The notes beneath the pieces are model-generated. The model had not been told where the DNA came from. It did no database searches and saw only the letters and a program-made list of their open reading frames with translations. This document shows positions 1 to 64,000 of a stretch of 64,000 nucleotides of DNA, in pieces. This stretch comes from Pseudoxanthomonas kaohsiungensis (lineage in GTDB: Bacteria; Pseudomonadota; Gammaproteobacteria; Xanthomonadales; Xanthomonadaceae): assembly GCF_010211765.1 (NCBI RefSeq), contig NZ_PDWO01000002.1, positions 1 through 64,000 on the forward strand, given 5' to 3'. Positions within the stretch are counted from its first letter, which is position 1; each line of letters begins with the position of its first letter. A program made the position numbers and the translations under genes.

Positions 1-117
1 GGTGCGGGCCTGGCAATGGGCCGCGACGATCGGGGCGACGAAGCGGCGCTTGCGCCACCACCTTGACGGGTCGCCCGGTCCCGCGCCCGCCGGTTCGAGT
101 ACCTCGGCATCACGCAT
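1..117 (-). CDS. Partial unknown gene, N-terminus only
   Basis: An open frame enters from the left edge and begins at an ATG at 117, reading MRDAEVLEPAG and then a basic stretch WWRKRRF. All 39 codons are open to the window edge. It begins 12 bases after the stop of the next gene upstream on the same strand, which suits an operon. No Shine-Dalgarno sequence is visible, because the gap is filled by a small GC-rich inverted repeat. The fragment is too short to assign a function. The plus-strand frame covering the same bases has no supporting feature. Confidence 0.4.
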   Translation of the reverse strand, partial: MRDAEVLEPAGAGPGDPSRWWRKRRFVAPIVAAHCQART

Positions 118-129
118 GCGCTGGCGCGC

Positions 130-507
130 TCAGCGCGCCAGCAGCGTCCATTGCCATGTGCTTATGCGGCCGCCCCGGTCGCTGGAGCGCTCCCCGGTGA
201 GCTGGAACGGCTCGCCGAACTCCACCACGAGCTCGGGCCGGTAGAGCCGGGTGCCATCGGCGCGGATCGCATCGACGATCGCGATCGGCCGGCGCGGGTC
301 GCGCACCAGGACCGGGAAGGTCACCGGTGCCGACGCGTTTCCCGCTGCATCGGTGACCACGAGCTGGAACAGGTGGCGGCCGGCGGCCAGCGGGCGGGCC
401 TCCGAGGCGCGCACCTCGAGCAGCGGCTCGTCGGAAACGATCCCGGTGTCGATGCCGGGGACCAGGGACGCCATCGCCGCGCTCCACGCCTTGCAGTAGC
501 CAGGCAA
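130..507 (-). CDS. Hypothetical protein, Ig/PKD-like fold suspected
   Basis: This is a 125-residue protein of unknown function. The pattern of alternating hydrophobic residues, and phrases such as HLFQLVVTDAAGNAS and RISTWQWTL, resemble a beta-sandwich (Ig- or PKD-like) domain. In such domains 'VTDAAGN' often ends a strand. No signal peptide or membrane segment is seen. The first ATG is at 507; a second ATG at 474 (MASLVPGID) is an equally plausible start. It lies 40 bases downstream of the VOC gene on the same strand. The family suggestion is inference from residue pattern only. Confidence 0.55.
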   Translation of the reverse strand: MPGYCKAWSAAMASLVPGIDTGIVSDEPLLEVRASEARPLAAGRHLFQLVVTDAAGNASAPVTFPVLVRDPRRPIAIVDAIRADGTRLYRPELVVEFGEPFQLTGERSSDRGGRISTWQWTLLAR

Positions 508-547
508 ACGCAGGAAGCAGCGCCAACCCGGACAGCCGGCGCCGCGG

Positions 548-928
548 TCAGCGCACCTCTTCCATCAGGCCCACCAGGTTGCCGTCGGGATCGCGCAGGA
601 ACGCGGCCCACAGCTCGTGGTCGGGCATCCGCGCGGCCAGCTGCGGTTCGCGTTCGGCGGTGGCACCGCGCGCCAGCATCGCCGCATGGGTGGCGGCGAT
701 GTCGTGCACGCGGAAGTACAGGATCGAATTGGCGCCCACCGCACCTGCGCCCTGCGGCGTGGTCAGCATGATCCGCACGCCGTCGGCGTCCAGGAACGCC
801 AGGCCGGGCCCGGCGCGGAACAGGAACGCCAGGCCGAGCACGTCGCGGTAGAAGCCGAGCGCGGCGTCGACGTCGGCGACGGTGATCGCGACCTGGCGGA
901 TTCCCTGCACCCGATGTCCCGATTCCAT
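548..928 (-). CDS. VOC (glyoxalase/bleomycin-resistance fold) family protein
   Basis: A 126-residue single-domain protein of the vicinal-oxygen-chelate superfamily, which covers glyoxalases, dioxygenases and resistance proteins. The N-terminal half has the typical opening IRQVAITVADVDAALGFYRDVLGL. The C-terminal half ends in HELWAAFLRDPDGNLVGLMEEVR, whose 'F-x-DPDGN' turn and final Glu are standard family marks. Candidate metal ligands are an early Gln/His, the His of DHELW and the terminal Glu. The substrate cannot be told from sequence. The ATG at 928 is preceded by GGGGAGGCGGG, a good ribosome site, which decides the start. Confidence 0.85.
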   Translation of the reverse strand: MESGHRVQGIRQVAITVADVDAALGFYRDVLGLAFLFRAGPGLAFLDADGVRIMLTTPQGAGAVGANSILYFRVHDIAATHAAMLARGATAEREPQLAARMPDHELWAAFLRDPDGNLVGLMEEVR

Positions 929-993
929 GCCCGCCTCCCCGCGCCTGCGCGCCGTGATCCCGGGCGGATGATGCCAGCCAGGGCCGGACCGGC

Positions 994-1656
994 CTAGAGC
1001 TTGAACAGCGGCTGCAGCATGCGCGCCATCCAGCCGGAGAAGCGCAGCGGCGCGTCGGTGGCGGCCACGCAGATGCACGGCACGCCGGGCACGGTGACCG
1101 GCTGGTGCTCCACGTCCGAATCCAGGTCGGCGACGTCGCCGGGGGCGAAGTGCCCGATCGCATCGCGATAGGCGCCGCGCAGGATCAGGGTCAGCTCGCT
1201 GCCACCGTGGGTGTGCATCGGCACGCTGCGGCCGGGGGCGGTGCGCAGCAGCATCAGGTGGCCGTCGTCGACCCGGTCGGCGCGCACGTAATGGATGCCC
1301 GGACCGATCATCCGCCAGCGCAGGTCCGAGTAGCGGCGGCCGAAGTACGGCTGCAGCGTGCGCGGCAACGCATCGTCCGCCGCCGTCGCCGCCACCGGGT
1401 GTGGCACCGGCCGCGGCGCGGGCGCGCCCTCGGCCAGCACGCGTGCACGCAGCCGCTCGCGGGCGTCGTCCGGCAACGGTGCGCCCTCCTGCTGGACGAG
1501 CAGGTGGCCGCCGATGCGGTCGGCCAGGGCGAGCTGGCCGCGGCATTCGTCGCAGACGTCCAGGTGCGCGGCGACGACCGCGGCGAACGCCTCGGGCAGC
1601 GCGCCGGCCGAAAACGCCAGCAGGGTGGATGCGTCGGGATGGTGGTTCGGGGTCAT
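994..1656 (-). CDS. chrR: ChrR-type zinc anti-sigma factor with C-terminal cupin
   Basis: A 220-residue cytoplasmic anti-sigma factor that should hold the adjacent ECF sigma factor inactive until singlet oxygen or another oxidant appears. The N-terminal zinc site is present as H6, H31, C35 and C38 (…HLDVCDEC), the same residue numbers I recall for Rhodobacter sphaeroides ChrR. A C-terminal cupin (about 110-200) has H148, H150, E154 and H184, matching the ChrR cupin zinc ligands with a constant offset of seven. Its ATG overlaps the sigma-factor stop as ATGA, so the two are translationally coupled. Family and partner are clear. The signal is inferred from the family. Confidence 0.93.
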   Translation of the reverse strand: MTPNHHPDASTLLAFSAGALPEAFAAVVAAHLDVCDECRGQLALADRIGGHLLVQQEGAPLPDDARERLRARVLAEGAPAPRPVPHPVAATAADDALPRTLQPYFGRRYSDLRWRMIGPGIHYVRADRVDDGHLMLLRTAPGRSVPMHTHGGSELTLILRGAYRDAIGHFAPGDVADLDSDVEHQPVTVPGVPCICVAATDAPLRFSGWMARMLQPLFKL

Positions 1657-2279
1657 GGCGCGGCCCCCAGTCCGGCCTTCAATCGCGCGAAGGCGCGGCG
1701 CAGGGTGGATTTGACCGAGCCCAGCGGCATGCCGAGCTCGGCGGCGATCTCGCTGTGGCTGCGGGCTTCGAGGTAGGACATGCGGATCAGCCGGGCCTGC
1801 GCCGCCGGCAGGCTGCGGATGGCGCGGTCCAGGCCGGCATGGTCGGCGTAGTCGTCCGGCGAAACGCCCCACTCGTCGACCATCCAGGCCTCGTCGACCG
1901 GAACGGGTTCCGATTCGCGGTGCGCCTCGCGCCGCCGCGCATCGATCTGCAGGTTGCGGGCGATCCGGAACAGCCAGGTCGACAGGCTGGCGCGGGCGGG
2001 ATCGAACGCGGCGGCGCTGCGCCACAGCCGCAGCATCGATTCCTGGACCAGGTCGTCGGCCTGGGCGGCGGACACGCCGTGGCCGAGCAGGTAGCGCTTG
2101 AGCCGGGGAGCGTAGTGGTCGTGGATGCCGAGGAAGGCATCCATGTCCTGGCGCTCGGCCACCGCGCGCATCTGCGCGCTCCAGTAACCGGCATCGTCCG
2201 GCAGGGCGGGGCGTTGGCTGGACACGCGCTGGGGCGCCGCTAGCGGCGTCACTTTCCTGGTGGCCGGATCTGTCGCCAT
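1653..2279 (-). CDS. rpoE: ECF sigma factor, RpoE type (ECF11, ChrR-controlled)
   Basis: A 208-residue extracytoplasmic-function sigma factor. Region 2 is at about residues 50-120, with QADDLVQESMLRLW and STWLFRIARNLQIDARRR. Region 4 is at about 150-203, ending in a helix-turn-helix (SHSEIAAELGMPLGSVKSTL). The start is the ATG at 2279; the 20-40 residues ahead of region 2 are not conserved-looking. A promoter of the form GGATCC-N18-TAGAGG lies 36 bases upstream and matches those of the facing operons, which implies autoregulation. It is followed by its anti-sigma gene in a four-base overlap. ECF11 members control singlet-oxygen responses, and the neighbouring lipid genes fit that. Confidence 0.93.
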   Translation of the reverse strand: MATDPATRKVTPLAAPQRVSSQRPALPDDAGYWSAQMRAVAERQDMDAFLGIHDHYAPRLKRYLLGHGVSAAQADDLVQESMLRLWRSAAAFDPARASLSTWLFRIARNLQIDARRREAHRESEPVPVDEAWMVDEWGVSPDDYADHAGLDRAIRSLPAAQARLIRMSYLEARSHSEIAAELGMPLGSVKSTLRRAFARLKAGLGAAP

Positions 2280-2314
2280 CTTACTCGGGTACACGCCGTT
2301 GCCGTCTTCTCCAA

Positions 2315-2344
2315 CCTCTACGCGCGAGCGGGCCCGATGGATCC
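2315..2344 (-). promoter_or_regulatory. ECF11-type promoter of rpoE-chrR
   Basis: On the minus strand the sequence reads GGATCC, an 18-base spacer, then TAGAGG. The -35 box is at 2339-2344 and the -10 box at 2315-2320. The consensus reported for the R. sphaeroides RpoE-ChrR system is close to TGATCC-N18-TAAGA. The first half of the spacer (ATCGGGCCCGC) nearly repeats the spacer of the desaturase promoter at 9113-9142. The sigma factor start codon follows 36 bases after the -10 box. Confidence 0.65.
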
Positions 2345-2353
2345 CCGCCGGCC

Positions 2354-2914
2354 TCACCGCAGCGGCGGCCGCGGCGCCGGCTCCGGCCACTGCTGCGGCA
2401 CCCGGCGCAGGCGCGAGGTGTCGTAGCCCATCGCCGCCACTTCGGCGACCAGTTGCCGGTAGCGCGACTCGGGCAGGGTCGGCGTGCGCGCCATGATCCA
2501 GACGTAGTCGCGCTTGTTGCGCGCGACGATGGTGTCGGAATAGTCGTCGGCCAGCGCGGCGATGATGTACTCGGCCTTGACCGGCCAGACGAACTGCATG
2601 CCCCAGACCGCGTTGCCGGTGCCTTCGCGGACGAAGCCGGTCGGGGTCATCGTCTCCAGCTCGCCGGCAGGCCCGTCCTTGCGGAAGCGGAATACCGTGT
2701 CGATGCGGCCATCCGGACCGCGGGAGTAGGTTTCCACCGCGTTGTGGGCACCGCGCTCCATCGCCGTGGGGATCGAGGCGATCACGTACCAGTCGCCCAT
2801 GAAGCGGTCGAGGTCGACCTGTTCGACCGGCGGGATGGGGCGGGCGCCGCCCTGGCCGGCGCAGGCGGCCAGCAGGCAGGTCGACATCAGCCAGGCCAGG
2901 GCGGTGGCGCGCAT
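2354..2914 (-). CDS. blc: Bacterial lipocalin lipoprotein (Blc)
   Basis: A 186-residue outer-membrane lipoprotein of the Blc lipocalin family, which binds or carries lipids. A signal peptide ends in the lipobox LLAAC (Cys18). The lipocalin start motif is present as RFMGDWYVIASIP, and later strands hold KAEYIIAALADDYSDTIVA and RDYVWIMARTPTL, both typical of Blc. It is the last gene of the seven-gene lipid operon, ten bases after the methyltransferase stop. Blc proteins are generally linked to membrane damage or lysophospholipid handling, which fits an operon that alters fatty acids. Assignment to the family is firm. The ligand is unknown. Confidence 0.92.
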   Translation of the reverse strand: MRATALAWLMSTCLLAACAGQGGARPIPPVEQVDLDRFMGDWYVIASIPTAMERGAHNAVETYSRGPDGRIDTVFRFRKDGPAGELETMTPTGFVREGTGNAVWGMQFVWPVKAEYIIAALADDYSDTIVARNKRDYVWIMARTPTLPESRYRQLVAEVAAMGYDTSRLRRVPQQWPEPAPRPPLR

Positions 2915-2924
2915 GTTGTGCTCC

Positions 2925-4013
2925 TCAGGTGCGGGGTGCGAACAGGTAGTGGGCGACCAGCCACTGCTGGCCGTCCTCGTAGCCGAACAGTTCGGCGCAG
3001 GCCATCCAGAACATCCGCCAGCGCTGGAACCACAGCCGCGCCGCGGCATCGCCGCCGTAGGCCTGCGCCAGGATCGGCAGCAAGGCGTCGCGATGCCGGT
3101 CCTGGTTGGCCAGCCAGGCGTCGGCGGTGCGCTGGTAGTGGGTGCCGTCGACCAGCCAGCGCCGCTCCAGCACCAGGTCACGCTGCAGGTGCAGCAGCGT
3201 GTCGGCCGCCGGCATCAGCCCACCGGTGAAGAAATGCCGGCCCATCCAGTTGTCCTGGCCCTCGGTGTCGAACGGATAGGCGGCCAGGCGGTGGACGAAG
3301 ATGTGCACGAACAGCCGGCCGTCCGCGCGCAGCCAGCGCGCGATGCGCGCCAGCAGCGCGGCGTGGTTGCTCACGTGCTCGAACATCTCTACCGACACGC
3401 AGCGGTCGAAGCTGCCGGCCGGCAGCTCGAGTGCGTTCACGTCGCAGGTCACGACCCGCACGTTGTCCAGGCCTTCGGCGGCGCAGCGCGCTTCGATCCA
3501 GGCGCGCTGCGAGTGCGAATTCGATACCGCGGTGATGCGCGCGCCGGGGTAGCGCCGCGCCATCCACAGCGTCAGCGATCCCCAGCCGCAGCCCAGCTCG
3601 AGGATGTCCATCCCGTCGGCCAGGCCGGCGCGCTGCCCGTAGAGCGCCAGCATCGCCTCCTCGGCCTCGGCCAGGGTGCTGTCCGGACGCTCGAACAGGC
3701 AGGCCGAATACTTCAGCGCCGGCCCCAGGCAGCGCTCGAAGAACGCGGCCGGTACCTCGTAATGCTGCGCGTTGGCCGCCTCGGTGTGGACCGCCAGCGG
3801 CATCCGCCCCAACGCCTCGACCAGCCGCTGGTGCCGCGCCTGCTGGGCCGCGGCACCGCCGGCGAGGCATTCCCGCAGCCGCTGCGCGCACAGGCGGCGG
3901 ATGCCGAGGCGGACGGCCGCGTCCGGCAGCCAGCCGCGCTCGGCCAGGCCGGCCAGGCCGGGTTCGGGGGCATGCGCGTGCGGCATGCGTGCGCTCGGTA
4001 TCGCCAGGCTCAT
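2925..4013 (-). CDS. SAM-dependent methyltransferase, cyclopropane-synthase-like
   Basis: A 362-residue class I methyltransferase. The SAM-binding motif is ILELGCGWGSLTLWMARRYPG (about 138-158), followed by SVEMFEHVSNH, the equivalent of the acidic motif near the active site in the Cfa family. It is related to, but distinct from, the Cfa-like gene two places upstream: the N-terminal region is shorter and the C-terminal part (YGGDAAARLWFQRWRMFWMACAELF) is of a type found in singlet-oxygen/light operons. Its ATG overlaps the DUF1295 stop by four bases. It probably methylates an unsaturated fatty acyl chain, but the product is not known. Confidence 0.85.
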   Translation of the reverse strand: MSLAIPSARMPHAHAPEPGLAGLAERGWLPDAAVRLGIRRLCAQRLRECLAGGAAAQQARHQRLVEALGRMPLAVHTEAANAQHYEVPAAFFERCLGPALKYSACLFERPDSTLAEAEEAMLALYGQRAGLADGMDILELGCGWGSLTLWMARRYPGARITAVSNSHSQRAWIEARCAAEGLDNVRVVTCDVNALELPAGSFDRCVSVEMFEHVSNHAALLARIARWLRADGRLFVHIFVHRLAAYPFDTEGQDNWMGRHFFTGGLMPAADTLLHLQRDLVLERRWLVDGTHYQRTADAWLANQDRHRDALLPILAQAYGGDAAARLWFQRWRMFWMACAELFGYEDGQQWLVAHYLFAPRT

Positions 4014-4810
4014 GCCTGGGACCTCCTGCGGTCCGGATCGCGTGGAAACCAGGGGAACAGCATCGGGGTGCGCTCGCGGTAGCGCCGGTAGTCGTCCCCG
4101 CGGGTGCGCAGGGCCTGGGCTTCGGTCCAGGGGATGCCGCTGAGGTAGCGCAGGAACAGGTACATCAGCACCGGCCCGGCCCAGCTCAGCAGGTGCAGCG
4201 GCGAGCCCACCGAGAGGAACACGTAGGCGAACCAGTGCAGCCACTCGAAGAAGTAGTTCGGATGCCGCGAGAACCGCCACAGCCCGGTGTCGCAGGTGCG
4301 TCCGCGGTTGCGCGGATCGGCGCGGAAGCGCGCCAGCTGGCGGTCGGCGACGGCCTCGCCGCCCACCGCCAGCAGCCACGCCGCCACGCCGAGCGCGGTC
4401 CATGCGCTGAAGTCCCCGGCCGGGTTGGCGGCCACGGCGGCGAACGGCAGTGCGAACAGCAGCACCAGCAGCGCCTGGCCGAGGAAGAACAGCAGGAATG
4501 CGGGCCCGCTATCCTTCCAGTGCGCACGCAGGTGGTGGTAGCGGCCGTCCTCGGCTTCGCCGCGGACGCGCCGCCACAGGTGCATGGCCAGTCGCAGCGC
4601 CCAGACGCCGCCGAGGACGGCCAGCAGTATCCGTGGCAACACCGCGCCCGGCCCGATGGCCGCCAGGAACACGGCGGCCAGGCCCATGCCGGTGGCCCAG
4701 AGCACGTCGACGATGCCGGCGTTGCGGTGCGCGCGCTCCCACCGCCACCCGCCCAGCATCAGCGCCGCCATTGCCAACGCCAGCCACCCGAACGCCTGCA
4801 GCAGGTCCAT
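4010..4810 (-). CDS. DUF1295 integral membrane protein (steroid 5-alpha-reductase-like)
   Basis: A 266-residue protein with about six or seven hydrophobic segments. The C-terminal half contains CDTGLWRFSRHPNYFFEW, a signature shared with the steroid 5-alpha-reductase/isoprenylcysteine methyltransferase fold and the DUF1295 family. Such enzymes reduce or methylate lipid-like substrates in the membrane. The gene starts at an ATG overlapping the Cfa-like stop by one base (TGATG) and its own stop overlaps the next start by four bases, so it is co-translated with the lipid-modifying enzymes. A role as a reductase acting on the modified acyl chain is a guess from fold and context. Confidence 0.85.
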   Translation of the reverse strand: MDLLQAFGWLALAMAALMLGGWRWERAHRNAGIVDVLWATGMGLAAVFLAAIGPGAVLPRILLAVLGGVWALRLAMHLWRRVRGEAEDGRYHHLRAHWKDSGPAFLLFFLGQALLVLLFALPFAAVAANPAGDFSAWTALGVAAWLLAVGGEAVADRQLARFRADPRNRGRTCDTGLWRFSRHPNYFFEWLHWFAYVFLSVGSPLHLLSWAGPVLMYLFLRYLSGIPWTEAQALRTRGDDYRRYRERTPMLFPWFPRDPDRRRSQA

Positions 4811-6084
4811 CAGGCGACTCCTGCGACCCAGCGGTCGCCATGGCCCGGGCGCGCGCCCGGGCGCGCGAACAGCAGGTGGCTGACCCCGATCGAGCGCTCG
4901 AGGAAGCCGCCTTCGCAGTAGGCCAGGTAGAAATCCCACAGGCGCAGGAAGCGCTCGTCGTAGCCCAGGCCGCGCGCCTGGTCACGCGCGGCGAGGAAGC
5001 GCGAGCGCCAGGCGTTGAGCGTGCGCGCGTACGACAGGCCGAAATCCTCCAGGTGCACCAGCTGCAGGTCGCCGGCGCGCGCGCTGGCGCCGAGCATCCC
5101 GTGGACCGAGGGAATGAAGCTGCCGGGGAAGATGTGCCGCTTGATGAAGTCGACCGAACGCAGCGCCTGCTCGTAGCGGTGGCCTTCGATCGTGATCGCC
5201 TGCACCAGCGCCAGCCCGTCGTCCTCCAGCAGCGCCGCCAGCTTGCCGAAGTACGCTTCCTGGTAGCGCGCACCGATGGCCTCGATCATCTCGATCGAGA
5301 CGACCCGGTCGAAGCGGCCCTCCAGGTCGCGGTAGTCGCGGAGCAGGACGGTGACGCGGTCCTGCAGCCCGGCCTCGGCCACGCGCTCGCTGGCCAGGGC
5401 GTGCTGCTCGCGGGAAATGGTGGTGGTGGTGACGTGGCAGCCGTAGTGGCGCGCGGCGTGCAGCGCCAGCCCGCCCCAGCCGGTGCCCACTTCCACCACC
5501 CGCAGGCCTTCGCGCAGGCCGAGCTTGCGGCAGACGGCATCGAGCTTGCGGGTCGAAGCGCTTTCCAGCGTGTCGTCGCCGGCCCACAGCGCCGAGGAGT
5601 ACATCAGGTCGGGCGACAGGAACAGGCCGAAGAAGTCGTTGCCCAGGTCGTAGTGCGCGGCGATGTTGCGGCGCGCGCCGGCGCGGGTGTTGCCGCGCAA
5701 CGCATGCCAGGCCCGCAACGCGGCCGAGGCCGGGCGCGCGCTGCCCGACTCCATCGTGTCGAGCAGGTCGCGGTTGCGCAGCAGCAGGCGCACCAGCGCG
5801 ACCGGGTCGTCGCTGTGCCACAGCCCGTCGCCGTACGCCTCGCCGGCGGCGACGCTGCCGCCGAGCGCCAGCGCGCGGTAGAAGCGCGGATCGGCGACGC
5901 GGACATGCACCGGATGCGCGCCATCCGCCACGCCAAGCCGCTGCCGCCCCCATGCATCCTCGAGCAGCAGCTCGCCGTGCCGCAGCGGCGCCAGCGAACG
6001 CAGCACGCGCTGGCGCAGCCAGGCGTCGAGCGCGGTCGGCGCGGCGGCATCCACGGCCGGGACGGACAGGACGGGTGGACTCAT
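4810..6084 (-). CDS. Cyclopropane-fatty-acyl-phospholipid synthase family enzyme
   Basis: A 424-residue Cfa-family enzyme, close to the usual 380-430 length. Phrases typical of Cfa are in order: [27 protein letters not shown], the SAM motif [25 protein letters not shown], and [14 protein letters not shown]. The family adds a methylene or methyl group from SAM to a cis double bond of membrane lipids. In the R. sphaeroides singlet-oxygen regulon a Cfa homologue is a known target, and a related methylase makes the precursor of furan fatty acids. Which of these products is made here cannot be read from sequence. It is the central gene of the seven-gene operon. Confidence 0.92.
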
Positions 6085-6860
6085 CGACGAACTCCTTCGG
6101 CCGCGCGCAGGCGCGGATGGTCGTGGAACGGCACGCGCTTGAGCCACAGCCGCAGCGCCTGCCAGTGGATGGCGCCGATCACCTGCGCGGTCATCAGCGG
6201 ATAGCGCCACAGCAGCCGCGCCAGCGCCGGCCCGTCGAGCGGGCGCCGGTGCAGGCTCAGGCTGGCGTCGAACTCGCGCACCGGGCCGTCGAGTGCCCGC
6301 ATGTACACGCCCAGGCGCTCGCCCGGCACGCTGAAGCGCCAGTCGTAGCCGCGGTCCATGGCCATGAACGGCGACACGTGGAAGGCCTTGTCGAAGCGCC
6401 AGCGCAGCAGGCCGCCGCGGCGCTGCGCCTGGTCCGCGGGCAGCACGTAGGCGTGGCGCTCGCCCCACGGGGTGTTGGTCACCTCCGCCACCACGGCGCG
6501 CAGCGCATCGCCGGTGTCGTGGCAGTAGTAGAACGTGACCGGGTTGAACACGTAGCCGGCGTAGCGCGGATGGCAGAGCATGCGCACCGCCCCGCCGGGG
6601 CGCTCGCCGGTGGCCTGTTCGACCCGGTCCAGCACCGCGTCCTTCAGCGGGGTGCACGCCGGCCCCAGGTAGTCGCTGCGCCGCCACTCGCCCAGGTTGC
6701 GGCGGTCGACCGACCACAGCCAGCGCCGCTCGAACACCCGCTCGACCTCGTCCAGGTCCAGGTACAGCTGCGCGATCCGGTAACGGAAGGCATGCGCGCG
6801 CGGCAGGTGGCGGCGGTGCACCACCCGGCCTTCGTAGAGCGCGCTGTGCACGGGGCTCAT
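6081..6860 (-). CDS. DUF1365 family protein
   Basis: A 259-residue protein of the DUF1365 family, recognised by the opening [23 protein letters not shown] and the internal [20 protein letters not shown] and [11 protein letters not shown]. The biochemical function is not established. The family almost always sits between the COG2907 FAD oxidoreductase and a Cfa-like methyltransferase, as here, so it is presumed to act in the same lipid modification. The start ATG overlaps the stop of the oxidoreductase by four bases and its own stop overlaps the Cfa-like start by four bases. No signal peptide is seen. Confidence 0.9.
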
Positions 6861-8119
6861 GCGACCACCTCCAGGCGCCGGGTGGCGCCGGCCTCGATCT
6901 GCGCAGCCACCTGCTCGCCGCTGCGGATGCCGTCCTCGTGGAAGCCCCAGCCCCAGTAGGCACCGGCGAACCAGGTCCGGTGCAGGCCCTGGATCTCGTG
7001 CGCGCGGGCACGCGCGCTCACCGAGGCGGCGGTGTAGACCGGATGCGCGTAGCGCATGCGCTGCAGCACCCGCGACGGGTCGATCGCCCCGGTGCGGTTG
7101 AGCGTAACCACGAACGGCTCGCGCGTGTCCAGGCCCTGCAGCAGGCTCATGCAGTAGCTCACCGTGCACGGCGCCGCCGGATCGCCCGGCACGTAGGCGT
7201 TCCATGCCGCCCAGGCCTTGCGCCGGCGCGGCAGCAGCCGGGCGTCCGTGTGCAGGATCACATCGTTCTCCTGGTAGGGCAGCGCACCGAGGATCGCGCG
7301 CTCGCGCGGGTCCGGCCGTTCCAGCAGGGCCAGTGCCTGGTCGCTGTGGCAGGCCAGCACCACGTGGTCGAAGTTCTCGATGCCGTCCGCATGCAGCAGC
7401 TGCACGCCATGGTCGTGGCGGCGCACCGCGTGCACCGGCGTGCGCAGCCGTTCCTGCACGCGCCAGCGCGCGCGCAGCCGTTCCACGTAGGTCGCCGATC
7501 CACCCTCGACCACGCGCCACTGCGGCCGGCCGCGCACCTGCAGCATCTGGTGGTTGGCCATGAACGCGACCAGGTAGCGGACCGGGAAGTCCAGGATCCG
7601 GGATGGCGGCGACGACCACAGCGCCGAGGCCATCGGCACCAGATGGTCGTCGCGGAAGGCGTCGCCGTAGCCGTTCAGGGCCAGGTAGCCGCCGAGCGTC
7701 GGCCCCGGGCCGGGCCCGTCGAGCAGCGCCGGCGCCTCCCGGTAGAACCGGACCAGGTCCGCGACCATGCCAAGGAAGCGCGGCGAGACCAGGTTGCGGC
7801 GCTGGCAGAACAGCGCGTCGAGCGTCGTGGCGTTGTATTCCAGGCCATCGGCGCGGTGCACCGAGAAGCTCATGGTCGTCGGCCGCGAGGTCACGCCCAG
7901 CTCTTCGAACAGCGCCGCCAGCCGCGGGTAGTGGACCGGGTTGTGGACGATGAAGCCGGTGTCCACCCGCCAGTCGCGACCCTCGTGCCGGACCGCGTGG
8001 GTATGGGTATGGCCGCCGAAGCGGTCGTCGCGCTCGAACAGCACGACCTCGTGGCGCTGCGACAGCCGCCATGCCGCCGACAGGCCGGCGATGCCCGAAC
8101 CGACCACCGCGATCCTCAT
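6857..8119 (-). CDS. NAD/FAD-binding oxidoreductase (COG2907-like)
   Basis: A 420-residue flavoprotein of the amine-oxidase/desaturase superfamily. The FAD-binding motif is at the very N-terminus, [19 protein letters not shown], followed by [11 protein letters not shown], both typical of this group. The C-terminus [18 protein letters not shown] closes the flavin site. Related proteins are carotenoid and fatty-acid desaturases. In this operon, between a membrane desaturase and two methyltransferases, it is a good candidate for oxidising the acyl chain. Start and stop overlap both neighbours by four bases. The electron acceptor and exact substrate are unknown. Confidence 0.9.
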
Positions 8120-9081
8120 CGCGCGGCCGCCTTGGCCAGCACCCACGCCGGCACCGGCCGCAGGTCCCAGACCAGCCCGAGCGCCTGCATCAGGCGCAGT
8201 CCGTACCAGGTCAGGTCCAGCTCGTACCAGCGGAAGCCCTGGCGGGCCGATCCGGGGTAGAAGTGGTGGTTGTTGTGCCAGCCCTCGCCGAAGGTGAGCA
8301 GCGCGAGCCAGGCGTTGTTGCGGCTGTCGTCGCGCGTGTCGAAGCGGCGCCGGCCGTAGCGATGCGCCAGCGAATTGATGGTGACGGTGGCGTGGAACAG
8401 GACCACCGTCGAGACGAAGAAGCCCCACACCAGCATCTGCGGGCCGTCGGTGCCCAGGCCGGGGGCGACGCGCTGCAGCACCCACCCCAAGCCGTAGGTG
8501 GCGGCGGCCAGCAGCAGCGGCACGACGACGTCGTAGCGGTCCAGCCAGCGCAATTCGGGATAGGCGGCCAGGTCCTGGACGCGACGGTAGTCGGTGGCGA
8601 ACGCCTCCTCGGTGAGGAACCAGCCGACATGGCTCCAGAGGAAGCCGCGCTCGCGCGGCGAATGCGGATCGGCCGCCGTGTCGGCATGGCGATGGTGGTG
8701 CCGGTGATGCGCCGCCCACCACAAGGGACCGCGCTGCACCGCCGAGGCACCCAGCGCCGCGAACAGCACCTGCAGCGGGCGCGAGGTGCGGAACGCGCGG
8801 TGCGAGAAGTAGCGGTGGTAGAAGCCGGTGATGGCGAACATGCGCACCACGTAGAGCAGCGTCGCCACCGCCACCGCCACCGGCGAAACCCCGACCCAGG
8901 CCACGCCCAGGCAGCCGGCATGCAGGGCGATGAACGGCACCGCGCGCGGCCAGTCGATGCGATGCCCCACCAGCGGCTCGTCGACGCGCGCCGGCGCGCC
9001 CGTGACCCAGCGGCGCAGCCACGCGGCGCGCCCCGGCACTGGTCGTACCGTGGAAGCAGGAGGAGGCGTGGGGTTGTGCAT
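8116..9081 (-). CDS. Membrane acyl-CoA/fatty acid desaturase
   Basis: A 321-residue integral-membrane di-iron desaturase. The three histidine boxes are visible in order: HRYFSHRAF (about 90), [12 protein letters not shown] (about 124) and [17 protein letters not shown] (about 265). Hydrophobic segments flank them. The family introduces a cis double bond, usually delta-9, into acyl-CoA or lipid-bound chains. As the first gene of the operon it would supply the double bond that the later methyltransferases need. The ATG at 9081 lies 32 bases downstream of the -10 box of an ECF-type promoter. Confidence 0.93.
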
Positions 9082-9112
9082 GGGCGGTAGGCGTCACGGC
9101 CGGCTGTTCACT

Positions 9113-9142
9113 TGCATACGTGCGTGAGGGCCGGATGGATCC
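9113..9142 (-). promoter_or_regulatory. ECF11-type promoter of the desaturase operon
   Basis: On the minus strand: GGATCC at 9137-9142, an 18-base spacer, and TATGCA at 9113-9118. The context GGGATCCATCCGGCCC is almost identical to GGGATCCATCGGGCCC at the rpoE promoter. The spacing and the -35 box are the same, so both should be read by the RpoE encoded at 1653-2279. It overlaps no gene and would drive the seven-gene operon down to the lipocalin. Confidence 0.7.
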
Positions 9143-9193
9143 CGGCCACGCGATCCCGTCGCCGATGTGCGCGCGATGTGCACGTGGCGTGAT

Positions 9194-9223
9194 GAATCCG
9201 AACCGCCACATCCGGCGTAACAG
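9194..9223 (+). promoter_or_regulatory. ECF11-type promoter of the fasciclin gene
   Basis: On the plus strand: GAATCC at 9194-9199 (context TGATGAATCC), an 18-base spacer, then TAACAG at 9218-9223. The -35 box differs from the other two by one base. The fasciclin ATG at 9272 follows with a leader of about 40 bases. It is divergent from the desaturase promoter. It is weaker evidence than the two matching promoters, but the spacing is exactly the same. Confidence 0.5.
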
Positions 9224-9271
9224 ACCTCGCTGCCGATGCAGCCTCCCTTCCATCCGCCACGAGGCACCACC

Positions 9272-9820
9272 ATGAATTCCCATCGCATCGCCCTGGCTCT
9301 TTCGCTCGCCCTGATCGCGCCGCTGGCCCCCACCGCCAACGCCGGCGCCGCCAGTGCCGCCGCCGCGCCGGCCAAGCAGTCGACCGTGGTCGACGTCGCC
9401 GTCGGCTCGCCCGACCACACCACCCTCGTCGCCGCGGTCAAGGCCGCGGGCCTGGCCGGCACGCTGTCGTCGGCGGGCCCGTTCACCGTCTTCGGGCCGA
9501 CCAACGCCGCGTTCGACGCGCTGCCCGCCGGCACCGTCGACACCCTGCTCAAGCCCGAGAGCAAGGCCACGCTCACCGGCGTGCTGACCTACCACGTGGT
9601 GCCCGGCAAGGTCGACGCCGCCACCCTGGTTTCGAAGATCAAGGCCGGTGGCGGCAAGGCCGAACTGGCCACCGTGCAGGGCGGCAAGCTGGTCGCGAGC
9701 CTCGACGGCAATCGCGTACTGCTCACCGATGCCAAGGGCGGGAAGGCCAGCGTGACCGCCACCGACCTCGCCGCCGGCAATGGCGTCGTGCATGTCGTCG
9801 ACCGCGTGCTGATGCCCTGA
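9272..9820 (+). CDS. Secreted fasciclin (FAS1) domain protein
   Basis: A 182-residue exported protein with one FAS1 domain. The signal peptide is MNSHRIALALSLALIAPLAPTANA, followed by an Ala/Lys linker. The FAS1 H1 motif is FTVFGPTNAAFDALPAGTVDTLL (about 75-97) and H2 is LTYHVVPGKVDAATL. The C-terminus GNGVVHVVDRVLMP is typical. FAS1 proteins act in adhesion or surface interactions. The start is the ATG at 9272 after GAGGCACCACC. A possible upstream ATG at 9236 would place extra residues before a perfectly normal signal peptide. The ECF-type promoter upstream suggests induction with the lipid operon. Confidence 0.92.
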   Translation: MNSHRIALALSLALIAPLAPTANAGAASAAAAPAKQSTVVDVAVGSPDHTTLVAAVKAAGLAGTLSSAGPFTVFGPTNAAFDALPAGTVDTLLKPESKATLTGVLTYHVVPGKVDAATLVSKIKAGGGKAELATVQGGKLVASLDGNRVLLTDAKGGKASVTATDLAAGNGVVHVVDRVLMP

Positions 9821-9911
9821 TCCCAACCGTCCCCCGCGTTGGCGCGGTGCCGTGGCCCGGTCCACGGCATCGCGCCGCAACCGCATGCACCACCCACCAG
9901 GAGAAAGCGTC

Positions 9912-10691
9912 ATGAACAAGCTGCTGCTCTGCACCGCGCTCTGTGCGCTGGCTTCCCCCGCCCTGGCCGCTCCCGAGAGCGGTCGCTTCTCCATGTCCGT
10001 GCTCGGCGGCACCGACACGCCGCTCAGCGGCGACGTGCACCGCGGCGCGACCGTGGACGTGCCCGACCTGGGCCCGCTCAATCCCGCGCTGGCCGGCGTC
10101 GATGCGCAGCTGCGCATCCAGTCGCGCGGCCACGACCAGATCTATGGCACGGCCATGTCGCTGGGCCTGGAGGTGGGCTATGGACTGAGCGACCGGAGCG
10201 AAGTGTTCCTCCAGGCCCGCCAGATGAGCGCCGATGACGGCCGCGTGCGCGTCGGCGCCGCCTACGTGCCCGCGCTGGACACCGAGCTCGACGTCTTCGG
10301 CCACTTCTCCGGCTACGACGCCTACACGTTCGAGTTCGGCTACCGGCATTTCTTCGGCGAGTCGGGCTGGGCCCGGCCGTTCGTGGCGGCGCGGCTGGGC
10401 GCGACCGAGACCGACGCGATCAAGGCCACGTTCGAGATTCCCGCCGCGGCGATCACGATCCCGGACGCGCCGTTCTTCGAGAAGGCCTGGGCGGTGAGCG
10501 GCGGCGTCGAAGCCGGCGTGCAGATCCCGTTCACCGAGCGCTTCAGCATGACCCTGACCGGCGGCGTGAACTACATCGGCGACCTGTCCGACGACGATTC
10601 CGCCATCGCCGGGCTCGGCCTGGCGGCGATCAACGACACCGGCAGCCGCGTGTCGATGCCGGTATCCATCACCGGACGCTGGGATTTCTGA
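9912..10691 (+). CDS. Outer-membrane beta-barrel protein, function unknown
   Basis: A 259-residue exported protein with signal peptide MNKLLLCTALCALASPALA. The mature part has the alternating pattern of a small barrel, including LGLEVGYGLSDRSEVFLQARQM, YTFEFGYRHFFGESGWARPFVAARLG and a terminal strand VSMPVSITGRWDF ending in Phe, as barrels recognised by BamA do. No specific family is recognised. It has its own good ribosome site (CAGGAGAAAGCGTC). It lies 91 bases after the fasciclin gene, with a hairpin (about 9848-9872) between them, so it may be co-transcribed from the same ECF-type promoter. Confidence 0.8.
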   Translation: MNKLLLCTALCALASPALAAPESGRFSMSVLGGTDTPLSGDVHRGATVDVPDLGPLNPALAGVDAQLRIQSRGHDQIYGTAMSLGLEVGYGLSDRSEVFLQARQMSADDGRVRVGAAYVPALDTELDVFGHFSGYDAYTFEFGYRHFFGESGWARPFVAARLGATETDAIKATFEIPAAAITIPDAPFFEKAWAVSGGVEAGVQIPFTERFSMTLTGGVNYIGDLSDDDSAIAGLGLAAINDTGSRVSMPVSITGRWDF

Positions 10692-10700
10692 AGCATGCGC

Positions 10701-10730
10701 GGCGGCGGGCAAGGCAACGAGCCCGCCGCC
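10701..10730 (+). terminator. Strong hairpin after the barrel gene
   Basis: A perfect ten-base stem, GGCGGCGGGC and GCCCGCCGCC, encloses a ten-base loop directly after the stop of the outer-membrane gene. There is no T tract, so it may be a Rho-assisted end or an RNA-stabilising stem rather than an intrinsic terminator. Confidence 0.45.
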
Positions 10731-10738
10731 GGCGCCCC

Positions 10739-10837
10739 GTAGAGCGGGGCTCGCCCCGCTGCCCTGGCCATGCAGGGCTCTCCTGGCCTGCGGGCGAGGA
10801 CATCAGACGCGAAGCAGCGGGGCGAGCCCCGCTCTAC
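10739..10837. repeat. Inverted pair of short GTAG-type REPs
   Basis: Two 22-base elements face each other: GTAGAGCGGGGCTCG… at 10739-10760 on the plus strand and its copy at 10816-10837 on the minus strand. Each is GTAG followed by a perfect GC-rich hairpin, the layout of the GTAG REP family known from Stenotrophomonas and relatives. A third copy lies at 37374-37395. The pair sits between the convergent barrel and sugar-dehydrogenase genes. Confidence 0.8.
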
Positions 10838-10878
10838 GGGCATCACCCGCGGGCGGCCACCAGGGCCGCCCGCGAACC

Positions 10879-12003
10879 TCACGAGCGCGGGTCGAGCCGG
10901 TACAGGCGGCCCTGGGCGCCCTTGCCGCCATCCTCCAGCAGCCAGATCGTGCCATCGGGCCCCTGCTCGACCTCGCGGATGCGCGTGCCCATGTCGAAGC
11001 GCTCGGCTTCGCGCGCCGAGGTGCCGTCGAACGCGACCCGCACCAGGCTCTGCGACGAGAGCCCGCCGATCAGGCCGCTGCCGTTCCAGCCCGGGTAGCG
11101 GTCGCCGTCGTAGATCACGAAGCCGGCCGGCGAGATCACCGGGGTCCAGGTGATGACCGGCGCGCGGTACTGCGGCTGGGTGTCGTGGTCGGGGATCGGG
11201 CGCCCGTCGTAATGGTCGCCGTTGGAGACGATCGGGTAGCCGTAGTTGGCGCCCTTCTCGATCAGGTTGAGCTCGTCGCCACCCTTGGGGCCCATCTCGT
11301 GCACCCACAAGCGGCCGTCGCGGTCGAAGTCGATCCCGAGCATGTTGCGATGGCCCAGCGACCACACCTGCGCGGCCACGTCGCCCTGGCCGGTGAAGGG
11401 ATTGCCGTCCGGCACGCTGCCATCGTCGCGCAGGCGCACGATCTTGCCCAGGTTGGAGGCCATGTCCTGCGCGGGGTCGAACTTCTGCCGCTCGCTGGAG
11501 GTGATCCAGAGCATGCCGTCGGCGTCGAAGGCGATGCGGTGGCCATAGTGGCCGTTGCCCGCGACCTTGGGCACCTGCCGCCAGACCACCTGCAGGTCCT
11601 CGAGCTCCTTGTCCTCGAGGTCCAGCTTCGCGCGCGCCACGGCGGCTCCGGAGGTGTTGCCGTCGCCGGCCTCGGCGTAGCTCAGGTAGACCCAGCCGTT
11701 GCTGGAAAACTGTGGATGCAGGACGACATCGGCGAAACCGCCCTGGCCGGCGTGCACGACTTCCGGTACGCGCCCGATGCGGGTGCGCTTGCCGGTGGCC
11801 ACGTCCTGCACCCAGAGGCGCCCGGCCTTCTCGGTGACCAGCAGGCGGCCATCGGGCAGGAAGGTCATCGCCCACGGCTCGTCGAAGCGCGCCACTTCGA
11901 CCGCCTCGAACGGCCTGTCCGCGGCCGCCGGCGCCTGCGCGGAGGCGACGGCACTGGCGACGAGGAGCGCGGATGCGAGCAGGCTGAGGGGAGAACGGCG
12001 CAT
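10879..12003 (-). CDS. PQQ-dependent sugar dehydrogenase (soluble, YliI/Gdh-B type)
   Basis: A 374-residue exported beta-propeller enzyme. Signal peptide MRRSPLSLLASALLVASAVASAQA. Typical motifs follow: DEPWAMTFLPDGRLLVTEKAGRL near 50-70, GHYGHRIAFDADGMLWITSSER, VWSLGHRNMLGIDFD, and LWVHEMGPKGGDELNLI. These are the catalytic His and cofactor loops of the glucose/sorbosone dehydrogenase family (aldose sugar dehydrogenase). It would oxidise aldoses in the periplasm with PQQ. No PQQ synthesis genes are in the window, so the cofactor may be imported. The substrate is not resolved by sequence. Confidence 0.9.
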   Translation of the reverse strand: MRRSPLSLLASALLVASAVASAQAPAAADRPFEAVEVARFDEPWAMTFLPDGRLLVTEKAGRLWVQDVATGKRTRIGRVPEVVHAGQGGFADVVLHPQFSSNGWVYLSYAEAGDGNTSGAAVARAKLDLEDKELEDLQVVWRQVPKVAGNGHYGHRIAFDADGMLWITSSERQKFDPAQDMASNLGKIVRLRDDGSVPDGNPFTGQGDVAAQVWSLGHRNMLGIDFDRDGRLWVHEMGPKGGDELNLIEKGANYGYPIVSNGDHYDGRPIPDHDTQPQYRAPVITWTPVISPAGFVIYDGDRYPGWNGSGLIGGLSSQSLVRVAFDGTSAREAERFDMGTRIREVEQGPDGTIWLLEDGGKGAQGRLYRLDPRS

Positions 12004-12085
12004 GGCGTGGCCTCGGGGAACGGATGGAAGGGCATCCGATCCTACCCGGCGCACGTCACGCCGCCGTGACGCGACCGGCGGCGCC

Positions 12086-13516
12086 TCAGCGCGCGCGCTT
12101 GAGCAGGGCGAAGGCCTCCAACGCCGCCTGCCGGCCTTCGGCCAGGTCGACCTGTGGCGTGCGCGGATAGCCCGGCGCGAGCCGCCGCAGCAGCTCCGGC
12201 TGTTCCCAGGGCGCAAAGCGCGCCTGCGGCGGCAATGCCGCCAGCTCCGGGACCCAGCGTGCGATGTAGGCCCCTTCCGGATCGAACCTGCGCGCCTGGG
12301 TCACCGGGTTGAACACGCGGAAGTACGGCGCGGCGTCGGCACCGGTGCCGGCGGTCCATTGCCAGCCCTGGGTATTGTTGGCCAGGTCGGCGTCGACCAG
12401 CGTGTCCCAGAACCAGCGCGCGCCATGGCGCCAGTGCATGCGCAGGTGCTTGGTCAGCCAGCTGGCCACGATCATGCGCACGCGGTTGTGCATCCAGCCC
12501 GTGTGCCAGAGCTCGCGCATGCCGGCATCGACGATCGGCACGCCGGTGCGGCCCTGGCGCCAGGCATCGAGCCGTGCCTGCAGCGGCCGCGCCCAGCGGA
12601 AATCGGCGAAGCGCGCGTCCAGCGGCTCGTCGGGCACCTTCGGGAAGTGGTGCAGGACGTGGTGGGCGAACTCGCGCCAGCCCAGTTCGGCGAGGAAACG
12701 GTCGCGGTCTTCGGCGGCGATGGTATCGCCGGCATCGAGCACCGCCGCGGCCACGCGCTGCACCGCGACCTCGCCGAAGTGCAGGTGCGGCGACAGCCGC
12801 GAGGTGCCCGCCTCGGCGGCCATGTCGCGTGCCGAGGCGTAACCGGCCAGCGCCTGGCCGAGGAACCGCGCCAGCGCGTCGCCGGCGCCGGCCTCGCCCG
12901 GGGTGAAGCGCTGCCAGAAGCCGGCGTCCCATGGCGGCGACGGCGCGGGCAACAAGGTGTCGAGCGCGATCCCGTGCGGCGCTTCGGCCGCGTCCGGCGA
13001 GGGCAGCCGCGCCGGCGCGTCCCACAACCGCGGCGTGCGCCACTGCGCCCGCGCCGCTTTCCAGAACGGCGTGAACACGCGGTACGGATCGCCCTGCTTC
13101 GTCGCCACCTCCCAGGGTTCGAACAGCAGCGCGCCGTTGAAACTCTCCGCATGCAGGCCGGCTTCGCGCAGGGCGCGCTTGATCTTCGCGTCGCGCTTCT
13201 CGATCGCCGGCTCGTAGCGGCGCGTCCACAGCACCGCCTCGGCGCCGGTAAGCGCGGCCAGCGCCTGCAGGGTGCCCAGGCTCGGTCCACGCAATACCAG
13301 CAGGCGCGAACCGCGTCGCTCCAGCGCGTCGGCCAGCGCCGCCAGCGAGCGCCGGCGCCAGGCATCGGAGGCCGCGCCCGGTGCCCAGTCGCCCTCCTCG
13401 TCCGGCGCGTGGATGTAGACCGGCACCGGCAACCAGCCGCGTTCGAGCGCGGCGCGCAGCGCGGGCTGGTCGTCCAGGCGCAGGTCGTCGCGAAACCAGA
13501 CCAGGGCGACGGCCAT
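12086..13516 (-). CDS. phrB: Deoxyribodipyrimidine photolyase
   Basis: A 476-residue class I CPD photolyase, the usual length. It begins with the antenna-domain motif LVWFRDDLRLDDQPAL. The FAD-binding half carries TSRLSPHLHFGEVAVQRV, GWREFAHHVLHHFP, VDAGMRELWHTGWMHNRVRM and a WLTKHL…WFWDTLVDADLANNTQGWQW stretch. All are hallmarks of light-driven repair of pyrimidine dimers. It starts at the ATG at 13516, eight bases after the acyltransferase stop. In other bacteria photolyase is a target of the RpoE-ChrR response. Here it is close to that cluster but shows no ECF-type promoter of its own and seems to be read with its upstream neighbours. Confidence 0.95.
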   Translation of the reverse strand: MAVALVWFRDDLRLDDQPALRAALERGWLPVPVYIHAPDEEGDWAPGAASDAWRRRSLAALADALERRGSRLLVLRGPSLGTLQALAALTGAEAVLWTRRYEPAIEKRDAKIKRALREAGLHAESFNGALLFEPWEVATKQGDPYRVFTPFWKAARAQWRTPRLWDAPARLPSPDAAEAPHGIALDTLLPAPSPPWDAGFWQRFTPGEAGAGDALARFLGQALAGYASARDMAAEAGTSRLSPHLHFGEVAVQRVAAAVLDAGDTIAAEDRDRFLAELGWREFAHHVLHHFPKVPDEPLDARFADFRWARPLQARLDAWRQGRTGVPIVDAGMRELWHTGWMHNRVRMIVASWLTKHLRMHWRHGARWFWDTLVDADLANNTQGWQWTAGTGADAAPYFRVFNPVTQARRFDPEGAYIARWVPELAALPPQARFAPWEQPELLRRLAPGYPRTPQVDLAEGRQAALEAFALLKRAR

Positions 13517-13524
13517 GCGATCTC

Positions 13525-14130
13525 CTACACCGTCCCGCGGTTCTTGCCCTGCCACGGGCGATACCAGGCGCGGATCGCGGCCATGTCGGCGGGCAGGTCG
13601 CCGGTGGTGTGGAACAGCGGACCGATGCCGATGGTCCTGTCCGGGTAGTGGAAGTACGCCATCAGCACCGGCACGCCGGCGCCGTGGGCGATCTTGAGGA
13701 AACCGGCCTTCCACTGCTGCACCGGCTTGCGCGTGCCTTCCGGCGCCAGCGCGAACCACAGCTGCGGCGACTGCCGGATCAGCTCGATGCTCTGCTCGAC
13801 CACGCCCTGCGGCTTGCTGCGGTCCAGCGGGATCACCCCCAGCCGGCGCAGCACCACCGACAGCGGCCACCAGAACAGCGAGTCCTTGCCGAGGATTCGC
13901 GCATCGAAGCCCAGCGCCATCTTCGCGGCCATGCCCCAGATGCCATCCCAGTTGGACGAATGCGGCGCGGCGATCAGCACCAGCCGGGGGATGTCGGGAA
14001 AGGTGCCGATGACGCGCCAGCCGCCCAGGCGCAGGATCGTGCGCCCGAGCCAGCGCGAGAAACGCCGCGACGCCGGCACCTGCGGCATGTTCGGCGGGAT
14101 CGGCGGCAGCAGCGGTCCGTCGGCGGCCAC
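13525..14130 (-). CDS. PlsC-like 1-acylglycerol-3-phosphate acyltransferase family protein
   Basis: A 201-residue acyltransferase-like protein. LVLIAAPHSSNWDGIWGMAAKMAL stands in place of the usual NHxxxxD block, with His and Asp in catalytic spacing (HSSNWD). WFALAPEGTRKPVQQWKAGF is the PEGTR motif. The lack of an N-terminal membrane helix and the 'PHSSNWD' variant match a subgroup often annotated as glycerol acyltransferase. The acceptor lipid is unknown. It lies between arfB (two bases after its stop) and the photolyase (eight bases before its start), so the three probably form one transcript. Confidence 0.85.
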   Translation of the reverse strand: MAADGPLLPPIPPNMPQVPASRRFSRWLGRTILRLGGWRVIGTFPDIPRLVLIAAPHSSNWDGIWGMAAKMALGFDARILGKDSLFWWPLSVVLRRLGVIPLDRSKPQGVVEQSIELIRQSPQLWFALAPEGTRKPVQQWKAGFLKIAHGAGVPVLMAYFHYPDRTIGIGPLFHTTGDLPADMAAIRAWYRPWQGKNRGTV

Positions 14131-14132
14131 GC

Positions 14133-14564
14133 TCAGTCCCAGTTCCGGGTGGTGCGGCCGCGCTTGACCTCGCTGCGTTCGCGCTTGCCCTGCAGGCGGC
14201 GCTGCTTGGACGCGCGGGTGGGCTTGGTCTCGATCCGGCGCTTGGGCACCACCAGCCCGGCGGCTATGAAGGCGGCGAGCCGTTCGCGCGCGTCCTGGCG
14301 GTTGCGGTCCTGGGTGCGGAAACGCTGGGCGTCGATCACCAGCACGCCCTCGTCGGTGAGCCGGCGGTCGCGCCGCGCCAGCAGGCGCGCGCGCAGGGGT
14401 TCGGGCAGCGACGGCGAGCCGGCGATGTCGAAGCGCAGCTCGACCGCGCTGGATACCTTGTTGACGTTCTGACCGCCGGCGCCGCTGGCGCGCACGAAGC
14501 GCTCGACGATCTCCGCATCGGGGATCGCCAGGCCGGGGTGGATGACCAGGTCGTCGGCGGGCAT
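14133..14564 (-). CDS. arfB: Peptidyl-tRNA hydrolase ArfB (ribosome rescue)
   Basis: A 143-residue release-factor-like hydrolase that frees ribosomes stalled without a stop codon. The catalytic GGQ is at residues 30-32 within ASGAGGQNVNKVSSAVEL. The C-terminal tail is strongly basic (KPTRASKQRRLQGKRERSEVKRGR), as needed to enter the empty mRNA channel. Length and layout match ArfB/YaeJ. A class I release factor would be twice as long, so that alternative is excluded. It heads a minus-strand run with the acyltransferase and photolyase. Confidence 0.95.
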   Translation of the reverse strand: MPADDLVIHPGLAIPDAEIVERFVRASGAGGQNVNKVSSAVELRFDIAGSPSLPEPLRARLLARRDRRLTDEGVLVIDAQRFRTQDRNRQDARERLAAFIAAGLVVPKRRIETKPTRASKQRRLQGKRERSEVKRGRTTRNWD

Positions 14565-14577
14565 GGGCCGATTGTAT

Positions 14578-14871
14578 GTAGGAGCACAGCTTGCTGGCGA
14601 CAAGGTGGTGTGGGGAGAGTGGCGAAGCCGTGGTGATGGCCTCGTCCTTGCCGGCGGCGTCGGGTCGCCGAATCGGCTCCTACAGGAGCAGGGCGCGGGC
14701 GGGCGTGGCGCAGGCGCCGCGCGATGTCATTGCGCATCCGCTGTGGCGCCACCGCGCGGCAGGCCGCGACAAGTTCCTGTAGGAGCCCATCTTCATGGGC
14801 GACCCGGGCACCGACCGGCGAGAGCGTCGCCCGTCCCCGCGGCGTCGGGTCGCCGATGAATCGGCTCCTAC
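14578..14871. repeat. Four GTAG-type REPs in two inverted pairs
   Basis: The 303-base gap between arfB and truC is filled by GTAG palindromes and holds no gene. Copies lie at 14578-14601 (+, GTAGGAGCACAGC…), 14664-14683 (-, slightly short), 14779-14803 (+, GTAGGAGCCCATCTTCATGG…) and 14849-14871 (-, GTAGGAGCCGATTCATCGG…). Plus and minus copies alternate, as in BIME units. The last copy overlaps the stop codon of truC at 14868-14870. Confidence 0.8.
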
Positions 14872-15569
14872 AAGGACGGCGGCGGCGGCCAGCCGAACAG
14901 CGCCATCGCCTTGAGGAACTCGCCTTCCGGCGGCGCTTCCACCTTCAGTGGCTCGCCGGTCCGCGGGTGCGGGAAGCCCAGCCGCCAGGCATGCAGCAGC
15001 ATCCGGTGCACTCCGCGCATGCGGAAGGCGCGGTTGTGGCGACCGTCGCCGTGGCTGGTGTCGCCGATGAGGTGGTGCGAGGCATGCTTGAGGTGGCGCC
15101 GGATCTGGCGGAAGCGCCCGGTCGGCAGCTCGCATTCCAGCAACGCGTAGCGCGAGGTCGCGAAGCCGGCGGACGGCTCGTCCAGCTCGCCGGTAGCGAG
15201 GCGGCGGAAGTGCGTCACCGCCGGTTTCTTCTGCGGCTTGCCCGGACCACCGTCGAGCGGGTGGTCGATGGTGAACGCTTCCTCCGGCCAGCCGCGGCAG
15301 ATCGCCAGGTAATGCTTGTCCAGTTGCCGGGCCATCACCGTCTTGCCCAGCGCCGAGGCGCCGTCGCGGTCGAACGCCAGCAGCAGGCAGCCGCTGGTGG
15401 CGCGGTCCAGCCGGTGGACCAGATGGATCGGGCGGCCGAACTGCTCGCGCAGGCGGTCGGCGGCGAAGTCGGTCTCGTCCGCCGCCAGCGCGCTGTCGTG
15501 CACCATCAGCCCGGCCGGCTTGGCGACCACAGCCAGCCACGCATCCTCGTACAGCACTGGCAACCGCAT
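14868..15569 (-). CDS. truC: tRNA pseudouridine(65) synthase TruC-like (RluA family)
   Basis: A 233-residue RluA-family pseudouridine synthase. The catalytic motif is HLVHRLDRATSGCLLLAF, with Asp54 as the nucleophile, and RFRQIRRHLKHASHHLIGDTSHGDGRHNR is the C-terminal signature typical of TruC. There is no S4 domain, and the length fits TruC (about 240) rather than RluC or RluD. It would modify U65 in tRNA. Its TAG stop codon is supplied by the GTAG of an adjoining REP element, so the original C-terminus may have been slightly different. It is divergent from the M16 protease. Confidence 0.87.
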   Translation of the reverse strand: MRLPVLYEDAWLAVVAKPAGLMVHDSALAADETDFAADRLREQFGRPIHLVHRLDRATSGCLLLAFDRDGASALGKTVMARQLDKHYLAICRGWPEEAFTIDHPLDGGPGKPQKKPAVTHFRRLATGELDEPSAGFATSRYALLECELPTGRFRQIRRHLKHASHHLIGDTSHGDGRHNRAFRMRGVHRMLLHAWRLGFPHPRTGEPLKVEAPPEGEFLKAMALFGWPPPPSL

Positions 15570-15695
15570 GGATTCCTACCCCTTCGCGTGGACAAGACCT
15601 ACCGGCCAACACCACCGGCGCACTGCGGCCGTGGGCCACATCTGCGACACTCGACGGGCCGGCAAAACGCCCGGCCCCTGCACTGGAGACCACGG

Positions 15696-18500
15696 ATGAT
15701 CGCCGGCAAGTCCATTCTCGCATTCGCGCTCACGCTGGCCACCGCTCTGCTCTGCACCGGGGCGCATGCCGCGGCGCAGGCGCCAGCCCTGCCCAAGGGC
15801 GTGACCGCCGGGCCCAGCATCGAGGGCATCAGCGAGTTCACCCTGGCCAACGGCCTGCGCGTGCTGCTGTTCCCGGACCCGACCAAGCCGACGGTGACGG
15901 TCAACCTCACCTACGGCGTCGGCTCGGTGCACGAGAACTACGGGCAGACCGGCATGGCGCACCTGCTCGAGCACCTGCTGTTCAAGGGCACCCCGGCCCA
16001 CGACGACATCAGCGGCGAGATGAAGCGGCGCGGGATCCAGTTCAACGCCACCACTTCGCTGGACCGGACCAACTATTTCGCCTCGTTCCCGGCCAACGCC
16101 AGCACCCTGGACTGGGTGCTGGGGATGGAGGCCGACCGCATGCTCGAGTCGCGCGTGGCCCGCTCCGACCTGGACAGCGAGATGACCGTGGTCCGCAACG
16201 AGCTGGAGGCCGGCGAGAACAACCCGGTCGGCGTGCTCATGCAGCGCCTGCGTTCGACCGCCTACCTCTGGCACAACTACGGCCACTCCACCATCGGCGC
16301 GCGCTCGGACGTGGAGGGCTTGCGGATCGAACAGCTGCAGGACTTCTACCGGACCTGGTACCGCCCGGACAACGCGACCCTGGTCATCGCCGGCCGGATC
16401 GACCCGGCCGAGGTGCTGGGCAAGGTCCAGGCCACGTTCGGGCCGCTGAAGAACCCGAAGTCGCCGCTGCCGCAGGCACCGACCGTGGAGCCGGCGCAGG
16501 ACGGCGAGCGCGAGGTCACCGTGCGCCGGGTCGGCGACCTCAACCTGGTCGCCGCCGCGTACCACATCCCCGCGCGCACCCATGCCGACAACGCCGCCCT
16601 TTCCGTGCTGGCGAACGTGCTCGGCCACACCCCGGGCGGACGCCTGCACCGCGCCCTGGTCGAACCGCGCATCGCCGCCGCCGCCGGCGCCAGCGCCGAG
16701 GGCCTGGCGGATGCCGGCCTGTTCACCGCGGTGGCGGTACAGCAGCGCAGCGGCGATGCGCAGGCGATGGAAGAGGTGTTGCTCGCCCAGGTCGAGCGGC
16801 TGGAAAAGCAGCCGGTCACCGCCGAGGAAGTGGCGCAGGCGCAGCAGCGCATCGCCAACGCCTACGACCTGTACTTCACCGACGTCAACGCGGTCGGCAT
16901 GGGCCTGTCGGAGTTCGTCGCCGCCGGCGACTGGCGCCTGCTGTTCACCAGCCGCGATGCGATCGCCAAGGTCACCGCCGACGACGTCAACCGCGTCGCG
17001 GCGCAGTACCTGCGCCCGGTCAATCGCACCCTCGGACGCTTCGTGCCCACCGATGCGCCCGACCGGGTCGAGGTGCCGGCCGCGCCGCCGGCGGCGGGCG
17101 TGGTCGCCGGTTACACCGGCCGTGCCGCGGTCGATGCCGGCGAACACTTCGATCCGAGCCCGGCGAACATCGAGGCCCGCACCGAGCGCTTCACCCTCGG
17201 CGAAGGACTGAAGGTGGCGCTGCTGCCCAAGCGCACCCGCGGCGGCACGGTGGTGGTGGACGGCAACTTCCGCTTCGGCGACGCCGCCTCGCTGACCGGC
17301 CGCGACACCGCCGCCGGCATGGCCGGGGCGATGCTGATGCGCGGCTCCAGGCAACTGAGCCGTGTGCAGATCGACCAGAAGCTGGAAGCGCTGCAGACCC
17401 AGGGCGGCGTCAGCGGCGGCCTGCAGGGCGCCAACCTGTCGCTGGTCACCCGTCGCGCACAGTTGCCCGAGGCGCTGGCCCTGATGGCCACGTTGCTGCG
17501 CGAACCGGCCTTCGCCGAGGAAGAGTTCGAGCAGCTGAAGCTGCAGGCGGTCACCGGCCTGGAAGCCTCGCGCAACGAGCCCGGCAGCATCGCCGCGCAG
17601 GCGCTGGCGCTGCATTTCGATCCCTGGCCGGCCGGCCATCCGCTGCACGTGGAGACGCTGGACGAGTCGCTGGCCCGCCTGCACGCGCTCAGGCGCGAGG
17701 ACCTGGTCGCCTTCCACCGCGACTTCTACGGCACCGCGCAAGGTGAAATCGCGATCGTCGGCGACTTCGACGCGGCCGCGGTCCGCAAGCAGCTGGAGGC
17801 CCTGTTCGCGGACTGGAAGACCCCGCATCCCTACCAGCCGATCGCGACCCGCTTCACCCCGGTGGCGCCGGTGGCCGAGCGCCTGCCGGTAGCGGACAAG
17901 CCCAACGCCGTGTTCATGGCCCGCCACAACGTCCCGCTGCGGGTCACCGACGATGACTACACCGCGCTGGTGGTGGCCAACCGCATCTTCGGCGGCGGCG
18001 CGCTGAAGTCGCGGCTGGGCGACCGCATCCGGCAGAAGGAGGGCCTGAGCTACGGCGTGGGCAGCTCGATCAACGCCGACGACAGCATCGAAGGCAAGGA
18101 CGATGCCGGCAGCTTCGCCATCCAGGCGATCGCCGCGCCGCAGAACATGGTCCGTGTCGAGGCGGCGGCGCGCGAGGAACTGGCCCGCCTGGTCGCAGAC
18201 GGCATCACCGCCGCCGAACTGCAGGATGCGGTCTCCGGCCTGCTCACCGAACGCGAACAGGGCCGGGCCAACGATGCCCAGGTCGCCGGCATGCTGCAGG
18301 ACCAGCTGTACTTCGGCCGCACCATGCAGTTCACCGCCGACCTCGACGCCCGCTACCGCGCGCTCACCGTGGACCAGGTCAACGCCGCGATCCGCAGGCA
18401 CCTGGATCCGGCGAAGCTGAGCACCTTCACCGCCGGTGATTTCGCCGCCGCGGCGAAGGCGGCGCCGGCGGCGCAGGGATCAGCGGCGGCGGCGCAGTAA
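15696..18500 (+). CDS. Periplasmic M16 zinc metalloprotease, two-half
   Basis: A 934-residue protease of the pitrilysin/processing-peptidase family. Signal peptide MIAGKSILAFALTLATALLCTGAHA. The active N-terminal half has the inverted zinc motif HLLEH (residues 89-93), with the third ligand in ELEAGEN further on. The C-terminal half repeats the fold without the motif, including GGGALKSRLGDRIRQKEGLSYGVGS, as usual for M16 fusions. It is likely to degrade peptides in the periplasm. A second, diverged homologue is at 28605-31463. The start at 15696 follows GGAGACCACGG. Confidence 0.93.
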   Translation: MIAGKSILAFALTLATALLCTGAHAAAQAPALPKGVTAGPSIEGISEFTLANGLRVLLFPDPTKPTVTVNLTYGVGSVHENYGQTGMAHLLEHLLFKGTPAHDDISGEMKRRGIQFNATTSLDRTNYFASFPANASTLDWVLGMEADRMLESRVARSDLDSEMTVVRNELEAGENNPVGVLMQRLRSTAYLWHNYGHSTIGARSDVEGLRIEQLQDFYRTWYRPDNATLVIAGRIDPAEVLGKVQATFGPLKNPKSPLPQAPTVEPAQDGEREVTVRRVGDLNLVAAAYHIPARTHADNAALSVLANVLGHTPGGRLHRALVEPRIAAAAGASAEGLADAGLFTAVAVQQRSGDAQAMEEVLLAQVERLEKQPVTAEEVAQAQQRIANAYDLYFTDVNAVGMGLSEFVAAGDWRLLFTSRDAIAKVTADDVNRVAAQYLRPVNRTLGRFVPTDAPDRVEVPAAPPAAGVVAGYTGRAAVDAGEHFDPSPANIEARTERFTLGEGLKVALLPKRTRGGTVVVDGNFRFGDAASLTGRDTAAGMAGAMLMRGSRQLSRVQIDQKLEALQTQGGVSGGLQGANLSLVTRRAQLPEALALMATLLREPAFAEEEFEQLKLQAVTGLEASRNEPGSIAAQALALHFDPWPAGHPLHVETLDESLARLHALRREDLVAFHRDFYGTAQGEIAIVGDFDAAAVRKQLEALFADWKTPHPYQPIATRFTPVAPVAERLPVADKPNAVFMARHNVPLRVTDDDYTALVVANRIFGGGALKSRLGDRIRQKEGLSYGVGSSINADDSIEGKDDAGSFAIQAIAAPQNMVRVEAAAREELARLVADGITAAELQDAVSGLLTEREQGRANDAQVAGMLQDQLYFGRTMQFTADLDARYRALTVDQVNAAIRRHLDPAKLSTFTAGDFAAAAKAAPAAQGSAAAAQ

Positions 18501-19012
18501 CGCGGCGTCGGGTCGCCGATGAATCGGCTCCTACACAGGCACCACCACCGCCCTGTAGGAGCCCATCTTCATGGGCGACACGGGCGTATCCGACGGCAGG
18601 GAACCGACGGGTGATGGCCCCGCCGGTTCGCCGATGAATCGGCTCCTACACAGGCACCACCCCCGCCCTGTAGGAGCCCATCTTCATGGGCGACACGGGC
18701 GTATCCGACGTCAGGAAAACGGACGCGTGATGGCCCCGTCGGGTCGCCGATGAATCGGCTCCTACACGGGCACCACCCCCGCCCTGTAGGAGCCCATCTT
18801 CATGGGCGACACGGGCGTATCCGACGGCAGGGAACCGACGGGTGATGGCCCCGCCGGGTCGCCGATGAATCGGCTCCTACACGGGCACCACCACCGCCCT
18901 GTAGGAGCCCATCTCCATGGGCGACACGGGCGTATCCGACGGCGAGGAACGGACGGGTGATGGCCGCGTCGGCCGGCACTCCAACGACACCGGCTTGTCG
19001 CCGACGACCGCC
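18501..19012. repeat. Tandem array of a 115-bp unit built from paired REPs
   Basis: This 512-base gap holds no gene. The element GTAGGAGCCCATCTTCATGG… (CTCC in the last copy) recurs at 18555, 18670, 18786 and 18901, spaced 115-116 bases. Between copies lies the inverse element, then a shared stretch (CACGGGCGTATCCGACG, then GTGATGGCC). A partial unit precedes the first copy from about 18502. Each facing pair can fold into a long stem (…GGCTCCTACA / TGTAGGAGCC…). Copies differ by a few bases (cagg/cggg, ccacca/ccaccc), so the array is decaying slowly. The last part, about 18975-19012, is non-repetitive. Confidence 0.88.
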
Positions 19013-20671
19013 CTACCTGCGCGGCAGCGCAGCCAGGATCGCCCAGAGCCCACCCAGGCCGGCGATCCACGCCGACAGCGGCACGCCCAGCAGGCTCGGC
19101 CCACCGGCCTCGAGCGCATACAGCACCGCGGCCACCACCAGCAGGCCGCTGCCGAGGATCGCGGCCACCGAGCGGCGCTGCATGGTCTGCAGGGTGCGGG
19201 CGATTTCGCTGAGCTCCTGCGAACGGATGCCCATCTCGTGGCGGCCCTCGACCTGCTGCTCCAGCCAGGCGTGCAGCAGGCGCGGCATTTCCGGCGCGCG
19301 GGTCATCAGCTCCGGCGCGCGCTTGCGGAACTCGCGCAGCAGGCGGCGCGGGCTGTAGCGCTCGCGCAGGATCCGCTCGAGCACCGGTTGCGCGACCGCC
19401 CAGATGTCCAGCTTCGGGTCGAGCTGGCGGCCGACGCCCTCGATGTTGAGCAGGGTCTTCTGCAGCAGGATCAGTTGCGGCTGCAGGGTCAGCTCGTAGC
19501 GCTGCGCGGTGCGGAACAGCTTGGCCAGTACTTCGGCCAGCGAGATCTCGCTCAGCGGTCGGGTGAAGTACGGCTCGCAGACCGCGCGCGCGGCGGCTTC
19601 CAGCTCGTCGATGCGCACGGTCGCCGGCATCCAGCCGGCTTCGACGTGCAGCTCGGCGATGCGGCGGTAGTCCTTGTGGAAGATGGCCATGAAGTTCTCG
19701 GCCAGGTAGTACTGGTCCTGCGCCGAGAGCTGGCCGACGATGCCGAAGTCCAGCACCACGAAGCGCGGGTCGTGGCGCCGCGCCGGATCGTCGTCGACCC
19801 AGATGTTGCCGGCGTGCGCGTCGGCGTGGAAGAAGTTGTAGCGGAACACCTGGGTGTAGAACACCCGCACGCCCTTCTCCGCCAGCACGCGGCGGTCGAT
19901 GCCGGCGGCATCCAGGGCGGCGATGTCGTCCGACGGAATGCCGCTGACCCGCTCCATGGTCAGCACGCGCTCGGCGGTGTGGCTCCAGATCACTTCCGGC
20001 ACGTACAGGTCCGGCGAGTCGGCCCACAGCCGGCGCATCACGCTGGCGTTGGCACCCTCGCGCTGCAGGTCCAGCTCGGCGGCCAGGGTGGTCTCGATCT
20101 CGGCGACCACCGCCTGCGGGCGGATCTTGTCGGCGTTGGGGTGGGTGCGGTCGACCAGCGCGGCCAGCGACTTGAGCAGGGCGATGTCGGCGCCGATCTG
20201 CTTCTCGATGCCCGGGCGCAGCACCTTGACCACCACGTCGCGGCCGTTGCGCAGGCGGGCGGCATGTACCTGGGCGATCGACGCGGAGGCCAGCGGCGTG
20301 GTGTCGAAGCGGGCGAACACCGTGGCCACCGGTTCGCCGAGCGCGTGCTCGACGATCGCGCGCGCGGTGTCGCCGTCGAACGGCGCCACCTGGTCCTGCA
20401 GCAGGGCGAGCTGTTCGGCGATGTCGGCCGGCAGCAGGTCGCGCCGGGTCGAAAGGATCTGGCCGAACTTGACGAAGATCGGCCCCAGCTCCTGCAGCGC
20501 CAGCCGCAGGCGCTCGCCACGCGGCAGCCGCGCCACGCTGGCCGGCGTGCGCGGGGCGAAGGGCTTGCCCAGCCGCAGCCAGCGCTCGGCGGGCGTGTCG
20601 TCGAGTAGTTCGTCCAGCCGGTAGCGCAGGACCACCCGGCCGATGCGCCAGGCGCGAAGCGCCGCCCTCAC
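19013..20671 (-). CDS. ubiB: UbiB, ADCK/ABC1-like ATPase for ubiquinone synthesis
   Basis: A 552-residue atypical kinase-like protein needed for coenzyme Q synthesis. The KxGQ motif is [20 protein letters not shown]. Later come [27 protein letters not shown] and [10 protein letters not shown], the catalytic/DFG-like block. Two C-terminal hydrophobic helices ([20 protein letters not shown] and [18 protein letters not shown]) anchor it in the inner membrane. It begins at a GTG (20669-20671) overlapping the ubiJ stop as GTGA. That coupling, and the family length near 545, decide the start; no ATG is available upstream in frame without entering ubiJ. Confidence 0.94.
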
Positions 20672-21294
20672 GGGGCCACCTCGACGCGGGGCAGGCGGGC
20701 GATGCGCGCGGCGATGCGCTCGACGTCGTCGCGCAATGCATCGACGTCGTCGTTGAAGGCGGACAGCTCGGCGCGGGCGACCACGTCGCGGCTTTCCTCG
20801 GTGACGTACTCGGCGCCCGATCGCGCCAGCCCGGCGGCCGTTCCACGGGCACCGCGCAGCGCCGCCGCCACCGCATTGGCCACCTGCACACCGATCACCT
20901 CGCCGAACGCGGCGACGAACGGCTGTTGCCAGTCGGGGGTGAAGTTGGCGGCCAGCCGCTGCAGGCGCTGGGCCAGGTCGGCGTCGCCGGCCACGTGCAG
21001 GCGCCCGCCCGCGCCTCGCGCGCCGGCCAGGAACGGCATGCGTCCGAGCAGGCCGCCGACCGTGCCGCGGACCGCCAGGTCGGCCTGGCCCAGCGGCGGG
21101 CCCACCTGCAGGTGGCCGCGATGCACGGCGATGTCGAGCGCCAGCGGCGGCGATTCGAGCGCCAGCGAGATGCGGCGGCCATCCAGTGCCGCCAACGCCG
21201 CGCCCGTGTCCGGATCCAGTGCCACGGCACGGTTGAGCGCCGCTTCCAGGGCGCGACCGGCCAGCGGCTTGAGGGCATCGAAAGGCGTGGGCAT
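20668..21294 (-). CDS. ubiJ: UbiJ, SCP2-domain ubiquinone accessory factor
   Basis: A 208-residue protein with an SCP2-like lipid-binding domain (about 35-115: [24 protein letters not shown] … [20 protein letters not shown]) and a C-terminal helical part. UbiJ organises the Ubi complex and presents the hydrophobic intermediates. Its position directly before ubiB with a four-base overlap is the arrangement known in gammaproteobacteria, although ubiE, usually next to it, is not in the window. The region 21295-21479 after its start holds no gene and shows nothing clear. Confidence 0.88.
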
Positions 21295-21479
21295 GCCGGC
21301 ATTCTACCGGGGCCGATGCCGGGGCGACGGCTGCGGAACGCCTGGTGCCGGGCGGAACAAGGCGCGGACAAGACGACGGGCGGGGCTTGCGCCCCGCCCG
21401 TCCAATGGCTTCCATGCCTGCCGCGCGCCGGCTTGCACACGGCCCGGGCGGCGAACTCCCTCCTTTCGGTGGCCCCGCG

Positions 21480-21638
21480 CTAGACCTTGCGGCCGCGCAG
21501 CAGCGAAACGGCGCCCAGGATCAGGAACACGACGAACAGGATCCAGGCGATATTGGTGGCGGCGCCGGCGATGCCGCTGAAGCCCAGCAGCGCGGCGATG
21601 ACGGCGATGACGAAGAACACGACGGCGTAGTGCAGCAT
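21480..21638 (-). CDS. Small DUF1328 membrane protein
   Basis: A 52-residue protein made of two hydrophobic helices ([17 protein letters not shown] and [19 protein letters not shown]) joined by SGIAGAATN, ending in RGRKV. This exactly matches the DUF1328 (YtjA) pattern 'LGFGGIAGAAA'. Function is unknown. Such proteins are small inner-membrane products, often stress induced. The ATG at 21638 is preceded on its strand by GAGGGATATCCCC. Confidence 0.9.
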
Positions 21639-21706
21639 GGGGATATCCCTCGGGTGGACGCCCCTCGGGGCGGTTGCCGCGGATAGTGCGTGGACCCGGG
21701 TCGTGA

Positions 21707-22714
21707 TCAGGTGATGGCCGCACCGTCGCGCCATGCAGCCTTCAGCCTTGTGAGTCCCTCGTCAAAGGAAACCCGGGGCACGTAGCCGAAGTCCCGGCGT
21801 GCCGGCTCCATGCTGTACCAGTGCGTCGTGCTGAGCTGCTCGGCGAGGAAGCGGGTCATCGGCGGCTCGCCGCGCAGGCGCAGCAGCGGCCAGACCCGCT
21901 CGCAGACCGCGCCGATGCGGTACGCGGCCTTGAACGAGAGGTGCTTCTCCACGGGTGGCGCGCCGGCTGCCGCCAGCAGCGCGTTGAGTACCTCGCGCAT
22001 CGGCCGTGGATCACCGTTGGAGATGAAGTAGGCCTTGCCTGCGCAGGCTGCGCCGGGCGCCAGGTGGTCGAACGCATCGAGGTGCGCCTGCGCGGCGTTG
22101 TCGATGTAGGTCGTGTCCACCAGGTTGTCGCCGCTGCCGACGATGCGCAGCCGGCCGGCGCGCGAGCGCTCGACCAGTCGCGGCAGGATCTGCGCGTCGC
22201 CCGGGCCCCAGATCAGGCGCGGGCGCAGCGCCACCACCGCCAGTGTGGCGTCGCTGGCGGCCAGCGCCTCCTGTTCGGCGATCGCCTTGGTCGCCGCGTA
22301 CGGCGCCTGGAAATCCTCGCCATAGGGCACTTCGTCCGCGCCCAGGCCCTCGACCGGATGGGTGGCGCGGTGGGTGACGCTGGGCGTGGAGGTGTAGACC
22401 AGCCGGCCGATGGCATGCGCGCGGCAGGCGGCCAGCACGTTGCGGGTGCCCACGACATTGGCCTGGAAGTAGCTGTCGTAGCTGCCCCAGGCGCCGGCCT
22501 TGGCCGCGTTGTGGAACACCGCGTCCACGCCGGCGGCCGCATGCATCACCGCGTTCGCGTCGGCGAGGTCGCCGCGCACCTGGCCCACGCCAAGCGCCGC
22601 CAGCTCCGGCGAATGCCGGCGCTGGAAACTCACCACTTCGTGGCCGCGCCCGCGCAGGCCGCGGCACAGCGCCTGGCCGAGGAAACCGCCGCCACCGGTG
22701 ACCAGGATCTTCAT
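21707..22714 (-). CDS. oleD: OleD, 2-alkyl-3-ketoalkanoate reductase
   Basis: A 335-residue NAD(P)-dependent short-chain dehydrogenase of the extended (epimerase-like) type. The Rossmann motif is [20 protein letters not shown]. The catalytic YxxxK lies in [15 protein letters not shown]. It reduces the 2-alkyl-3-keto acid made by OleA to the beta-hydroxy acid used by OleC. It begins at an ATG overlapping the oleC stop by four bases. Identification rests on this coupling and on oleA and oleB nearby. Alone it would only be called an NAD-dependent epimerase. Confidence 0.92.
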
Positions 22715-24393
22715 GCGTTGTCTCCAAGGCGAGGGGCGGCCCAGGCGGCCAGCTTCTCGCGGCCGATCTTGGCGTTGTGGCGGATGTCGACCGGGAAGCC
22801 GGGGTGCGGGAGGAAGGTGGCGATGCGCGCGGTGTGCCGATGCCGTGCGCCGATCGCACGCAACTCCGCCTCGATCCGCGGGAACTCGCCCACGTGGGTG
22901 CCGGCGGCCAGCTCGACGCACAGCACCGGTCGCTGCGTGCCGCGGCCGCCCACGCCGACCAGCGCGGTGCGGCGCACCTGCGGATGCACGTTGAACACCG
23001 GCTCGACCTGCTCGGTGTAGAGCGGGCCATCGGCCGCTTCGACGCGCTGGCTCTTGCGGCCGCAGAACCACAACCGGCCCTGGTCGTCGAAATAGCCGAC
23101 GTCGCCCATGCGGTGGACGACGCGCTCGCCCGCCGCCGCCCCGCTTCCCTCCGCGGCCAGCGTCTCGCGGATCTTGGCCGCGGCGGTGGCCGTGTCGCGG
23201 TTGAAGTAGCTGTCGGTGGCGGTCGGGCCGGCGACGGTGATCTCGCCGACCTCGCCCGGCGCCAGTTCGCGCACGCCGGACCACTCGGCGACCGGCGCGT
23301 CGTCCACCGCGATGATGCGCACCTGGTTCGGCGGCACCGGCCGGCCGACGCAGGTGCCGGCGCCGGCCTCGGTCGCCGCGCGCGTGCCCTGCAGTTCGCG
23401 GCCTTCGATCACCGCCACCGGCAGGCACTCGGTGGCGCCGTAGGGCGTCCAGAACTGGGCGTCATCGTCGAGCAGGGTGCGGATCTTCTCGACCACCTCC
23501 GGCGGCACCGGCGCGCCGGCCGAGGTCACCCGGCGCAGCGTCGGCAGCGGCCGGCCGTAGTCGGCCAGCACCCGCATCAGCGCCGGCGAGCCGAACAGCT
23601 GGGTGGCGCCGAAGCGCCAGATCGCGTCATGCAGCCGCACCGGGTCGGCGCTGGCCGGCCGGGTCGGGTCCATGTCGGGGATCACCGAGGTCAAACCGAG
23701 CGCGGGGTCGAACAGCGCGAACGGCGGGAAGGTCGGCAGGTCCACCCCGCCGGGCTCGATGCCGAAGGCCTCGCGCATCATCGCGACCTGGGCGACGAAA
23801 TGGCGGTGGCGGTAGACCACGCCCTTGGGCACGCCGGTCGATCCGCTCGTGAACAGGATCGCGGCCACGTCGTCCGGCGCGGTGTCGGCCAGTTGCGGCC
23901 CGCCGCCGGCGCCGTCCCGCTCGATCTTCGCGAGCGTGGTGCCGCCCCAGCCCCAGCGCGCGCCGACCGTGACCAGGATGCGCGCGGACTTGGCCCAGCC
24001 CAGCACCAGGCGCGCCGCATGCGCCAGCGGAATGCCGACGAAGGCCTGCGCCTGCGCCTCGTCCAGGCACTTCTTCAGCGCGCGGCGATCGATGCCCGGG
24101 TCGACCAGCACCGGTACCGCACCGGCCTTGAACAGGGCGAACATCAGCAGGAAGAACTCCGGCGACGGCCGCACCATCACTACCGTGCGCACGCCGCGTC
24201 CGATGCCGTGGCGGGCCAGGCCGGCGGCGATCGCATCGCTGCGCGCGTCCAGGGTGCGGTAGTCCAGGACCACGTCGTAGGCGGCCAGTCCACCGCCCGC
24301 GCTGCGCCGCCCGGGGCAACGGATCGCGGGCTGGTCGGGACGTTCGGCGGCCAGCCGCGGCAGCGCCGCGGCGATGTTGCAGGGCTCGGTCAT
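22711..24393 (-). CDS. oleC: OleC, beta-lactone synthetase (AMP-dependent ligase fold)
   Basis: A 560-residue adenylate-forming enzyme. The P-loop is [23 protein letters not shown], and the A5 motif is [15 protein letters not shown]. The C-terminal part has [39 protein letters not shown], then a closing Lys region ([13 protein letters not shown]). OleC turns the beta-hydroxy acid into a beta-lactone on the way to a long-chain cis-olefin. Fatty acyl-CoA ligases look similar, but the fusion of context with OleD, OleB and OleA makes OleC the best call. The ATG at 24393 is the first start in frame before the conserved region. Confidence 0.93.
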
Positions 24394-24528
24394 CGCCCGA
24401 TTATCGCCGATGGACGACCGCCGATCGGGGCTGCGTCCGCCCGGACGCGTGGACGCTTCTGCGCAGGGCGCGGCCTGCGGCAGAATTCGACGCCTCGCCC
24501 CCACCACCGCCCGACGCGTCGGACCCCC

Positions 24529-24957
24529 ATGCACCCCTGCCTTACCTGCGGCGCATGCTGTACCCAGTACCGCGTCGCGTTCCACTGGCTGGAGTCGGAC
24601 GCGCACAGCGAGGGCGGGGTGCCGTCGCACCTGACCGAGCCCCTGGACGCGCACCGGCTGTGCATGCGGGGCACCTACTCGGCGCCCGTACGCTGCGTGG
24701 CGCTGGATGCGGAGATCGGGGTGTATTCGCGCTGCAGCATCCATCCCCAGCGGCCGTCGGTGTGCCGCGACGTCGATGCGTCCTGGGAATTCGGTGCCCC
24801 CAGCGGGCAATGCGACCAGGCGCGCATCGTCCATGGACTGCCGCCGCTCACCGCCGCCGATTGGCGCTGGCGCGACCCGGCCGGCAACGACGACGACTGT
24901 CCGGACGACAACGGCAACAGCCCCTCGTCGCCGCCGGCGCCGCCGATCGCCGCCTGA
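24529..24957 (+). CDS. YkgJ-family cysteine-cluster protein
   Basis: A 142-residue protein with a cysteine cluster CLTCGACCTQYRVAFHWLE at residues 4-11 and further Cys residues at GTYSAPVRCVAL, YSRCSIHPQRPSVCRDVD and GQCDQARI. This is the pattern of the YkgJ/zinc- or iron-chelating family (eight conserved Cys), of unknown function. The last 25 residues are low-complexity (Asp/Asn/Pro/Ser). It lies on the opposite strand from, and between, oleC and oleB. Whether it acts in the olefin pathway is not known. Confidence 0.88.
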   Translation: MHPCLTCGACCTQYRVAFHWLESDAHSEGGVPSHLTEPLDAHRLCMRGTYSAPVRCVALDAEIGVYSRCSIHPQRPSVCRDVDASWEFGAPSGQCDQARIVHGLPPLTAADWRWRDPAGNDDDCPDDNGNSPSSPPAPPIAA

Positions 24958-25037
24958 GCACCTTGGCGGTGGCGCGGCACGCACCCGCCACCGCAGTGCC
25001 CCAGGCACGCGCCGGCCGCGTCCCCGGACCGCGGCCG

Positions 25038-25964
25038 CTACGCCGGATGGGTCTCCAGGAACCGGCGGATCGCCGGCACCAGCACTTCGTGCTTGTCCTC
25101 GAGTACGTAGTGGCCGGCATCCTCGAAGGCGTGCACCTGCGCCCGCGGCAGGTCGGCCTGGAATCGCTCGAGGAAATGCCGGTCGAACACGAAATCCTTC
25201 AGGCCCCAGCCGATGAACACCGGACGGTCGGCGAACGACGGCAGGGCCTTGCCGGCCGCCTCCACCAGCGGCCAGGCCTCGTCCTTGGGCGAGAGCGGGA
25301 TGTCCTGCATGAAGCGGATCGTGGCGATGCGGTTCTTCCACGAGTCGTACGGCGCCACGTAGGCGCGGCGCACGTCGGCCGGCATCTTCCGTTCCACGCC
25401 CAGCCACGAGGCGCCGGCGGAGAACGCATTGAAGGTGCGGATCAGCAGCTCGCCGACGAAATAGTCGCGGCCCAGCGCGATCTGCCATGGCATCGCCTTG
25501 GTCGCCGGCATCGGGAAGGCGGCGGTGTTGAGGATCACCAGCCGCTTGACCTGCGCGGCGTGTTTCAGCGCCCAGCCGAAACCGATCATCCCGCCCCAGT
25601 CGTGCACGGCCAGGGTGACCGGGGTGGCATCGTCGACGCCGGCATGGCGCAGCAGCGCCTCCAGGTCGTCCACGCGCGACTGCAGGGTGTAGTCGTAGCG
25701 CGGCTTCGAGGCCAGGTAGTCGTCCGGCTTGTCGGACAGGCCCATGCCGACATGGTCCGGGACGATGCAGCGGTAGCGCTTGCCGGAAGCCGGGTCGGCC
25801 AGCCCCGCGACCAGGGTGCGCCAGTAGTAGCTCCACGATGGATTGCCGTGGAGCATGACCACCACCTCGCCGTCGCGCGGCCCCTGGTCCAGGTAGGACA
25901 TCGAGATGCCGGGGCGGACTTCGAAGCGCTTCGGATCGGACGGGTAGCCGGGGAACTGTGGCAC
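25038..25964 (-). CDS. oleB: OleB, beta-lactone decarboxylase (haloalkane-dehalogenase fold)
   Basis: A 308-residue alpha/beta hydrolase. The oxyanion region is VVMLHGNPSWSYYWRTL and the nucleophile elbow is LAVHDWGGMIGFGWAL with Asp122, as in haloalkane dehalogenases. The catalytic His is in FEDAGHYVLEDKHEVL. OleB removes CO2 from the beta-lactone to give the cis-olefin. No ATG lies ahead of the conserved N-terminus. A GTG at 25962-25964 (V-PQFPGYPSDPKRFEV) is the likely start, although no clear ribosome site precedes it. Confidence 0.9.
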   Translation of the reverse strand: MPQFPGYPSDPKRFEVRPGISMSYLDQGPRDGEVVVMLHGNPSWSYYWRTLVAGLADPASGKRYRCIVPDHVGMGLSDKPDDYLASKPRYDYTLQSRVDDLEALLRHAGVDDATPVTLAVHDWGGMIGFGWALKHAAQVKRLVILNTAAFPMPATKAMPWQIALGRDYFVGELLIRTFNAFSAGASWLGVERKMPADVRRAYVAPYDSWKNRIATIRFMQDIPLSPKDEAWPLVEAAGKALPSFADRPVFIGWGLKDFVFDRHFLERFQADLPRAQVHAFEDAGHYVLEDKHEVLVPAIRRFLETHPA

Positions 25965-26099
25965 GGGGAGGCCGTTTTCGCGGGAAGCCCGGGATTGTAG
26001 GCCAGCGCGCGCCGCTACCGGCCGGCGGCGTGGCGCGCACGCCTCCCTTGGGCTGCCGCAGGGACTACCATGCACGCCCTTCCCTTGCTTCCGTCCGCC

Positions 26100-26831
26100 A
26101 TGGCCACGCCCCCGCCCTACCTCGATGACGCGCAGATCGAGCGCCTGTCCGCGCTGCTCGAACAGCGCGCCGTCCCGTTCCGCGGGTTCAACCTCGAGGC
26201 CCTGGACGGCTTTCTTTCCGCGCTGGTGGTGTCGCCCTCGCCGGTGCCGCCCGAGGAGTGGGAGCCGCTGGTATGGGGCGGCAAGGCGCCCAACTGGGGC
26301 AGTGCGGAGGAAGCGCAGGAGGTCCAGGCCCTGCTGGCGGGCCACTGGAACATGTGCGCCGCGCGCGCCCGCAAGGGCGATGAAGCCCTGCCGGACCACC
26401 TGATGCCCTTGATGTGGCTGCCGGAAGACCCGGAGGACGGCGCCGAGGCCCTGGCCGAGGACGAACTGGACGTCGGCCGCGAATGGGCGCTCGGCTTCTT
26501 CGAAGGCGTGGCGTTGCGCGAGGCCGAGTGGGACCGCTGGCTGGACGAGAACGGGTGGATCGACGAGATCTTCGCCCTGCTCGAGCGGCTGGCGTCCGGC
26601 GAGGTGGCCGATGCCGACGACGACCCCGGCAAGGCGCCCGTGCCGCTGGCCTATCGCGACCGGCTGGAGATCGTGATGGACCTGCCGGGCATGCTCGCCG
26701 ACCTCAACCACCACCACTTCGAGTCGATGACGCCGCGCACCCCGATCCGCCGCGACGCGGGGCCGGGCCGCAACGATCCATGCCCCTGCGGCAGCGGCAA
26801 GAAGCACAAGAAGTGCTGCGGGGCGGGCTGA
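26100..26831 (+). CDS. UPF0149 family protein with C-terminal SEC-C zinc motif
   Basis: A 243-residue protein. The first 180 residues match the UPF0149/YecA type ([23 protein letters not shown], then [22 protein letters not shown]). The C-terminus [19 protein letters not shown] is a SEC-C zinc-binding motif, as in SecA and YecA. YecA-like proteins have been linked to SecA and ribosomes. The start could also be the ATG at 26070, but 26100 gives a normal N-terminus. It sits on the plus strand between oleA and oleB and is convergent with oleA. Confidence 0.88.
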
Positions 26832-26909
26832 ACAACAGCCCTGGCTCGATGCGGGGGACGCCCCGCGCCGCCGGACGCAGGAACGCCAGGCCGATCGACC
26901 GGACATGAA

Positions 26910-26932
26910 AAGGGCCGGACGAACCGGCCCTT
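26910..26932 (-). terminator. Intrinsic terminator of oleA
   Basis: Nine-base arms (AAGGGCCGG / CCGGCCCTT) enclose a five-base loop. Read on the minus strand the stem is followed by TTTTCATG, a short T run, and lies 34 bases after the oleA stop. On the plus strand there is no T run, so it mainly serves oleA. Confidence 0.75.
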
Positions 26933-26965
26933 CATGCGACCCGGATCAGGCGCGCCGGGGGCGCA

Positions 26966-27982
26966 TCACCATTCGACTTCGGCCATCGAGCAGTTCAGGC
27001 CAGAACCAATACCCAGCAGGGCGATGCGGTCGCCCTTCTTCAGGCGGCCCAGCTCCTTGAGCTTGCTCAGCACGATCGGCACCGAAGCCGGGCCGATGTT
27101 GCCGTGCTCGCCGAAGATGGTCATGACCTTCTTCGGGTCGATGCCGATGGACTTCACGAACGCCTGGGTGTGCGGGCGGCTGACCTGGTGGATCACGAAC
27201 TGGTCCAGTTCGTCCACCGCCCAGCCCAGCGCCAGCTTGGCCGCGCCGAAGGTCTTCTGCGCCAGCTTGATGCCCTCGATCAGCAGCATGCGGGTGTCGG
27301 TGACCATCCGGTCCAGGTTGCCGCGGCACAGCTGGTTGAACTCGGTGGCCGAGCGGGTCACGCCGCCCTTGTAGCGCGGGGCATCGGGCACCAGTTCGCG
27401 GCGGGCCAGGACCATCGCCGCGGCGCCGCAGCCCAGGGTCAGCGCGGCCATCTCGTCGCGGAACTGCTGTTCGGTCACGTCCGGGGCGGCCATGCGCTCC
27501 AGGGTCTTCTCGTAGACCAGGTTGGCGGTCTCGCCGTCCACCACCAGGGCGTAGTCGATCTCGCCGCGCTCGAGCATGCGGGCGGCGATGTCCATGCCGT
27601 TGATGAAGGCCAGGCAGGCGTTGGCGACGTCGAAGGTCATGCACTCGTCGCCCACGCCGAGGTTGCCGGACACGATCGAGGCGGTGGACGGCTCCAGGTA
27701 GTCGCGGCTGACCGACGTGTTCACCAGCAGGCCGATCTTCTCGACGCCGATGCCGGCATCGAGCAGTGCCTTGCGCGCGGCCAGGGTGGCCACGTCGGAG
27801 GCCTGCTGGCCGTCGTCCCACATGCGGCGCGCGTGGATGCCGGCGATGTCGCCCAGCACGTCGGTGCGGATGCCCAGCCGGTCCAGCGTCGGCTTGAGCC
27901 GCTCGTTGATTTCCTGCGAGGTCAGGGTGTGCGGCGCATCGATGTGCGCCAGCCCGGCGATGGAGACATTCTTGAACAGCAT
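26966..27982 (-). CDS. oleA: OleA, thiolase-fold acyl-CoA condensing enzyme
   Basis: A 338-residue thiolase-superfamily enzyme that joins two acyl-CoAs head to head. The active-site Cys is in DVANACLAFINGMD (Cys123). The glutamate that serves as base in Xanthomonas OleA is in SRDYLEPSTAS (Glu97), and the last catalytic pair is in VIHQVSRPHTQAF and GEHGNIGPASVP. FabH is similar, but the pairing with oleB, oleC and oleD and the internal 'YLEPS' Glu support OleA. The product would be a 2-alkyl-3-keto acid and finally a membrane olefin. It is monocistronic, with its own terminator. Confidence 0.94.
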   Translation of the reverse strand: MLFKNVSIAGLAHIDAPHTLTSQEINERLKPTLDRLGIRTDVLGDIAGIHARRMWDDGQQASDVATLAARKALLDAGIGVEKIGLLVNTSVSRDYLEPSTASIVSGNLGVGDECMTFDVANACLAFINGMDIAARMLERGEIDYALVVDGETANLVYEKTLERMAAPDVTEQQFRDEMAALTLGCGAAAMVLARRELVPDAPRYKGGVTRSATEFNQLCRGNLDRMVTDTRMLLIEGIKLAQKTFGAAKLALGWAVDELDQFVIHQVSRPHTQAFVKSIGIDPKKVMTIFGEHGNIGPASVPIVLSKLKELGRLKKGDRIALLGIGSGLNCSMAEVEW

Positions 27983-28075
27983 GGCAAACCGCGCCGGTGT
28001 GGCTGAAGGGGCACCGATTCTAACGGCTGGCCGTCTTCACCGCACCTTTACGAACCCCGGCGGGCGCCGCCGGGT

Positions 28076-28393
28076 TCAGGGGCCGCACTGGAAGGCGGCG
28101 AAGCGCTGGCTGCCGCCGCTGGGCTCGCCCAGCGGCTGCAGGGTGTTGGCAGGCACCCCGGGCGCCTCGTTGCGGGCCAGGGTTTCCAGTTCGTCGCGGA
28201 CCTTGAGCGCGTCGCGATCGTAGAAGGCCACGTTGTGCTTTACCGAGACCTCGATCTCGCCCTGCCGGGTGCAGCCGGCCGGCGCCGGCCCGGCCGGGAC
28301 CACGCGCACCTGCTTGGCCTCGGGCTTGAGCGAGACCCAGGTGCAGGCGGCCAACGGGAGGACCAGCAGCAGGACGGACAGGGGACGGAGCAT
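28076..28393 (-). CDS. DUF4156-like small lipoprotein
   Basis: A 105-residue lipoprotein. The signal peptide ends in the lipobox PLAAC (Cys17). The mature part reads KPEAKQVRVVPAGPAPAGCTRQGEIEVSV … KVRDELETLARNEAPGVPANTLQPLG, which is the DUF4156 pattern (a stress-related lipoprotein family including RcsF-like folds). Two further Cys residues (CTRQG and FQCGP) could form a disulfide. Function is unknown. It begins at the ATG at 28393 and is followed by no clear terminator. Confidence 0.8.
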   Translation of the reverse strand: MLRPLSVLLLVLPLAACTWVSLKPEAKQVRVVPAGPAPAGCTRQGEIEVSVKHNVAFYDRDALKVRDELETLARNEAPGVPANTLQPLGEPSGGSQRFAAFQCGP

Positions 28394-28458
28394 GGGCGGG
28401 AATTCCAGGTGGAGGGGCCGGCAGCCACCAGAGTGCCGGCCCGGGGATGAACGCCATT

Positions 28459-28552
28459 GTAGGAGCCGATTCATCGGCGACACGTGAGTCGGATGCCCGG
28501 GGGCGTCGCCTGTGCCGGCGGTGTCGGGTCGCCGATGAGGATCGGCTCCTAC
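28459..28552. repeat. Inverted pair of GTAG-type REPs
   Basis: A plus-strand copy (GTAGGAGCCGATTCATCGG…, 28459-28481) and a minus-strand copy (28528-28552) face each other between the lipoprotein and the M16 gene. The 46 bases between them are GC rich and otherwise featureless. A GTAG with an imperfect GC stem also abuts the M16 stop codon at 28605-28608. Confidence 0.8.
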
Positions 28553-28604
28553 TGGCGAACGGTGCCAGGGGCGCGCGCCGGTGGGAGCCGGCGCGCGGCC
28601 GGAC

Positions 28605-31463
28605 CTACTTCGCCGCCACCGGCTTGCCGTCGGCATCGACCACGTGGACCTCGCCCAGGTTCAGCGCGCGCACCGGCGCCTCGACCTGCTTGAGGTCGCC
28701 GACCACGACCCACACCAGCTTGTCGGGATCGAGGGCGGCGGCGGCCTGCTGCACCTGCTCCACGGTCAGCGCCTCGATCTCGTCCTTGCGCTTGAACACG
28801 TAGTCGTCCGGGCGGTCGTAGCGGACGATGCCGCCGATGGTGGACATCACCGCGCGGCTGGTCTCGTAGGCGCCGGGCAGGCTGCGGATCTCGGTGGCCT
28901 GGATCTTGGCCACCTCCTCCGCGGTCGGCGGGGCCTTGCCGGTGGCGTACTCGCGGATCTCGCGGTCCAGCTCCTTCAGGGCCTCGGCGGTCTTGTCGAT
29001 CTGCACCGGGGCGAAGCTGATCCACGGCCGCTGGCCGATCGCGCCCGGGGCGCTGCTGTAGGCACCATAGGCCCAGTGCTTGTCCTCGCGCAGGTTCATG
29101 TTCAGGCGCGAGGTGAACTCGCCGCCGAGCACCGAATTGGCGAAGTCGAACCGGATCGCACCCGCGTCCTTGGTGGAGGGCACCACCTGGCCGGCCAGGA
29201 TCGTGGCCTGCACCGCGCCGGGCTGGTCGACCAGGTAGACGGTCGGCCTGGCCGGACGCTCCACTGCCGGCAGCGCCGCGGCGGCCACGGCCGGCGTGGC
29301 GGCCTTCCAGTCGCCGAAGTGCTTCTCCAGCAGCGGCACCACCTCGTCGAGCGTGGTGTCGCCGACCACGATCAGGGTCGCGTTGTCCGGACGCACCCAC
29401 TGGTTGTGGAAATCGAGCAGGTCCTGGCGGGTCAGCGCGGCGATCGAGGCCTCGGTGCCGCTGCCGCTGAACGGGATCGCATAGGGATGGCCCTGGCCGT
29501 ACAGCAGCGGCGGCAGCACCCGCAGCGCGGCGCCGTTCGGCCGCGCTTTCTCCTGGCCGATGCCGGCGATCCAGGTGGCGCGGACGCGGTCGATCTCCTT
29601 CTGGTCGAAGCGCGGCTGGCGCAGCATGTCGGCGAACAGCCCCAGCGAATCGTCCAGGTTCTCCTTCAGCGCCGACAGGTAGGCGTTGCCGCCGTCCAGC
29701 GCCGCGCCTGCGCCCAGCATCGCGCCCAGCGACTCGGCGCGGTTGGCGAACGCCAGCGCGTCCAGCTCGCCCGCGCCCTCGTCGAGCATACCCATGGTGA
29801 AGCTGGAGGTGCCGAGCTTGCGGCCCTGGTCGGCGGCGAAGCCGCCCTTGAACTCGTAGCTGAACTGCACCACCGGTACCGCGTCGCGGCGGGCCAGGAT
29901 CACCTTCGTGCCGTTGCTGAGCGTGGCCCGCTCCAGCGCCGGGAACTTCAGGTCGGGGAAGCTCTCGGGCATCGGCACGCCCTGGCTGCGGTCGACCGTG
30001 GCCCTGGCCGTCTTGAACTTGGGATCGGGCTTGGGCAGCACGAACGGCGCCGGGGTCGGCGATGCCTCTTCCTCCAGCACGGTGCGGTCGCCCGGCACCA
30101 CCACCAGGGTGTGCGAGCCTTCGCCCAGCCAGCGCTGGCCGGTGGCCTTGAAGTTGGCGGCGGTGGTGTCGCGGACCACTTCCAGGCTGGCGCGGAAGCA
30201 GCCGGGGTCCTTGGTGTACACCGCGCACTCGGCCAGCGCGTCGGCCTTGCCGCCGAAGCCGCCGATGCGCTCGATGCCGCGCACGAACCCGGCCTCGAGC
30301 ATGGCCTGCGCCTGCTGCAGCTCGGCGGCCGTCGGGCCGTCGGCCAGCAGCTTGCGCAGCTCCTCGTCGATGATCGCCTCGACCTTGCCCGGGTCCACGC
30401 CCTGCTTCACGTCGGCGGTGATGTAAAAGGTGGACGCCAGCTCGAACGGTTGCACGTAGGCGCTGACCTTGTCGGCCAGCTTCTCGCCGTGGACCAGGCG
30501 GCGGTCCAGGCGCGAGCTGCGGCTGCCGCCGAGGACCTGCGACAGCACCTGCAGGCGGTCGGCATCGGCATCGCCGTAGCCGGCCACGCTCCAGGCGCGG
30601 TAGATGCGCGCCTGCGGGACCTTGTCGGTCATCGTCGCGCGGCTGTCCTCGCGCTTCACCGGTCCGGCCTGCACGCGCGCCAGGCTCGGGCCGGCCGGGA
30701 TGTCGCCGAAGTAGCGCGCGACCTTCTCCCTGGCGGTGGCGACGTCGATGTCGCCGGCCAGCACCAGCACCGCGTTGTTCGGGCCGTACCAGGCGCGGAA
30801 CCAGTTCTTCACGTCCTCCAGCGAGGCCGCGTTGAGGTCGTTCATCGAGCCGATCGTGCTGTGGTGGTACGGGTGGCCCTTCGGGTACAGCACCCGGTAC
30901 AGCTCGTCGTCGGCCTGGCCGTAGGGCTGGTTCTCGCCCTGGCGCTTCTCGTTCTGGACCACGCCGCGCTGCTCGTCCAGCACCTTCTGGTCGATCGCGC
31001 CGAGCAGGTGGCCCATGCGGTCGGACTCCATCCACAGCGCCATGTCCAGCGCGGTGGTCGGCACGTTCTGGAAGTAGTTGGTGCGGTCCAGCCAGGTGGT
31101 GCCGTTCTGGTCGGTGGCGCCGGCCAGCTCGAACGGCTCGAAGAACTCGCCGCGGTAGTTTTCCGAGCCGTTGAACATCAGGTGTTCGAACAGGTGGGCG
31201 AAGCCGCTGCGGCCGGCCGGTTCGTCCTTGCTGCCGACGTGGTACCAGAGGTTCACCGCCACCACCGGCGCCTTGCGGTCGGTATGCACGATCACGCGCA
31301 GGCCGTTGGGCAGGGTGAACTCCTCGTATGGCACCAGCTGCTCGCCGGCAGGCGCTGCGGTCTTGGCGGCCAGCGCCGGCGAAGGCGCCAGGGCGGCGAC
31401 GCCGAGCGATGCGGTGATGGCCAGGACCAGGGCGGCCGTAAGCGGCCGGCGGGCTAACGTCAT
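28605..31463 (-). CDS. Periplasmic M16 zinc metalloprotease, second copy
   Basis: A 952-residue M16 protease with signal peptide MTLARRPLTAALVLAITASLGVAALAPSPALA. The zinc motif HLFEH is at residues 90-94, with VVQNEKRQGENQPYG carrying the distal Glu. The C-terminal half (from about 510) repeats the fold without the motif and includes NSVLGGEFTSRLNMNLREDKHWAYGAYSS. It differs from the protease at 15696-18500 in the motif (LF for LL) and in most of its length, so it is a paralogue rather than a recent duplicate. Its TAG stop is formed by a GTAG element. Confidence 0.93.
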   Translation of the reverse strand: MTLARRPLTAALVLAITASLGVAALAPSPALAAKTAAPAGEQLVPYEEFTLPNGLRVIVHTDRKAPVVAVNLWYHVGSKDEPAGRSGFAHLFEHLMFNGSENYRGEFFEPFELAGATDQNGTTWLDRTNYFQNVPTTALDMALWMESDRMGHLLGAIDQKVLDEQRGVVQNEKRQGENQPYGQADDELYRVLYPKGHPYHHSTIGSMNDLNAASLEDVKNWFRAWYGPNNAVLVLAGDIDVATAREKVARYFGDIPAGPSLARVQAGPVKREDSRATMTDKVPQARIYRAWSVAGYGDADADRLQVLSQVLGGSRSSRLDRRLVHGEKLADKVSAYVQPFELASTFYITADVKQGVDPGKVEAIIDEELRKLLADGPTAAELQQAQAMLEAGFVRGIERIGGFGGKADALAECAVYTKDPGCFRASLEVVRDTTAANFKATGQRWLGEGSHTLVVVPGDRTVLEEEASPTPAPFVLPKPDPKFKTARATVDRSQGVPMPESFPDLKFPALERATLSNGTKVILARRDAVPVVQFSYEFKGGFAADQGRKLGTSSFTMGMLDEGAGELDALAFANRAESLGAMLGAGAALDGGNAYLSALKENLDDSLGLFADMLRQPRFDQKEIDRVRATWIAGIGQEKARPNGAALRVLPPLLYGQGHPYAIPFSGSGTEASIAALTRQDLLDFHNQWVRPDNATLIVVGDTTLDEVVPLLEKHFGDWKAATPAVAAAALPAVERPARPTVYLVDQPGAVQATILAGQVVPSTKDAGAIRFDFANSVLGGEFTSRLNMNLREDKHWAYGAYSSAPGAIGQRPWISFAPVQIDKTAEALKELDREIREYATGKAPPTAEEVAKIQATEIRSLPGAYETSRAVMSTIGGIVRYDRPDDYVFKRKDEIEALTVEQVQQAAAALDPDKLVWVVVGDLKQVEAPVRALNLGEVHVVDADGKPVAAK

Positions 31464-31554
31464 GGTGACGCTCCTTGGGGAGTAGACGCCCGATCCTACC
31501 CAGCGCCCCCGGCCTTTACACTAGGCCACAAGCCATGCCGGAGCGGAGCCGCCG

Positions 31555-32292
31555 ATGCGGGACTCGACCGAAGCCGACCGCCACTGCCTGGTGACCGGCG
31601 CCAACCGCGGGCTTGGCCTGGAATTCGTCCGCCAGCTGCTGGTGCGTGGCGAGCGCGTGGTGGCCGCCTGCCGCCATCCCGGACGCGCGACGGCGTTGAA
31701 CCTGCTGGCCGGCGAGCATCCGGGCCGGCTGCACGTGCTGCCGCTGGACGTGGCCAGCGCGCGCAGCCGCGACGAACTGGTGCGCGAACTGCCACTGGTG
31801 CTCGATGGCGCCCGCCTCGGGCTGCTGGTCAACAATGCCGGCGTGCTGCACGGCGGCGAGCGCTTCGGCCAGGTCGCCGAGGCCGACCTGGAGACCAGCC
31901 TGCACACCAATGCGATCGGCCCTTTCCTGCTGACCCAGGCGCTGGCGCCCTTGCTGGCCGATGCCGATGGCGCGCGCGCGGGAGCCGTGGTGGCCAACCT
32001 GTCCTCGGAGATCGGCTCGATCGCCCGGCGCGACGAGTTCCGCACGCCCAGCTACGCGATCGGCAAGGCCGCGCAGAACATGGGCAGCGTGTTGCTGGCG
32101 CGGGCCCTGGCCCCACGTGGGATCCGGGTGGTGGCGCTGCATCCGGGCTGGGTGCGCACGGACATGGGTGGCGCGCAGGCCACGCTGGCGCCGGCCGAGG
32201 CGGTGGCGGCGCTGCTGGATGTCATCGACCGGCTCGGCCCCGGGCAGAGCGGCGTCTTCCTCGACCCGCGGGGCCAGGTACTGCCCTGGTGA
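31555..32292 (+). CDS. Short-chain dehydrogenase/reductase
   Basis: A 245-residue classical SDR. The cofactor motif is CLVTGANRGLGLEFVRQLL. NNAG is present in LLVNNAGVLHG, Ser in VVANLSSEIGSI, and the catalytic YxxxK in TPSYAIGKAAQNM. After VVALHPGWVRTDMGG the C-terminus is short. Arg in CRHPGRATAL suggests NADP preference. The substrate is not known. A TACACT box at about 31516 lies near the right distance for a promoter. It is divergent from the M16 gene. Confidence 0.88.
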   Translation: MRDSTEADRHCLVTGANRGLGLEFVRQLLVRGERVVAACRHPGRATALNLLAGEHPGRLHVLPLDVASARSRDELVRELPLVLDGARLGLLVNNAGVLHGGERFGQVAEADLETSLHTNAIGPFLLTQALAPLLADADGARAGAVVANLSSEIGSIARRDEFRTPSYAIGKAAQNMGSVLLARALAPRGIRVVALHPGWVRTDMGGAQATLAPAEAVAALLDVIDRLGPGQSGVFLDPRGQVLPW

Positions 32293-32662
32293 CCGCGCGC
32301 CGCTTCGCGCGCGCATCCCTACCTACATAAGGCGCCGAGCTCTTCCGGGCGGTCGGCTTGCGGTCGGCCGTCCTGGAACCGGGTTCCGAGACCGCCAGCC
32401 GGCGGGCGCCGGACACGGAAACCACGCTGGACGGACGTCCGCGCGCACGGCCGGACACCGCGGACACCCGACAAAAGACTGGTAAATCAGTTGCTTAAGG
32501 TTGGCACGCTGCATGCGTTGTATCCGGCGAGTCCAGCGCCATCCTGAAAATTACTGAACGGATGGTGAACACAAGCGGGAAATCTTGAACTTTCGCTTGC
32601 GCTTGCTGGTTAGGTGTATTACTTTACTACCACACCACCGCCACATCACACCGGAGCACGCC
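32293..32662. other. 370-base leader region without a gene
   Basis: This gap contains a GC-rich inverted repeat just after the SDR stop (about 32294-32313), about 150 bases with no feature I can name, the sigma-54 promoter at 32502-32517, and then an AT-richer leader of about 130 bases (roughly 32530-32660) that is unusual for this genome. Short open frames in the leader have no ribosome site and are not called. Confidence 0.6.
32502..32517 (+). promoter_or_regulatory. Strong sigma-54 (RpoN) promoter
   Basis: TTGGCACGCTGCATGC fits the -24/-12 consensus TGGCAC-N5-TTGCW at all but one or two positions, with GG and GC exactly ten bases apart. It closely resembles the glnA promoter in this window (TTGGCACGCAGCCTGCT). 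The downstream gene is the small secreted repeat protein at 32663. Transcription would start near 32529, leaving a leader of about 130 bases. No activator site was recognised upstream. Confidence 0.7.
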
Positions 32663-33064
32663 ATGAACGCCAAGACCCTTTCCGCCGCGATGAGCCTGAT
32701 CCTGTCGCTGGCCGCCCTGTCCGCCAACGCCGCCGAGACCCGCATCGTCGACCTGCCGACCGTGACCGTCCGTCCCGACGCCGCCCTGAGCGCCGAGCTG
32801 GCCGCCAACGCCCCGCGCGTCGCCCATGTCGTCGACCTGCCGGCCGTGACCGTCCGCCCCGATGCCGCGCTGGCCGCCGAACTGGCCGCCAACGAAGCCC
32901 CGCGCGTGGCGCACATCGTCGACCTGGCGGCGATCAACGTGTACCCGACCGCCGAGCAGCTGGCCGAGCGCGCCGCCATCGTGGCCGCCGAGCACGCCCA
33001 GGCCCTGACCGCGCAGCTGGCGACCACGCTGCTGGCCGAGACCCTGGCCGTCACCCTGCCCTGA
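32663..33064 (+). CDS. Small secreted Ala-rich protein with three 28-29-residue repeats
   Basis: A 133-residue exported protein of unknown function. Signal peptide MNAKTLSAAMSLILSLAALSANA. The mature part is three repeats at about residues 28-55, 56-84 and 85-113, the first two nearly identical (VDLPxVTVRPDAALxAELAAN-APRVAH) and the third diverged (IVDLAAINVYPTAEQLAERAA). An Ala/Leu helix closes it. The first two repeats are also alike at DNA level, so they arose by recent duplication. The ATG follows CCGGAGCACGCC. A sigma-54 promoter lies 146 bases upstream, which suggests regulated surface or stress expression. Confidence 0.8.
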   Translation: MNAKTLSAAMSLILSLAALSANAAETRIVDLPTVTVRPDAALSAELAANAPRVAHVVDLPAVTVRPDAALAAELAANEAPRVAHIVDLAAINVYPTAEQLAERAAIVAAEHAQALTAQLATTLLAETLAVTLP

Positions 33065-33112
33065 CCGCCGCACCCGCGCGGCGGCGGGAGGGGCCCGCAT
33101 ACAATCGCCGCG

Positions 33113-33589
33113 ATGCAAGCGCCTGTTTTCGACATCCTGCTGTACCAGCCCGAGATCCCGCCGAACACCGGCAACGTGATCCGGCTTTGCGCCAACACCG
33201 GCGCGCGCCTGCACCTCGTCGAGCCGCTCGGCTTCGCGATGGAGGACAAGCAGCTGCGGCGCGCCGGCCTGGATTACCACGAGTTCGCCCGCGTGCAGGT
33301 GCACGCCAGCCTGGACGCCGCGCTCGACGCGATCCGGCCGGCACGCCTGTTCGCGCTGAGCACCCGCGGCCAGGTCCGCCACGACCAGCCGCGTTACGCC
33401 GATGGCGATGCCTTCCTGTTCGGCCCGGAAACCCGGGGGTTGCCACAGGACGTGCTCGACGCGGTCGCCCCGGAGCTGCAGCTGCGCCTGCCGATGCGCC
33501 CGGGCAACCGCAGCCTCAACCTGTCCAACGCAGTGGCGGTGGTGGTGTTCGAGGCCTGGCGGCAGAATGGGTTCGCCGGCGCGGGCTGA
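33113..33589 (+). CDS. trmL: TrmL, tRNA (cytidine(34)-2'-O)-methyltransferase
   Basis: A 158-residue SPOUT methyltransferase that modifies the wobble base of tRNA-Leu. Motifs: LYQPEIPPNTGNVIRLCANTGARLHLVEPLGF (motif 1), DAFLFGPETRGLP (motif 2) and MRPGNRSLNLSNAVAVVVFEAWRQ (motif 3, the knot). The length matches TrmL (157). A TACAAT box ends only seven bases before the ATG and no ribosome site is present, so the mRNA may be leaderless. Confidence 0.95.
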   Translation: MQAPVFDILLYQPEIPPNTGNVIRLCANTGARLHLVEPLGFAMEDKQLRRAGLDYHEFARVQVHASLDAALDAIRPARLFALSTRGQVRHDQPRYADGDAFLFGPETRGLPQDVLDAVAPELQLRLPMRPGNRSLNLSNAVAVVVFEAWRQNGFAGAG

Positions 33590-33746
33590 TGCCTGATGCA
33601 AGCCCCCAAGTTCCCGGAAGTCGCGCCAAATTAATGTACCAGTCAGTTTGATATTCAGGCTGGATTGAGGACCACTGCGAATAATTGCGCCCACCGGTCG
33701 GAGCAAAAGGCCGGACATACCAAACGACATAGAGGTCGATAGAACA

Positions 33747-34301
33747 ATGAAGAAGTCCCTGCTGGCCCTGACCCTGCTGGTCGCCGCCCCCTTCGCCGCC
33801 TCGGCGGCCGAGGGCGTGTCCTACAACTACGTCCAGGGCGGTTACGCCGCGACCAATACCGACGGCGCCGATGCCGACGGCTGGGGCCTGGACGGCTCGG
33901 TCGCCATCGCCCCGAACTTCCACCTGTTCGGTGGTTACAGCAACCAGGAGATCGACGACACCTCGATCGACTTCGACCAGTGGCGCGCCGGCGTCGGCTA
34001 CAACCGCGAGATCGCCCCGTCCGCCGACCTGGTCACCCGCGTCGCCTACGAGAAGTTCGATGCCGGCAGCGGCTTCGACTACGACGGCTGGAGCGCCGAA
34101 GTCGGCGTGCGCGGCGCGCTGCACCCGAACTTCGAAGGCTACGTGATGGCCGGCTACGAAGACGGCGACAACTACGACGGCGAGTTCTACGGCCGCCTCG
34201 GCGCCCAGGCCAAGTTCAACCAGAACTGGGGCGTGAGCGGCGACGTGAAGTTCGTCGACGGCGACACCCAGTGGTTCGTCGGCCCGCGCTTCAGCTGGTA
34301 A
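33747..34301 (+). CDS. ax21: Ax21-family outer-membrane protein
   Basis: A 184-residue small barrel with signal peptide MKKSLLALTLLVAAPFAASA, then EGVSYNYVQGGYAATNTDG and alternating strands to the terminal WFVGPRFSW, ending in an aromatic residue as BamA substrates do. It matches the Ax21 family of Xanthomonas and Stenotrophomonas. Ax21 was once described as a secreted quorum signal and immune elicitor, claims later withdrawn. Today it is seen as an outer-membrane/vesicle protein. Codon use is strongly biased and a strong terminator follows, which suggests high expression. The upstream gap (33590-33746) holds an AT-rich stretch probably carrying its promoter, but I could not fix the boxes. 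Confidence 0.88.
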   Translation: MKKSLLALTLLVAAPFAASAAEGVSYNYVQGGYAATNTDGADADGWGLDGSVAIAPNFHLFGGYSNQEIDDTSIDFDQWRAGVGYNREIAPSADLVTRVAYEKFDAGSGFDYDGWSAEVGVRGALHPNFEGYVMAGYEDGDNYDGEFYGRLGAQAKFNQNWGVSGDVKFVDGDTQWFVGPRFSW

Positions 34302-34395
34302 GCGACACCTGTGCGATAGGCCGGGGATGGTCCCTCTCTCCCCTGTCCCTGGCCTAGTTCTACTGGCGTGTTTCCCTCCCTCCACGCCAGACCCG

Positions 34396-34422
34396 GAGCC
34401 CGGCGCAAGCCGGGCTCTTTTT
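34396..34422 (+). terminator. Intrinsic terminator of ax21
   Basis: Perfect nine-base arms GAGCCCGGC and GCCGGGCTC with a GCAA tetraloop, followed by TTTTTG. It lies 95 bases after the ax21 stop and is one of the best terminators in the window. Confidence 0.92.
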
Positions 34423-34429
34423 GTTTCCG

Positions 34430-35140
34430 TTCCGGAAGCGGGCGCTGGTCGGCGGCGCACGGCGCAGGCGCCTTGCAGGGCCTGTCGTAGCCGGTCGAAA
34501 CGTCAGTTCCGGACGGGGTCGCCGTGCCCTGTTGTAGCCTCGGCTCCCCAAGCGGCCGCTTCCCGCGGTTGAAGCGTCGGCTCCGGACGGGGCCGCCGCA
34601 CCCTGGGCCCATGTCCCACCCTTCGGGACGACGTCCTGTCTTTACGAAGGGCCGTGGCACATCCATGTGCCACTTGGGACATGGGCCCAGGGTACGGCGT
34701 CCTTCGCGGTCATCGGGGTCGTGGCTTCGATCGTAGGAGCCGGGCGAGTGCGACGCTGTGCCAACACCGTCGAGCCGTCGAATCATCGGTGGTCTTCCAC
34801 CTGTCGACCCAGCAGTACCTGTTGCCGGGGCGGGTGCCCACGCTGTACCGCCAAGCGATCGAAGCGCAGTCCTGGACGCGCCGAAGGACGCTGTTCTGCC
34901 GCAATGGGGGTCGAGCGGCACAGGGATGTGCCGCGGTCGCGAACTGAGGCAGGACGCCGGCGTGAGCGACGACCCCCATTGCGGCAGAGCAGCGGCCCCT
35001 CCGGAGCCGACGGGACATAACGCTCCGGACCTTGGCGACGACGGCCGCCCCGAGGCCGGCCCCACGCGACGCCCTCGATCCGGCTTCGGGATCTGCGGGT
35101 GCGGGGAACCGGATTGGCCCCAGGTCGCCCCTGGGAAGGG
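34430..35140. repeat. Palindrome-rich intergenic region, no gene
   Basis: This 711-base stretch lies between the convergent ax21 and gpsA and contains nested palindromes. Palindrome A has 18-base perfect arms at 34601-34618 and 34675-34692 (CCCTGGGCCCATGTCCCA). Inside are a smaller stem (34619-34651) and GTGGCACATCCATGTGCCAC at 34654-34673. Palindrome B has arms at 34896-34913 and 34970-34987 (CTGCCGCAATGGGGGTCG), and inside is GCGGCACAGGGATGTGCCGC at 34915-34934. The stretch between and after A and B holds weak matches to GTAG elements. Open frames across it lack codon bias and start sites. Confidence 0.8.
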
Positions 35141-36175
35141 CTAGAGAAAAAGCGCCGCTGGGTATTCGGGCTTCTGTTCGCGCGCCAGCAGCTGGCGCAG
35201 GCCGTCGACCGGGGTGATGTCCCCGTGCAGCACCGCCCGCACGCCGGCGGAGATCGGCAGTTCGATGCCGTGGCGGTCGGCCAGGCGCATGACCTCGTCG
35301 GCGGTCTGCACCGACTCGACCACCTGGCCGATCTCGCGGATCGCCTCGTCCATCGGCTGGCCACGGCCCAGGGCCAGGCCCAGGCGGCGGTTGCGCGACA
35401 GGTCGCCGGTGCAGGTCAGCACCAGGTCGCCCAGGCCGGCCAGGCCCATCAGGGTTTCCGGGCGGGCGCCGATCGCCGCGGCCAGGCGCAGCATCTCGTT
35501 GAGGCCGCGGGTGATCAGCCCGGCGCGGGCGTTCAGGCCCAGCTCCATGCCGTCGGCCACGCCGGTGGCCACCGCCAGCACGTTCTTCATCGCCCCGCCC
35601 AGCTCGGCGCCGACCATGTCGTTGCCGGTATAGGCGCGGAACGCCGGGCCATGCAGCGCATCGGCCACGACCTGGGCGAACTGCGGGTCGGCGCCGTGCA
35701 CGGTCACCGCGGTCGGCAGGCCGAGCGCGACTTCCTTGGCGAACGAGGGGCCGGTGACCACGGCCAGCGGCACCCCGGGACCGAGTACGTCCTCGGCGAC
35801 TTCATGCAGGAAACGGCCCGAGCCCGGCTCGAATCCCTTGGTCGCCCACGCCACACCGGCGCCGGCCGGCAGCAGCGGCTTGAGCGCGTGCAGGGTTTCG
35901 GTGAAGGCGTGCGAGGGCACGACCACCAGCACCCAGGTGGCGCCACGCACGGCCTGGGCCAGGTCGGTGGTGGCGCGCAGCGAGGCCGGCAATTCGATCC
36001 CGGGCAGGTAACGCGGGTTCTGGTGCCCGCGGTCGATCGCCTCGACGATCGCCGCGTCCCGGCCCCACAGGGTGGTGGCCAGGCCGTTGCGCGCGGCCAG
36101 GGTGGCCAGCGCGGTGCCCCAGGAACCGGCGCCCAGGACCGCGAGCGTGTCGGGTACGGCAACTCCCGCGGTCAT
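35141..36175 (-). CDS. gpsA: Glycerol-3-phosphate dehydrogenase [NAD(P)+]
   Basis: A 344-residue enzyme that makes sn-glycerol 3-phosphate for phospholipid synthesis. The Rossmann motif is [20 protein letters not shown]. The catalytic region includes [28 protein letters not shown] (catalytic Lys) and [20 protein letters not shown]. The length is near the usual 330-340. It starts at the ATG at 36175, 22 bases after the secB stop. The order secB-gpsA is common in proteobacteria. Confidence 0.95.
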
Positions 36176-36197
36176 GGTTGCAGGCCGCAGGCGCGGA

Positions 36198-36719
36198 TCA
36201 GGCGTTGCCGACCGGCAGCTCGCTGGCGGCCGCATCCGCGCCGGCCTGCTGCTGGCGCTGGCGCAGGGTCTCGGCGTACAGCGCGTCGAAGTTGATCGGC
36301 TGCAGCAGGAACGGCGGGAAACCGCCGGCCTGGATCAGCTCGCCGACGATCTGGCGCACGTACGGGAACAGGATGTTCGGGCACTGGGTACCGAGCAGCA
36401 CGTCGATCGCCTGCGGCTGCAGGCCGACCAGGCCGAACACGCCGGCCTGCTCGACTTCGGCCACGTAGGCGGTCTTGTCGCCGACCTTGCAGGTCAGGGT
36501 CACGGTCAGCACGACCTCGAACAGCGCCTCGTTCAGGCGCTGCACGCGCTGGTTGAGGTTGAGCTGCAGGTCCGGCTGGCCCTGCTCGCTGAAGATCGCC
36601 GGCGCGCCGGGAGCCTCGAAGGAAACGTCCTTGACGTAGATCTTCTCGACGCTGAAAGCGGGACCCGCGGCATCCTGCTGGGCGGGAACGGCGGCGCCGT
36701 TGGTGGTTTCGTCGGACAT
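36198..36719 (-). CDS. secB: SecB protein-export chaperone
   Basis: A 173-residue chaperone that keeps exported proteins unfolded and hands them to SecA. Recognised by [32 protein letters not shown] and [36 protein letters not shown]. The first 20 residues and the Gln/Ala-rich tail are variable, as in the family. It lies before gpsA. The 90-base gap to the rhodanese gene suggests they could share a transcript or not; no terminator is evident. Confidence 0.96.
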
Positions 36720-36809
36720 TTCACAAACTCCAGAAAGCGGTGGGATCGATCAGCGTGATCGGGAAAGAACGTCGGATTATGGCACGCCCGCCCGGGCGCG
36801 GCCGGCGGC

Positions 36810-37247
36810 TCAGGCGCGCCCCTTGACCAGCGGCAGGCCTGCCGCATCCCACGCGGCGATGCCGCCGTCGAGCCAGTGGACCTGCTCGAAACCGGCCTTC
36901 TTGAGCTTCTTGGCGGCGTCGGCGGAGGCCATGCCGTTGCGGCAGACCAGCACCACAGGCGACTGCTTCGCGCCGGCCACCAGCTTGGCCTCCGGGCTGA
37001 ACTGGCTCGGGGTCAGGTTGCGACTGCCGGGGATATGGCCCTTCTCGAAATCGGCGCTGGCCGACAGGTCCACCACCAGCGCGTTTTCCTGGTTGACCAG
37101 GGTAGTCAGCGCGGCCGGCTTGATCGCCTTGTAACCGCGGAACAGGCGCGCGATCTCGGTGTAGAGGATGGCCAGGGTCAGGCCCGCCAGCGCCAGCGAC
37201 AGCATCGGGTGGCGGCCGAAGAAGGCCATCAGGGTCTCGAAATTCAC
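36810..37247 (-). CDS. Membrane-anchored rhodanese-like sulfurtransferase
   Basis: A 145-residue protein with an N-terminal membrane helix (residues 14-32) and one rhodanese domain. The active-site loop is VVLVCRNGMASADAAKKL with the catalytic Cys. DLSASADFEKGHIPGSRNL is the CH2A-like motif. YibN-type proteins like this occur next to secB in many gammaproteobacteria. Sulfur transfer is expected, but the acceptor is unknown. Confidence 0.92.
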   Translation of the reverse strand: MNFETLMAFFGRHPMLSLALAGLTLAILYTEIARLFRGYKAIKPAALTTLVNQENALVVDLSASADFEKGHIPGSRNLTPSQFSPEAKLVAGAKQSPVVLVCRNGMASADAAKKLKKAGFEQVHWLDGGIAAWDAAGLPLVKGRA

Positions 37248-37373
37248 GGCGGTCCGGGTCTGCGGCGGGAAAGGGCCCGGATTGTCGCACAGGCGCCGCG
37301 GCTGCCGCCCTCGCGGGGCGGGGGCTGCGCTACTGCGGCTCCCGGGCCACGACGTGTTTCGCCGCAGGGGTGC

Positions 37374-37395
37374 AGCGGGGCGAGCCCCGCTCTAC
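37374..37395 (-). repeat. Single short GTAG-type REP overlapping a stop codon
   Basis: The same 22-base GTAG + AGCGGGGC hairpin as at 10739 and 10816, read on the minus strand. Its GTAG forms the end of the last codon (AAG) and the TAG stop of the gene at 37392-37820. Confidence 0.85.
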
Positions 37396-37820
37396 TTGCC
37401 GTCCCAGAAGTCGGGCAGCCCGGCCATCTGCCACCAGCGCTTGGCCTTCGGGTCCCATCGCCAGCGCTCCTGGTAGCGGACCATGCGCTCGGCCTGGGTG
37501 TGCCGGTTGATCACGCCGATCTCCACCGAGCGCGCGATCGTGCCGTCTTCCAGCTCGCCGTTGCCGCCCTCCCGGTAGCTGGAGACCTGCAGCTGCTTGT
37601 AGCGCTCCAGCTCCAGGTCGGTCAGCGGCTTCTCCGCGCGCACCTCCGGGTCGACCATCTGCCAGGCGGCCTCGTAGTCGCTCCAGCGCATGGCCGAGGA
37701 GAACACGACCTGGGCCTGCTCCAGCTTGCGCGAACTGCCGGCGGCCTCGGCGCGCGGCAGCCCCGCCAGTGCGAGCAGCGCGATCAGTGCGGGCAGCAAC
37801 AGGGAGGTGAGCTTGTGCAT
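37392..37820 (-). CDS. Conserved exported hypothetical protein
   Basis: A 142-residue protein with signal peptide MHKLTSLLLPALIALLALAGLPRAEA. The mature domain (AGSSRKLEQAQVVFSSAMRWSDYEAAWQMVDPEVRAEKP … RYQERWRWDPKAKRWWQMAGLPDFWDGK) has the look of a small alpha+beta (NTF2/SnoaL-like) fold with many aromatic residues. No function is known to me. Its stop codon is contributed by a REP element, so the last residues may be recent. Confidence 0.8.
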   Translation of the reverse strand: MHKLTSLLLPALIALLALAGLPRAEAAGSSRKLEQAQVVFSSAMRWSDYEAAWQMVDPEVRAEKPLTDLELERYKQLQVSSYREGGNGELEDGTIARSVEIGVINRHTQAERMVRYQERWRWDPKAKRWWQMAGLPDFWDGK

Positions 37821-37872
37821 GCGGCGGCTTCCCGGATGGATGCGCCGCATCCTAGCAGCCCGGGCGCGCGAC

Positions 37873-38328
37873 TCAGTCCGGGCGCAGGGCGACGAAGCGC
37901 CCGCTGAACACGGTCGCATCGCCGCCGTCGGGCAGGCGCACGCGGGCGGCGATGCGGCAGCGCGCGCGGCCGCGCTGGCGGTAGGTGGCGACGAAGGCCT
38001 CCCAGTCCCCCTCTTCCAGCCAGGCTTCCGCTTCCAGCCCCGACAGCAGCGGCGCCAGGTAGCGGACCTGGCTGTCGGCGACGTAGACGTCGGCCTTGAA
38101 GCCGGCTTCGTCCAGGCGCCTGGTCGCCAGCGCCCATCCGGCCAGGGTCATCAGCGACACCAGGCTGCCGCCGAACGCCGAGCCCTTGTCGTTGACGTTC
38201 GGTCCCAGCGGCGCCTGCAACCGCATCCGGCCGGCGGAGTCGCCAACCACGTCCACCTGCATGGCCCGCACCAGCGGGATCGATTGCAGGTGTGCGCGCA
38301 GCGCGTCGAGGGAACCGGTATCACCCAT
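37873..38328 (-). CDS. Hot-dog thioesterase, YiiD C-terminal type
   Basis: A 151-residue putative thioesterase. GSAFGGSLVSLMTLAGWALATRRL and YVADSQVRYLAPLLSGLEAEAWL fit the YiiD_C/hot-dog domain, and the C-terminal half ends in GDATVFSGRFVALRPD. The E. coli homologue carries an extra N-terminal acetyltransferase domain, which is absent here. It is divergent from hemD with 55 bases between them. The substrate is unknown. Confidence 0.85.
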   Translation of the reverse strand: MGDTGSLDALRAHLQSIPLVRAMQVDVVGDSAGRMRLQAPLGPNVNDKGSAFGGSLVSLMTLAGWALATRRLDEAGFKADVYVADSQVRYLAPLLSGLEAEAWLEEGDWEAFVATYRQRGRARCRIAARVRLPDGGDATVFSGRFVALRPD

Positions 38329-38383
38329 TTCATTTTCTTCGGCTGGAGCGCGGCGAGCCGCGCGGGGCCCGCATAATGCCGGA

Positions 38384-39145
38384 ATGCCCGCATCCCGTCC
38401 GCCCGCCTGGTACCTGGTGTCGTTGCGTGGACAGGGCGAGCATGCGGCCCTGCGCCGGGCTGCGGCGCGCCATGGGGGCGCGTTGTTGCCGCTGTCGCCA
38501 TGGCGGATCGTGCCGATGCAGGACGCGGCCAGCGGCGAAGCACTCGTGCAGGCGCTGGCGGCGCCGGTCGTGGTGTTCACCAGCCCAGCCGCGGTGCGCG
38601 CGGCCGCGCAGCTGCAGCCGCTGGCGGTTCGGACCGGCCAGCACTGGCTGGCGGTCGGCGCCGGCACCGCCGCCGCACTGCGCCGCGCCGGCATCGTGCA
38701 GGTGCAGGCGCCCGGACGGATGGACAGCGAGGGTCTGCTGGCGCTGCCGGCGCTTGCCGCGCCGTCGCGGGTCGGGCTGGTCACCGCACCGGGCGGCCGT
38801 GGCCTGCTGGCGCCGACGCTGGCGGCACGCGGCGCCCGCGTCGACCGGGCCGATGTCTATGCGCGGGTGCCGGTGCCGCTGGACCGGCGCGCCCTCGCCC
38901 GGCTGGCCGCCGCCGACGCTCCCCTCGTCCTGGCGCTCAGCAGCGAGGAGGCGCTGCAACGGGTGCTCCCGCAGCTGCCCGACGCCCTGACGACCCGCTT
39001 GCGCCACTCGCCGGTGGTCGCCGCCAGTGCGCGCCTGGCCACCATCGCACGCGACCTGGGCTGGCAACGCGTCCTGGTCGCCGGCAGCCCGCGGCCGGCG
39101 GCGCTGGCCCGCACCGCCGCCGACGCGCTGCCGACCACCGTCTGA
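38384..39145 (+). CDS. hemD: Uroporphyrinogen-III synthase
   Basis: A 253-residue enzyme of haem synthesis that closes hydroxymethylbilane to uroporphyrinogen III. Sequence is always weakly conserved. PVVVFTSPAAVRAAAQLQPL, WLAVGAGTAAALRRAGI, RVGLVTAPGGRGLLAPTLAARGARVDRADVYARVP and the C-terminal HSPVVAASARLATIARDLG fit HemD. Its place before hemX and hemY supports the call. A CATAAT box ends six bases before the ATG and no Shine-Dalgarno is present, which suggests a leaderless message. hemC is not nearby. Confidence 0.9.
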   Translation: MPASRPPAWYLVSLRGQGEHAALRRAAARHGGALLPLSPWRIVPMQDAASGEALVQALAAPVVVFTSPAAVRAAAQLQPLAVRTGQHWLAVGAGTAAALRRAGIVQVQAPGRMDSEGLLALPALAAPSRVGLVTAPGGRGLLAPTLAARGARVDRADVYARVPVPLDRRALARLAAADAPLVLALSSEEALQRVLPQLPDALTTRLRHSPVVAASARLATIARDLGWQRVLVAGSPRPAALARTAADALPTTV

Positions 39146-39257
39146 ACCGCGCGCGCTTGCAGCTGCGCAGGCGCCAAGCGATCCTTCGCATGCGGCCCCG
39201 GTGCGATGCGCGTCACGGTTGACAGCGCGACGACGGCCGCATGACAAGGACGCAGCC

Positions 39258-40247
39258 GTGAATGACGTCGCTCCCACCGCTCCTCGCCGTGCGCGCTGGC
39301 GCCTGCTGGTGCCGCTCGTGCTGGCGTCCGGCGTGGCGCTCGCCGGCTGGTTCGGGTGGCAGGGCTGGCAGGCGCGGCAGCAACAGGCGCAGGAACGCGC
39401 GCTCGACGACGCGCGCCAGATCGACGCGCTCGGCCAACGCATGGACACCCTGCGCGGCGACCTGCGCGCGCAGGGCCGGCTGCTGCAGGACGCCGCCGCC
39501 TCCAACCGGGTGCTTCGCGACGAAGTGCTCGGCCTGGGCCAGCGCAATGCGCTGCTCGAGGAAGCCGTCGCACGCCTGGACACCAACGCCCGCGAGGGCC
39601 ACCAGGCGTTGCGCCTGGACGAGGCCGAACTGCTGCTGGTGCTGGGCGTGCAGCGCCTGCAGATCGCCGGCGATGTCGCCGGGGCACGGCGCGCCTATGC
39701 GCTCGCCGCCGCCATGCTCGACGGCCTCGACCAGCCGGAGGCGCTCAACCTGCGCCAGGCGCTGGCGGCCGAGCGCGTTGCGCTGGACGCGCTGGGCCCG
39801 GGCCCGCGCGCGCAGGCCGCGCAACGGCTCGAGGCGATCAGCGCGGATATCGCGCGGCTGCCATTGCAGGTGCCGTCCGCTCCGGCGCACGAGCAGAAGC
39901 GCCCGCTCTGGCAGCGGCTGCTTTCGCCGCTGCTCGAGATCCGGCCCGCCAGCGGCCAGGCGCTGATGGGCGAAGCCGAACGCCGGCAGGGCGAGGATGC
40001 GCTGCAGGTGGAACTGACCCTGGCGCGCGCCGCGCTGGAACGCGGCGACGTTGACGGTTTCCATACCGCGCTGAACCGCAGCGCGATGTGGGTCGGCAGG
40101 TTGTGGCCCGATTCACCCGCGCTGCGCGAAGTTCGGCAGGAACTCGAATCGTTGCGCGAGGCGCCCCTGCAGGCGCAGTCGCCGCTGCTCGGCAGCACCC
40201 TGCAGCAGCTGCGCGCCATGCGCGAAGGAAAGGAGGCTGCCCGGTGA
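39258..40247 (+). CDS. hemX: HemX-like membrane protein (uroporphyrinogen C-methyltransferase-related)
   Basis: A 329-residue protein with one N-terminal membrane helix (WRLLVPLVLASGVALAGWFGW) and a long helical periplasmic part (AQERALDDARQIDALGQRMDTL … coiled coil), then LRLDEAELLLVLGVQRLQIAGDVAGARRAYALA. This is the HemX family, often misnamed a methyltransferase; the real role is unclear. The start is taken as GTG at 39258, since AAGGA lies nine bases ahead of it and no ATG occurs in frame before the helix. It follows hemD by 112 bases. Confidence 0.87.
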   Translation: MNDVAPTAPRRARWRLLVPLVLASGVALAGWFGWQGWQARQQQAQERALDDARQIDALGQRMDTLRGDLRAQGRLLQDAAASNRVLRDEVLGLGQRNALLEEAVARLDTNAREGHQALRLDEAELLLVLGVQRLQIAGDVAGARRAYALAAAMLDGLDQPEALNLRQALAAERVALDALGPGPRAQAAQRLEAISADIARLPLQVPSAPAHEQKRPLWQRLLSPLLEIRPASGQALMGEAERRQGEDALQVELTLARAALERGDVDGFHTALNRSAMWVGRLWPDSPALREVRQELESLREAPLQAQSPLLGSTLQQLRAMREGKEAAR

Positions 40248-41506
40248 AACCGTATCGATGGCTGGTGGCGTTGCTGGTGGTTGCCGTGCTCGGCGTCATC
40301 GGCGCGCAGTGGCTCGCCCAGCAGGACCAGTCCACGCTGGGCCAGGTGATCGTGCGCACCGGCGGATACGACTACAGCACCACGCTGCCGCGCGCGCTGC
40401 TGCTGCTGGTGCTCGCCTGGCTCGCGCTGGGGCTGGCGTGGTCGCTGCTGCGGCTGCCGTTCCGCGCCTGGGGCCGGTATCGCAAGCGTCAGGGTCGTGC
40501 GCGCCTGATCGAAGCGCTGCGCGCCTTGCAGGGCGGCCACTGGCTGCGCGCCGAACGCCTGTTCGCGGCGGCGGTGGAGGACCGCGAAGTCGGCGCGATC
40601 GCACTGGCCGGCGCCGTCCGTGCCGCCGACGGACGCGGCGACGATGCCGCCGCCCAGGGCTGGCTGGCCACGCTCGCCGTGCGCGACCCGGCCGCGCACG
40701 CGATGCTGCAGGGCGAACGGCTGCTCGCGCGCGGCCTGCCGGTCGATGCAATCAACGCGCTGGACGTGGCCGCCGCGCAGCCGTTACCGCCGCGCGGGCT
40801 GCTGCTGCGCGCCCGCGCCCTGAAGATGATCGGCCGCGCGGACGAAGCGTATGGCCTGCTCGGTGCGCTGCGGCAGCAGGACGCGCTGCCGGCCGACGAA
40901 CTGGGCCGGCTGGAGCTGGAGCTGGCCACCCAGTCGCTGCGCGATGCGGCCGATGCGAACCTGCTGGCGGAACGCTGGGAAGCCATGCCCAAGCCGCTGC
41001 GCACCGAGCCGTCGGTGGTCGCCGCCTATGCCGAACGCGCGGCGGCTTTGCGCTGGGACGAAGCCGCGCTGCGCCACATCGAACAGGCGCTGGATGCGCG
41101 TTGGGACGAGTCGCTGGCCGACCTCTACGGACGCCTGCCGATCGGCCACGTCGATTCCCGCCGGGCCAGCGCCCAGCGCTGGCTGCAGGCGCACCCGGCG
41201 AGCCCTGCGCTGCTGGTCGCGCTGGCGCGGCTGGCGCGCAAGCAGGGGCAGTGGCTGCAGGCGCAGGACTTCCTGCACCGGGCGCTGGCCCAGGGCGCCG
41301 GTGCCGATGCCTGGGAGGAGATGGGCGCCGGCTTCGCCGCCGCCGGCGAGGAGGGCCTGGCGCGCCGTGCCTATGCCAACGCGCTGCATGCCGCGCGCGG
41401 CGAGGCGGCCGAGGAACTGCCCGGTCGCGACCTGCGCGAGAAGATCTTCGACCGCGCGGTGGTCGAGGACCGCGACGCGCACGGCATCCCGCGGCTGAAG
41501 GACTGA
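40244..41506 (+). CDS. hemY: HemY, TPR-containing inner-membrane protein
   Basis: A 420-residue protein with two N-terminal membrane helices (WLVALLVVAVLGVIGAQWLA and ALLLLVLAWLALGLAWSLL) and TPR-like helices after about residue 90. HemY of the proteobacterial type is tied to late haem synthesis, and is unrelated to the Bacillus oxidase of the same name. It begins at a GTG overlapping the hemX stop as GTGA, preceded by AAGGAGGCTGCC, a strong ribosome site. Its order after hemX is the usual one. Confidence 0.93.
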   Translation: MKPYRWLVALLVVAVLGVIGAQWLAQQDQSTLGQVIVRTGGYDYSTTLPRALLLLVLAWLALGLAWSLLRLPFRAWGRYRKRQGRARLIEALRALQGGHWLRAERLFAAAVEDREVGAIALAGAVRAADGRGDDAAAQGWLATLAVRDPAAHAMLQGERLLARGLPVDAINALDVAAAQPLPPRGLLLRARALKMIGRADEAYGLLGALRQQDALPADELGRLELELATQSLRDAADANLLAERWEAMPKPLRTEPSVVAAYAERAAALRWDEAALRHIEQALDARWDESLADLYGRLPIGHVDSRRASAQRWLQAHPASPALLVALARLARKQGQWLQAQDFLHRALAQGAGADAWEEMGAGFAAAGEEGLARRAYANALHAARGEAAEELPGRDLREKIFDRAVVEDRDAHGIPRLKD

Positions 41507-41546
41507 CCCCGGCACCCGGCGCCGCGACGACCGTATAGTCGCGGCC

Positions 41547-42782
41547 ATGGCCGGGTTCGACCTTCCTTTGCTGCCGACCGCTACCGCGCTGGGCGTGGGC
41601 CTGCTGCTGGGCCTGGTCGCCGAACGGCGCAAGCTCGACAACCCCGGAATGACCGCCGGCCTGCGCACCCACACCCTGGCGGCGCTGGCCGGCGCGGTCA
41701 CGCTGTGGCTGGGCATGCCGGCCTTCATCGCCCTGCTGCTGGCCCTGGCTGCGCTGTCCGCCGTGGGCTACCTGCGCACCGTCAGCGAGGATCCCGGCCT
41801 GACCTCCGAACTGGCCCTGCTCACCAGCGGCCTGCTCGGCGGCCTGGCGATGCAGGCACCGCTGGCGGCCAGCGCGCTGGCGGTGGTGGTCGCGGTGCTG
41901 GTCCATGCCAAGTCGAACCTGCACCGGCTCAGCCGCGAACTCATCAGCGACCGCGAGATCGCCGACGGCCTGATGCTGCTGGCCTTCGCCCTGATCGTGC
42001 TGCCGGTGTTGCCCGACCGCCCGATCGATCCCCATGGCGCGTTCAACCTGGCCACGATCTGGAAGCTGGTGGTGCTGGTCATGGCGATCGGCGCGGCCGG
42101 CCACATCGCCGTGCGCGTGGTCGGCACCCGCTGGGGCCTGCCGGTGTCCGGCTTCTTCGCCGGCTTCGTCTCGTCCACCGCCGCCACCGCCAGCTTCGGC
42201 CAGCAGGCGCGGGCACAACCGGCGCTGGCGTCCTCGTGCATCGGCGCGGCGATGCTGGCCAACCTGGCATCGATGGCCCTGTTCGTCCCGATCCTGCTCG
42301 CGGTGTCGCCTGCATTGCTGCGGGCCTCGGGCTGGATCCTGCTCGCCGCCGCGCTGGCCTTGTTGTTGCACGCGGCCGCCGGCCTGCGCCGCGGGCGCGC
42401 GGTGGCGGCGCCGCCACCGACGGCGGATTCGCGCATGTTCCGGATCGGCCAGGCCGTGGGCTTCGCGGCGCTGATCGCCGGCGTGATGGCGGTTGCCAGC
42501 CTGCTCGGCCAGTGGCTCGGTCCAGGCGGTGCGCTGGCGGCGGCCTTCCTCTCCGCGCTGGCCGAGTTGCACGCGGCCACGGCCACGGTGGCGAGCCTGC
42601 ACCAGGGCGGCATCATCGACCTGGCGCAGGGGCGCTGGGCGATCGTCGGCCTGCTCGGCGCCAGCGCGCTGGCCAAGTCGGTGGTGGCCTTCACCAGCGG
42701 AGGGGCGCGTTACGGGCTGCGGATGACGCTGGGGCTGGCGAGCATGGTCGCCGCCGCGGCGCTGGTGGCGGGATTCACCTGA
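41547..42782 (+). CDS. MgtC/DUF4010 family membrane protein
   Basis: A 411-residue integral membrane protein with about ten to twelve helices. The N-terminal part (ALGVGLLLGLVAERRKLDNPGMTAGLRTHTLAALAGAV) matches the MgtC/SapB N-terminal domain, and the rest DUF4010 (SGFFAGFVSSTAATASFGQQAR). MgtC-like proteins act in magnesium limitation and ATPase control, but the DUF4010 fusion group is not characterised. A TATAGT box ends seven bases before the ATG, and a hairpin (41521-41545) covers the same bases; no ribosome site is visible. It starts 40 bases after hemY. Confidence 0.88.
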   Translation: MAGFDLPLLPTATALGVGLLLGLVAERRKLDNPGMTAGLRTHTLAALAGAVTLWLGMPAFIALLLALAALSAVGYLRTVSEDPGLTSELALLTSGLLGGLAMQAPLAASALAVVVAVLVHAKSNLHRLSRELISDREIADGLMLLAFALIVLPVLPDRPIDPHGAFNLATIWKLVVLVMAIGAAGHIAVRVVGTRWGLPVSGFFAGFVSSTAATASFGQQARAQPALASSCIGAAMLANLASMALFVPILLAVSPALLRASGWILLAAALALLLHAAAGLRRGRAVAAPPPTADSRMFRIGQAVGFAALIAGVMAVASLLGQWLGPGGALAAAFLSALAELHAATATVASLHQGGIIDLAQGRWAIVGLLGASALAKSVVAFTSGGARYGLRMTLGLASMVAAAALVAGFT

Positions 42783-42815
42783 GCATGCCGGGCGGTGCCG
42801 CCGGGCGGGGCCCGT

Positions 42816-44093
42816 TCAGCGCTCGATGATCGCCACCACGCCCATGCCGCCGGCGGTGCAGATCGACACCAGCGCGCGGCCGCCGCCGCGTTCCTTGAGC
42901 TGCCTGGCCGCGGTGGCGACCACGCGCGCGCCGGTGGCGGCGAACGGATGGCCGGTGGCCAGCGAAGAACCGACCGGGTTGATCTTCTCCGGGTCGATCC
43001 GGCCCAGCGGCGCGTCCAGTCCGAGCCGGTTGCGGCAGTAGTCCTCGCTCTCCCACGCACGCAGCGTGCACAGCACCTGCGCGGCGAACGCCTCGTGGAT
43101 CTCGTAGAGGTCGAAGTCCTGCAGCGTGAGGCCATGGCGGCGCAGCATCTCCGGCACCGCCACGGTCGGCGCCATCAGCAGGCCTTCGCCGTGGACGAAG
43201 TCCACCGCCGCGACCTGCGCGTCCTTCAGGTAGGCCAGCGGCTCGTGGCCGTGGCTGCGCGCCCACTCGTCGGAGGCCAGCAGCACCGCGGCGGCGCCGT
43301 CGGTGAGCGGGGTCGAGTTGGCGGCGGTCAGCGTGCCGCGGCCGGAGACCTTGTCGAACGCCGGCTTGAGCGTGGCCAGCTTCTCCAGCGAGGTGTCCGG
43401 GCGCAGGATGTTGTCGCGCTCCACGCCCCGGAACGGCGCGATCAGCTCGGCGAAGAACCCGCGCTCGTAGGCCGCGGCCAGCTTGCGGTGCGAGGACACC
43501 GCCCATTCGTCCTGCGAATCGCGCGAGATGTTCCACTGCTTGGCCATGTCCTCGCAGTGGTCGCCCATGCTCTTGCCGGTGCGCGGCTCGGCCACGCCGG
43601 GGAACTCGGGCTTGAGTTCGGCCAGCTTGAAGCCCTTGAACGCGGCGATCTTGTCCTTCGTCGTCTTCGCGCGGTTGGCGGCCAGCAGGCGCCCGCGCAG
43701 CTTCCTGCCGTAGACGATCGGCACGTCGGAGGTGGTGTCCGAACCGCCGCCGATGCCCGACTCGATCTGGCCGACGGCGATCTTGTTGGCGATGGTGATG
43801 ATCGAATCCAGGCTGGTGCCGCAGGCGCGCTGCAGGGTGATGCCCGGGGTCAGCGGCGACAGGCCCGACGACAGCGCCGCCTCGCGGCCCAGGTTCCAGT
43901 CCGAGGAGTGCTTGATCACCGCGCCCATCGCCACTTCGCCGAGCTGCTGGCCATGCAGGCCGAAGCGCTCGACCAGGGCGCCCAGGGTCCGCACCGACAT
44001 GCCGAGGTTGCCGACGTCCGAATAGGCGGTGTTCTGGCGGCAGAACGGAATGCGGACGCCGCCGAGGATGGCGACGGGTCGGACTGAAGGCAT
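42816..44093 (-). CDS. Acetyl-CoA C-acyltransferase (thiolase), FadI-like
   Basis: A 425-residue thiolase of the long type. The nucleophilic Cys is in QRACGTSLDSIITIAN, His in YEIHEAFAAQVLCTL, and the second Cys in ALVSICTAGGMGVVAIIE. The His of GSSLATGHPFAATGAR is also in place. The group acts in beta-oxidation. No partner fadJ-type gene is adjacent, so FadA/FadI assignment cannot be settled by context. The ATG at 44093 has CTCAAGGAG-type AT on its strand (…TTGAGGTAGTGCCCG), a usable ribosome site. Confidence 0.92.
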   Translation of the reverse strand: MPSVRPVAILGGVRIPFCRQNTAYSDVGNLGMSVRTLGALVERFGLHGQQLGEVAMGAVIKHSSDWNLGREAALSSGLSPLTPGITLQRACGTSLDSIITIANKIAVGQIESGIGGGSDTTSDVPIVYGRKLRGRLLAANRAKTTKDKIAAFKGFKLAELKPEFPGVAEPRTGKSMGDHCEDMAKQWNISRDSQDEWAVSSHRKLAAAYERGFFAELIAPFRGVERDNILRPDTSLEKLATLKPAFDKVSGRGTLTAANSTPLTDGAAAVLLASDEWARSHGHEPLAYLKDAQVAAVDFVHGEGLLMAPTVAVPEMLRRHGLTLQDFDLYEIHEAFAAQVLCTLRAWESEDYCRNRLGLDAPLGRIDPEKINPVGSSLATGHPFAATGARVVATAARQLKERGGGRALVSICTAGGMGVVAIIER

Positions 44094-44284
44094 CGGGCAC
44101 TACCTCAAGGAGATTCCATTCGTGGGCTCGGCCTGCATACGCGACCGAATGCATAATGCGGGAGTGTAGCCCCGACCCGGCAGGCGGCCAATGATGAAGA
44201 CCCACCCCGGCATGAATGGCGTCCCCGCCCGCGGCGCGGACGTGCGGCGCATCGCGGCAGCCGGCGCGAGGCAGGAGCATCCGC

Positions 44285-45160
44285 ATGGCTGAGCCGGCGA
44301 TCGTACGCGGCGTGTTCGCGCTCGAACTGGCCGGCGGCCTGGCGCCCGACCGGGCTGCGCTGTCGCCGGCGCAGGCCGGCGAGCTGGCCGCCGCCGTGGG
44401 CCGCGACCTGGCCGCGCTGGTGGACGGCGTCGCCGGCCTGGACCTGGTGCTGGCGGCGGCGCACTTCGACCCTGCCGAAGCGCTGCGCCCGGGCTGGCCC
44501 CTGCACCAGCGCCTGCAGGAACTGCATGCGCGCGCACCGGGCCGCGGCGACGGACCGCGGGTACTGGCGTTCGGCGCCGATGCCGCCGGCGCGGTGCCGC
44601 TGCCGTTCCAGGCCGATCCGGCGCTCGCCGGCGGCGGCCTGCGCGTGCTGCCGTTCCTGCTCGTCGGTGCGCCCGACGCGGCGCGCGCAGTCGGCGAGGC
44701 CCTGGAGGAGAAGCTGCTGCAGTTCGGCATGGCCACGCCGGGCACCGCGCTGCTGGCCCAGGACGGCTTCGCCGCGAAGATCGAGCACGCCCGCTATCTC
44801 ACCGCGCACGACCTGGCCGCGATGATGGCCATGCAGTACGACCACCAGGGGCTGGCGCCGCTGTGGAACCTGGTCGAGGCGGCGCTGCTGGCGCCCGATG
44901 CGGTCGAGTGGCTGGATGCCGGCGCCGAACCGCTGCTGCGGCTGGAGCACGGCGAGGTGCGGATGGCCCTGTTCGACCCCGCCGGCTGGTGCGTCCACTA
45001 CCGCCACGGCCAGGGCGACTGCGACCGCCTGCAGCGGGTCTACGACCATTTCATGGCGCGGCAGCGCCAGTTCGCCGCGGTGCTCGAAGCGCATGGCATC
45101 CCGGTGCTGTTCGTGCATTGCGACGGCCAGGACGACGCACGCGCGTTGCTGGCGGCGTGA
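44285..45160 (+). CDS. Conserved hypothetical protein
   Basis: A 291-residue soluble protein with no signal peptide or membrane helix. It is not recognised. Features: a glycine/alanine-rich first third, then LRVLPFLLVGAPDAARAVGEALEEKLLQFGMATPGTALLAQDGF and HARYLTAHDLAAMMAMQYDHQGLAPLWNLVEAALLAP, and near the end WCVHYRHGQGDCDRLQRVYDHFMARQRQF. The codon pattern is that of a real gene over its full length. The start at 44285 (MAEPAIVRG) follows GCAGGAGCATCCGC. Its nearest upstream neighbour is the divergent thiolase. Confidence 0.75.
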   Translation: MAEPAIVRGVFALELAGGLAPDRAALSPAQAGELAAAVGRDLAALVDGVAGLDLVLAAAHFDPAEALRPGWPLHQRLQELHARAPGRGDGPRVLAFGADAAGAVPLPFQADPALAGGGLRVLPFLLVGAPDAARAVGEALEEKLLQFGMATPGTALLAQDGFAAKIEHARYLTAHDLAAMMAMQYDHQGLAPLWNLVEAALLAPDAVEWLDAGAEPLLRLEHGEVRMALFDPAGWCVHYRHGQGDCDRLQRVYDHFMARQRQFAAVLEAHGIPVLFVHCDGQDDARALLAA

Positions 45161-45167
45161 TCCGCCA

Positions 45168-45192
45168 CGGCCCGCGTGCGCAGCGCGGGCCG
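45168..45192. terminator. Hairpin between convergent genes
   Basis: Nine-base perfect arms (CGGCCCGCG / CGCGGGCCG) with a seven-base loop lie between the hypothetical gene and sodC. There is no T run on either strand, so it may act with Rho or just shield both 3' ends. Confidence 0.5.
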
Positions 45193-45212
45193 CACCACCG
45201 CACCGGCCGCCG

Positions 45213-45767
45213 TCAGCGGGTGACCTTGATCACGCCGCAGGCCACGCGCGCGCCGGCATTGCCGGTGGGCTGGGTGCGATAGTCGTCCGGCGCGGCATGC
45301 ACGATCACGGCGCGCCCGGCGATGTCGTTGGCCGCCCCGCCGCCGAGGGTGACTCCGCGCAGGTGCATGTTGACCTTGGCCACGCCGCTGGCGTCGGACA
45401 CGAGGTTGTCCATGTCGCCGGCGTGGTGGGTCGCCGTCCCGGCACGCCCATGCTGGCTGGCGGCCGGATTGAAGTGGGCGCCGGCGCTGGTCGCATCCAC
45501 CGCGCTGCAGTCGCCCTTCTCGTGCACGTGGAAGCCGGACTGGGCATTGGCGGGCAGCCCGCCGACCTCGCCGCTGATGTGCACGCCATCGCCCATCGGC
45601 GCCAGGGTCAGCTTGCCGCTGACCCGGCTGCCCGACGCGGAGGCCAGGACCGCCACGGCCTGCTGCGCGGTGCTGGCGGCCGGCGGCGGCGGCGGGGGCG
45701 CTGCGGGGGGCGCGCTGCTGCAGGCGGCCAGGGCGAGCAGGCCAAGGGAGGCGATGGCGGTACGCAT
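45213..45767 (-). CDS. sodC: Copper/zinc superoxide dismutase, lipoprotein form
   Basis: A 184-residue periplasmic SodC. The signal peptide ends in the lipobox ALAAC (Cys16), followed by a proline-rich tether (PPAAPPPPPPAA). Copper and zinc ligands: SGFHVHEKGDCS, SAGAHFNPAASQHG, HHAGDMDNL, and VIVHAAPDDY. The disulfide pair is the Cys of GDCS and the Cys of RVACGVI. It destroys superoxide outside the inner membrane. A tether and lipobox place it on a membrane rather than free. It lies alone, next to REP elements. Confidence 0.95.
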   Translation of the reverse strand: MRTAIASLGLLALAACSSAPPAAPPPPPPAASTAQQAVAVLASASGSRVSGKLTLAPMGDGVHISGEVGGLPANAQSGFHVHEKGDCSAVDATSAGAHFNPAASQHGRAGTATHHAGDMDNLVSDASGVAKVNMHLRGVTLGGGAANDIAGRAVIVHAAPDDYRTQPTGNAGARVACGVIKVTR

Positions 45768-46108
45768 GGGCGGACTCCTTCGGGAAAGGCTCAGGATAAA
45801 CGCCGGGCCGGTACACGCCGGATGAATTCCATCGCAGCCGGTGCAGAAGCCGGACTTGCCCGCGACCTGGCGGATTCGGCACAGGCGACGCCTTCATGCT
45901 CCCGACGCCCGCGTCGCCCATGAGGATGGGCTCCTACAAGGCGCCAACACCATGGCCTGTTGTAGGAGCCGATTCATCGGCGACCCGACACCGTCGGCCC
46001 AGGCAACGCCCTCGTCAGCCCGACGCCCGTGTCGCCCATGGGGATGGGCTCCGACAATGGGCAGCCGCATCGCCATCGGGCATCGCGGTGGATGGCCCGG
46101 GCTTTTCC
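45768..46108. repeat. Gap with three GTAG-type REPs
   Basis: The 341 bases between sodC and ntrC hold no gene. REP copies are at 45913-45937 (-), 45962-45984 (+) and 46031-46055 (-, with GTCG instead of GTAG at its end, a mutated copy). Between 45768 and 45912 nothing else is seen. A 54-base stretch lies between the last copy and the ntrC stop. Confidence 0.8.
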
Positions 46109-47553
<1,445 letters not shown>

Positions 47554-47557
<4 letters not shown>

Positions 47558-48615
47558 GGGCTGGGCGCTCCTTCGGGTTCGTTCTGCGGCAGCAGCAGGG
47601 TGAAGACGGTGTGCCCGGGTCGCGAGCGGAAGGTCAGCGAACCGCGGTGTTCGCGCGCGACCTGGTGGGCCAGGGCCAGGCCCAGGCCGGTGCCCTCGGC
47701 GCGGCCGCTGACCAGCGGCAGGAACAGGTGCTCGGCCAGCTCGTCGGGCACGCCGCGTCCGTCGTCGACGATCTCCACCCGCAGCGCGCGCGCATGCACG
47801 TGGTCGCGGATATGCAGTCCGCTTTCGACGCGGGTGCGCAGGATGATCGTCGAGGCGCTGGCCTGCAGCGCGTTGCGGACCAGGTTCCACACCGCCTGGG
47901 TCAGGCGGTCGGCGTCGCCGGAGAATTCGGGGATGCTCGGGTCGTAGTCGCGCTGCATGCGCACCGCCCAGCCGCCTTCGGTCTCGGCCAGGCGCAGCAC
48001 GCGCTCCAGCACGGCATGGATGTTCAGCGGCGCGTGCGGGCGCTGCGGCGCCGGCGACATGAGCTGCTCGACCAGTTGGCTCAGGCGGTCGATCTCGGCG
48101 CCGATCAGCTCGATCAGCTCGCGCTCGCCGCTTTCCTCCGGACGCAGGTTCGCGCGCCGCGCCAGCAGCTGGGCGGCGCCCTTGAGCCCGGCCAGCGGAT
48201 TGCGCAGTTCGTGGGCCAGGCCCTTGAGCGCGGCCTGCAATGCGCCAGGCAGCGACTGCGCCGGATCGGCCGCGCCGAACGCGCCGGACGGGTGCGCCTC
48301 GAGCAGCCAGCCCTCGGCGGTGCGGGCCACCCAGCCGTCGGCGTAGCGCGCTTCCTCGCCCGGCATGCCCAGCGCGATCCGGTGCAGGCGCAACATCTCG
48401 CGCTCGTCCTGCTCCAGGAACCGGGCCAGGGCGTCGCCTTCCAGCTCCAGGGCCGCCAGCGGCTGCCCGACCAGACGCCGCGTTCCCACCCCGAGCCAGC
48501 GCGGGAACGCGGGGTTGACCCCGACGATCCGGCCTTGGCGGTCGGCCCAGGCCAGCGGGGTGGCGAGCTGGTCCAGGGTGGGGCCGGGCGGCGGCGCGGG
48601 CAGGCTCATGTCCAT
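47554..48615 (-). CDS. ntrB: NtrB (GlnL), nitrogen sensor histidine kinase
   Basis: A 353-residue cytoplasmic kinase. PAS-like input (about 13-110), H-box with His135 in GLAHELRNPLAGLKGAAQLL, N-box AVWNLVRNALQAS, and G-boxes DDGRGVPDE and GTGLGLALAHQV. There is no membrane segment, as in NtrB proper. It phosphorylates NtrC under nitrogen limitation. The start is the ATG at 48615 or the one two codons later. Its stop overlaps the ntrC start as ATGA. A GCACCA-like dyad overlaps the start region (48617-48631). Confidence 0.93.
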
Positions 48616-48616
48616 T

Positions 48617-48631
48617 GCACCAATTTAGTGC
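48617..48631. promoter_or_regulatory. NtrC-like dyad just before ntrB
   Basis: GCACCAATTTAGTGC, one mismatch from the GCACCA-N3-TGGTGC dyad, lies two bases upstream of the first ntrB codon. NtrC sites in enteric bacteria have this form (TGCACC…GGTGCA). At this position a bound protein would block transcription or translation start, suggesting that NtrC represses its own genes. Confidence 0.55.
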
Positions 48632-48669
48632 AAGGCGTGCCGGGAAGCGACGGCCCCCGGAGGTGGCGT

Positions 48670-49413
48670 TCAGCGCAGGCGCCGGGCCTGCAGGACCAGC
48701 GAATGGAGGATGCGGTGGTCCTGGGCGTCGAGTTCCCCGGCCTCGTCGCCACGGAAGTGGCGGCGGTAGGCGCGCACGGTCGCGGCCGGGTCGTCGAGCG
48801 GATAGCCGATGGCCTGCAGCGCGAGCCACGGGTCGAAGCCGGCGGGCGGCTCGCCGTCGGCAGGGTCGGGCCACAGTCCGTAGCCGGCGTGCGCCAGCTG
48901 CGCCCAGGGGAAGAGCGCGCCGGGATCGCGCTTGCGCGTGGGCGCCATGTCGGCATGGGCGATGACCGCGTGGCGCGGGATCCGCAGGCGCGTGCACAGG
49001 TCGTCGAGCAGGCGCAGCAGCGCGTCGACCTGCGCGGGCGGGAATGCTTCAGTCCCATCGTTGTCCAGCTCGATGCCGATGGACGCGGAGTTCAGGTCGT
49101 CGATCGTGCCCCAGCTGCCGCCACCGGCATGCCAGGCGCGGCGCGAGTCCTCGACCAGCTGGTACAGGGCGCCGTCGGCGCCGACCAGGTAATGCGCACT
49201 GACCGGACCGCCGCTGTTGCGCGTGCTCAGCGTGCGCAGGCTCCGCGCCACCGACTCCTGCTCGGTCGCGTGGATCACGATCACGATCGGGCGCCGCTCG
49301 TCGAAGTTGGGCGACGGTTCCCATTGCGCGAGCGGATTGGTCTGCCGCGGCGGCGCATGTCCGCAGGCGCCCAGCAGCAGGCACAGGATCGACAGTAGCC
49401 AGCGGTAGCTCAT
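48670..49413 (-). CDS. N-acetylmuramoyl-L-alanine amidase lipoprotein (AmiD/AmpD-like)
   Basis: A 247-residue amidase_2-type enzyme. Lipobox LLGAC at Cys17. The zinc ligands appear as VIHATEQESV, WHAGGGSWGTIDDLNSASIGIELDN and AHADMAPTRKRDPGALFPW, with KRDPG as the final motif. It should cleave the bond between muramic acid and the peptide in peptidoglycan, in the periplasm. The start at 49413 (MSYRWLL) gives a normal lipoprotein signal; the ATG at 49425 would add MQWA ahead. It sits between ntrB and amtB without evident functional link. Confidence 0.9.
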   Translation of the reverse strand: MSYRWLLSILCLLLGACGHAPPRQTNPLAQWEPSPNFDERRPIVIVIHATEQESVARSLRTLSTRNSGGPVSAHYLVGADGALYQLVEDSRRAWHAGGGSWGTIDDLNSASIGIELDNDGTEAFPPAQVDALLRLLDDLCTRLRIPRHAVIAHADMAPTRKRDPGALFPWAQLAHAGYGLWPDPADGEPPAGFDPWLALQAIGYPLDDPAATVRAYRRHFRGDEAGELDAQDHRILHSLVLQARRLR

Positions 49414-49636
49414 GGCCCATTGCACCGGCTGGCGCGGCCGATGGCAAGCCGGAGCCTTCGCAGCGCCGACTGCGGCTGCAAGAAAGAAGGGGGAACACGG
49501 TTCACCTCGGCGATGGCGGGTGCGCTACGCCCCCCGGCCGCGCGCTTCGCTGGGGATGCGGCCGGCCCACATGGCCGACCGCCCCGGGAATCCACCGGCC
49601 CGCGACGCAGCGTCGCGGGCCGGTTCGACGCACCTG

Positions 49637-51169
49637 TTATACCTCGTAGGCCGATTCGCCGTGCGAAGTGATGTCCAGGCCCTGGCGCTCGTCCTCTTCG
49701 GCCACGCGCAGGCCGAACACGAGCTTGGCGACGCTGTAGCCGATGATCGAGACCACGCCGATCCAGGCCACGGTCAGGCCCACGCCCAGCGCCTGGATCA
49801 CGACCTGGCCGCCGATCGAGTAGCCATCGGCCACCGCCTTGACGCCGCCGAGCGAATCGGCCGAGAACACGCCGGTCAGGATCGCACCGACGATGCCGCC
49901 GACCGCGTGCACGCCGAACACGTCCAGGCTGTCGTCGGCACCGAGCAGCTTCTTCAGGCCGGTGACGCCCCACACGCAGATCACGCCGGCGGCAAAGCCA
50001 ATGGCCACCGCGCCGAACGGACCGACGGTGCCGGCGGCCGGGGTGATGCCGACCAGGCCGGCGACCATGCCCGAGGCCACGCCCAGCGCCGAGGACTTGC
50101 CCTTGACCACCTTCTCGGTCAGCGCCCAGCCCAGCACCGCGGCGGCGGTGGCGACCAGGGTGTTGATGAAGGCCAGCGCCGCTCCGGCGTTGGCTTCCAG
50201 GTTGGAACCGGCGTTGAAGCCGAACCAGCCCACCCACAGCAGCGAGGCGCCGACGAAGGTCAGGGTCACGTTGTGCGGCTTGATCGCGACCTGGCCGTAG
50301 CCCAGGCGCTTGCCGACGAAGTACGCGCCGACCAGGCCGGCCACGCCGGCGTTGATGTGCACCACGGTGCCGCCGGCGAAGTCCAGCGCGCCCTTCTCGA
50401 ACAGATAGCCGCCCGACGCCCAGACCATGTGCGCGATCGGCAGGTAGCCCAGGGTGAACCAGATCACCACGAACAGCACCACCGCGGCGAACTTCACCCG
50501 CTCGGCGAACGCGCCGACGATCAGCGCGCCGGTGATGCCGGCGAAGGTCAGCTGGAAGGCGATGAACACGTACTCGGGCAGGCTCACCCCGGCGGTGAAG
50601 GTCGCCGCCAGCGTTTCCACGGTCACGCCCTTGAGGAACAGCTTGTCCAGGTTGCCGACCCAGGCGCCGTCGCCGGAGAAGGCCAGGCTGTAGCCGTAGA
50701 CGATCCACAGCACCGACAGCAGCGAGAACACGACGGCGATCTGCACCAGCACCGACAGCACGTTCTTGGAGCGGACCATGCCGCCGTAGAACAGGGCCAG
50801 GCCGGGCACCACCATCAGCAGCACCAGCAGGGTGGAGGTGAGCATCCAGGCCACGTCGCCCTTGTCGACGGTGGGCGCGGGCTCGGCGGCGGCGGTTTCG
50901 GCCACCTGGGCGATGGCGGCGTCCGCAGCAGCATCGGCGGAAGCGACAGCGGCAGCGACAGCGGGATCGACCTCGCCGGAAACCCCGGCCGCTTCATTGG
51001 CGGCGGCAGCTGCGGCATCGGCGGCCGAAGCTTCGGTGGCCGGCGGCGCGGCGGTTTCCTGCGCGATCGCGCTGCCGGCGAAGGTGGTGACCGCCAGCGC
51101 GCTGACCAGCATGGTCAGGCAGACGGCATAGAACCGGGCTTTCCACCCGGACAGCAAACGGATGTTCAT
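49637..51169 (-). CDS. amtB: AmtB ammonium transporter with Ala-rich N-terminal extension
   Basis: A 510-residue transporter. Signal peptide (to about 36, AGSAIAQE), an unusual Ala/Asp-rich spacer (about 37-95, few hydrophobic residues), then eleven helices. AmtB motifs: VPGLALFYGGMVRSKNVLSVL, HINAGVAGLVGAYFVG (His of the pore) and VHAVGGIVGAILTGVFS (second pore His). The C-terminus DERQGLDITSHGESAYEV is the GlnK-docking tail. It carries ammonia inward and is gated by GlnK, encoded just upstream (21-base gap). 49414-49636 after its stop has no clear terminator or gene. Confidence 0.94.
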   Translation of the reverse strand: MNIRLLSGWKARFYAVCLTMLVSALAVTTFAGSAIAQETAAPPATEASAADAAAAAANEAAGVSGEVDPAVAAAVASADAAADAAIAQVAETAAAEPAPTVDKGDVAWMLTSTLLVLLMVVPGLALFYGGMVRSKNVLSVLVQIAVVFSLLSVLWIVYGYSLAFSGDGAWVGNLDKLFLKGVTVETLAATFTAGVSLPEYVFIAFQLTFAGITGALIVGAFAERVKFAAVVLFVVIWFTLGYLPIAHMVWASGGYLFEKGALDFAGGTVVHINAGVAGLVGAYFVGKRLGYGQVAIKPHNVTLTFVGASLLWVGWFGFNAGSNLEANAGAALAFINTLVATAAAVLGWALTEKVVKGKSSALGVASGMVAGLVGITPAAGTVGPFGAVAIGFAAGVICVWGVTGLKKLLGADDSLDVFGVHAVGGIVGAILTGVFSADSLGGVKAVADGYSIGGQVVIQALGVGLTVAWIGVVSIIGYSVAKLVFGLRVAEEDERQGLDITSHGESAYEV

Positions 51170-51190
51170 GGGCTGTGCTCCGAGTGGTGG

Positions 51191-51814
<624 letters not shown>

Positions 51815-53224
51815 TCAGTTGCCGTAGTACAGCTGGTATTCCAGCGGATGGGTGGCGGCGCGGAACTTGGTGACTTCCTGCATCTTCAGCGCGATGTAGC
51901 CGTCGATGAAATCGTCGGTCATCACGCCGCCGGCCTTGAGGAACTCGCGGTCCGCGTCCAGCGCCTCGAGCGCCTGGTCCAGGCTCGAACACACCTGCGG
52001 GATCAGCTTCTCCTCTTCCGGCGGCAGGTCGTACAGGTCCTTGTCGCTCGGCGCGCCCGGGTCGATCTGGTTACGGATGCCGTCCAGGCCGGCCATCATC
52101 AGCGCGGTGAAGGTCAGGTAGCCGGACTGCAGCGGATCGGGGAAGCGGATCTCGATGCGGCGCGCCTTCGGGTTGGACACCCACGGGATGCGGCACGAGG
52201 CCGAACGGTTGCGCGCCGAGTAGGCCAGCATCACCGGCGCCTCGAAGCCGGGCACCAGGCGCTTGTAGCTGTTGGTGCCGGAGTTGGCGAACGCGTTGAT
52301 CGCGCGGGCGTGCTTGAAGATGCCGCCGATGTACCACAGCGCCAGCTGCGACAGGCCGCCGTAGCCGTCGCCGGAGAACAGGTTCTTGCCGTCCTTGCCC
52401 AGCGACTGGTGCACGTGCATGCCGCTGCCGTTGTCGCCGACGATCGGCTTGGGCATGAAGGTCACGGTCTTGCCGTTGCGGTGGGCGACGTTCTTGATGA
52501 TGTACTTCATCGTCAGCAGCTCGTCGGCCTTCTTGACGAGCGTGTTGAACTTGGTGCCGATCTCGCACTGGCCGGCGGTGGCCACCTCGTGGTGGTGGAC
52601 TTCGACCTCGATGCCCGACTCCTCCAGGGTCTTGCACATCTCCGAGCGGATGTCGTGCAGCGAATCGGTCGGCGCGACCGGGAAGTAGCCGCCCTTCACG
52701 CCCGGGCGGTAGCCGGTGTTGCCGCCTTCGTACTTGGTGCCGGTGTTCCAGGCCGCTTCCTCCGAATCGATCTTGAAGAAGGTGTGGCCCATGTCGTTGG
52801 CGAAGCGCACCGCGTCGAAGATGAAGAACTCCGGCTCCGGGCCGAAGAACGCCAGGTCGGCGATGCCGCTGGACTTGAGGAAGGCCTCGGCGCGCTTGGC
52901 GATGCCGCGCGGGCAGCGCGAGTAGCCCTGCATGGTCGCCGGGTCGAGGATGTCGCAGGTCAGGATCAGGGTCGGGTCGGCGGTGAACGGGTCCAGCACC
53001 GCGGTGTCGGCGTCGGGCAGCAGGACCATGTCCGACTCGTTGATGCCCTTCCAGCCGGCGATCGACGAGCCGTCGAACATCTTGCCGTCCTCGAACAGCG
53101 CCGGCTCGACGATGCTGGCCGGGAAGGTCACGTGCTGCTGCACGCCGCGCATGTCGACGAACCGCAGGTCGACGAACTCGACCTTGTTGTCCTTGATCAG
53201 CTTCTCAACGTTTTCCACGGACAT
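51815..53224 (-). CDS. glnA: Glutamine synthetase, type I
   Basis: A 469-residue GSI-beta enzyme that assimilates ammonium into glutamine. Motifs: [29 protein letters not shown] (metal ligands), [11 protein letters not shown] (ATP/metal), and the adenylylation Tyr398 in [10 protein letters not shown]. The family length is 468-470. The start is the ATG at 53224 ([10 protein letters not shown]) with GAGG ahead; an upstream ATG at 53371 would run through the regulatory region and is rejected. A sigma-54 promoter and two NtrC dyads lie upstream. Confidence 0.97.
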
Positions 53225-53260
53225 CGCTTGCAACCTCGGATTGATGGGTACCGGAGACAT

Positions 53261-53276
53261 AGCAGGCTGCGTGCCA
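53261..53276 (-). promoter_or_regulatory. Sigma-54 promoter of glnA
   Basis: On the minus strand: TTGGCACGCAGCCTGCT, with GG and GC ten bases apart, matching the TGGCAC-N5-TTGCW consensus. Transcription would start near 53250, about 26 bases ahead of the start codon. Two NtrC-like dyads lie 60-110 bases further upstream, the usual enhancer distance. Confidence 0.85.
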
Positions 53277-53336
53277 ACCCCATGACGCTCACAAGTCATT
53301 GATTTGAATGAACGCGCGCACCAACTTCGACGACTC

Positions 53337-53351
53337 GCACCAAACTGGTGC
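53337..53351. promoter_or_regulatory. NtrC enhancer site 1 for glnA
   Basis: GCACCAAACTGGTGC is a perfect GCACCA-N3-TGGTGC dyad centred near 53344, about 94 bases upstream of the expected glnA start point. Confidence 0.8.
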
Positions 53352-53371
53352 CTCATTGTGGTGCAAGCCAT

Positions 53372-53386
53372 GAACCATGTTGGTGC
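53372..53386. promoter_or_regulatory. NtrC enhancer site 2 for glnA
   Basis: GAACCATGTTGGTGC, one mismatch from the same dyad, is centred near 53379, 35 bases from site 1 (just over three helical turns). An extra GGTGCAA half-site lies between them at about 53360-53366. The E. coli glnA enhancer has a similar pair. Confidence 0.7.
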
Positions 53387-53445
53387 AAACGGGCGGGTCG
53401 CCGGGCTGGCGTATGCTGTGCAGCCCTCGCCGCCGCGCCCCGCCC

Positions 53446-54240
53446 GTGCACGACCTGCTCGCCGCCCTGCTGCTGGGCATCATCGAAGGCCTGACCGAGT
53501 TCCTGCCGATCTCCAGCACCGGGCACCTGCTGATCGCCCAGCACTGGCTCGGCGCGCGCTCGGACTTCTTCAACATCGTCATCCAGGCCGGCGCCATCCT
53601 CGCGGTGACCCTGGCCTTCCGGCGCCGGCTGTGGGAACTGGCGACCGGGCTGGGCGAGCCGGCCAACCGCGATTACGTGGCCAAGATCGGCGTGGCCTTC
53701 CTGGTGACCGCGCTGGTCGGCCTGCCGGTGCGCCTGGCCGGCTGGGAGCTGCCGGAGACGGTGACCCCGATCGCCTGGGCGCTGGTCGTCGGCGGCGTAT
53801 GGATGCTGGTGGCCGAGCACTACGCCGAAAAGCGCGGCGACGTGGCCACGGTGACCTGGAAGGTCGCGGTGCTGGTCGGGCTGGCACAGGTGGTCGCGGG
53901 CATCTTCCCCGGCACCTCGCGCTCGGCGGCGGCGATCTTCGTGGCGATGCTGGCCGGTACCAGCCGCCGCGCGTCGGCGGCCGAGTTCGTGTTCCTGGTC
54001 GGCATCCCGACCATGTTCGCCGCCAGCGGCTACGCCTTCCTCGAACTGCTCAGCGACGACGCGCTCGGCGGCGAGGACTGGACGGCGGTGGCGGTGGCGT
54101 TCGTGGCCGCGGCGGCCACCGGCTTCGCCGTGGTGCGCTGGCTGATGGGATACATCAAGGCGCATCGCTTCACCGGATTCGCGATCTACCGGATCGTTCT
54201 CGGCCTGCTGCTGCTGGCGCTGATGCCCACCGGCAGCTGA
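53446..54240 (+). CDS. uppP: Undecaprenyl-diphosphatase UppP (BacA)
   Basis: A 264-residue membrane phosphatase that recycles the lipid carrier of cell-wall synthesis. [26 protein letters not shown] and [30 protein letters not shown] are the two catalytic motifs, with eight or so helices. GTG at 53446 ([11 protein letters not shown]) is taken as the start; an ATG at 53413 would add eleven unlikely basic residues. It is divergent from glnA and shares its upstream region; a TATGCT box at 53412-53417 may be its -10. Confidence 0.92.
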
Positions 54241-54347
54241 GCCCCGGCCTTCACGCCGGGCAAACCCCGTCGGGCGCATCCAGCCGTTGTATCGACGCGC
54301 CGCATCCCCGCGCCGGCCGGCTGGCCGGCCCCGCCAAGAAGGTCCCG

Positions 54348-55217
54348 ATGAAGTCCATGCCCAACCGTCGTCCCCTGTCGCTTCCGCTGTTGCTGCTGCT
54401 GCCGCTGGCGATCGCCGCGTGCAACCGGCCTGCGACCGACGCCGCCGCGCCCGCACCGGGGGAAATGCCGGCGCCCGCCGCCGACCCGGCCGCTCCGCCG
54501 CCGATGGAGGCACCGTCCACCGACACCGCCTCGCTCCTGCCGTCCCACCACTGGCGCCTGGTCGAGGCCACCGACGCGCAGGGCCAGCGCATCGACGCGC
54601 TGTTCGCCCGGCCCGACAAACCGGTGCAGCTCGATTTCGCCGATGGCCGGGTGAATGTGTCCAACACCTGCAACCGGATGATGGGCAGCTTCACCCTGGA
54701 GGGCACCACCCTCACCCTGGGGCAGATGGCCTCGACCCTGATGGCCTGCACCGACCCCAAGCTGACGGCCCTGGATGCCGAGGTCGGCAAGCGCCTCGCC
54801 GGCGCGCTGACCGTGTCCAGCACCGCCGGCGACACGCCGCAACTGGTGCTCACCAACGCCGGCGGCGACCGCCTGGTGTTCGAGGGCGCGCCGACCGCGG
54901 CCACCCGCTTCGGCGGGCCGGCCGAGCGCGTGTTCCTGGAAGTGGGGCCGGAGACCAGGCCCTGCAGCCACCCGCTGATCCCCGACAAGCAGTGCCTGCA
55001 GGTGCGCGAGGTCAGGTTCGACGAGAACGGCCTGCGGGTGGGCGAGCCGGGCGAGTGGCAGAACTTCTTCGACGAGATCGAGGGCTACACCCACCAGCCG
55101 GGCGTGCGCAACGTGCTGCGGATCGACCGCTACACCCGCGCCGACGTGCCGGCCGACGTATCGCGCTACGCGTACGTGCTGGACATGGTGGTCGAGTCCG
55201 AGCAGGTGAAGCGCTGA
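54348..55217 (+). CDS. META + DUF4377 domain lipoprotein
   Basis: A 289-residue lipoprotein. Lipobox AIAAC at Cys25, then a Pro/Ala-rich tether to about 60. META domain at about 65-180 (LPSHHWRLVEATDAQGQRI … VSNTCNRMMGSFTLEGTTL … LMACTDPKLTALDAEV), as in HslJ. A DUF4377 domain follows at about 190-285 (RVFLEVGPETRPCSHPLIPDKQCLQVREV … RNVLRIDRYTRA). This fusion is known in Lysobacteraceae. Roles may be in envelope stress. It begins at the ATG at 54348 with AAGAAGG ahead. Confidence 0.87.
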   Translation: MKSMPNRRPLSLPLLLLLPLAIAACNRPATDAAAPAPGEMPAPAADPAAPPPMEAPSTDTASLLPSHHWRLVEATDAQGQRIDALFARPDKPVQLDFADGRVNVSNTCNRMMGSFTLEGTTLTLGQMASTLMACTDPKLTALDAEVGKRLAGALTVSSTAGDTPQLVLTNAGGDRLVFEGAPTAATRFGGPAERVFLEVGPETRPCSHPLIPDKQCLQVREVRFDENGLRVGEPGEWQNFFDEIEGYTHQPGVRNVLRIDRYTRADVPADVSRYAYVLDMVVESEQVKR

Positions 55218-55252
55218 GCGCGCCGCAAACCGGAGCGGGATGGCAAAAACGA

Positions 55253-55278
55253 AAAGACCGACCCTAGGGTCGGTCTTT
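55253..55278. terminator. Bidirectional intrinsic terminator
   Basis: Twelve-base perfect arms AAAGACCGACCC and GGGTCGGTCTTT with a TA loop. On the plus strand it is followed by TTTTG; on the minus strand by TTCGTTTTTG. It lies between the convergent META lipoprotein and YbhB genes and serves both. Confidence 0.93.
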
Positions 55279-55315
55279 TTTGCTTCCGATCCGGTCGGTC
55301 GACCGGCCACGACGC

Positions 55316-55927
55316 TCAGGCCAGCGACGGATTGAGCGTGTAGGTGCCGTAGACCGAAGCCTCGGCCAGCACGTGGCCCTGCATCGCGCGCTGCACGTCA
55401 GCGGCGGTGAAGCGCGCCGGTAGGGACAGCGCGGCGACGTCCAGCGCGAACAGGCGGAAGAAGTAGCGGTGCACGCGCAGGTCGTTGAACGGCGGATACG
55501 GGCCGTCGTAGCCGTGGTAGTCGCCGCCCATCCGCGCGTCGCCGGCGAACCAGCCGGTGTAGTCGTTCAGTCCCTGGCGCGCCCCGGGCAATCCGGGCGG
55601 CAACTGCTTCCCCTTGGCGGTGACGCCGTCACTGCAACTGCCTGCGGCGATCGTGCGCGTGTCCGCCGCGATGTCGGCCACGGTCCAGTGCACGAAGTCG
55701 GCGCGCGGCTGCTCGACCGGGATCTGCAGGTCGTCGCGGCCGACGGTCTCCGGCACCGTCGGCGCATCCGGGTCGATGCACAGCAGCGCGAACGACTTCG
55801 TTCCCGCCGGAACCCCTTCCCAGGCCAGGTGCGGATTGCGGTTGGCGGCGAAGCCGTCGGGCCGGCCCATGGCGAATTCCGCGGCGATCGCGCCGCGGTG
55901 TTCGAAACTGTCGCTCCAGATGCGCAT
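55316..55927 (-). CDS. YbhB/YbcL family (PEBP, Raf-kinase-inhibitor-like) protein
   Basis: A 203-residue PEBP-fold protein. AGTKSFALLCIDPDAPT is the ligand-site motif (DPDAP), VHWTVADI is the HW region, and DYHGYDGPYPPFNDLRVHRYFFRLFALD is the GP-rich CR2. It lacks a signal peptide and so is the cytoplasmic YbhB type. Function in bacteria is unknown. It follows the TPR-sulfotransferase by 18 bases on the same strand. Confidence 0.92.
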   Translation of the reverse strand: MRIWSDSFEHRGAIAAEFAMGRPDGFAANRNPHLAWEGVPAGTKSFALLCIDPDAPTVPETVGRDDLQIPVEQPRADFVHWTVADIAADTRTIAAGSCSDGVTAKGKQLPPGLPGARQGLNDYTGWFAGDARMGGDYHGYDGPYPPFNDLRVHRYFFRLFALDVAALSLPARFTAADVQRAMQGHVLAEASVYGTYTLNPSLA

Positions 55928-55945
55928 ACGTGACTCCGGTTGCGG

Positions 55946-58009
55946 TCAGGCGTCAGGGTAGCCCAGGCGCGCGGCGACCGCGGCCAGCCGCTCGAACGGG
56001 CCGGCGAGCTCGTCGGCGTAGTCGCGCCAGCGACCGGGCGGCATGCGTCGCTGCGTCGCCGGCAGCGGCGGCAGCTGGATGCCCAGCGCCTGGCCGATCA
56101 CCGTGGCCAGTTGCGGCGGCGAGTCGATCGCGCCATCCAGGCGCAACAGGCGGTGCGGATACAGGTCCTGCTGGTGCAGGTCGGCGACCTGCTCCAGGCC
56201 CTGCGCCAGCCACTCGGCGGCAGCCTCCGGCGATTCCAGCGCCAGCGGCACCGGCGAACCACTGGCCAGCCAGTCCAGCAGCATGTCGCGCGGATCGCGC
56301 ACCGCGACCAGCAGCAGGCCCTCGGGCAGGTGCGGGCGCAGCGCCAGCAGCAGGGCGTTGTCCCACCACGGCAGCCAGTCGACGACGTTGCCGTCGGCGA
56401 TCCCGCGCGCCGGCAGGTGGCCTCGCCACTGCGCGACCACCTGGGCCGGATCGATGGCTCCGCTACGCAATGCCTGGCCGGTCTGCGGCGAGCGCAGCGG
56501 ATCGACCGGCGCCTGCGAGCCGAAGCGGTCGCTCAGCACCGGCCCACCGGCCGCGGTCAAGGTCTCGACCACCCGCTCGATGCCCGAACCGGGCAGGCCC
56601 CAGACCAGCATCGGACTGGGTGCATCCACCGCCGCGGACGCCAGTGGGGGCCATGCGTCTATCGCGTCGGTGAACGGCGGCAAGGGCAGGCGGGCGGCGC
56701 TGAAGTCCGCGTGCAGCGCGCGCCAGTGCGCCAGCGCCTCGGCCGTGCGCCCTGCGCGGTCCAGCAGGCGACCCAGCCAGCCGCGCATCGCGGTCCGCGC
56801 CTCTTCGGTGGGCTGCGCGGCGACGGCGGCGCGCGCCTGCGCCAGGGCCGCCTCCGGATCCCCGGCCAGCCGCGCTTCGACCAGGAACTGCTCGGCCGCC
56901 GGATGTCCCGGCTGCAACTGGACCAGGCGCCCGGCGAAGCCGGCCACGGCCGCCAGGTCGCCGGCGCGGTCGCGATCGAACATCGCCGTCTCCAGCGCCG
57001 GTACATGGTCGGGCATCGCCGCCAGCCAGTGCTGCAGCACCCGGTTGCCCTCCGCGGTGCCGGGCGTTTCCAGCGCCAGCCGCGCGCCCCACAGGTCGCC
57101 GGACGCCGGCGAGGTGGCCAGCGCGGCCTCGAGCGTGGCGAGGGCGTCTTCGCGATCGTTGCGTTCGCGCCACAGCGCCATCAACCCGCGCAGCACCGCG
57201 CGGTCCGGGCCTGCCGACAACGCGGCGCGCAGGTGCTCCAGCGCCTCCTCGCCGCGGCCGGCCTGCAGGGCATGGAGGCCGGCGGCCCGGCGCAGGGCGG
57301 GAGTGGCGGTGGCGGGATCGGCGAGCAGCGGCGCCACCCGCTCGAATGCCTCGTCCGGCCGGCCCTGCCTGGCCGCCAGCTGCGCCAGCAGCGGCCACAG
57401 CGCGCGCGCGTCGGGGAGCAGCTCGGACACCCGACGGAACGCCTGCTCGGCGAACGCCCAGTGCTGCTTGGCCAGGTAGCCGAAGCCCAGCACCGACAGC
57501 AGCTGCGGATCGTCGCGCAACTGCACGCTGGCCGCCGAGGCCAGCGCGATCGCGGCATCCGGCTCGCCGCGGCGCAGCGCCAGCAGCGCGTTGAGCGCGA
57601 CCAGCCGGGGATCGTCGGCGTCGATGCGCGCGGCGGTGCGGCTGAGCCGTTCGGCCTCGGCCAGGTCACCCTGGGCCAGCGCGACCTGCGCCTGCGCCAG
57701 GTACGACGGCAGGTGGTTCGGATCCAGGCCCAGACTCTCGTCGAGCGCAACCCGCGCCGCGCCGGTGTCGCGCTGGCGCAGCAGCAGCGCGGCCCGCTCG
57801 AAATGCAGCCCGGCCTCGTCCGGCGCCAGCAGGATCGCCTGGTCCAGCGCGACCAGTGCGGCCGCCGGGTCGCCGGCCCGGGCCAGGGTCGCCGACAGGC
57901 TGCGCTGCGCGCTCGCGTCGTCGGGCGCCTGCGCCGCCCATTCCTGGGCCAGGGCCAGCGCTTCGTCGACGGCATTGCGCCGCAGCGCGTCGTGGATCCG
58001 TTCCTGCAT
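55946..58009 (-). CDS. TPR protein with C-terminal sulfotransferase-like domain
   Basis: A 687-residue protein. Residues 1 to about 450 are TPR-like helices (DEALALAQEWAAQAPDDASAQRSL … AALVALDQAILLAPDEAGLHF), regular and Ala-rich. The last 230 residues contain MLVWGLPGSGIERVVETLTAAGG, a nucleotide-binding (PSB) loop like that of PAPS-sulfotransferases, then LLLVAVRDPRDMLLDWLASG, resembling the second (3'-phosphate) site. TPR-sulfotransferases occur widely, but the residues after the loop are diverged from the usual RSGTT, so activity is uncertain. The acceptor is unknown. Confidence 0.82.
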   Translation of the reverse strand: MQERIHDALRRNAVDEALALAQEWAAQAPDDASAQRSLSATLARAGDPAAALVALDQAILLAPDEAGLHFERAALLLRQRDTGAARVALDESLGLDPNHLPSYLAQAQVALAQGDLAEAERLSRTAARIDADDPRLVALNALLALRRGEPDAAIALASAASVQLRDDPQLLSVLGFGYLAKQHWAFAEQAFRRVSELLPDARALWPLLAQLAARQGRPDEAFERVAPLLADPATATPALRRAAGLHALQAGRGEEALEHLRAALSAGPDRAVLRGLMALWRERNDREDALATLEAALATSPASGDLWGARLALETPGTAEGNRVLQHWLAAMPDHVPALETAMFDRDRAGDLAAVAGFAGRLVQLQPGHPAAEQFLVEARLAGDPEAALAQARAAVAAQPTEEARTAMRGWLGRLLDRAGRTAEALAHWRALHADFSAARLPLPPFTDAIDAWPPLASAAVDAPSPMLVWGLPGSGIERVVETLTAAGGPVLSDRFGSQAPVDPLRSPQTGQALRSGAIDPAQVVAQWRGHLPARGIADGNVVDWLPWWDNALLLALRPHLPEGLLLVAVRDPRDMLLDWLASGSPVPLALESPEAAAEWLAQGLEQVADLHQQDLYPHRLLRLDGAIDSPPQLATVIGQALGIQLPPLPATQRRMPPGRWRDYADELAGPFERLAAVAARLGYPDA

Positions 58010-58065
58010 TTCTGGGGTCTTCCGGGGAAAACCCGCAGTTTACCCCGGCGCTGGACCGGCCCGGG

Positions 58066-59061
58066 TCAGCGCCGGGGCAGCGCCGCGCCGAGGCGGTCGG
58101 CGACCCAGCGCTCGGCAAACCCGTCGCCGGAGAGGCTTTCGACGAACGCGCAGTGGCCGCCCCAGCGGGTCACTTCCAGCGCGGCGGAGGGCGGCAGACG
58201 CCACTGGCGGAAGTCGTCGAACGGGATCACCGGATCGTCCTGCGCCATCAGGACGCTGGCCGGCACCGGGAGCGCCGCCAGCCGGTCGCCGGCGATCGAG
58301 TAGCTGTCGAAGTAGTCCTCGACCGTGCCGAACCCGGCGTAGCGTTGCGCCAGCCAGGCGGTGAGGCTGCGCATGTCCAGCGCGAGGGTGGCGTCGTCGT
58401 AGCAGTGCTGCTCGGGGAACAGGGCGCGCTTGCGCACCAGCGAACTGCGCCACTTGCGGCGGAAATACCAGTCGTACAGCTGCGGCGCGCGCTCCATGCT
58501 GGACATCGTCGTGGCCGGGTCGACCAGCGGGCAGACCGCGGCGATGTGGCGCAGCGGCAAGCCGGCGATGCCGGCGCGCAGGCCCAGGCGCAGGGCGTGG
58601 TTGCCGCCGAGCGAATAGCCGGCCACGACCAGGTCGCGCACGCGCAGGCGCTGGACCATGTCGGCCACCGCGTGCACCACCTCGTCCAGCCGGTTGGAAT
58701 GGAACAGGCCCTCGTTGAGGTGGTGGGTGTCGCCGTGGTCGCGGAAGTTGAGGCGGAACACGTCCAGGCCGTCGGCCAGCAGGCGCGCGGCGGTCAGGCG
58801 CATGTAGCCGGAATCGGCGCTGCCCTCCCAGCCGTGCAGCAGCAGCGCCATGCCGCGCGGTTCGCGGCCGGGCACCCGGCTGTGCCAGCCCTGCAGGCGC
58901 GCGCCACCGCCGCCGTCGAGGATGTGTTCGCTCGTCTCCGCGCCGGTGGCGGCCAGGGCACGCAGGCCACGATGCCGGCGCAGGCCGCTGGACCCCAGCA
59001 CCGATTGCAGGTGCGGATTGCGCAGGAGGCGGGGCGGTCGGTAGTCGGCAGCGGTGAGCAT
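58066..59061 (-). CDS. Alpha/beta hydrolase, YheT family
   Basis: A 331-residue hydrolase. RNPHLQSVLGSSGLRRHRG is the YheT start. RGMALLLHGWEGSADSGYM is the oxyanion block, DLVVAGYSLGGNHALRLGL carries the nucleophilic Ser, and HCAFVESLSGDGFAERWVADRL the catalytic His. It is a hydrolase or esterase of unknown substrate. The start may be the ATG at 59061 (MLTAADYRPP) or one at 59088 (nine residues more); neither has a strong ribosome site. It follows the acyltransferase by 68 bases. Confidence 0.9.
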   Translation of the reverse strand: MLTAADYRPPRLLRNPHLQSVLGSSGLRRHRGLRALAATGAETSEHILDGGGGARLQGWHSRVPGREPRGMALLLHGWEGSADSGYMRLTAARLLADGLDVFRLNFRDHGDTHHLNEGLFHSNRLDEVVHAVADMVQRLRVRDLVVAGYSLGGNHALRLGLRAGIAGLPLRHIAAVCPLVDPATTMSSMERAPQLYDWYFRRKWRSSLVRKRALFPEQHCYDDATLALDMRSLTAWLAQRYAGFGTVEDYFDSYSIAGDRLAALPVPASVLMAQDDPVIPFDDFRQWRLPPSAALEVTRWGGHCAFVESLSGDGFAERWVADRLGAALPRR

Positions 59062-59129
59062 GGCGGGAACGACGGTGGGCGGAGCCATTTTGCACCGCAA
59101 CATCGGCGGCGCAAGTGTGTCGGCGCGCC

Positions 59130-59930
59130 TCAGCTTTCCATCGCCGCCACGATCCGTTCGCGGGCCAGGTCGGCGATGCGGCGGCGGCCGTCGACCCCTC
59201 CCGGCGGGATCGGCGCCAGGAAATGCACCTCGGCCGCGCGCGGGCGCTCGCCAAGCAGGCGCAGGAAATTGGCCAGGAAGCTCTCGCGCGGGCCGAACGC
59301 GACCAGCGTCTGCGCGTCGCCGCGCTCGCCGTAGCGCAGCGCCACCGGCTGCACCGGCACCTGCGCCTCCACCGCTGCCAGGAAGATCCGCGCGTGGAAC
59401 GGGCCGACCTCCTCCCCGCCGCGGGTGCGCCCTTCCGGGAACACGCCGACCGAGCGGCCCTGGCGCAGGCGCTCGACCATCTGCCCGAGCACCTCCTGCA
59501 GCGAATCGGTGCTGCCGCGATGGTGGAAGATCGTCTGCCCCTGGGCGGCCAGCCAGCCCACCAGCGGCCAGCCGGCGATCTCGCGCTTGGCCACGAAGCC
59601 CATCATCCGCTGGCTGTGCAGGGTCTCGATGTCGATCCAGCTGACGTGGTTGGCGACGAACAGGGTCGCGCCCGGCAGCGGCGTGCCGAAGCGGCGCAGG
59701 CGGAAGCCGAAGATCCACAGCAGGCCCGCCGACCAGGCGCGCACGGCGCGGTCACCCAGCGTCTCCGGGCCCCAGCCGATGCGCGAGAGCGGCGGCGCCA
59801 GGCACAGCAGGGTCAGCGGCAGCGGCAGCAGCAGGTGAAGCAGCAGCAGCGGGACGCGGTAGAGGTAGCGGAAGGTGCGTGCGAGGCCCCCGGCGGTTCG
59901 CCGGGCGGCACGCGTGGGGGCGTGGTCCAT
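59130..59930 (-). CDS. 1-acylglycerol-3-phosphate acyltransferase (PlsC family)
   Basis: A 266-residue membrane acyltransferase. One N-terminal helix (VPLLLLHLLLPLPLTLLCLAPPL). The catalytic HxxxxD is LFVANHVSWIDIETL and the substrate motif VGVFPEGRTRGGEEV. It should add the second acyl chain to lysophosphatidic acid, or the like. The start is taken at 59930 (MDHAPTRAARR); a longer frame upstream shows no coding pattern. Confidence 0.9.
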   Translation of the reverse strand: MDHAPTRAARRTAGGLARTFRYLYRVPLLLLHLLLPLPLTLLCLAPPLSRIGWGPETLGDRAVRAWSAGLLWIFGFRLRRFGTPLPGATLFVANHVSWIDIETLHSQRMMGFVAKREIAGWPLVGWLAAQGQTIFHHRGSTDSLQEVLGQMVERLRQGRSVGVFPEGRTRGGEEVGPFHARIFLAAVEAQVPVQPVALRYGERGDAQTLVAFGPRESFLANFLRLLGERPRAAEVHFLAPIPPGGVDGRRRIADLARERIVAAMES

Positions 59931-60133
59931 GGACGCGCACGATACCGCGGCCGGCCGCGTCGTGGATACGGCGCCGCGGTGCGACATGGCCCGCCAGGGA
60001 CGCGGAATGCGCCGCCGCGCGCGTCAAAGGTGAAAGATCGTGCTTGCGGGCGCCCGTTCATGGGCGGCGCGGGCGCCGGGATCACCGGGGCGTCGCCTGT
60101 CCATCGGCATCGGGTCGCCCGGGGGAACGGCGC

Positions 60134-60553
60134 CTATACCGGCACCACCGCCAGGGTCAGGCGCGAGACGCAGACCGGGCGCCCGCGTGCGTCCTCGATG
60201 CGGATGTCCCAGACCTGGGTCGTGCGGCCCACGTGCACGGCCCGGGCCGTGCCGGTGACCGTGCCCTCGCGCACCGCGCGCAGGTGGTTGGCGTTGATCT
60301 CCAGCCCCACCGCCATCTGCTCGCGCGTGTCCAGGCACAGGTTGCCGGCGCTGCTGCCGAGCGTCTCGGCCAGCACCACCGACGCGCCGCCATGCAGCAG
60401 TCCGTAGGGCTGGCGCGTGCGCGGGTCGACCGGCATGGTCGCCCGGACCCAGTCCTCGCCAGCCTCGGTGAAGACGATGCCCAGGTGCTCGATCAGGGTG
60501 CCGCGGCTGAGCGCGTTGAGGGCGTCGATGGAAACGGGGGCACGGAAGACCAT
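60134..60553 (-). CDS. Hot-dog fold thioesterase (PaaI/YbdB-like)
   Basis: A 139-residue thioesterase. RQPYGLLHGGASVVLAETLGSSAGNL carries the HGG motif and the catalytic Glu in the helix, VGLEINANHLRAVREGTVTG the second strand motif, typical of EntH/YbdB and MenI-like enzymes. It would hydrolyse acyl- or aromatic-CoA thioesters. The 203 bases between it and the acyltransferase (59931-60133) hold GC-rich sequence with no gene. Confidence 0.92.
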   Translation of the reverse strand: MVFRAPVSIDALNALSRGTLIEHLGIVFTEAGEDWVRATMPVDPRTRQPYGLLHGGASVVLAETLGSSAGNLCLDTREQMAVGLEINANHLRAVREGTVTGTARAVHVGRTTQVWDIRIEDARGRPVCVSRLTLAVVPV

Positions 60554-61340
60554 GGCCGGGATCGCTTTGCGGGTTGGCGGAGATTATCGCCGTGGATCGC
60601 GGCTGCGGGATGGATTCCAGGCTCGAACCCTGGCGGGCATTGGGCCGCTGCGGACCGGCCAGGTTCCGGAACCTCGGAGGGTTTGCCCCTGGGTGAAGCG
60701 TGTTTCTCGCGGAAGCTGCCCGCAAGGTCCACGGCGGGAGCATCGGCTTCGGTGGGGGCCGCCGGGCCATGGGGGCATGGCTTACCGCGCGGACGGACAT
60801 CCCTGTCCGTACGCGCGGCCGTGGCACGTCCCTGTGCCACTTGCGCCATGCCCCCATGGCCCGACGTCCTCGGGCGGCGGCGAGGTCGTGGCTTCGCTCG
60901 TCAAAGCCTGCAGCGGTCGTGCGCGGCGCCTGGAGGCGAGAATTCCCAATGAAACGGCCATCGACCTGCCTGGCCGTTGAACGAAGCCACGACCCCGAAG
61001 CCCCCCGAAGACGTGGCGGGCCAGGGGTATCGCGGCAGCGGACAGGGATGTCCGCGTTGGCGCGTCGGCACAGGGATGTGCCGTCGTGCCGACCGCGATA
61101 CCCCTGGCCTGCCGCGGCTCAGCCCGGAGCCGACTGCTCCTGCTCCTGCTGCTTGCGGCTGGGTTTTTGCGGTTTGCCGTCGACACCAACCGCGAATCGG
61201 CCCGCTAGAAGCGACGAGCACACCTTGCAGCCGCGTCCACGCCGCGTGCCGCGCCCGTCTCCGCGCAAGCCGCCCTCGCCGTCCGCAACGCTATTGCCCG
61301 CAGCGAGACCGCAGGTACGGCGGACACCGCTGCGCAACGA
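60554..61340. repeat. Second palindrome-rich region, no gene
   Basis: 787 bases without a gene. Palindrome C: arms GGGCCATGGGGGCATGG at 60764-60780 and 60846-60862. Inside are ACGGACATCCCTGTCCGT at 60793-60810 and GTGGCACGTCCCTGTGCCAC at 60821-60840. Palindrome D: arms GGCCAGGGGTATCGCGG at 61019-61035 and 61093-61109. Inside are GCGGACAGGGATGTCCGC at 61038-61055 and CGGCACAGGGATGTGCCG at 61066-61083. GGTCGTGGCTTCG (about 60885) and its complement (about 60982) frame a further loop between C and D. 61130-61340 holds nothing recognisable. Confidence 0.8.
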
Positions 61341-63320
61341 TCAGAGGATCGGCACCAGGCCCGCGCCGAAGGCGGTGAGCATGCGGGTGAAGATCGACTT
61401 CGGGCCAAGGCTGACCTCGGGGAAGTCGCCGACCGGCAGGTAGCAGCGGTGGAACGCCGGGTCGCGCCTGGGCACGGGCGCCGGGCACTCGGGACCGGGC
61501 TGGAACTCGTAGTTGGTCGCATACCGCCATGGCCACAAGTCCAGCACCGGCGAGGCCTCCAGCACCTTGCCCATGCTGTAGTTCAGGCCCGACAGCACCG
61601 GCGGCTTCTCCCGCGGCGCCACCGTCCACGAATTGCCCGGCGCGATGTCGCGGCGGATGCTGTCGGCCAGCGCGCGGGCGAAGGCCGGATCCTCGATTAC
61701 TACCACCGCCTCGGTGTTGTAGGTCTCGCTGCGCGGATCGAAGTTGTGCGTGCCGACCACCCCGATGCGCCCGTCGATTACCACCGACTTGGCGTGCAGG
61801 CCCATGCGCGGTCCTTCGCCGCTGACCGGCACCGGGCGGTTGGCCGGCGCGCTGGTGCGCAGCAGCGACGGGCGCGTCTCGGTACGCAGCTTGTCCTCGA
61901 CCTGGCCGTCGGCATTGGCGGCGCTGCCGCTGGAGCCGCTGCCCAAGCTGCCGCTGCTGCCGGGCAGGGGCGACCCGCCGCGCGCAGGGGAAGGCGTCGG
62001 CTGGGGGGCGACCGGTTCGCCCGGCATCGCTCCGCCGAGCGCGGGATCGACCGGCGGATCGTCCGGGAACGGCTTGTACTCGAAGATGTCGAAGCCCAGC
62101 TCGCGCACGTTGCGGCGCTTGTACTTGTAGGTGAGCGCATAGACGATCGGGTTGTCGGTCGCCGCCAGGCTGTTGGTCGACACCACCACGTGCGGCGGGA
62201 CCTCGCGCGCGCGCAGGCCGCGGAAGATGTCCAGCGCGCTGTCGGACAGCACCAGGTAGGGCGTCTGCAGCAGGATCCGCTCCTGCGCGCCGGCCAGCAG
62301 CCCTGCCAGGCCGGACGCACCGGCGCCTTCGCCATCCGGGCCCTCGCTGTGCTTCTGCGGCAGGTCCGCCAGGTACTCGACCTGGCCCACCGGCATCGCC
62401 CGCGACACCAGGCGCTCGTGGACCAGCTGCGGATCGACCGCGGCCCGCGATATCCGCTCCACGCGCTCCGGCCGCAGCGCGGGCACCCCGGGCAGGGGCG
62501 GCACCCCGCGCGCCAGCAGCAGCGCGGCCACGTCCTCCAGCCGCTCCACCGGAACGCTGCGCGGATCGATCCAGTACTCGGCGAAGTTGCGCTCCATCTC
62601 GCGCACCACCGGCCCGGCCACCAGCACGTCGCGGTCGCGGAAGTTGTACTCCGCGTCCCAGTCGAAGTAGTCGTCCTGGTAGTTGCGGCCACCGGCGATG
62701 CCCACCGCGTCGTCGATCACCAGCAGCTTGTTGTGCATGCGCTGGTTGAAGCGCCGGAAGCAGCAGATCACGCTGGCGGCGTAATCGAAGTAGCTGGGCA
62801 TCGCCTCGCCGAAGGTCGGGTTGTAGATGCGCAGTTCCAGGTTGCGGTGGGCGCCGGACAGCGCCGCCAGGATCTCCAGGTCGGCGATCGCCGACAGCTG
62901 GTCGATCAGCACCCGCACCTGGACCCCGCGCCGCGCCGCGGCCAGCAGTTCGTCCAGCACCAGCCGGGCGCTGTCGTCCTTGTCGAAGATGTAGGTCTGC
63001 AGGTCGATCTTGCGGGTCGCGCTGCGGATCAGGTTGATCCGCGCCAGCAGCGCGTCGCCGCCCTCGTCGAGGATCAGCGCGTAGTGGCGCGGCGGCCCTT
63101 CCGGTCCGGCCGCAGCCGTCTCGGCGAACGCGGTGCCGGCCAGGCCGCGCAGCTCCGACGGCACCGCGCAGCGGTCCGGGCGGCTGCAGTCGACCGCGTC
63201 ATCGCGCGCGGCCAGGGCGATGGCGGCGGCGCGGTCGCTGCGGGCCGCGCCCAGCGTGCCGCAGGCGGTGGTCGACAGCAGCAACGCGGCGATGGCGCAC
63301 AGGCGCAGCCAGCCGGTCAC
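61341..63320 (-). CDS. Phospholipase D-family lipoprotein (cardiolipin-synthase-like)
   Basis: A 659-residue protein with two PLD (HKD) motifs: HNKLLVIDDAVGIAGGRN near 210, and HAKSVVIDGRIGVVGTHN near 520. A signal with lipobox STTAC (Cys20) places it in the envelope. Between the two halves lies a Ser/Gly/Pro-rich linker (GGSPLPGSSGSLGSGSSGSA, about 460-485), not common in ClsC-like relatives. It probably acts on phospholipids, as a phospholipase or a cardiolipin synthase. GTG at 63318-63320 overlaps the YceI stop as GTGA, which decides the start. Confidence 0.88.
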   Translation of the reverse strand: MTGWLRLCAIAALLLSTTACGTLGAARSDRAAAIALAARDDAVDCSRPDRCAVPSELRGLAGTAFAETAAAGPEGPPRHYALILDEGGDALLARINLIRSATRKIDLQTYIFDKDDSARLVLDELLAAARRGVQVRVLIDQLSAIADLEILAALSGAHRNLELRIYNPTFGEAMPSYFDYAASVICCFRRFNQRMHNKLLVIDDAVGIAGGRNYQDDYFDWDAEYNFRDRDVLVAGPVVREMERNFAEYWIDPRSVPVERLEDVAALLLARGVPPLPGVPALRPERVERISRAAVDPQLVHERLVSRAMPVGQVEYLADLPQKHSEGPDGEGAGASGLAGLLAGAQERILLQTPYLVLSDSALDIFRGLRAREVPPHVVVSTNSLAATDNPIVYALTYKYKRRNVRELGFDIFEYKPFPDDPPVDPALGGAMPGEPVAPQPTPSPARGGSPLPGSSGSLGSGSSGSAANADGQVEDKLRTETRPSLLRTSAPANRPVPVSGEGPRMGLHAKSVVIDGRIGVVGTHNFDPRSETYNTEAVVVIEDPAFARALADSIRRDIAPGNSWTVAPREKPPVLSGLNYSMGKVLEASPVLDLWPWRYATNYEFQPGPECPAPVPRRDPAFHRCYLPVGDFPEVSLGPKSIFTRMLTAFGAGLVPIL

Positions 63321-63898
63321 TGCCCGTCCCCGCGCAGGCGCACGCGCACTTCGAGCCGGACCTCGCCGGTCAGCGCGAACTGCCACTCGCGCATGCCGTA
63401 ATCCGCACGCTCGATGGCACCGACCACCTGGATGTCGCAGTCGCGCCCCGGTTGCAGGCACGGCGCCGGTAGCACCCTGAGCTCTTCGTCGCGGGTCACG
63501 CCGCGCAGGCTCAGCCGGCCCTTCAGCGGCCCGCCCTCCCGCAGCAGCGCCGGCGAGTAGGGATCGGAGACGAACTCCATCCACGGGTACCGCACCGAGT
63601 CGAAGAAGCTCTGCCCGTGCATCCAGCTGGTATAGCGCGGCCGGTCGGGAATCACCGCCTCGCCCGTGGCCACGCGCAGGTGCACGCGATGGCGTCCGTC
63701 GGGCAGTGTCTCGACCCTGCCCTCGTAGCGCGGGAACTCGCCCATCAGCCGTTGGCCGAACCGGGTCCGGACCTCGAAGCCCAGCCAGCTGCGCTCGACG
63801 TCGAATCCCGCCCCGGCCAGTGGCTGGGCCACGCCGGACGGCAGGGCGCACAGCAGGGTCGCGCCCAACAGCCACGCATACCCCCGGAACTTCCACAT
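63317..63898 (-). CDS. YceI-family periplasmic lipid-binding protein
   Basis: A 193-residue exported protein. Signal peptide MWKFRGYAWLLGATLLCALPSGVAQ. The lipocalin-like YceI fold shows FDVERSWLGFEVRTRFGQRLMGEF, TSWMHGQSFFDSVRYPWMEFVSD and LKGRLSLRGVTRDEELRVL. YceI proteins bind polyprenoid or fatty molecules. A Cys pair (PAPCLQPGRDCDIQ) sits in the middle. It is coupled to the phospholipase-D gene by a four-base overlap, suggesting joint work on an envelope lipid. Confidence 0.9.
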   Translation of the reverse strand: MWKFRGYAWLLGATLLCALPSGVAQPLAGAGFDVERSWLGFEVRTRFGQRLMGEFPRYEGRVETLPDGRHRVHLRVATGEAVIPDRPRYTSWMHGQSFFDSVRYPWMEFVSDPYSPALLREGGPLKGRLSLRGVTRDEELRVLPAPCLQPGRDCDIQVVGAIERADYGMREWQFALTGEVRLEVRVRLRGDGQ

Positions 63899-63902
63899 TG
63901 CT

Positions 63903-64000
63903 TCAGGGCCACCAGTACGCCGTCAGACGGCCGAGGCCGGGTTCGATCGCCGCGGACGCCGGAAGTTCCGGCAGCGCGAGCACCGCCACGCCGGCCGGGG
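63903..64000 (-). CDS. Partial gene, C-terminus only
   Basis: An open minus-strand frame from the right edge ends in a TGA at 63903-63905. The last residues read LALPELPASAAIEPGLGRLTAYWWP. It stops four bases before the YceI ATG, suggesting one operon. In many relatives a cytochrome b561-like gene precedes YceI, but nothing in these 31 residues proves that. Confidence 0.45.
   Translation of the reverse strand, partial: PAGVAVLALPELPASAAIEPGLGRLTAYWWP

Follow-up and report, generated by a model that had tools for sequence, protein, structure and literature searches.

The window analyzed here is a stretch of 64,000 nucleotides from Pseudoxanthomonas kaohsiungensis. It includes an rpoE gene for an ECF sigma factor together with chrR, a seven-gene lipid operon oriented toward these two genes, and a gene for a FAS1 (fasciclin) protein that diverges from the desaturase gene at the head of the operon. 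Three predicted ECF promoters precede rpoE, the desaturase gene, and the FAS1 gene.

Table 1. Genes and putative promoters of the rpoE-chrR region, in window coordinates.
Feature	Position	Strand	Details
chrR, zinc-binding anti-sigma factor with cupin-like domain	994..1656	-	220 aa; TIGR02451; aligns with 2z2s
rpoE, ECF sigma factor	1653..2279	-	208 aa; PF04542, PF08281
Predicted ECF promoter of rpoE-chrR	2315..2344	-	GGATCC 2344-2339; core ATCC-N16-CGTA 2342-2319; rpoE ATG 39 bp past CGTA end
Lipocalin (Blc-like), last lipid operon gene	2354..2914	-	PF08212; 74 bp ahead of rpoE
Second cyclopropane-synthase-like methyltransferase	2925..4013	-	PF02353
DUF1295 membrane protein	4010..4810	-	PF06966
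Cyclopropane-synthase-like methyltransferase, candidate UfaM	4810..6084	-	PF02353
DUF1365 protein, candidate UfaO	6081..6860	-	PF07103
FAD oxidoreductase, candidate UfaD	6857..8119	-	PF01593
Fatty acid desaturase, first lipid operon gene	8116..9081	-	321 aa; PF00487
Predicted ECF promoter of lipid operon	9113..9142	-	GGATCC 9142-9137; core ATCC-N16-CGTA 9140-9117; desaturase ATG 35 bp past CGTA end
Predicted ECF promoter of FAS1	9194..9223	+	GAATCC; core ATCC-N16-CGTA 9196-9219; FAS1 ATG 52 bp past CGTA end
FAS1 (fasciclin) protein	9272..9820	+	182 aa; PF02469; N-terminal signal-like segment (by eye)
Beta-barrel-like protein, downstream of FAS1	9912..10691	+	259 aa; conserved there in G002 and G034

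The closest solved structure to the rpoE product is that of R. sphaeroides SigE (2q1z_A), which is the best match in the PDB (E 6.4e-35; next 1.1e-15). The ChrR protein scores 187.8 bits against TIGR02451, for which the cut-off is 124.5, and its HxxxCxxC motif, cupin Glu and His residues, and CxC motif all align with 2z2s; the residues E147, H177, C187, and C189 are numbered as in PMC6852236. Judged by the linkage to ChrR and the literature, rather than by an ECF-group model, the pair appears to be of the ECF11 type. A scan of viral contigs with ChrR found no relative.

A preliminary description of this DNA had proposed that the three promoters share a -35 box and an exact spacing, and had represented them by the pattern GRATCC-N18-TA. 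The sites are present as described, with GGATCC-N18-TA at 2344-2319 and 9142-9117 on the minus strand and GAATCC-N18-TA at 9194-9219 on the plus strand. The spacing is indeed identical at all three, but the -35 box is not: the FAS1 site reads TGAATCC in both the window's genome (G000) and a genome of the same genus (G002), whereas the rpoE and desaturase sites read GGGATCC. The pattern occurs five times in the window, compared with 0.44 expected, and at least five matches arose in 0 of 100 shuffles, but the remaining two matches (15550 and 41769) have no CG ahead of the TA. The element ATCC-N16-CGTA, which is exact at all three sites and occurs nowhere else in the window, is the better common element. 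A flanking sequence, GGGATCCATC(C/G)GGCCC, had also been noted at the rpoE and desaturase sites. It is present at both, but the longer flank is not conserved, because the corresponding letters in G002 are CGGGATCCGGTTGG at the rpoE site and GGGATCCATTCG at the desaturase site. In a simple scan of positions 900-11000, no promoter of the sigma-70 type appeared, and the single terminator-like match is below the shuffled count.

Comparison with other genomes yields the same core. From 568 relatives we took the best 80, whose rpoE genes are linked to ChrR in 54 cases and are without it in 26. In an unbiased count of dyads, ATCC-N16-CGTA ranks first, being found in 46 of these 80 upstream regions; it is likewise the top dyad among the ChrR-linked genes (46 of 54), where the best count for any dyad in 20 shuffled sets is 10. 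Within 400 bp, the core precedes 48 of the 54 ChrR-linked rpoE genes versus 0 of the 26 without ChrR, with a background of 31 in 3223 windows, in genomes that are not independent of one another. Six ChrR-linked genes are without the box. Of 20 desaturase loci, 19 have the box upstream of the gene, and it is kept at all three places in G002, that of rpoE included.

A position weight matrix from 46 sites in other genomes, which were picked for having the core, ranks the three sites 1, 2, and 3 in the window. The -35 box GGGATCC nevertheless brings the rpoE and desaturase sites down to scores of 13.0 and 11.1, whereas no training site scores under 20.3. The exact -35 sequence TGATCC is absent at the three sites (GGATCC, GGATCC, and GAATCC), and none of the 30 R-type ChrR-linked relatives in the count has it either, so that TGATCC is one dialect and does not define the system.

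Across the genome, GRATCC-N18-TA has 53 matches versus 12 for a reversed-pattern control, an excess that leaves this pattern not very specific on its own. GNATCC-N16-CGTA has 19 matches in the whole genome and TGATCC-N16-CGTA has 2. Besides the three sites, 12 of the 16 other GNATCC-N16-CGTA matches fall within coding-like frames, and none of the remaining 4 has a counterpart among the 17 matches in G002; the 4 of 19 that do have one are the three sites and a single coding-like match. The matches examined showed no sign of the suggested enrichment near genes for photolyase, catalase, or carotenoids, nor did the promoter-like matches examined include a photolyase or rpoHII gene, unlike in R. 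sphaeroides. One site (L133), 143 bp ahead of a gene that we take to be phasin-like, was rejected, having no counterpart among the G002 matches. Another (L135) extends across the beginning of a long open reading frame. A match ahead of folE looked attractive because folE2 belongs to the R. sphaeroides RpoE regulon (PMC7074977); it was rejected as a regulon member, the box being found at only 2 of 28 folE loci, one of them that of the window's genome.

The domains and adjacency of the lipid operon genes place a CFA-like methyltransferase, an FAD desaturase, and a DUF1365 protein together. UfaD is an NAD/FAD protein and UfaO carries DUF1365 (PMC7380195). Each of the furan-fatty-acid enzymes UfaM, UfaD, and UfaO has a candidate homologue in the operon. 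The same trio also adjoins rpoE at 11 loci that are more distant. The beta-barrel-like gene that follows FAS1 had been overlooked in the preliminary description. The divergent unit probably comprises both genes, with putative co-transcription. The FAS1 gene adjoins the lipid operon in G000 and G002 and adjoins rpoE in a further genome, G034.

The box, its conservation, and its tie to ChrR-linked rpoE genes support from sequence the reading that we consider highly probable, wherein an ECF11-type RpoE-ChrR module has a local regulon that places rpoE-chrR, the lipid operon, and the FAS1 unit under one sigma factor. The comparative evidence favors this proposal of the preliminary description, less firmly for FAS1 than for the other two units. 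ChrR, with its zinc anti-sigma and cupin domains, would hold RpoE until oxidative membrane stress, the presumed signal, led to its release. The freed RpoE would then bring RNA polymerase to ATCC-N16-CGTA promoters, a dependence that we predict for this organism. The core ahead of rpoE-chrR would provide positive autoregulation, and the other two cores would drive the operon for a putative membrane-lipid product and the divergent unit, with its FAS1 protein of putative function and probably the beta-barrel-like protein. Because the lipid operon is oriented toward rpoE-chrR, read-through from it may add feedback.

This arrangement resembles the S. maltophilia rpoEc-chrR-chrA and smlt2375-smlt2367 genes, where an ECF sigma factor with ChrR is accompanied by a cluster that likewise includes a desaturase, an FAD oxidoreductase, two CFA synthases, and a lipocalin and is strongly induced on ChrR loss (PMC11832516). 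In a chrR mutant of that species the orthologous lipid cluster was up 165- to 697-fold in one RNA-seq run, an effect that reverted without rpoEc, and sigma factor control of the lipid cluster is therefore not new (PMC11832516). The S. maltophilia cluster comprises nine genes divergent from rpoEc and the module has a third gene, chrA, whereas the window has seven genes pointing toward rpoE and a FAS1 gene divergent from the desaturase gene (PMC11832516). The S. maltophilia system affects superoxide tolerance but not singlet oxygen tolerance (PMC11832516), which makes the inducing signal uncertain.

The R. sphaeroides sigmaE-ChrR system (ECF11) is also similar: it has RpoE-ChrR and the autoregulation that is predicted here, and its regulon takes in genes for furan fatty acids and the fasciclin gene RSP_1409 (PMC6852236, PMC7074977). 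It differs in that the -35 box in the window is not TGATCC and the three units here form one 9 kb block. The preliminary description had presented FAS1 as an extension of the ECF11 pattern, but RSP_1409 (Beta-Ig-H3/fasciclin) is induced and already tabled in the R. sphaeroides RpoE regulon (PMC7074977), and an Azospirillum fasciclin protein is reported to be under RpoE-ChrR (Dubey 2021, as cited in PMC10949492). P. syringae PSPTO_1043 has the consensus TGATCC-N16-CGTA (PMC5507510), as does the Shewanella RpoE2 box, with mapped starts (PMC4336711). Both share the core and spacing of the window and differ in -35 dialect and in the other targets listed for them, among which are phrB, katG, and pgpD (PMC5507510, PMC4336711). 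The module in the window is a local case, with good support, of a type of regulon that has been described before in other bacteria. For Lysobacteraceae it offers a clear-cut local regulon in which an oxidative-stress sigma factor can be put to the test, and it would link a FAS1 protein and its conserved beta-barrel-like partner to membrane-lipid remodelling.

MPT83 is also a FAS1 protein. In the MPT83-SigK-RskA cassette, the mpt83 gene is under an ECF sigma factor, an arrangement conserved in Gram-negatives too; the cassette differs from the window in its sigma group (ECF18/19) and its RskA anti-sigma factor (PMC7509140). We regard it as unlikely that a different ECF sigma factor reads the FAS1 promoter and that RpoE controls only rpoE-chrR and the lipid operon. 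The distinct FAS1 -35 box and the 11 further Sigma70_r2 proteins of the genome mean that another sigma factor could read FAS1, and the box is found at 8 of 13 FAS1 loci from relatives with SigK but without RpoE-ChrR. However, RskA has no match at E 1e-4 in G000 or G002, and no SigK-like protein exceeds 42% identity in either genome, the best G000 match to a related SigK (40% identical) being another ECF protein. Moreover, three Rhodanobacter-type rpoE genes (L056, L059, and L060) have TGAATCC boxes themselves, and the adjacency of FAS1 to the lipid operon or to rpoE likewise argues for RpoE. It is very improbable that the boxes arose by chance or are mere remnants and that the genes use ordinary promoters: the abundant matches to the looser pattern, the two scores under the training range, and the unconserved folE site would fit such a view, but the motif emerges without a prior model, is conserved at the three places in G002 and ahead of nearly all desaturase genes, and has no sigma-70-type competitor in the simple scan.

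The FAS1 box has a wider distribution. In a pattern that is possibly new, one Lysobacterales FAS1 lineage has the box both in RpoE-ChrR genomes and in genomes with SigK/RskA instead, in a count of 46 loci taken from a fixed domain position, with L183 (38% identity, one internal stop) excluded and sigma classes assigned by thresholds chosen in this analysis. For one FAS1 listing, with matches in 76 of 149 genomes, 30 loci were fetched. Here too the genomes are not independent, and the FAS1 boxes of L154 and L171 are identical. Eleven of the 12 FAS1 loci from genomes with neither sigma factor fall outside the boxed clade, and the effect of clade is thereby mixed with that of sigma content. Of 23 regions upstream of SigK, 10 have the core, a count that a GC-rich dyad equals, and the derivation of the SigK box is therefore weaker than that of the RpoE box.

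A further relationship that is possibly new is that the -35 dialect tracks one residue of the sigma-4 helix. We tentatively suggest that this FAS1 lineage might be a portable target, with one dialect read by either RpoE-ChrR or SigK-RskA. For the ChrR-linked sigma factor of this order, the -35 dialect may have changed from TGATCC to TGCATCC or GGGATCC together with a Leu-to-Arg change where the sigma-4 motif ends, and would thereby have converged on that of SigK. FAS1 in the window's genus would be served by RpoE, without SigK-RskA. If FAS1 is really common to two ECF systems via one dialect, this would be a case of one regulator naturally replacing another, and the residue would be a candidate determinant of specificity.

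Upstream regions of rpoE relatives yielded one leading motif in an unguided count. Among relatives retrieved with flanks of up to 10 kb (the best 80 of 568), we counted every pair of 4-mers separated by 14 to 23 nucleotides. The top dyad, ATCC-N16-CGTA (hereafter the core, or box), was present in 46 of the 80 upstream regions and, within 300 bp, in 46 of the 54 belonging to rpoE genes followed by chrR. In 20 dinucleotide-shuffled sets of these 54 regions, the best count for any dyad was 10, and ATCC-N16-CGTA reached at most 2. Within 400 bp, the core precedes 48 of the 54 genes with ChrR versus 0 of the 26 without it in the same best 80 of 568, against a background of 31 in 3223 windows. For P. 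syringae the consensus has been published as TGATCC-N16-CGTA (PMC5507510), and in Shewanella TGATCC and CGTA stand ahead of two starts that have been mapped (PMC4336711).

The preliminary description had placed promoters with a common −35 element and spacing before rpoE, the desaturase operon and FAS1, and their positions agree with the window sequence. The spacing and the ATCC are shared by all three, but the wider −35 element is not, since the FAS1 site reads TGAATCC and the other two GGGATCC. The proposed pattern, GRATCC-N18-TA, is enriched in the window (five matches versus 0.44 expected; 0 of 100 shuffles reach five) and has 53 matches genome-wide. At all three sites CG precedes the TA, which yields the core ATCC-N16-CGTA, with exactly three occurrences across the 64 kb. 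A PWM was built from sites in other genomes, 27 before rpoE and 19 before the desaturase (46 in all, each picked for having the core). In the window it gives the FAS1 site the top score of 20.5, in the range of the training scores, which start at 20.3; the rpoE (13.0) and desaturase (11.1) sites follow, and the next best scores 9.7. All three sites are kept in the same-genus genome G002 with different spacers, in flanking DNA 75 to 81% identical to the window.

Features of the predicted regulon in the window
Feature	Positions	Strand	Detail
chrR	994–1656	−	
rpoE	1653–2279	−	
rpoE promoter site	2315–2344	−	
Seven-gene lipid operon	2354–9081	−	desaturase, FAD oxidoreductase, DUF1365, CFA-like methyltransferase, DUF1295, second CFA-like methyltransferase, lipocalin
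Desaturase promoter site	9113–9142	−	
FAS1 promoter site	9194–9223	+	
FAS1 (PF02469)	9272–9820	+	divergent from desaturase
Beta-barrel-like protein	9912–10691		259 aa; downstream of FAS1

Neighboring genes of the lipid operon overlap by 1 to 4 bases, except for a 10-bp gap ahead of the lipocalin gene. A box precedes the desaturase in 19 of the 20 loci having this gene within the fetched stretch (the exception is locus L061), the nearest site lying 38 to 122 bp ahead of the gene's extrapolated start. In S. maltophilia, chrR deletion raises the orthologous nine-gene cluster 165- to 697-fold (RNA-seq, single run), and additional deletion of rpoEc reverts this induction; that system affects superoxide tolerance and leaves singlet oxygen tolerance unaffected (PMC11832516). 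In R. sphaeroides, UfaD (an NAD/FAD protein), UfaO (which carries DUF1365) and UfaM make furan fatty acids (PMC7380195). Because proteins of these kinds sit side by side in the window operon, it is a candidate furan-fatty-acid operon, matched by protein kind and adjacency.

A core regulon made up of rpoE-chrR together with furan-fatty-acid genes has been described (PMC6852236). The extension of the ECF11 pattern to FAS1, as initially put forward, also has precedents: the fasciclin RSP_1409 is listed in an RpoE regulon table with log2 changes of 2.8 and 4.5 (PMC7074977), and an Azospirillum fasciclin is reported to be under RpoE-ChrR, as cited in PMC10949492. The predicted window regulon thus belongs, with good support, to a kind already described.

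The 259-aa protein matches no Pfam or NCBIfam family above cut-off. Homologues follow FAS1 in G002 (73%) and lie beside it in genome G034 (71%). The one usable model of five (mean pLDDT 65.8; others 27 to 31) is mostly strands, and outer-membrane barrels come nearest to it in fold, with a TM of at best 0.50 by query length. This protein is probably an outer-membrane partner and may be co-transcribed with FAS1. In S. maltophilia EA1 (L068), the lipocalin gene that belongs to the lipid cluster is immediately followed by a FAS1 gene; the FAS1 locus of this strain (L169) has its own box.

Presence of the FAS1 box was compared with sigma content at 46 FAS1 loci, with genomes classed by thresholds of our choosing. 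The box is present at 9/13 loci in genomes with RpoE-ChrR only, 8/13 with SigK only, 5/8 with both and 1/12 with neither (either versus neither, Fisher p = 0.0017, a statistic that ignores relatedness). The SigK-RskA label draws on RskA_C in the partner protein, on the nearest solved structure (SigK, 4nqw) and on the mpt83-sigK-rskA cassette described in PMC7509140. The core lies within 300 bp of 10/23 SigK genes, tying with one GC-rich dyad. A single clade of 32 rows (support 100/99) holds all 23 boxed FAS1 proteins; RpoE-only and SigK-only genomes are intermixed within it, with weak support for many of its inner branches.

Sorted by the residue that ends the sigma-4 motif GxVKSxxR[L/R], 50 ChrR-type RpoE proteins divide along the −35 dialect of their genes' own box (48 from the best 80 of 568 loci, plus the window and G002). 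TGATCC occurs with 18 of the 20 L-type (Leu) proteins and none of the 30 R-type (Arg) proteins, 29 of which have a G two bases before ATCC. The SigK motif likewise ends in RR. Because the split largely tracks phylogeny, it is a correlation and not proof.

These box and core counts, the FAS1 clade and the dialect split fit a reading in which two sigma systems would share FAS1 by way of a converged dialect; with uneven sampling and correlated genomes, we hold this tentatively and lean slightly against it. Among the papers listed by searches on parts of this reading, none announces it in its opening lines or title. For the window's genome, RpoE appears the likeliest FAS1 reader, although sigma-70 region 2 occurs in 11 further proteins there, because neither this genome nor G002 has a SigK-like protein above 42% identity or an RskA match.

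Genome-wide, GNATCC-N16-CGTA has 19 matches (8 + 11; reversed control, 2), and G002 has 17 (control, 2). Outside the window, a codon model that had been trained on ten genes of the window places 12 of the 16 sites in coding-like frames. Counterparts among the 17 G002 matches exist for four of the 19, namely the three sites in the window and one that is coding-like. Behind the four non-coding-like sites of the strict pattern, to which this check was confined, photolyase, catalase or carotenoid genes were not recognized. One match, GCATCC-N16-CGTA ahead of folE (L132, G000:C22:224902), was rejected as a conserved target, the box occurring at 2 of 28 folE loci, including this one. Among 17 same-genus genomes searched, rpoE is patchy, being found in the window's genome and G002 only; the match in genome G010 is SigK-like.
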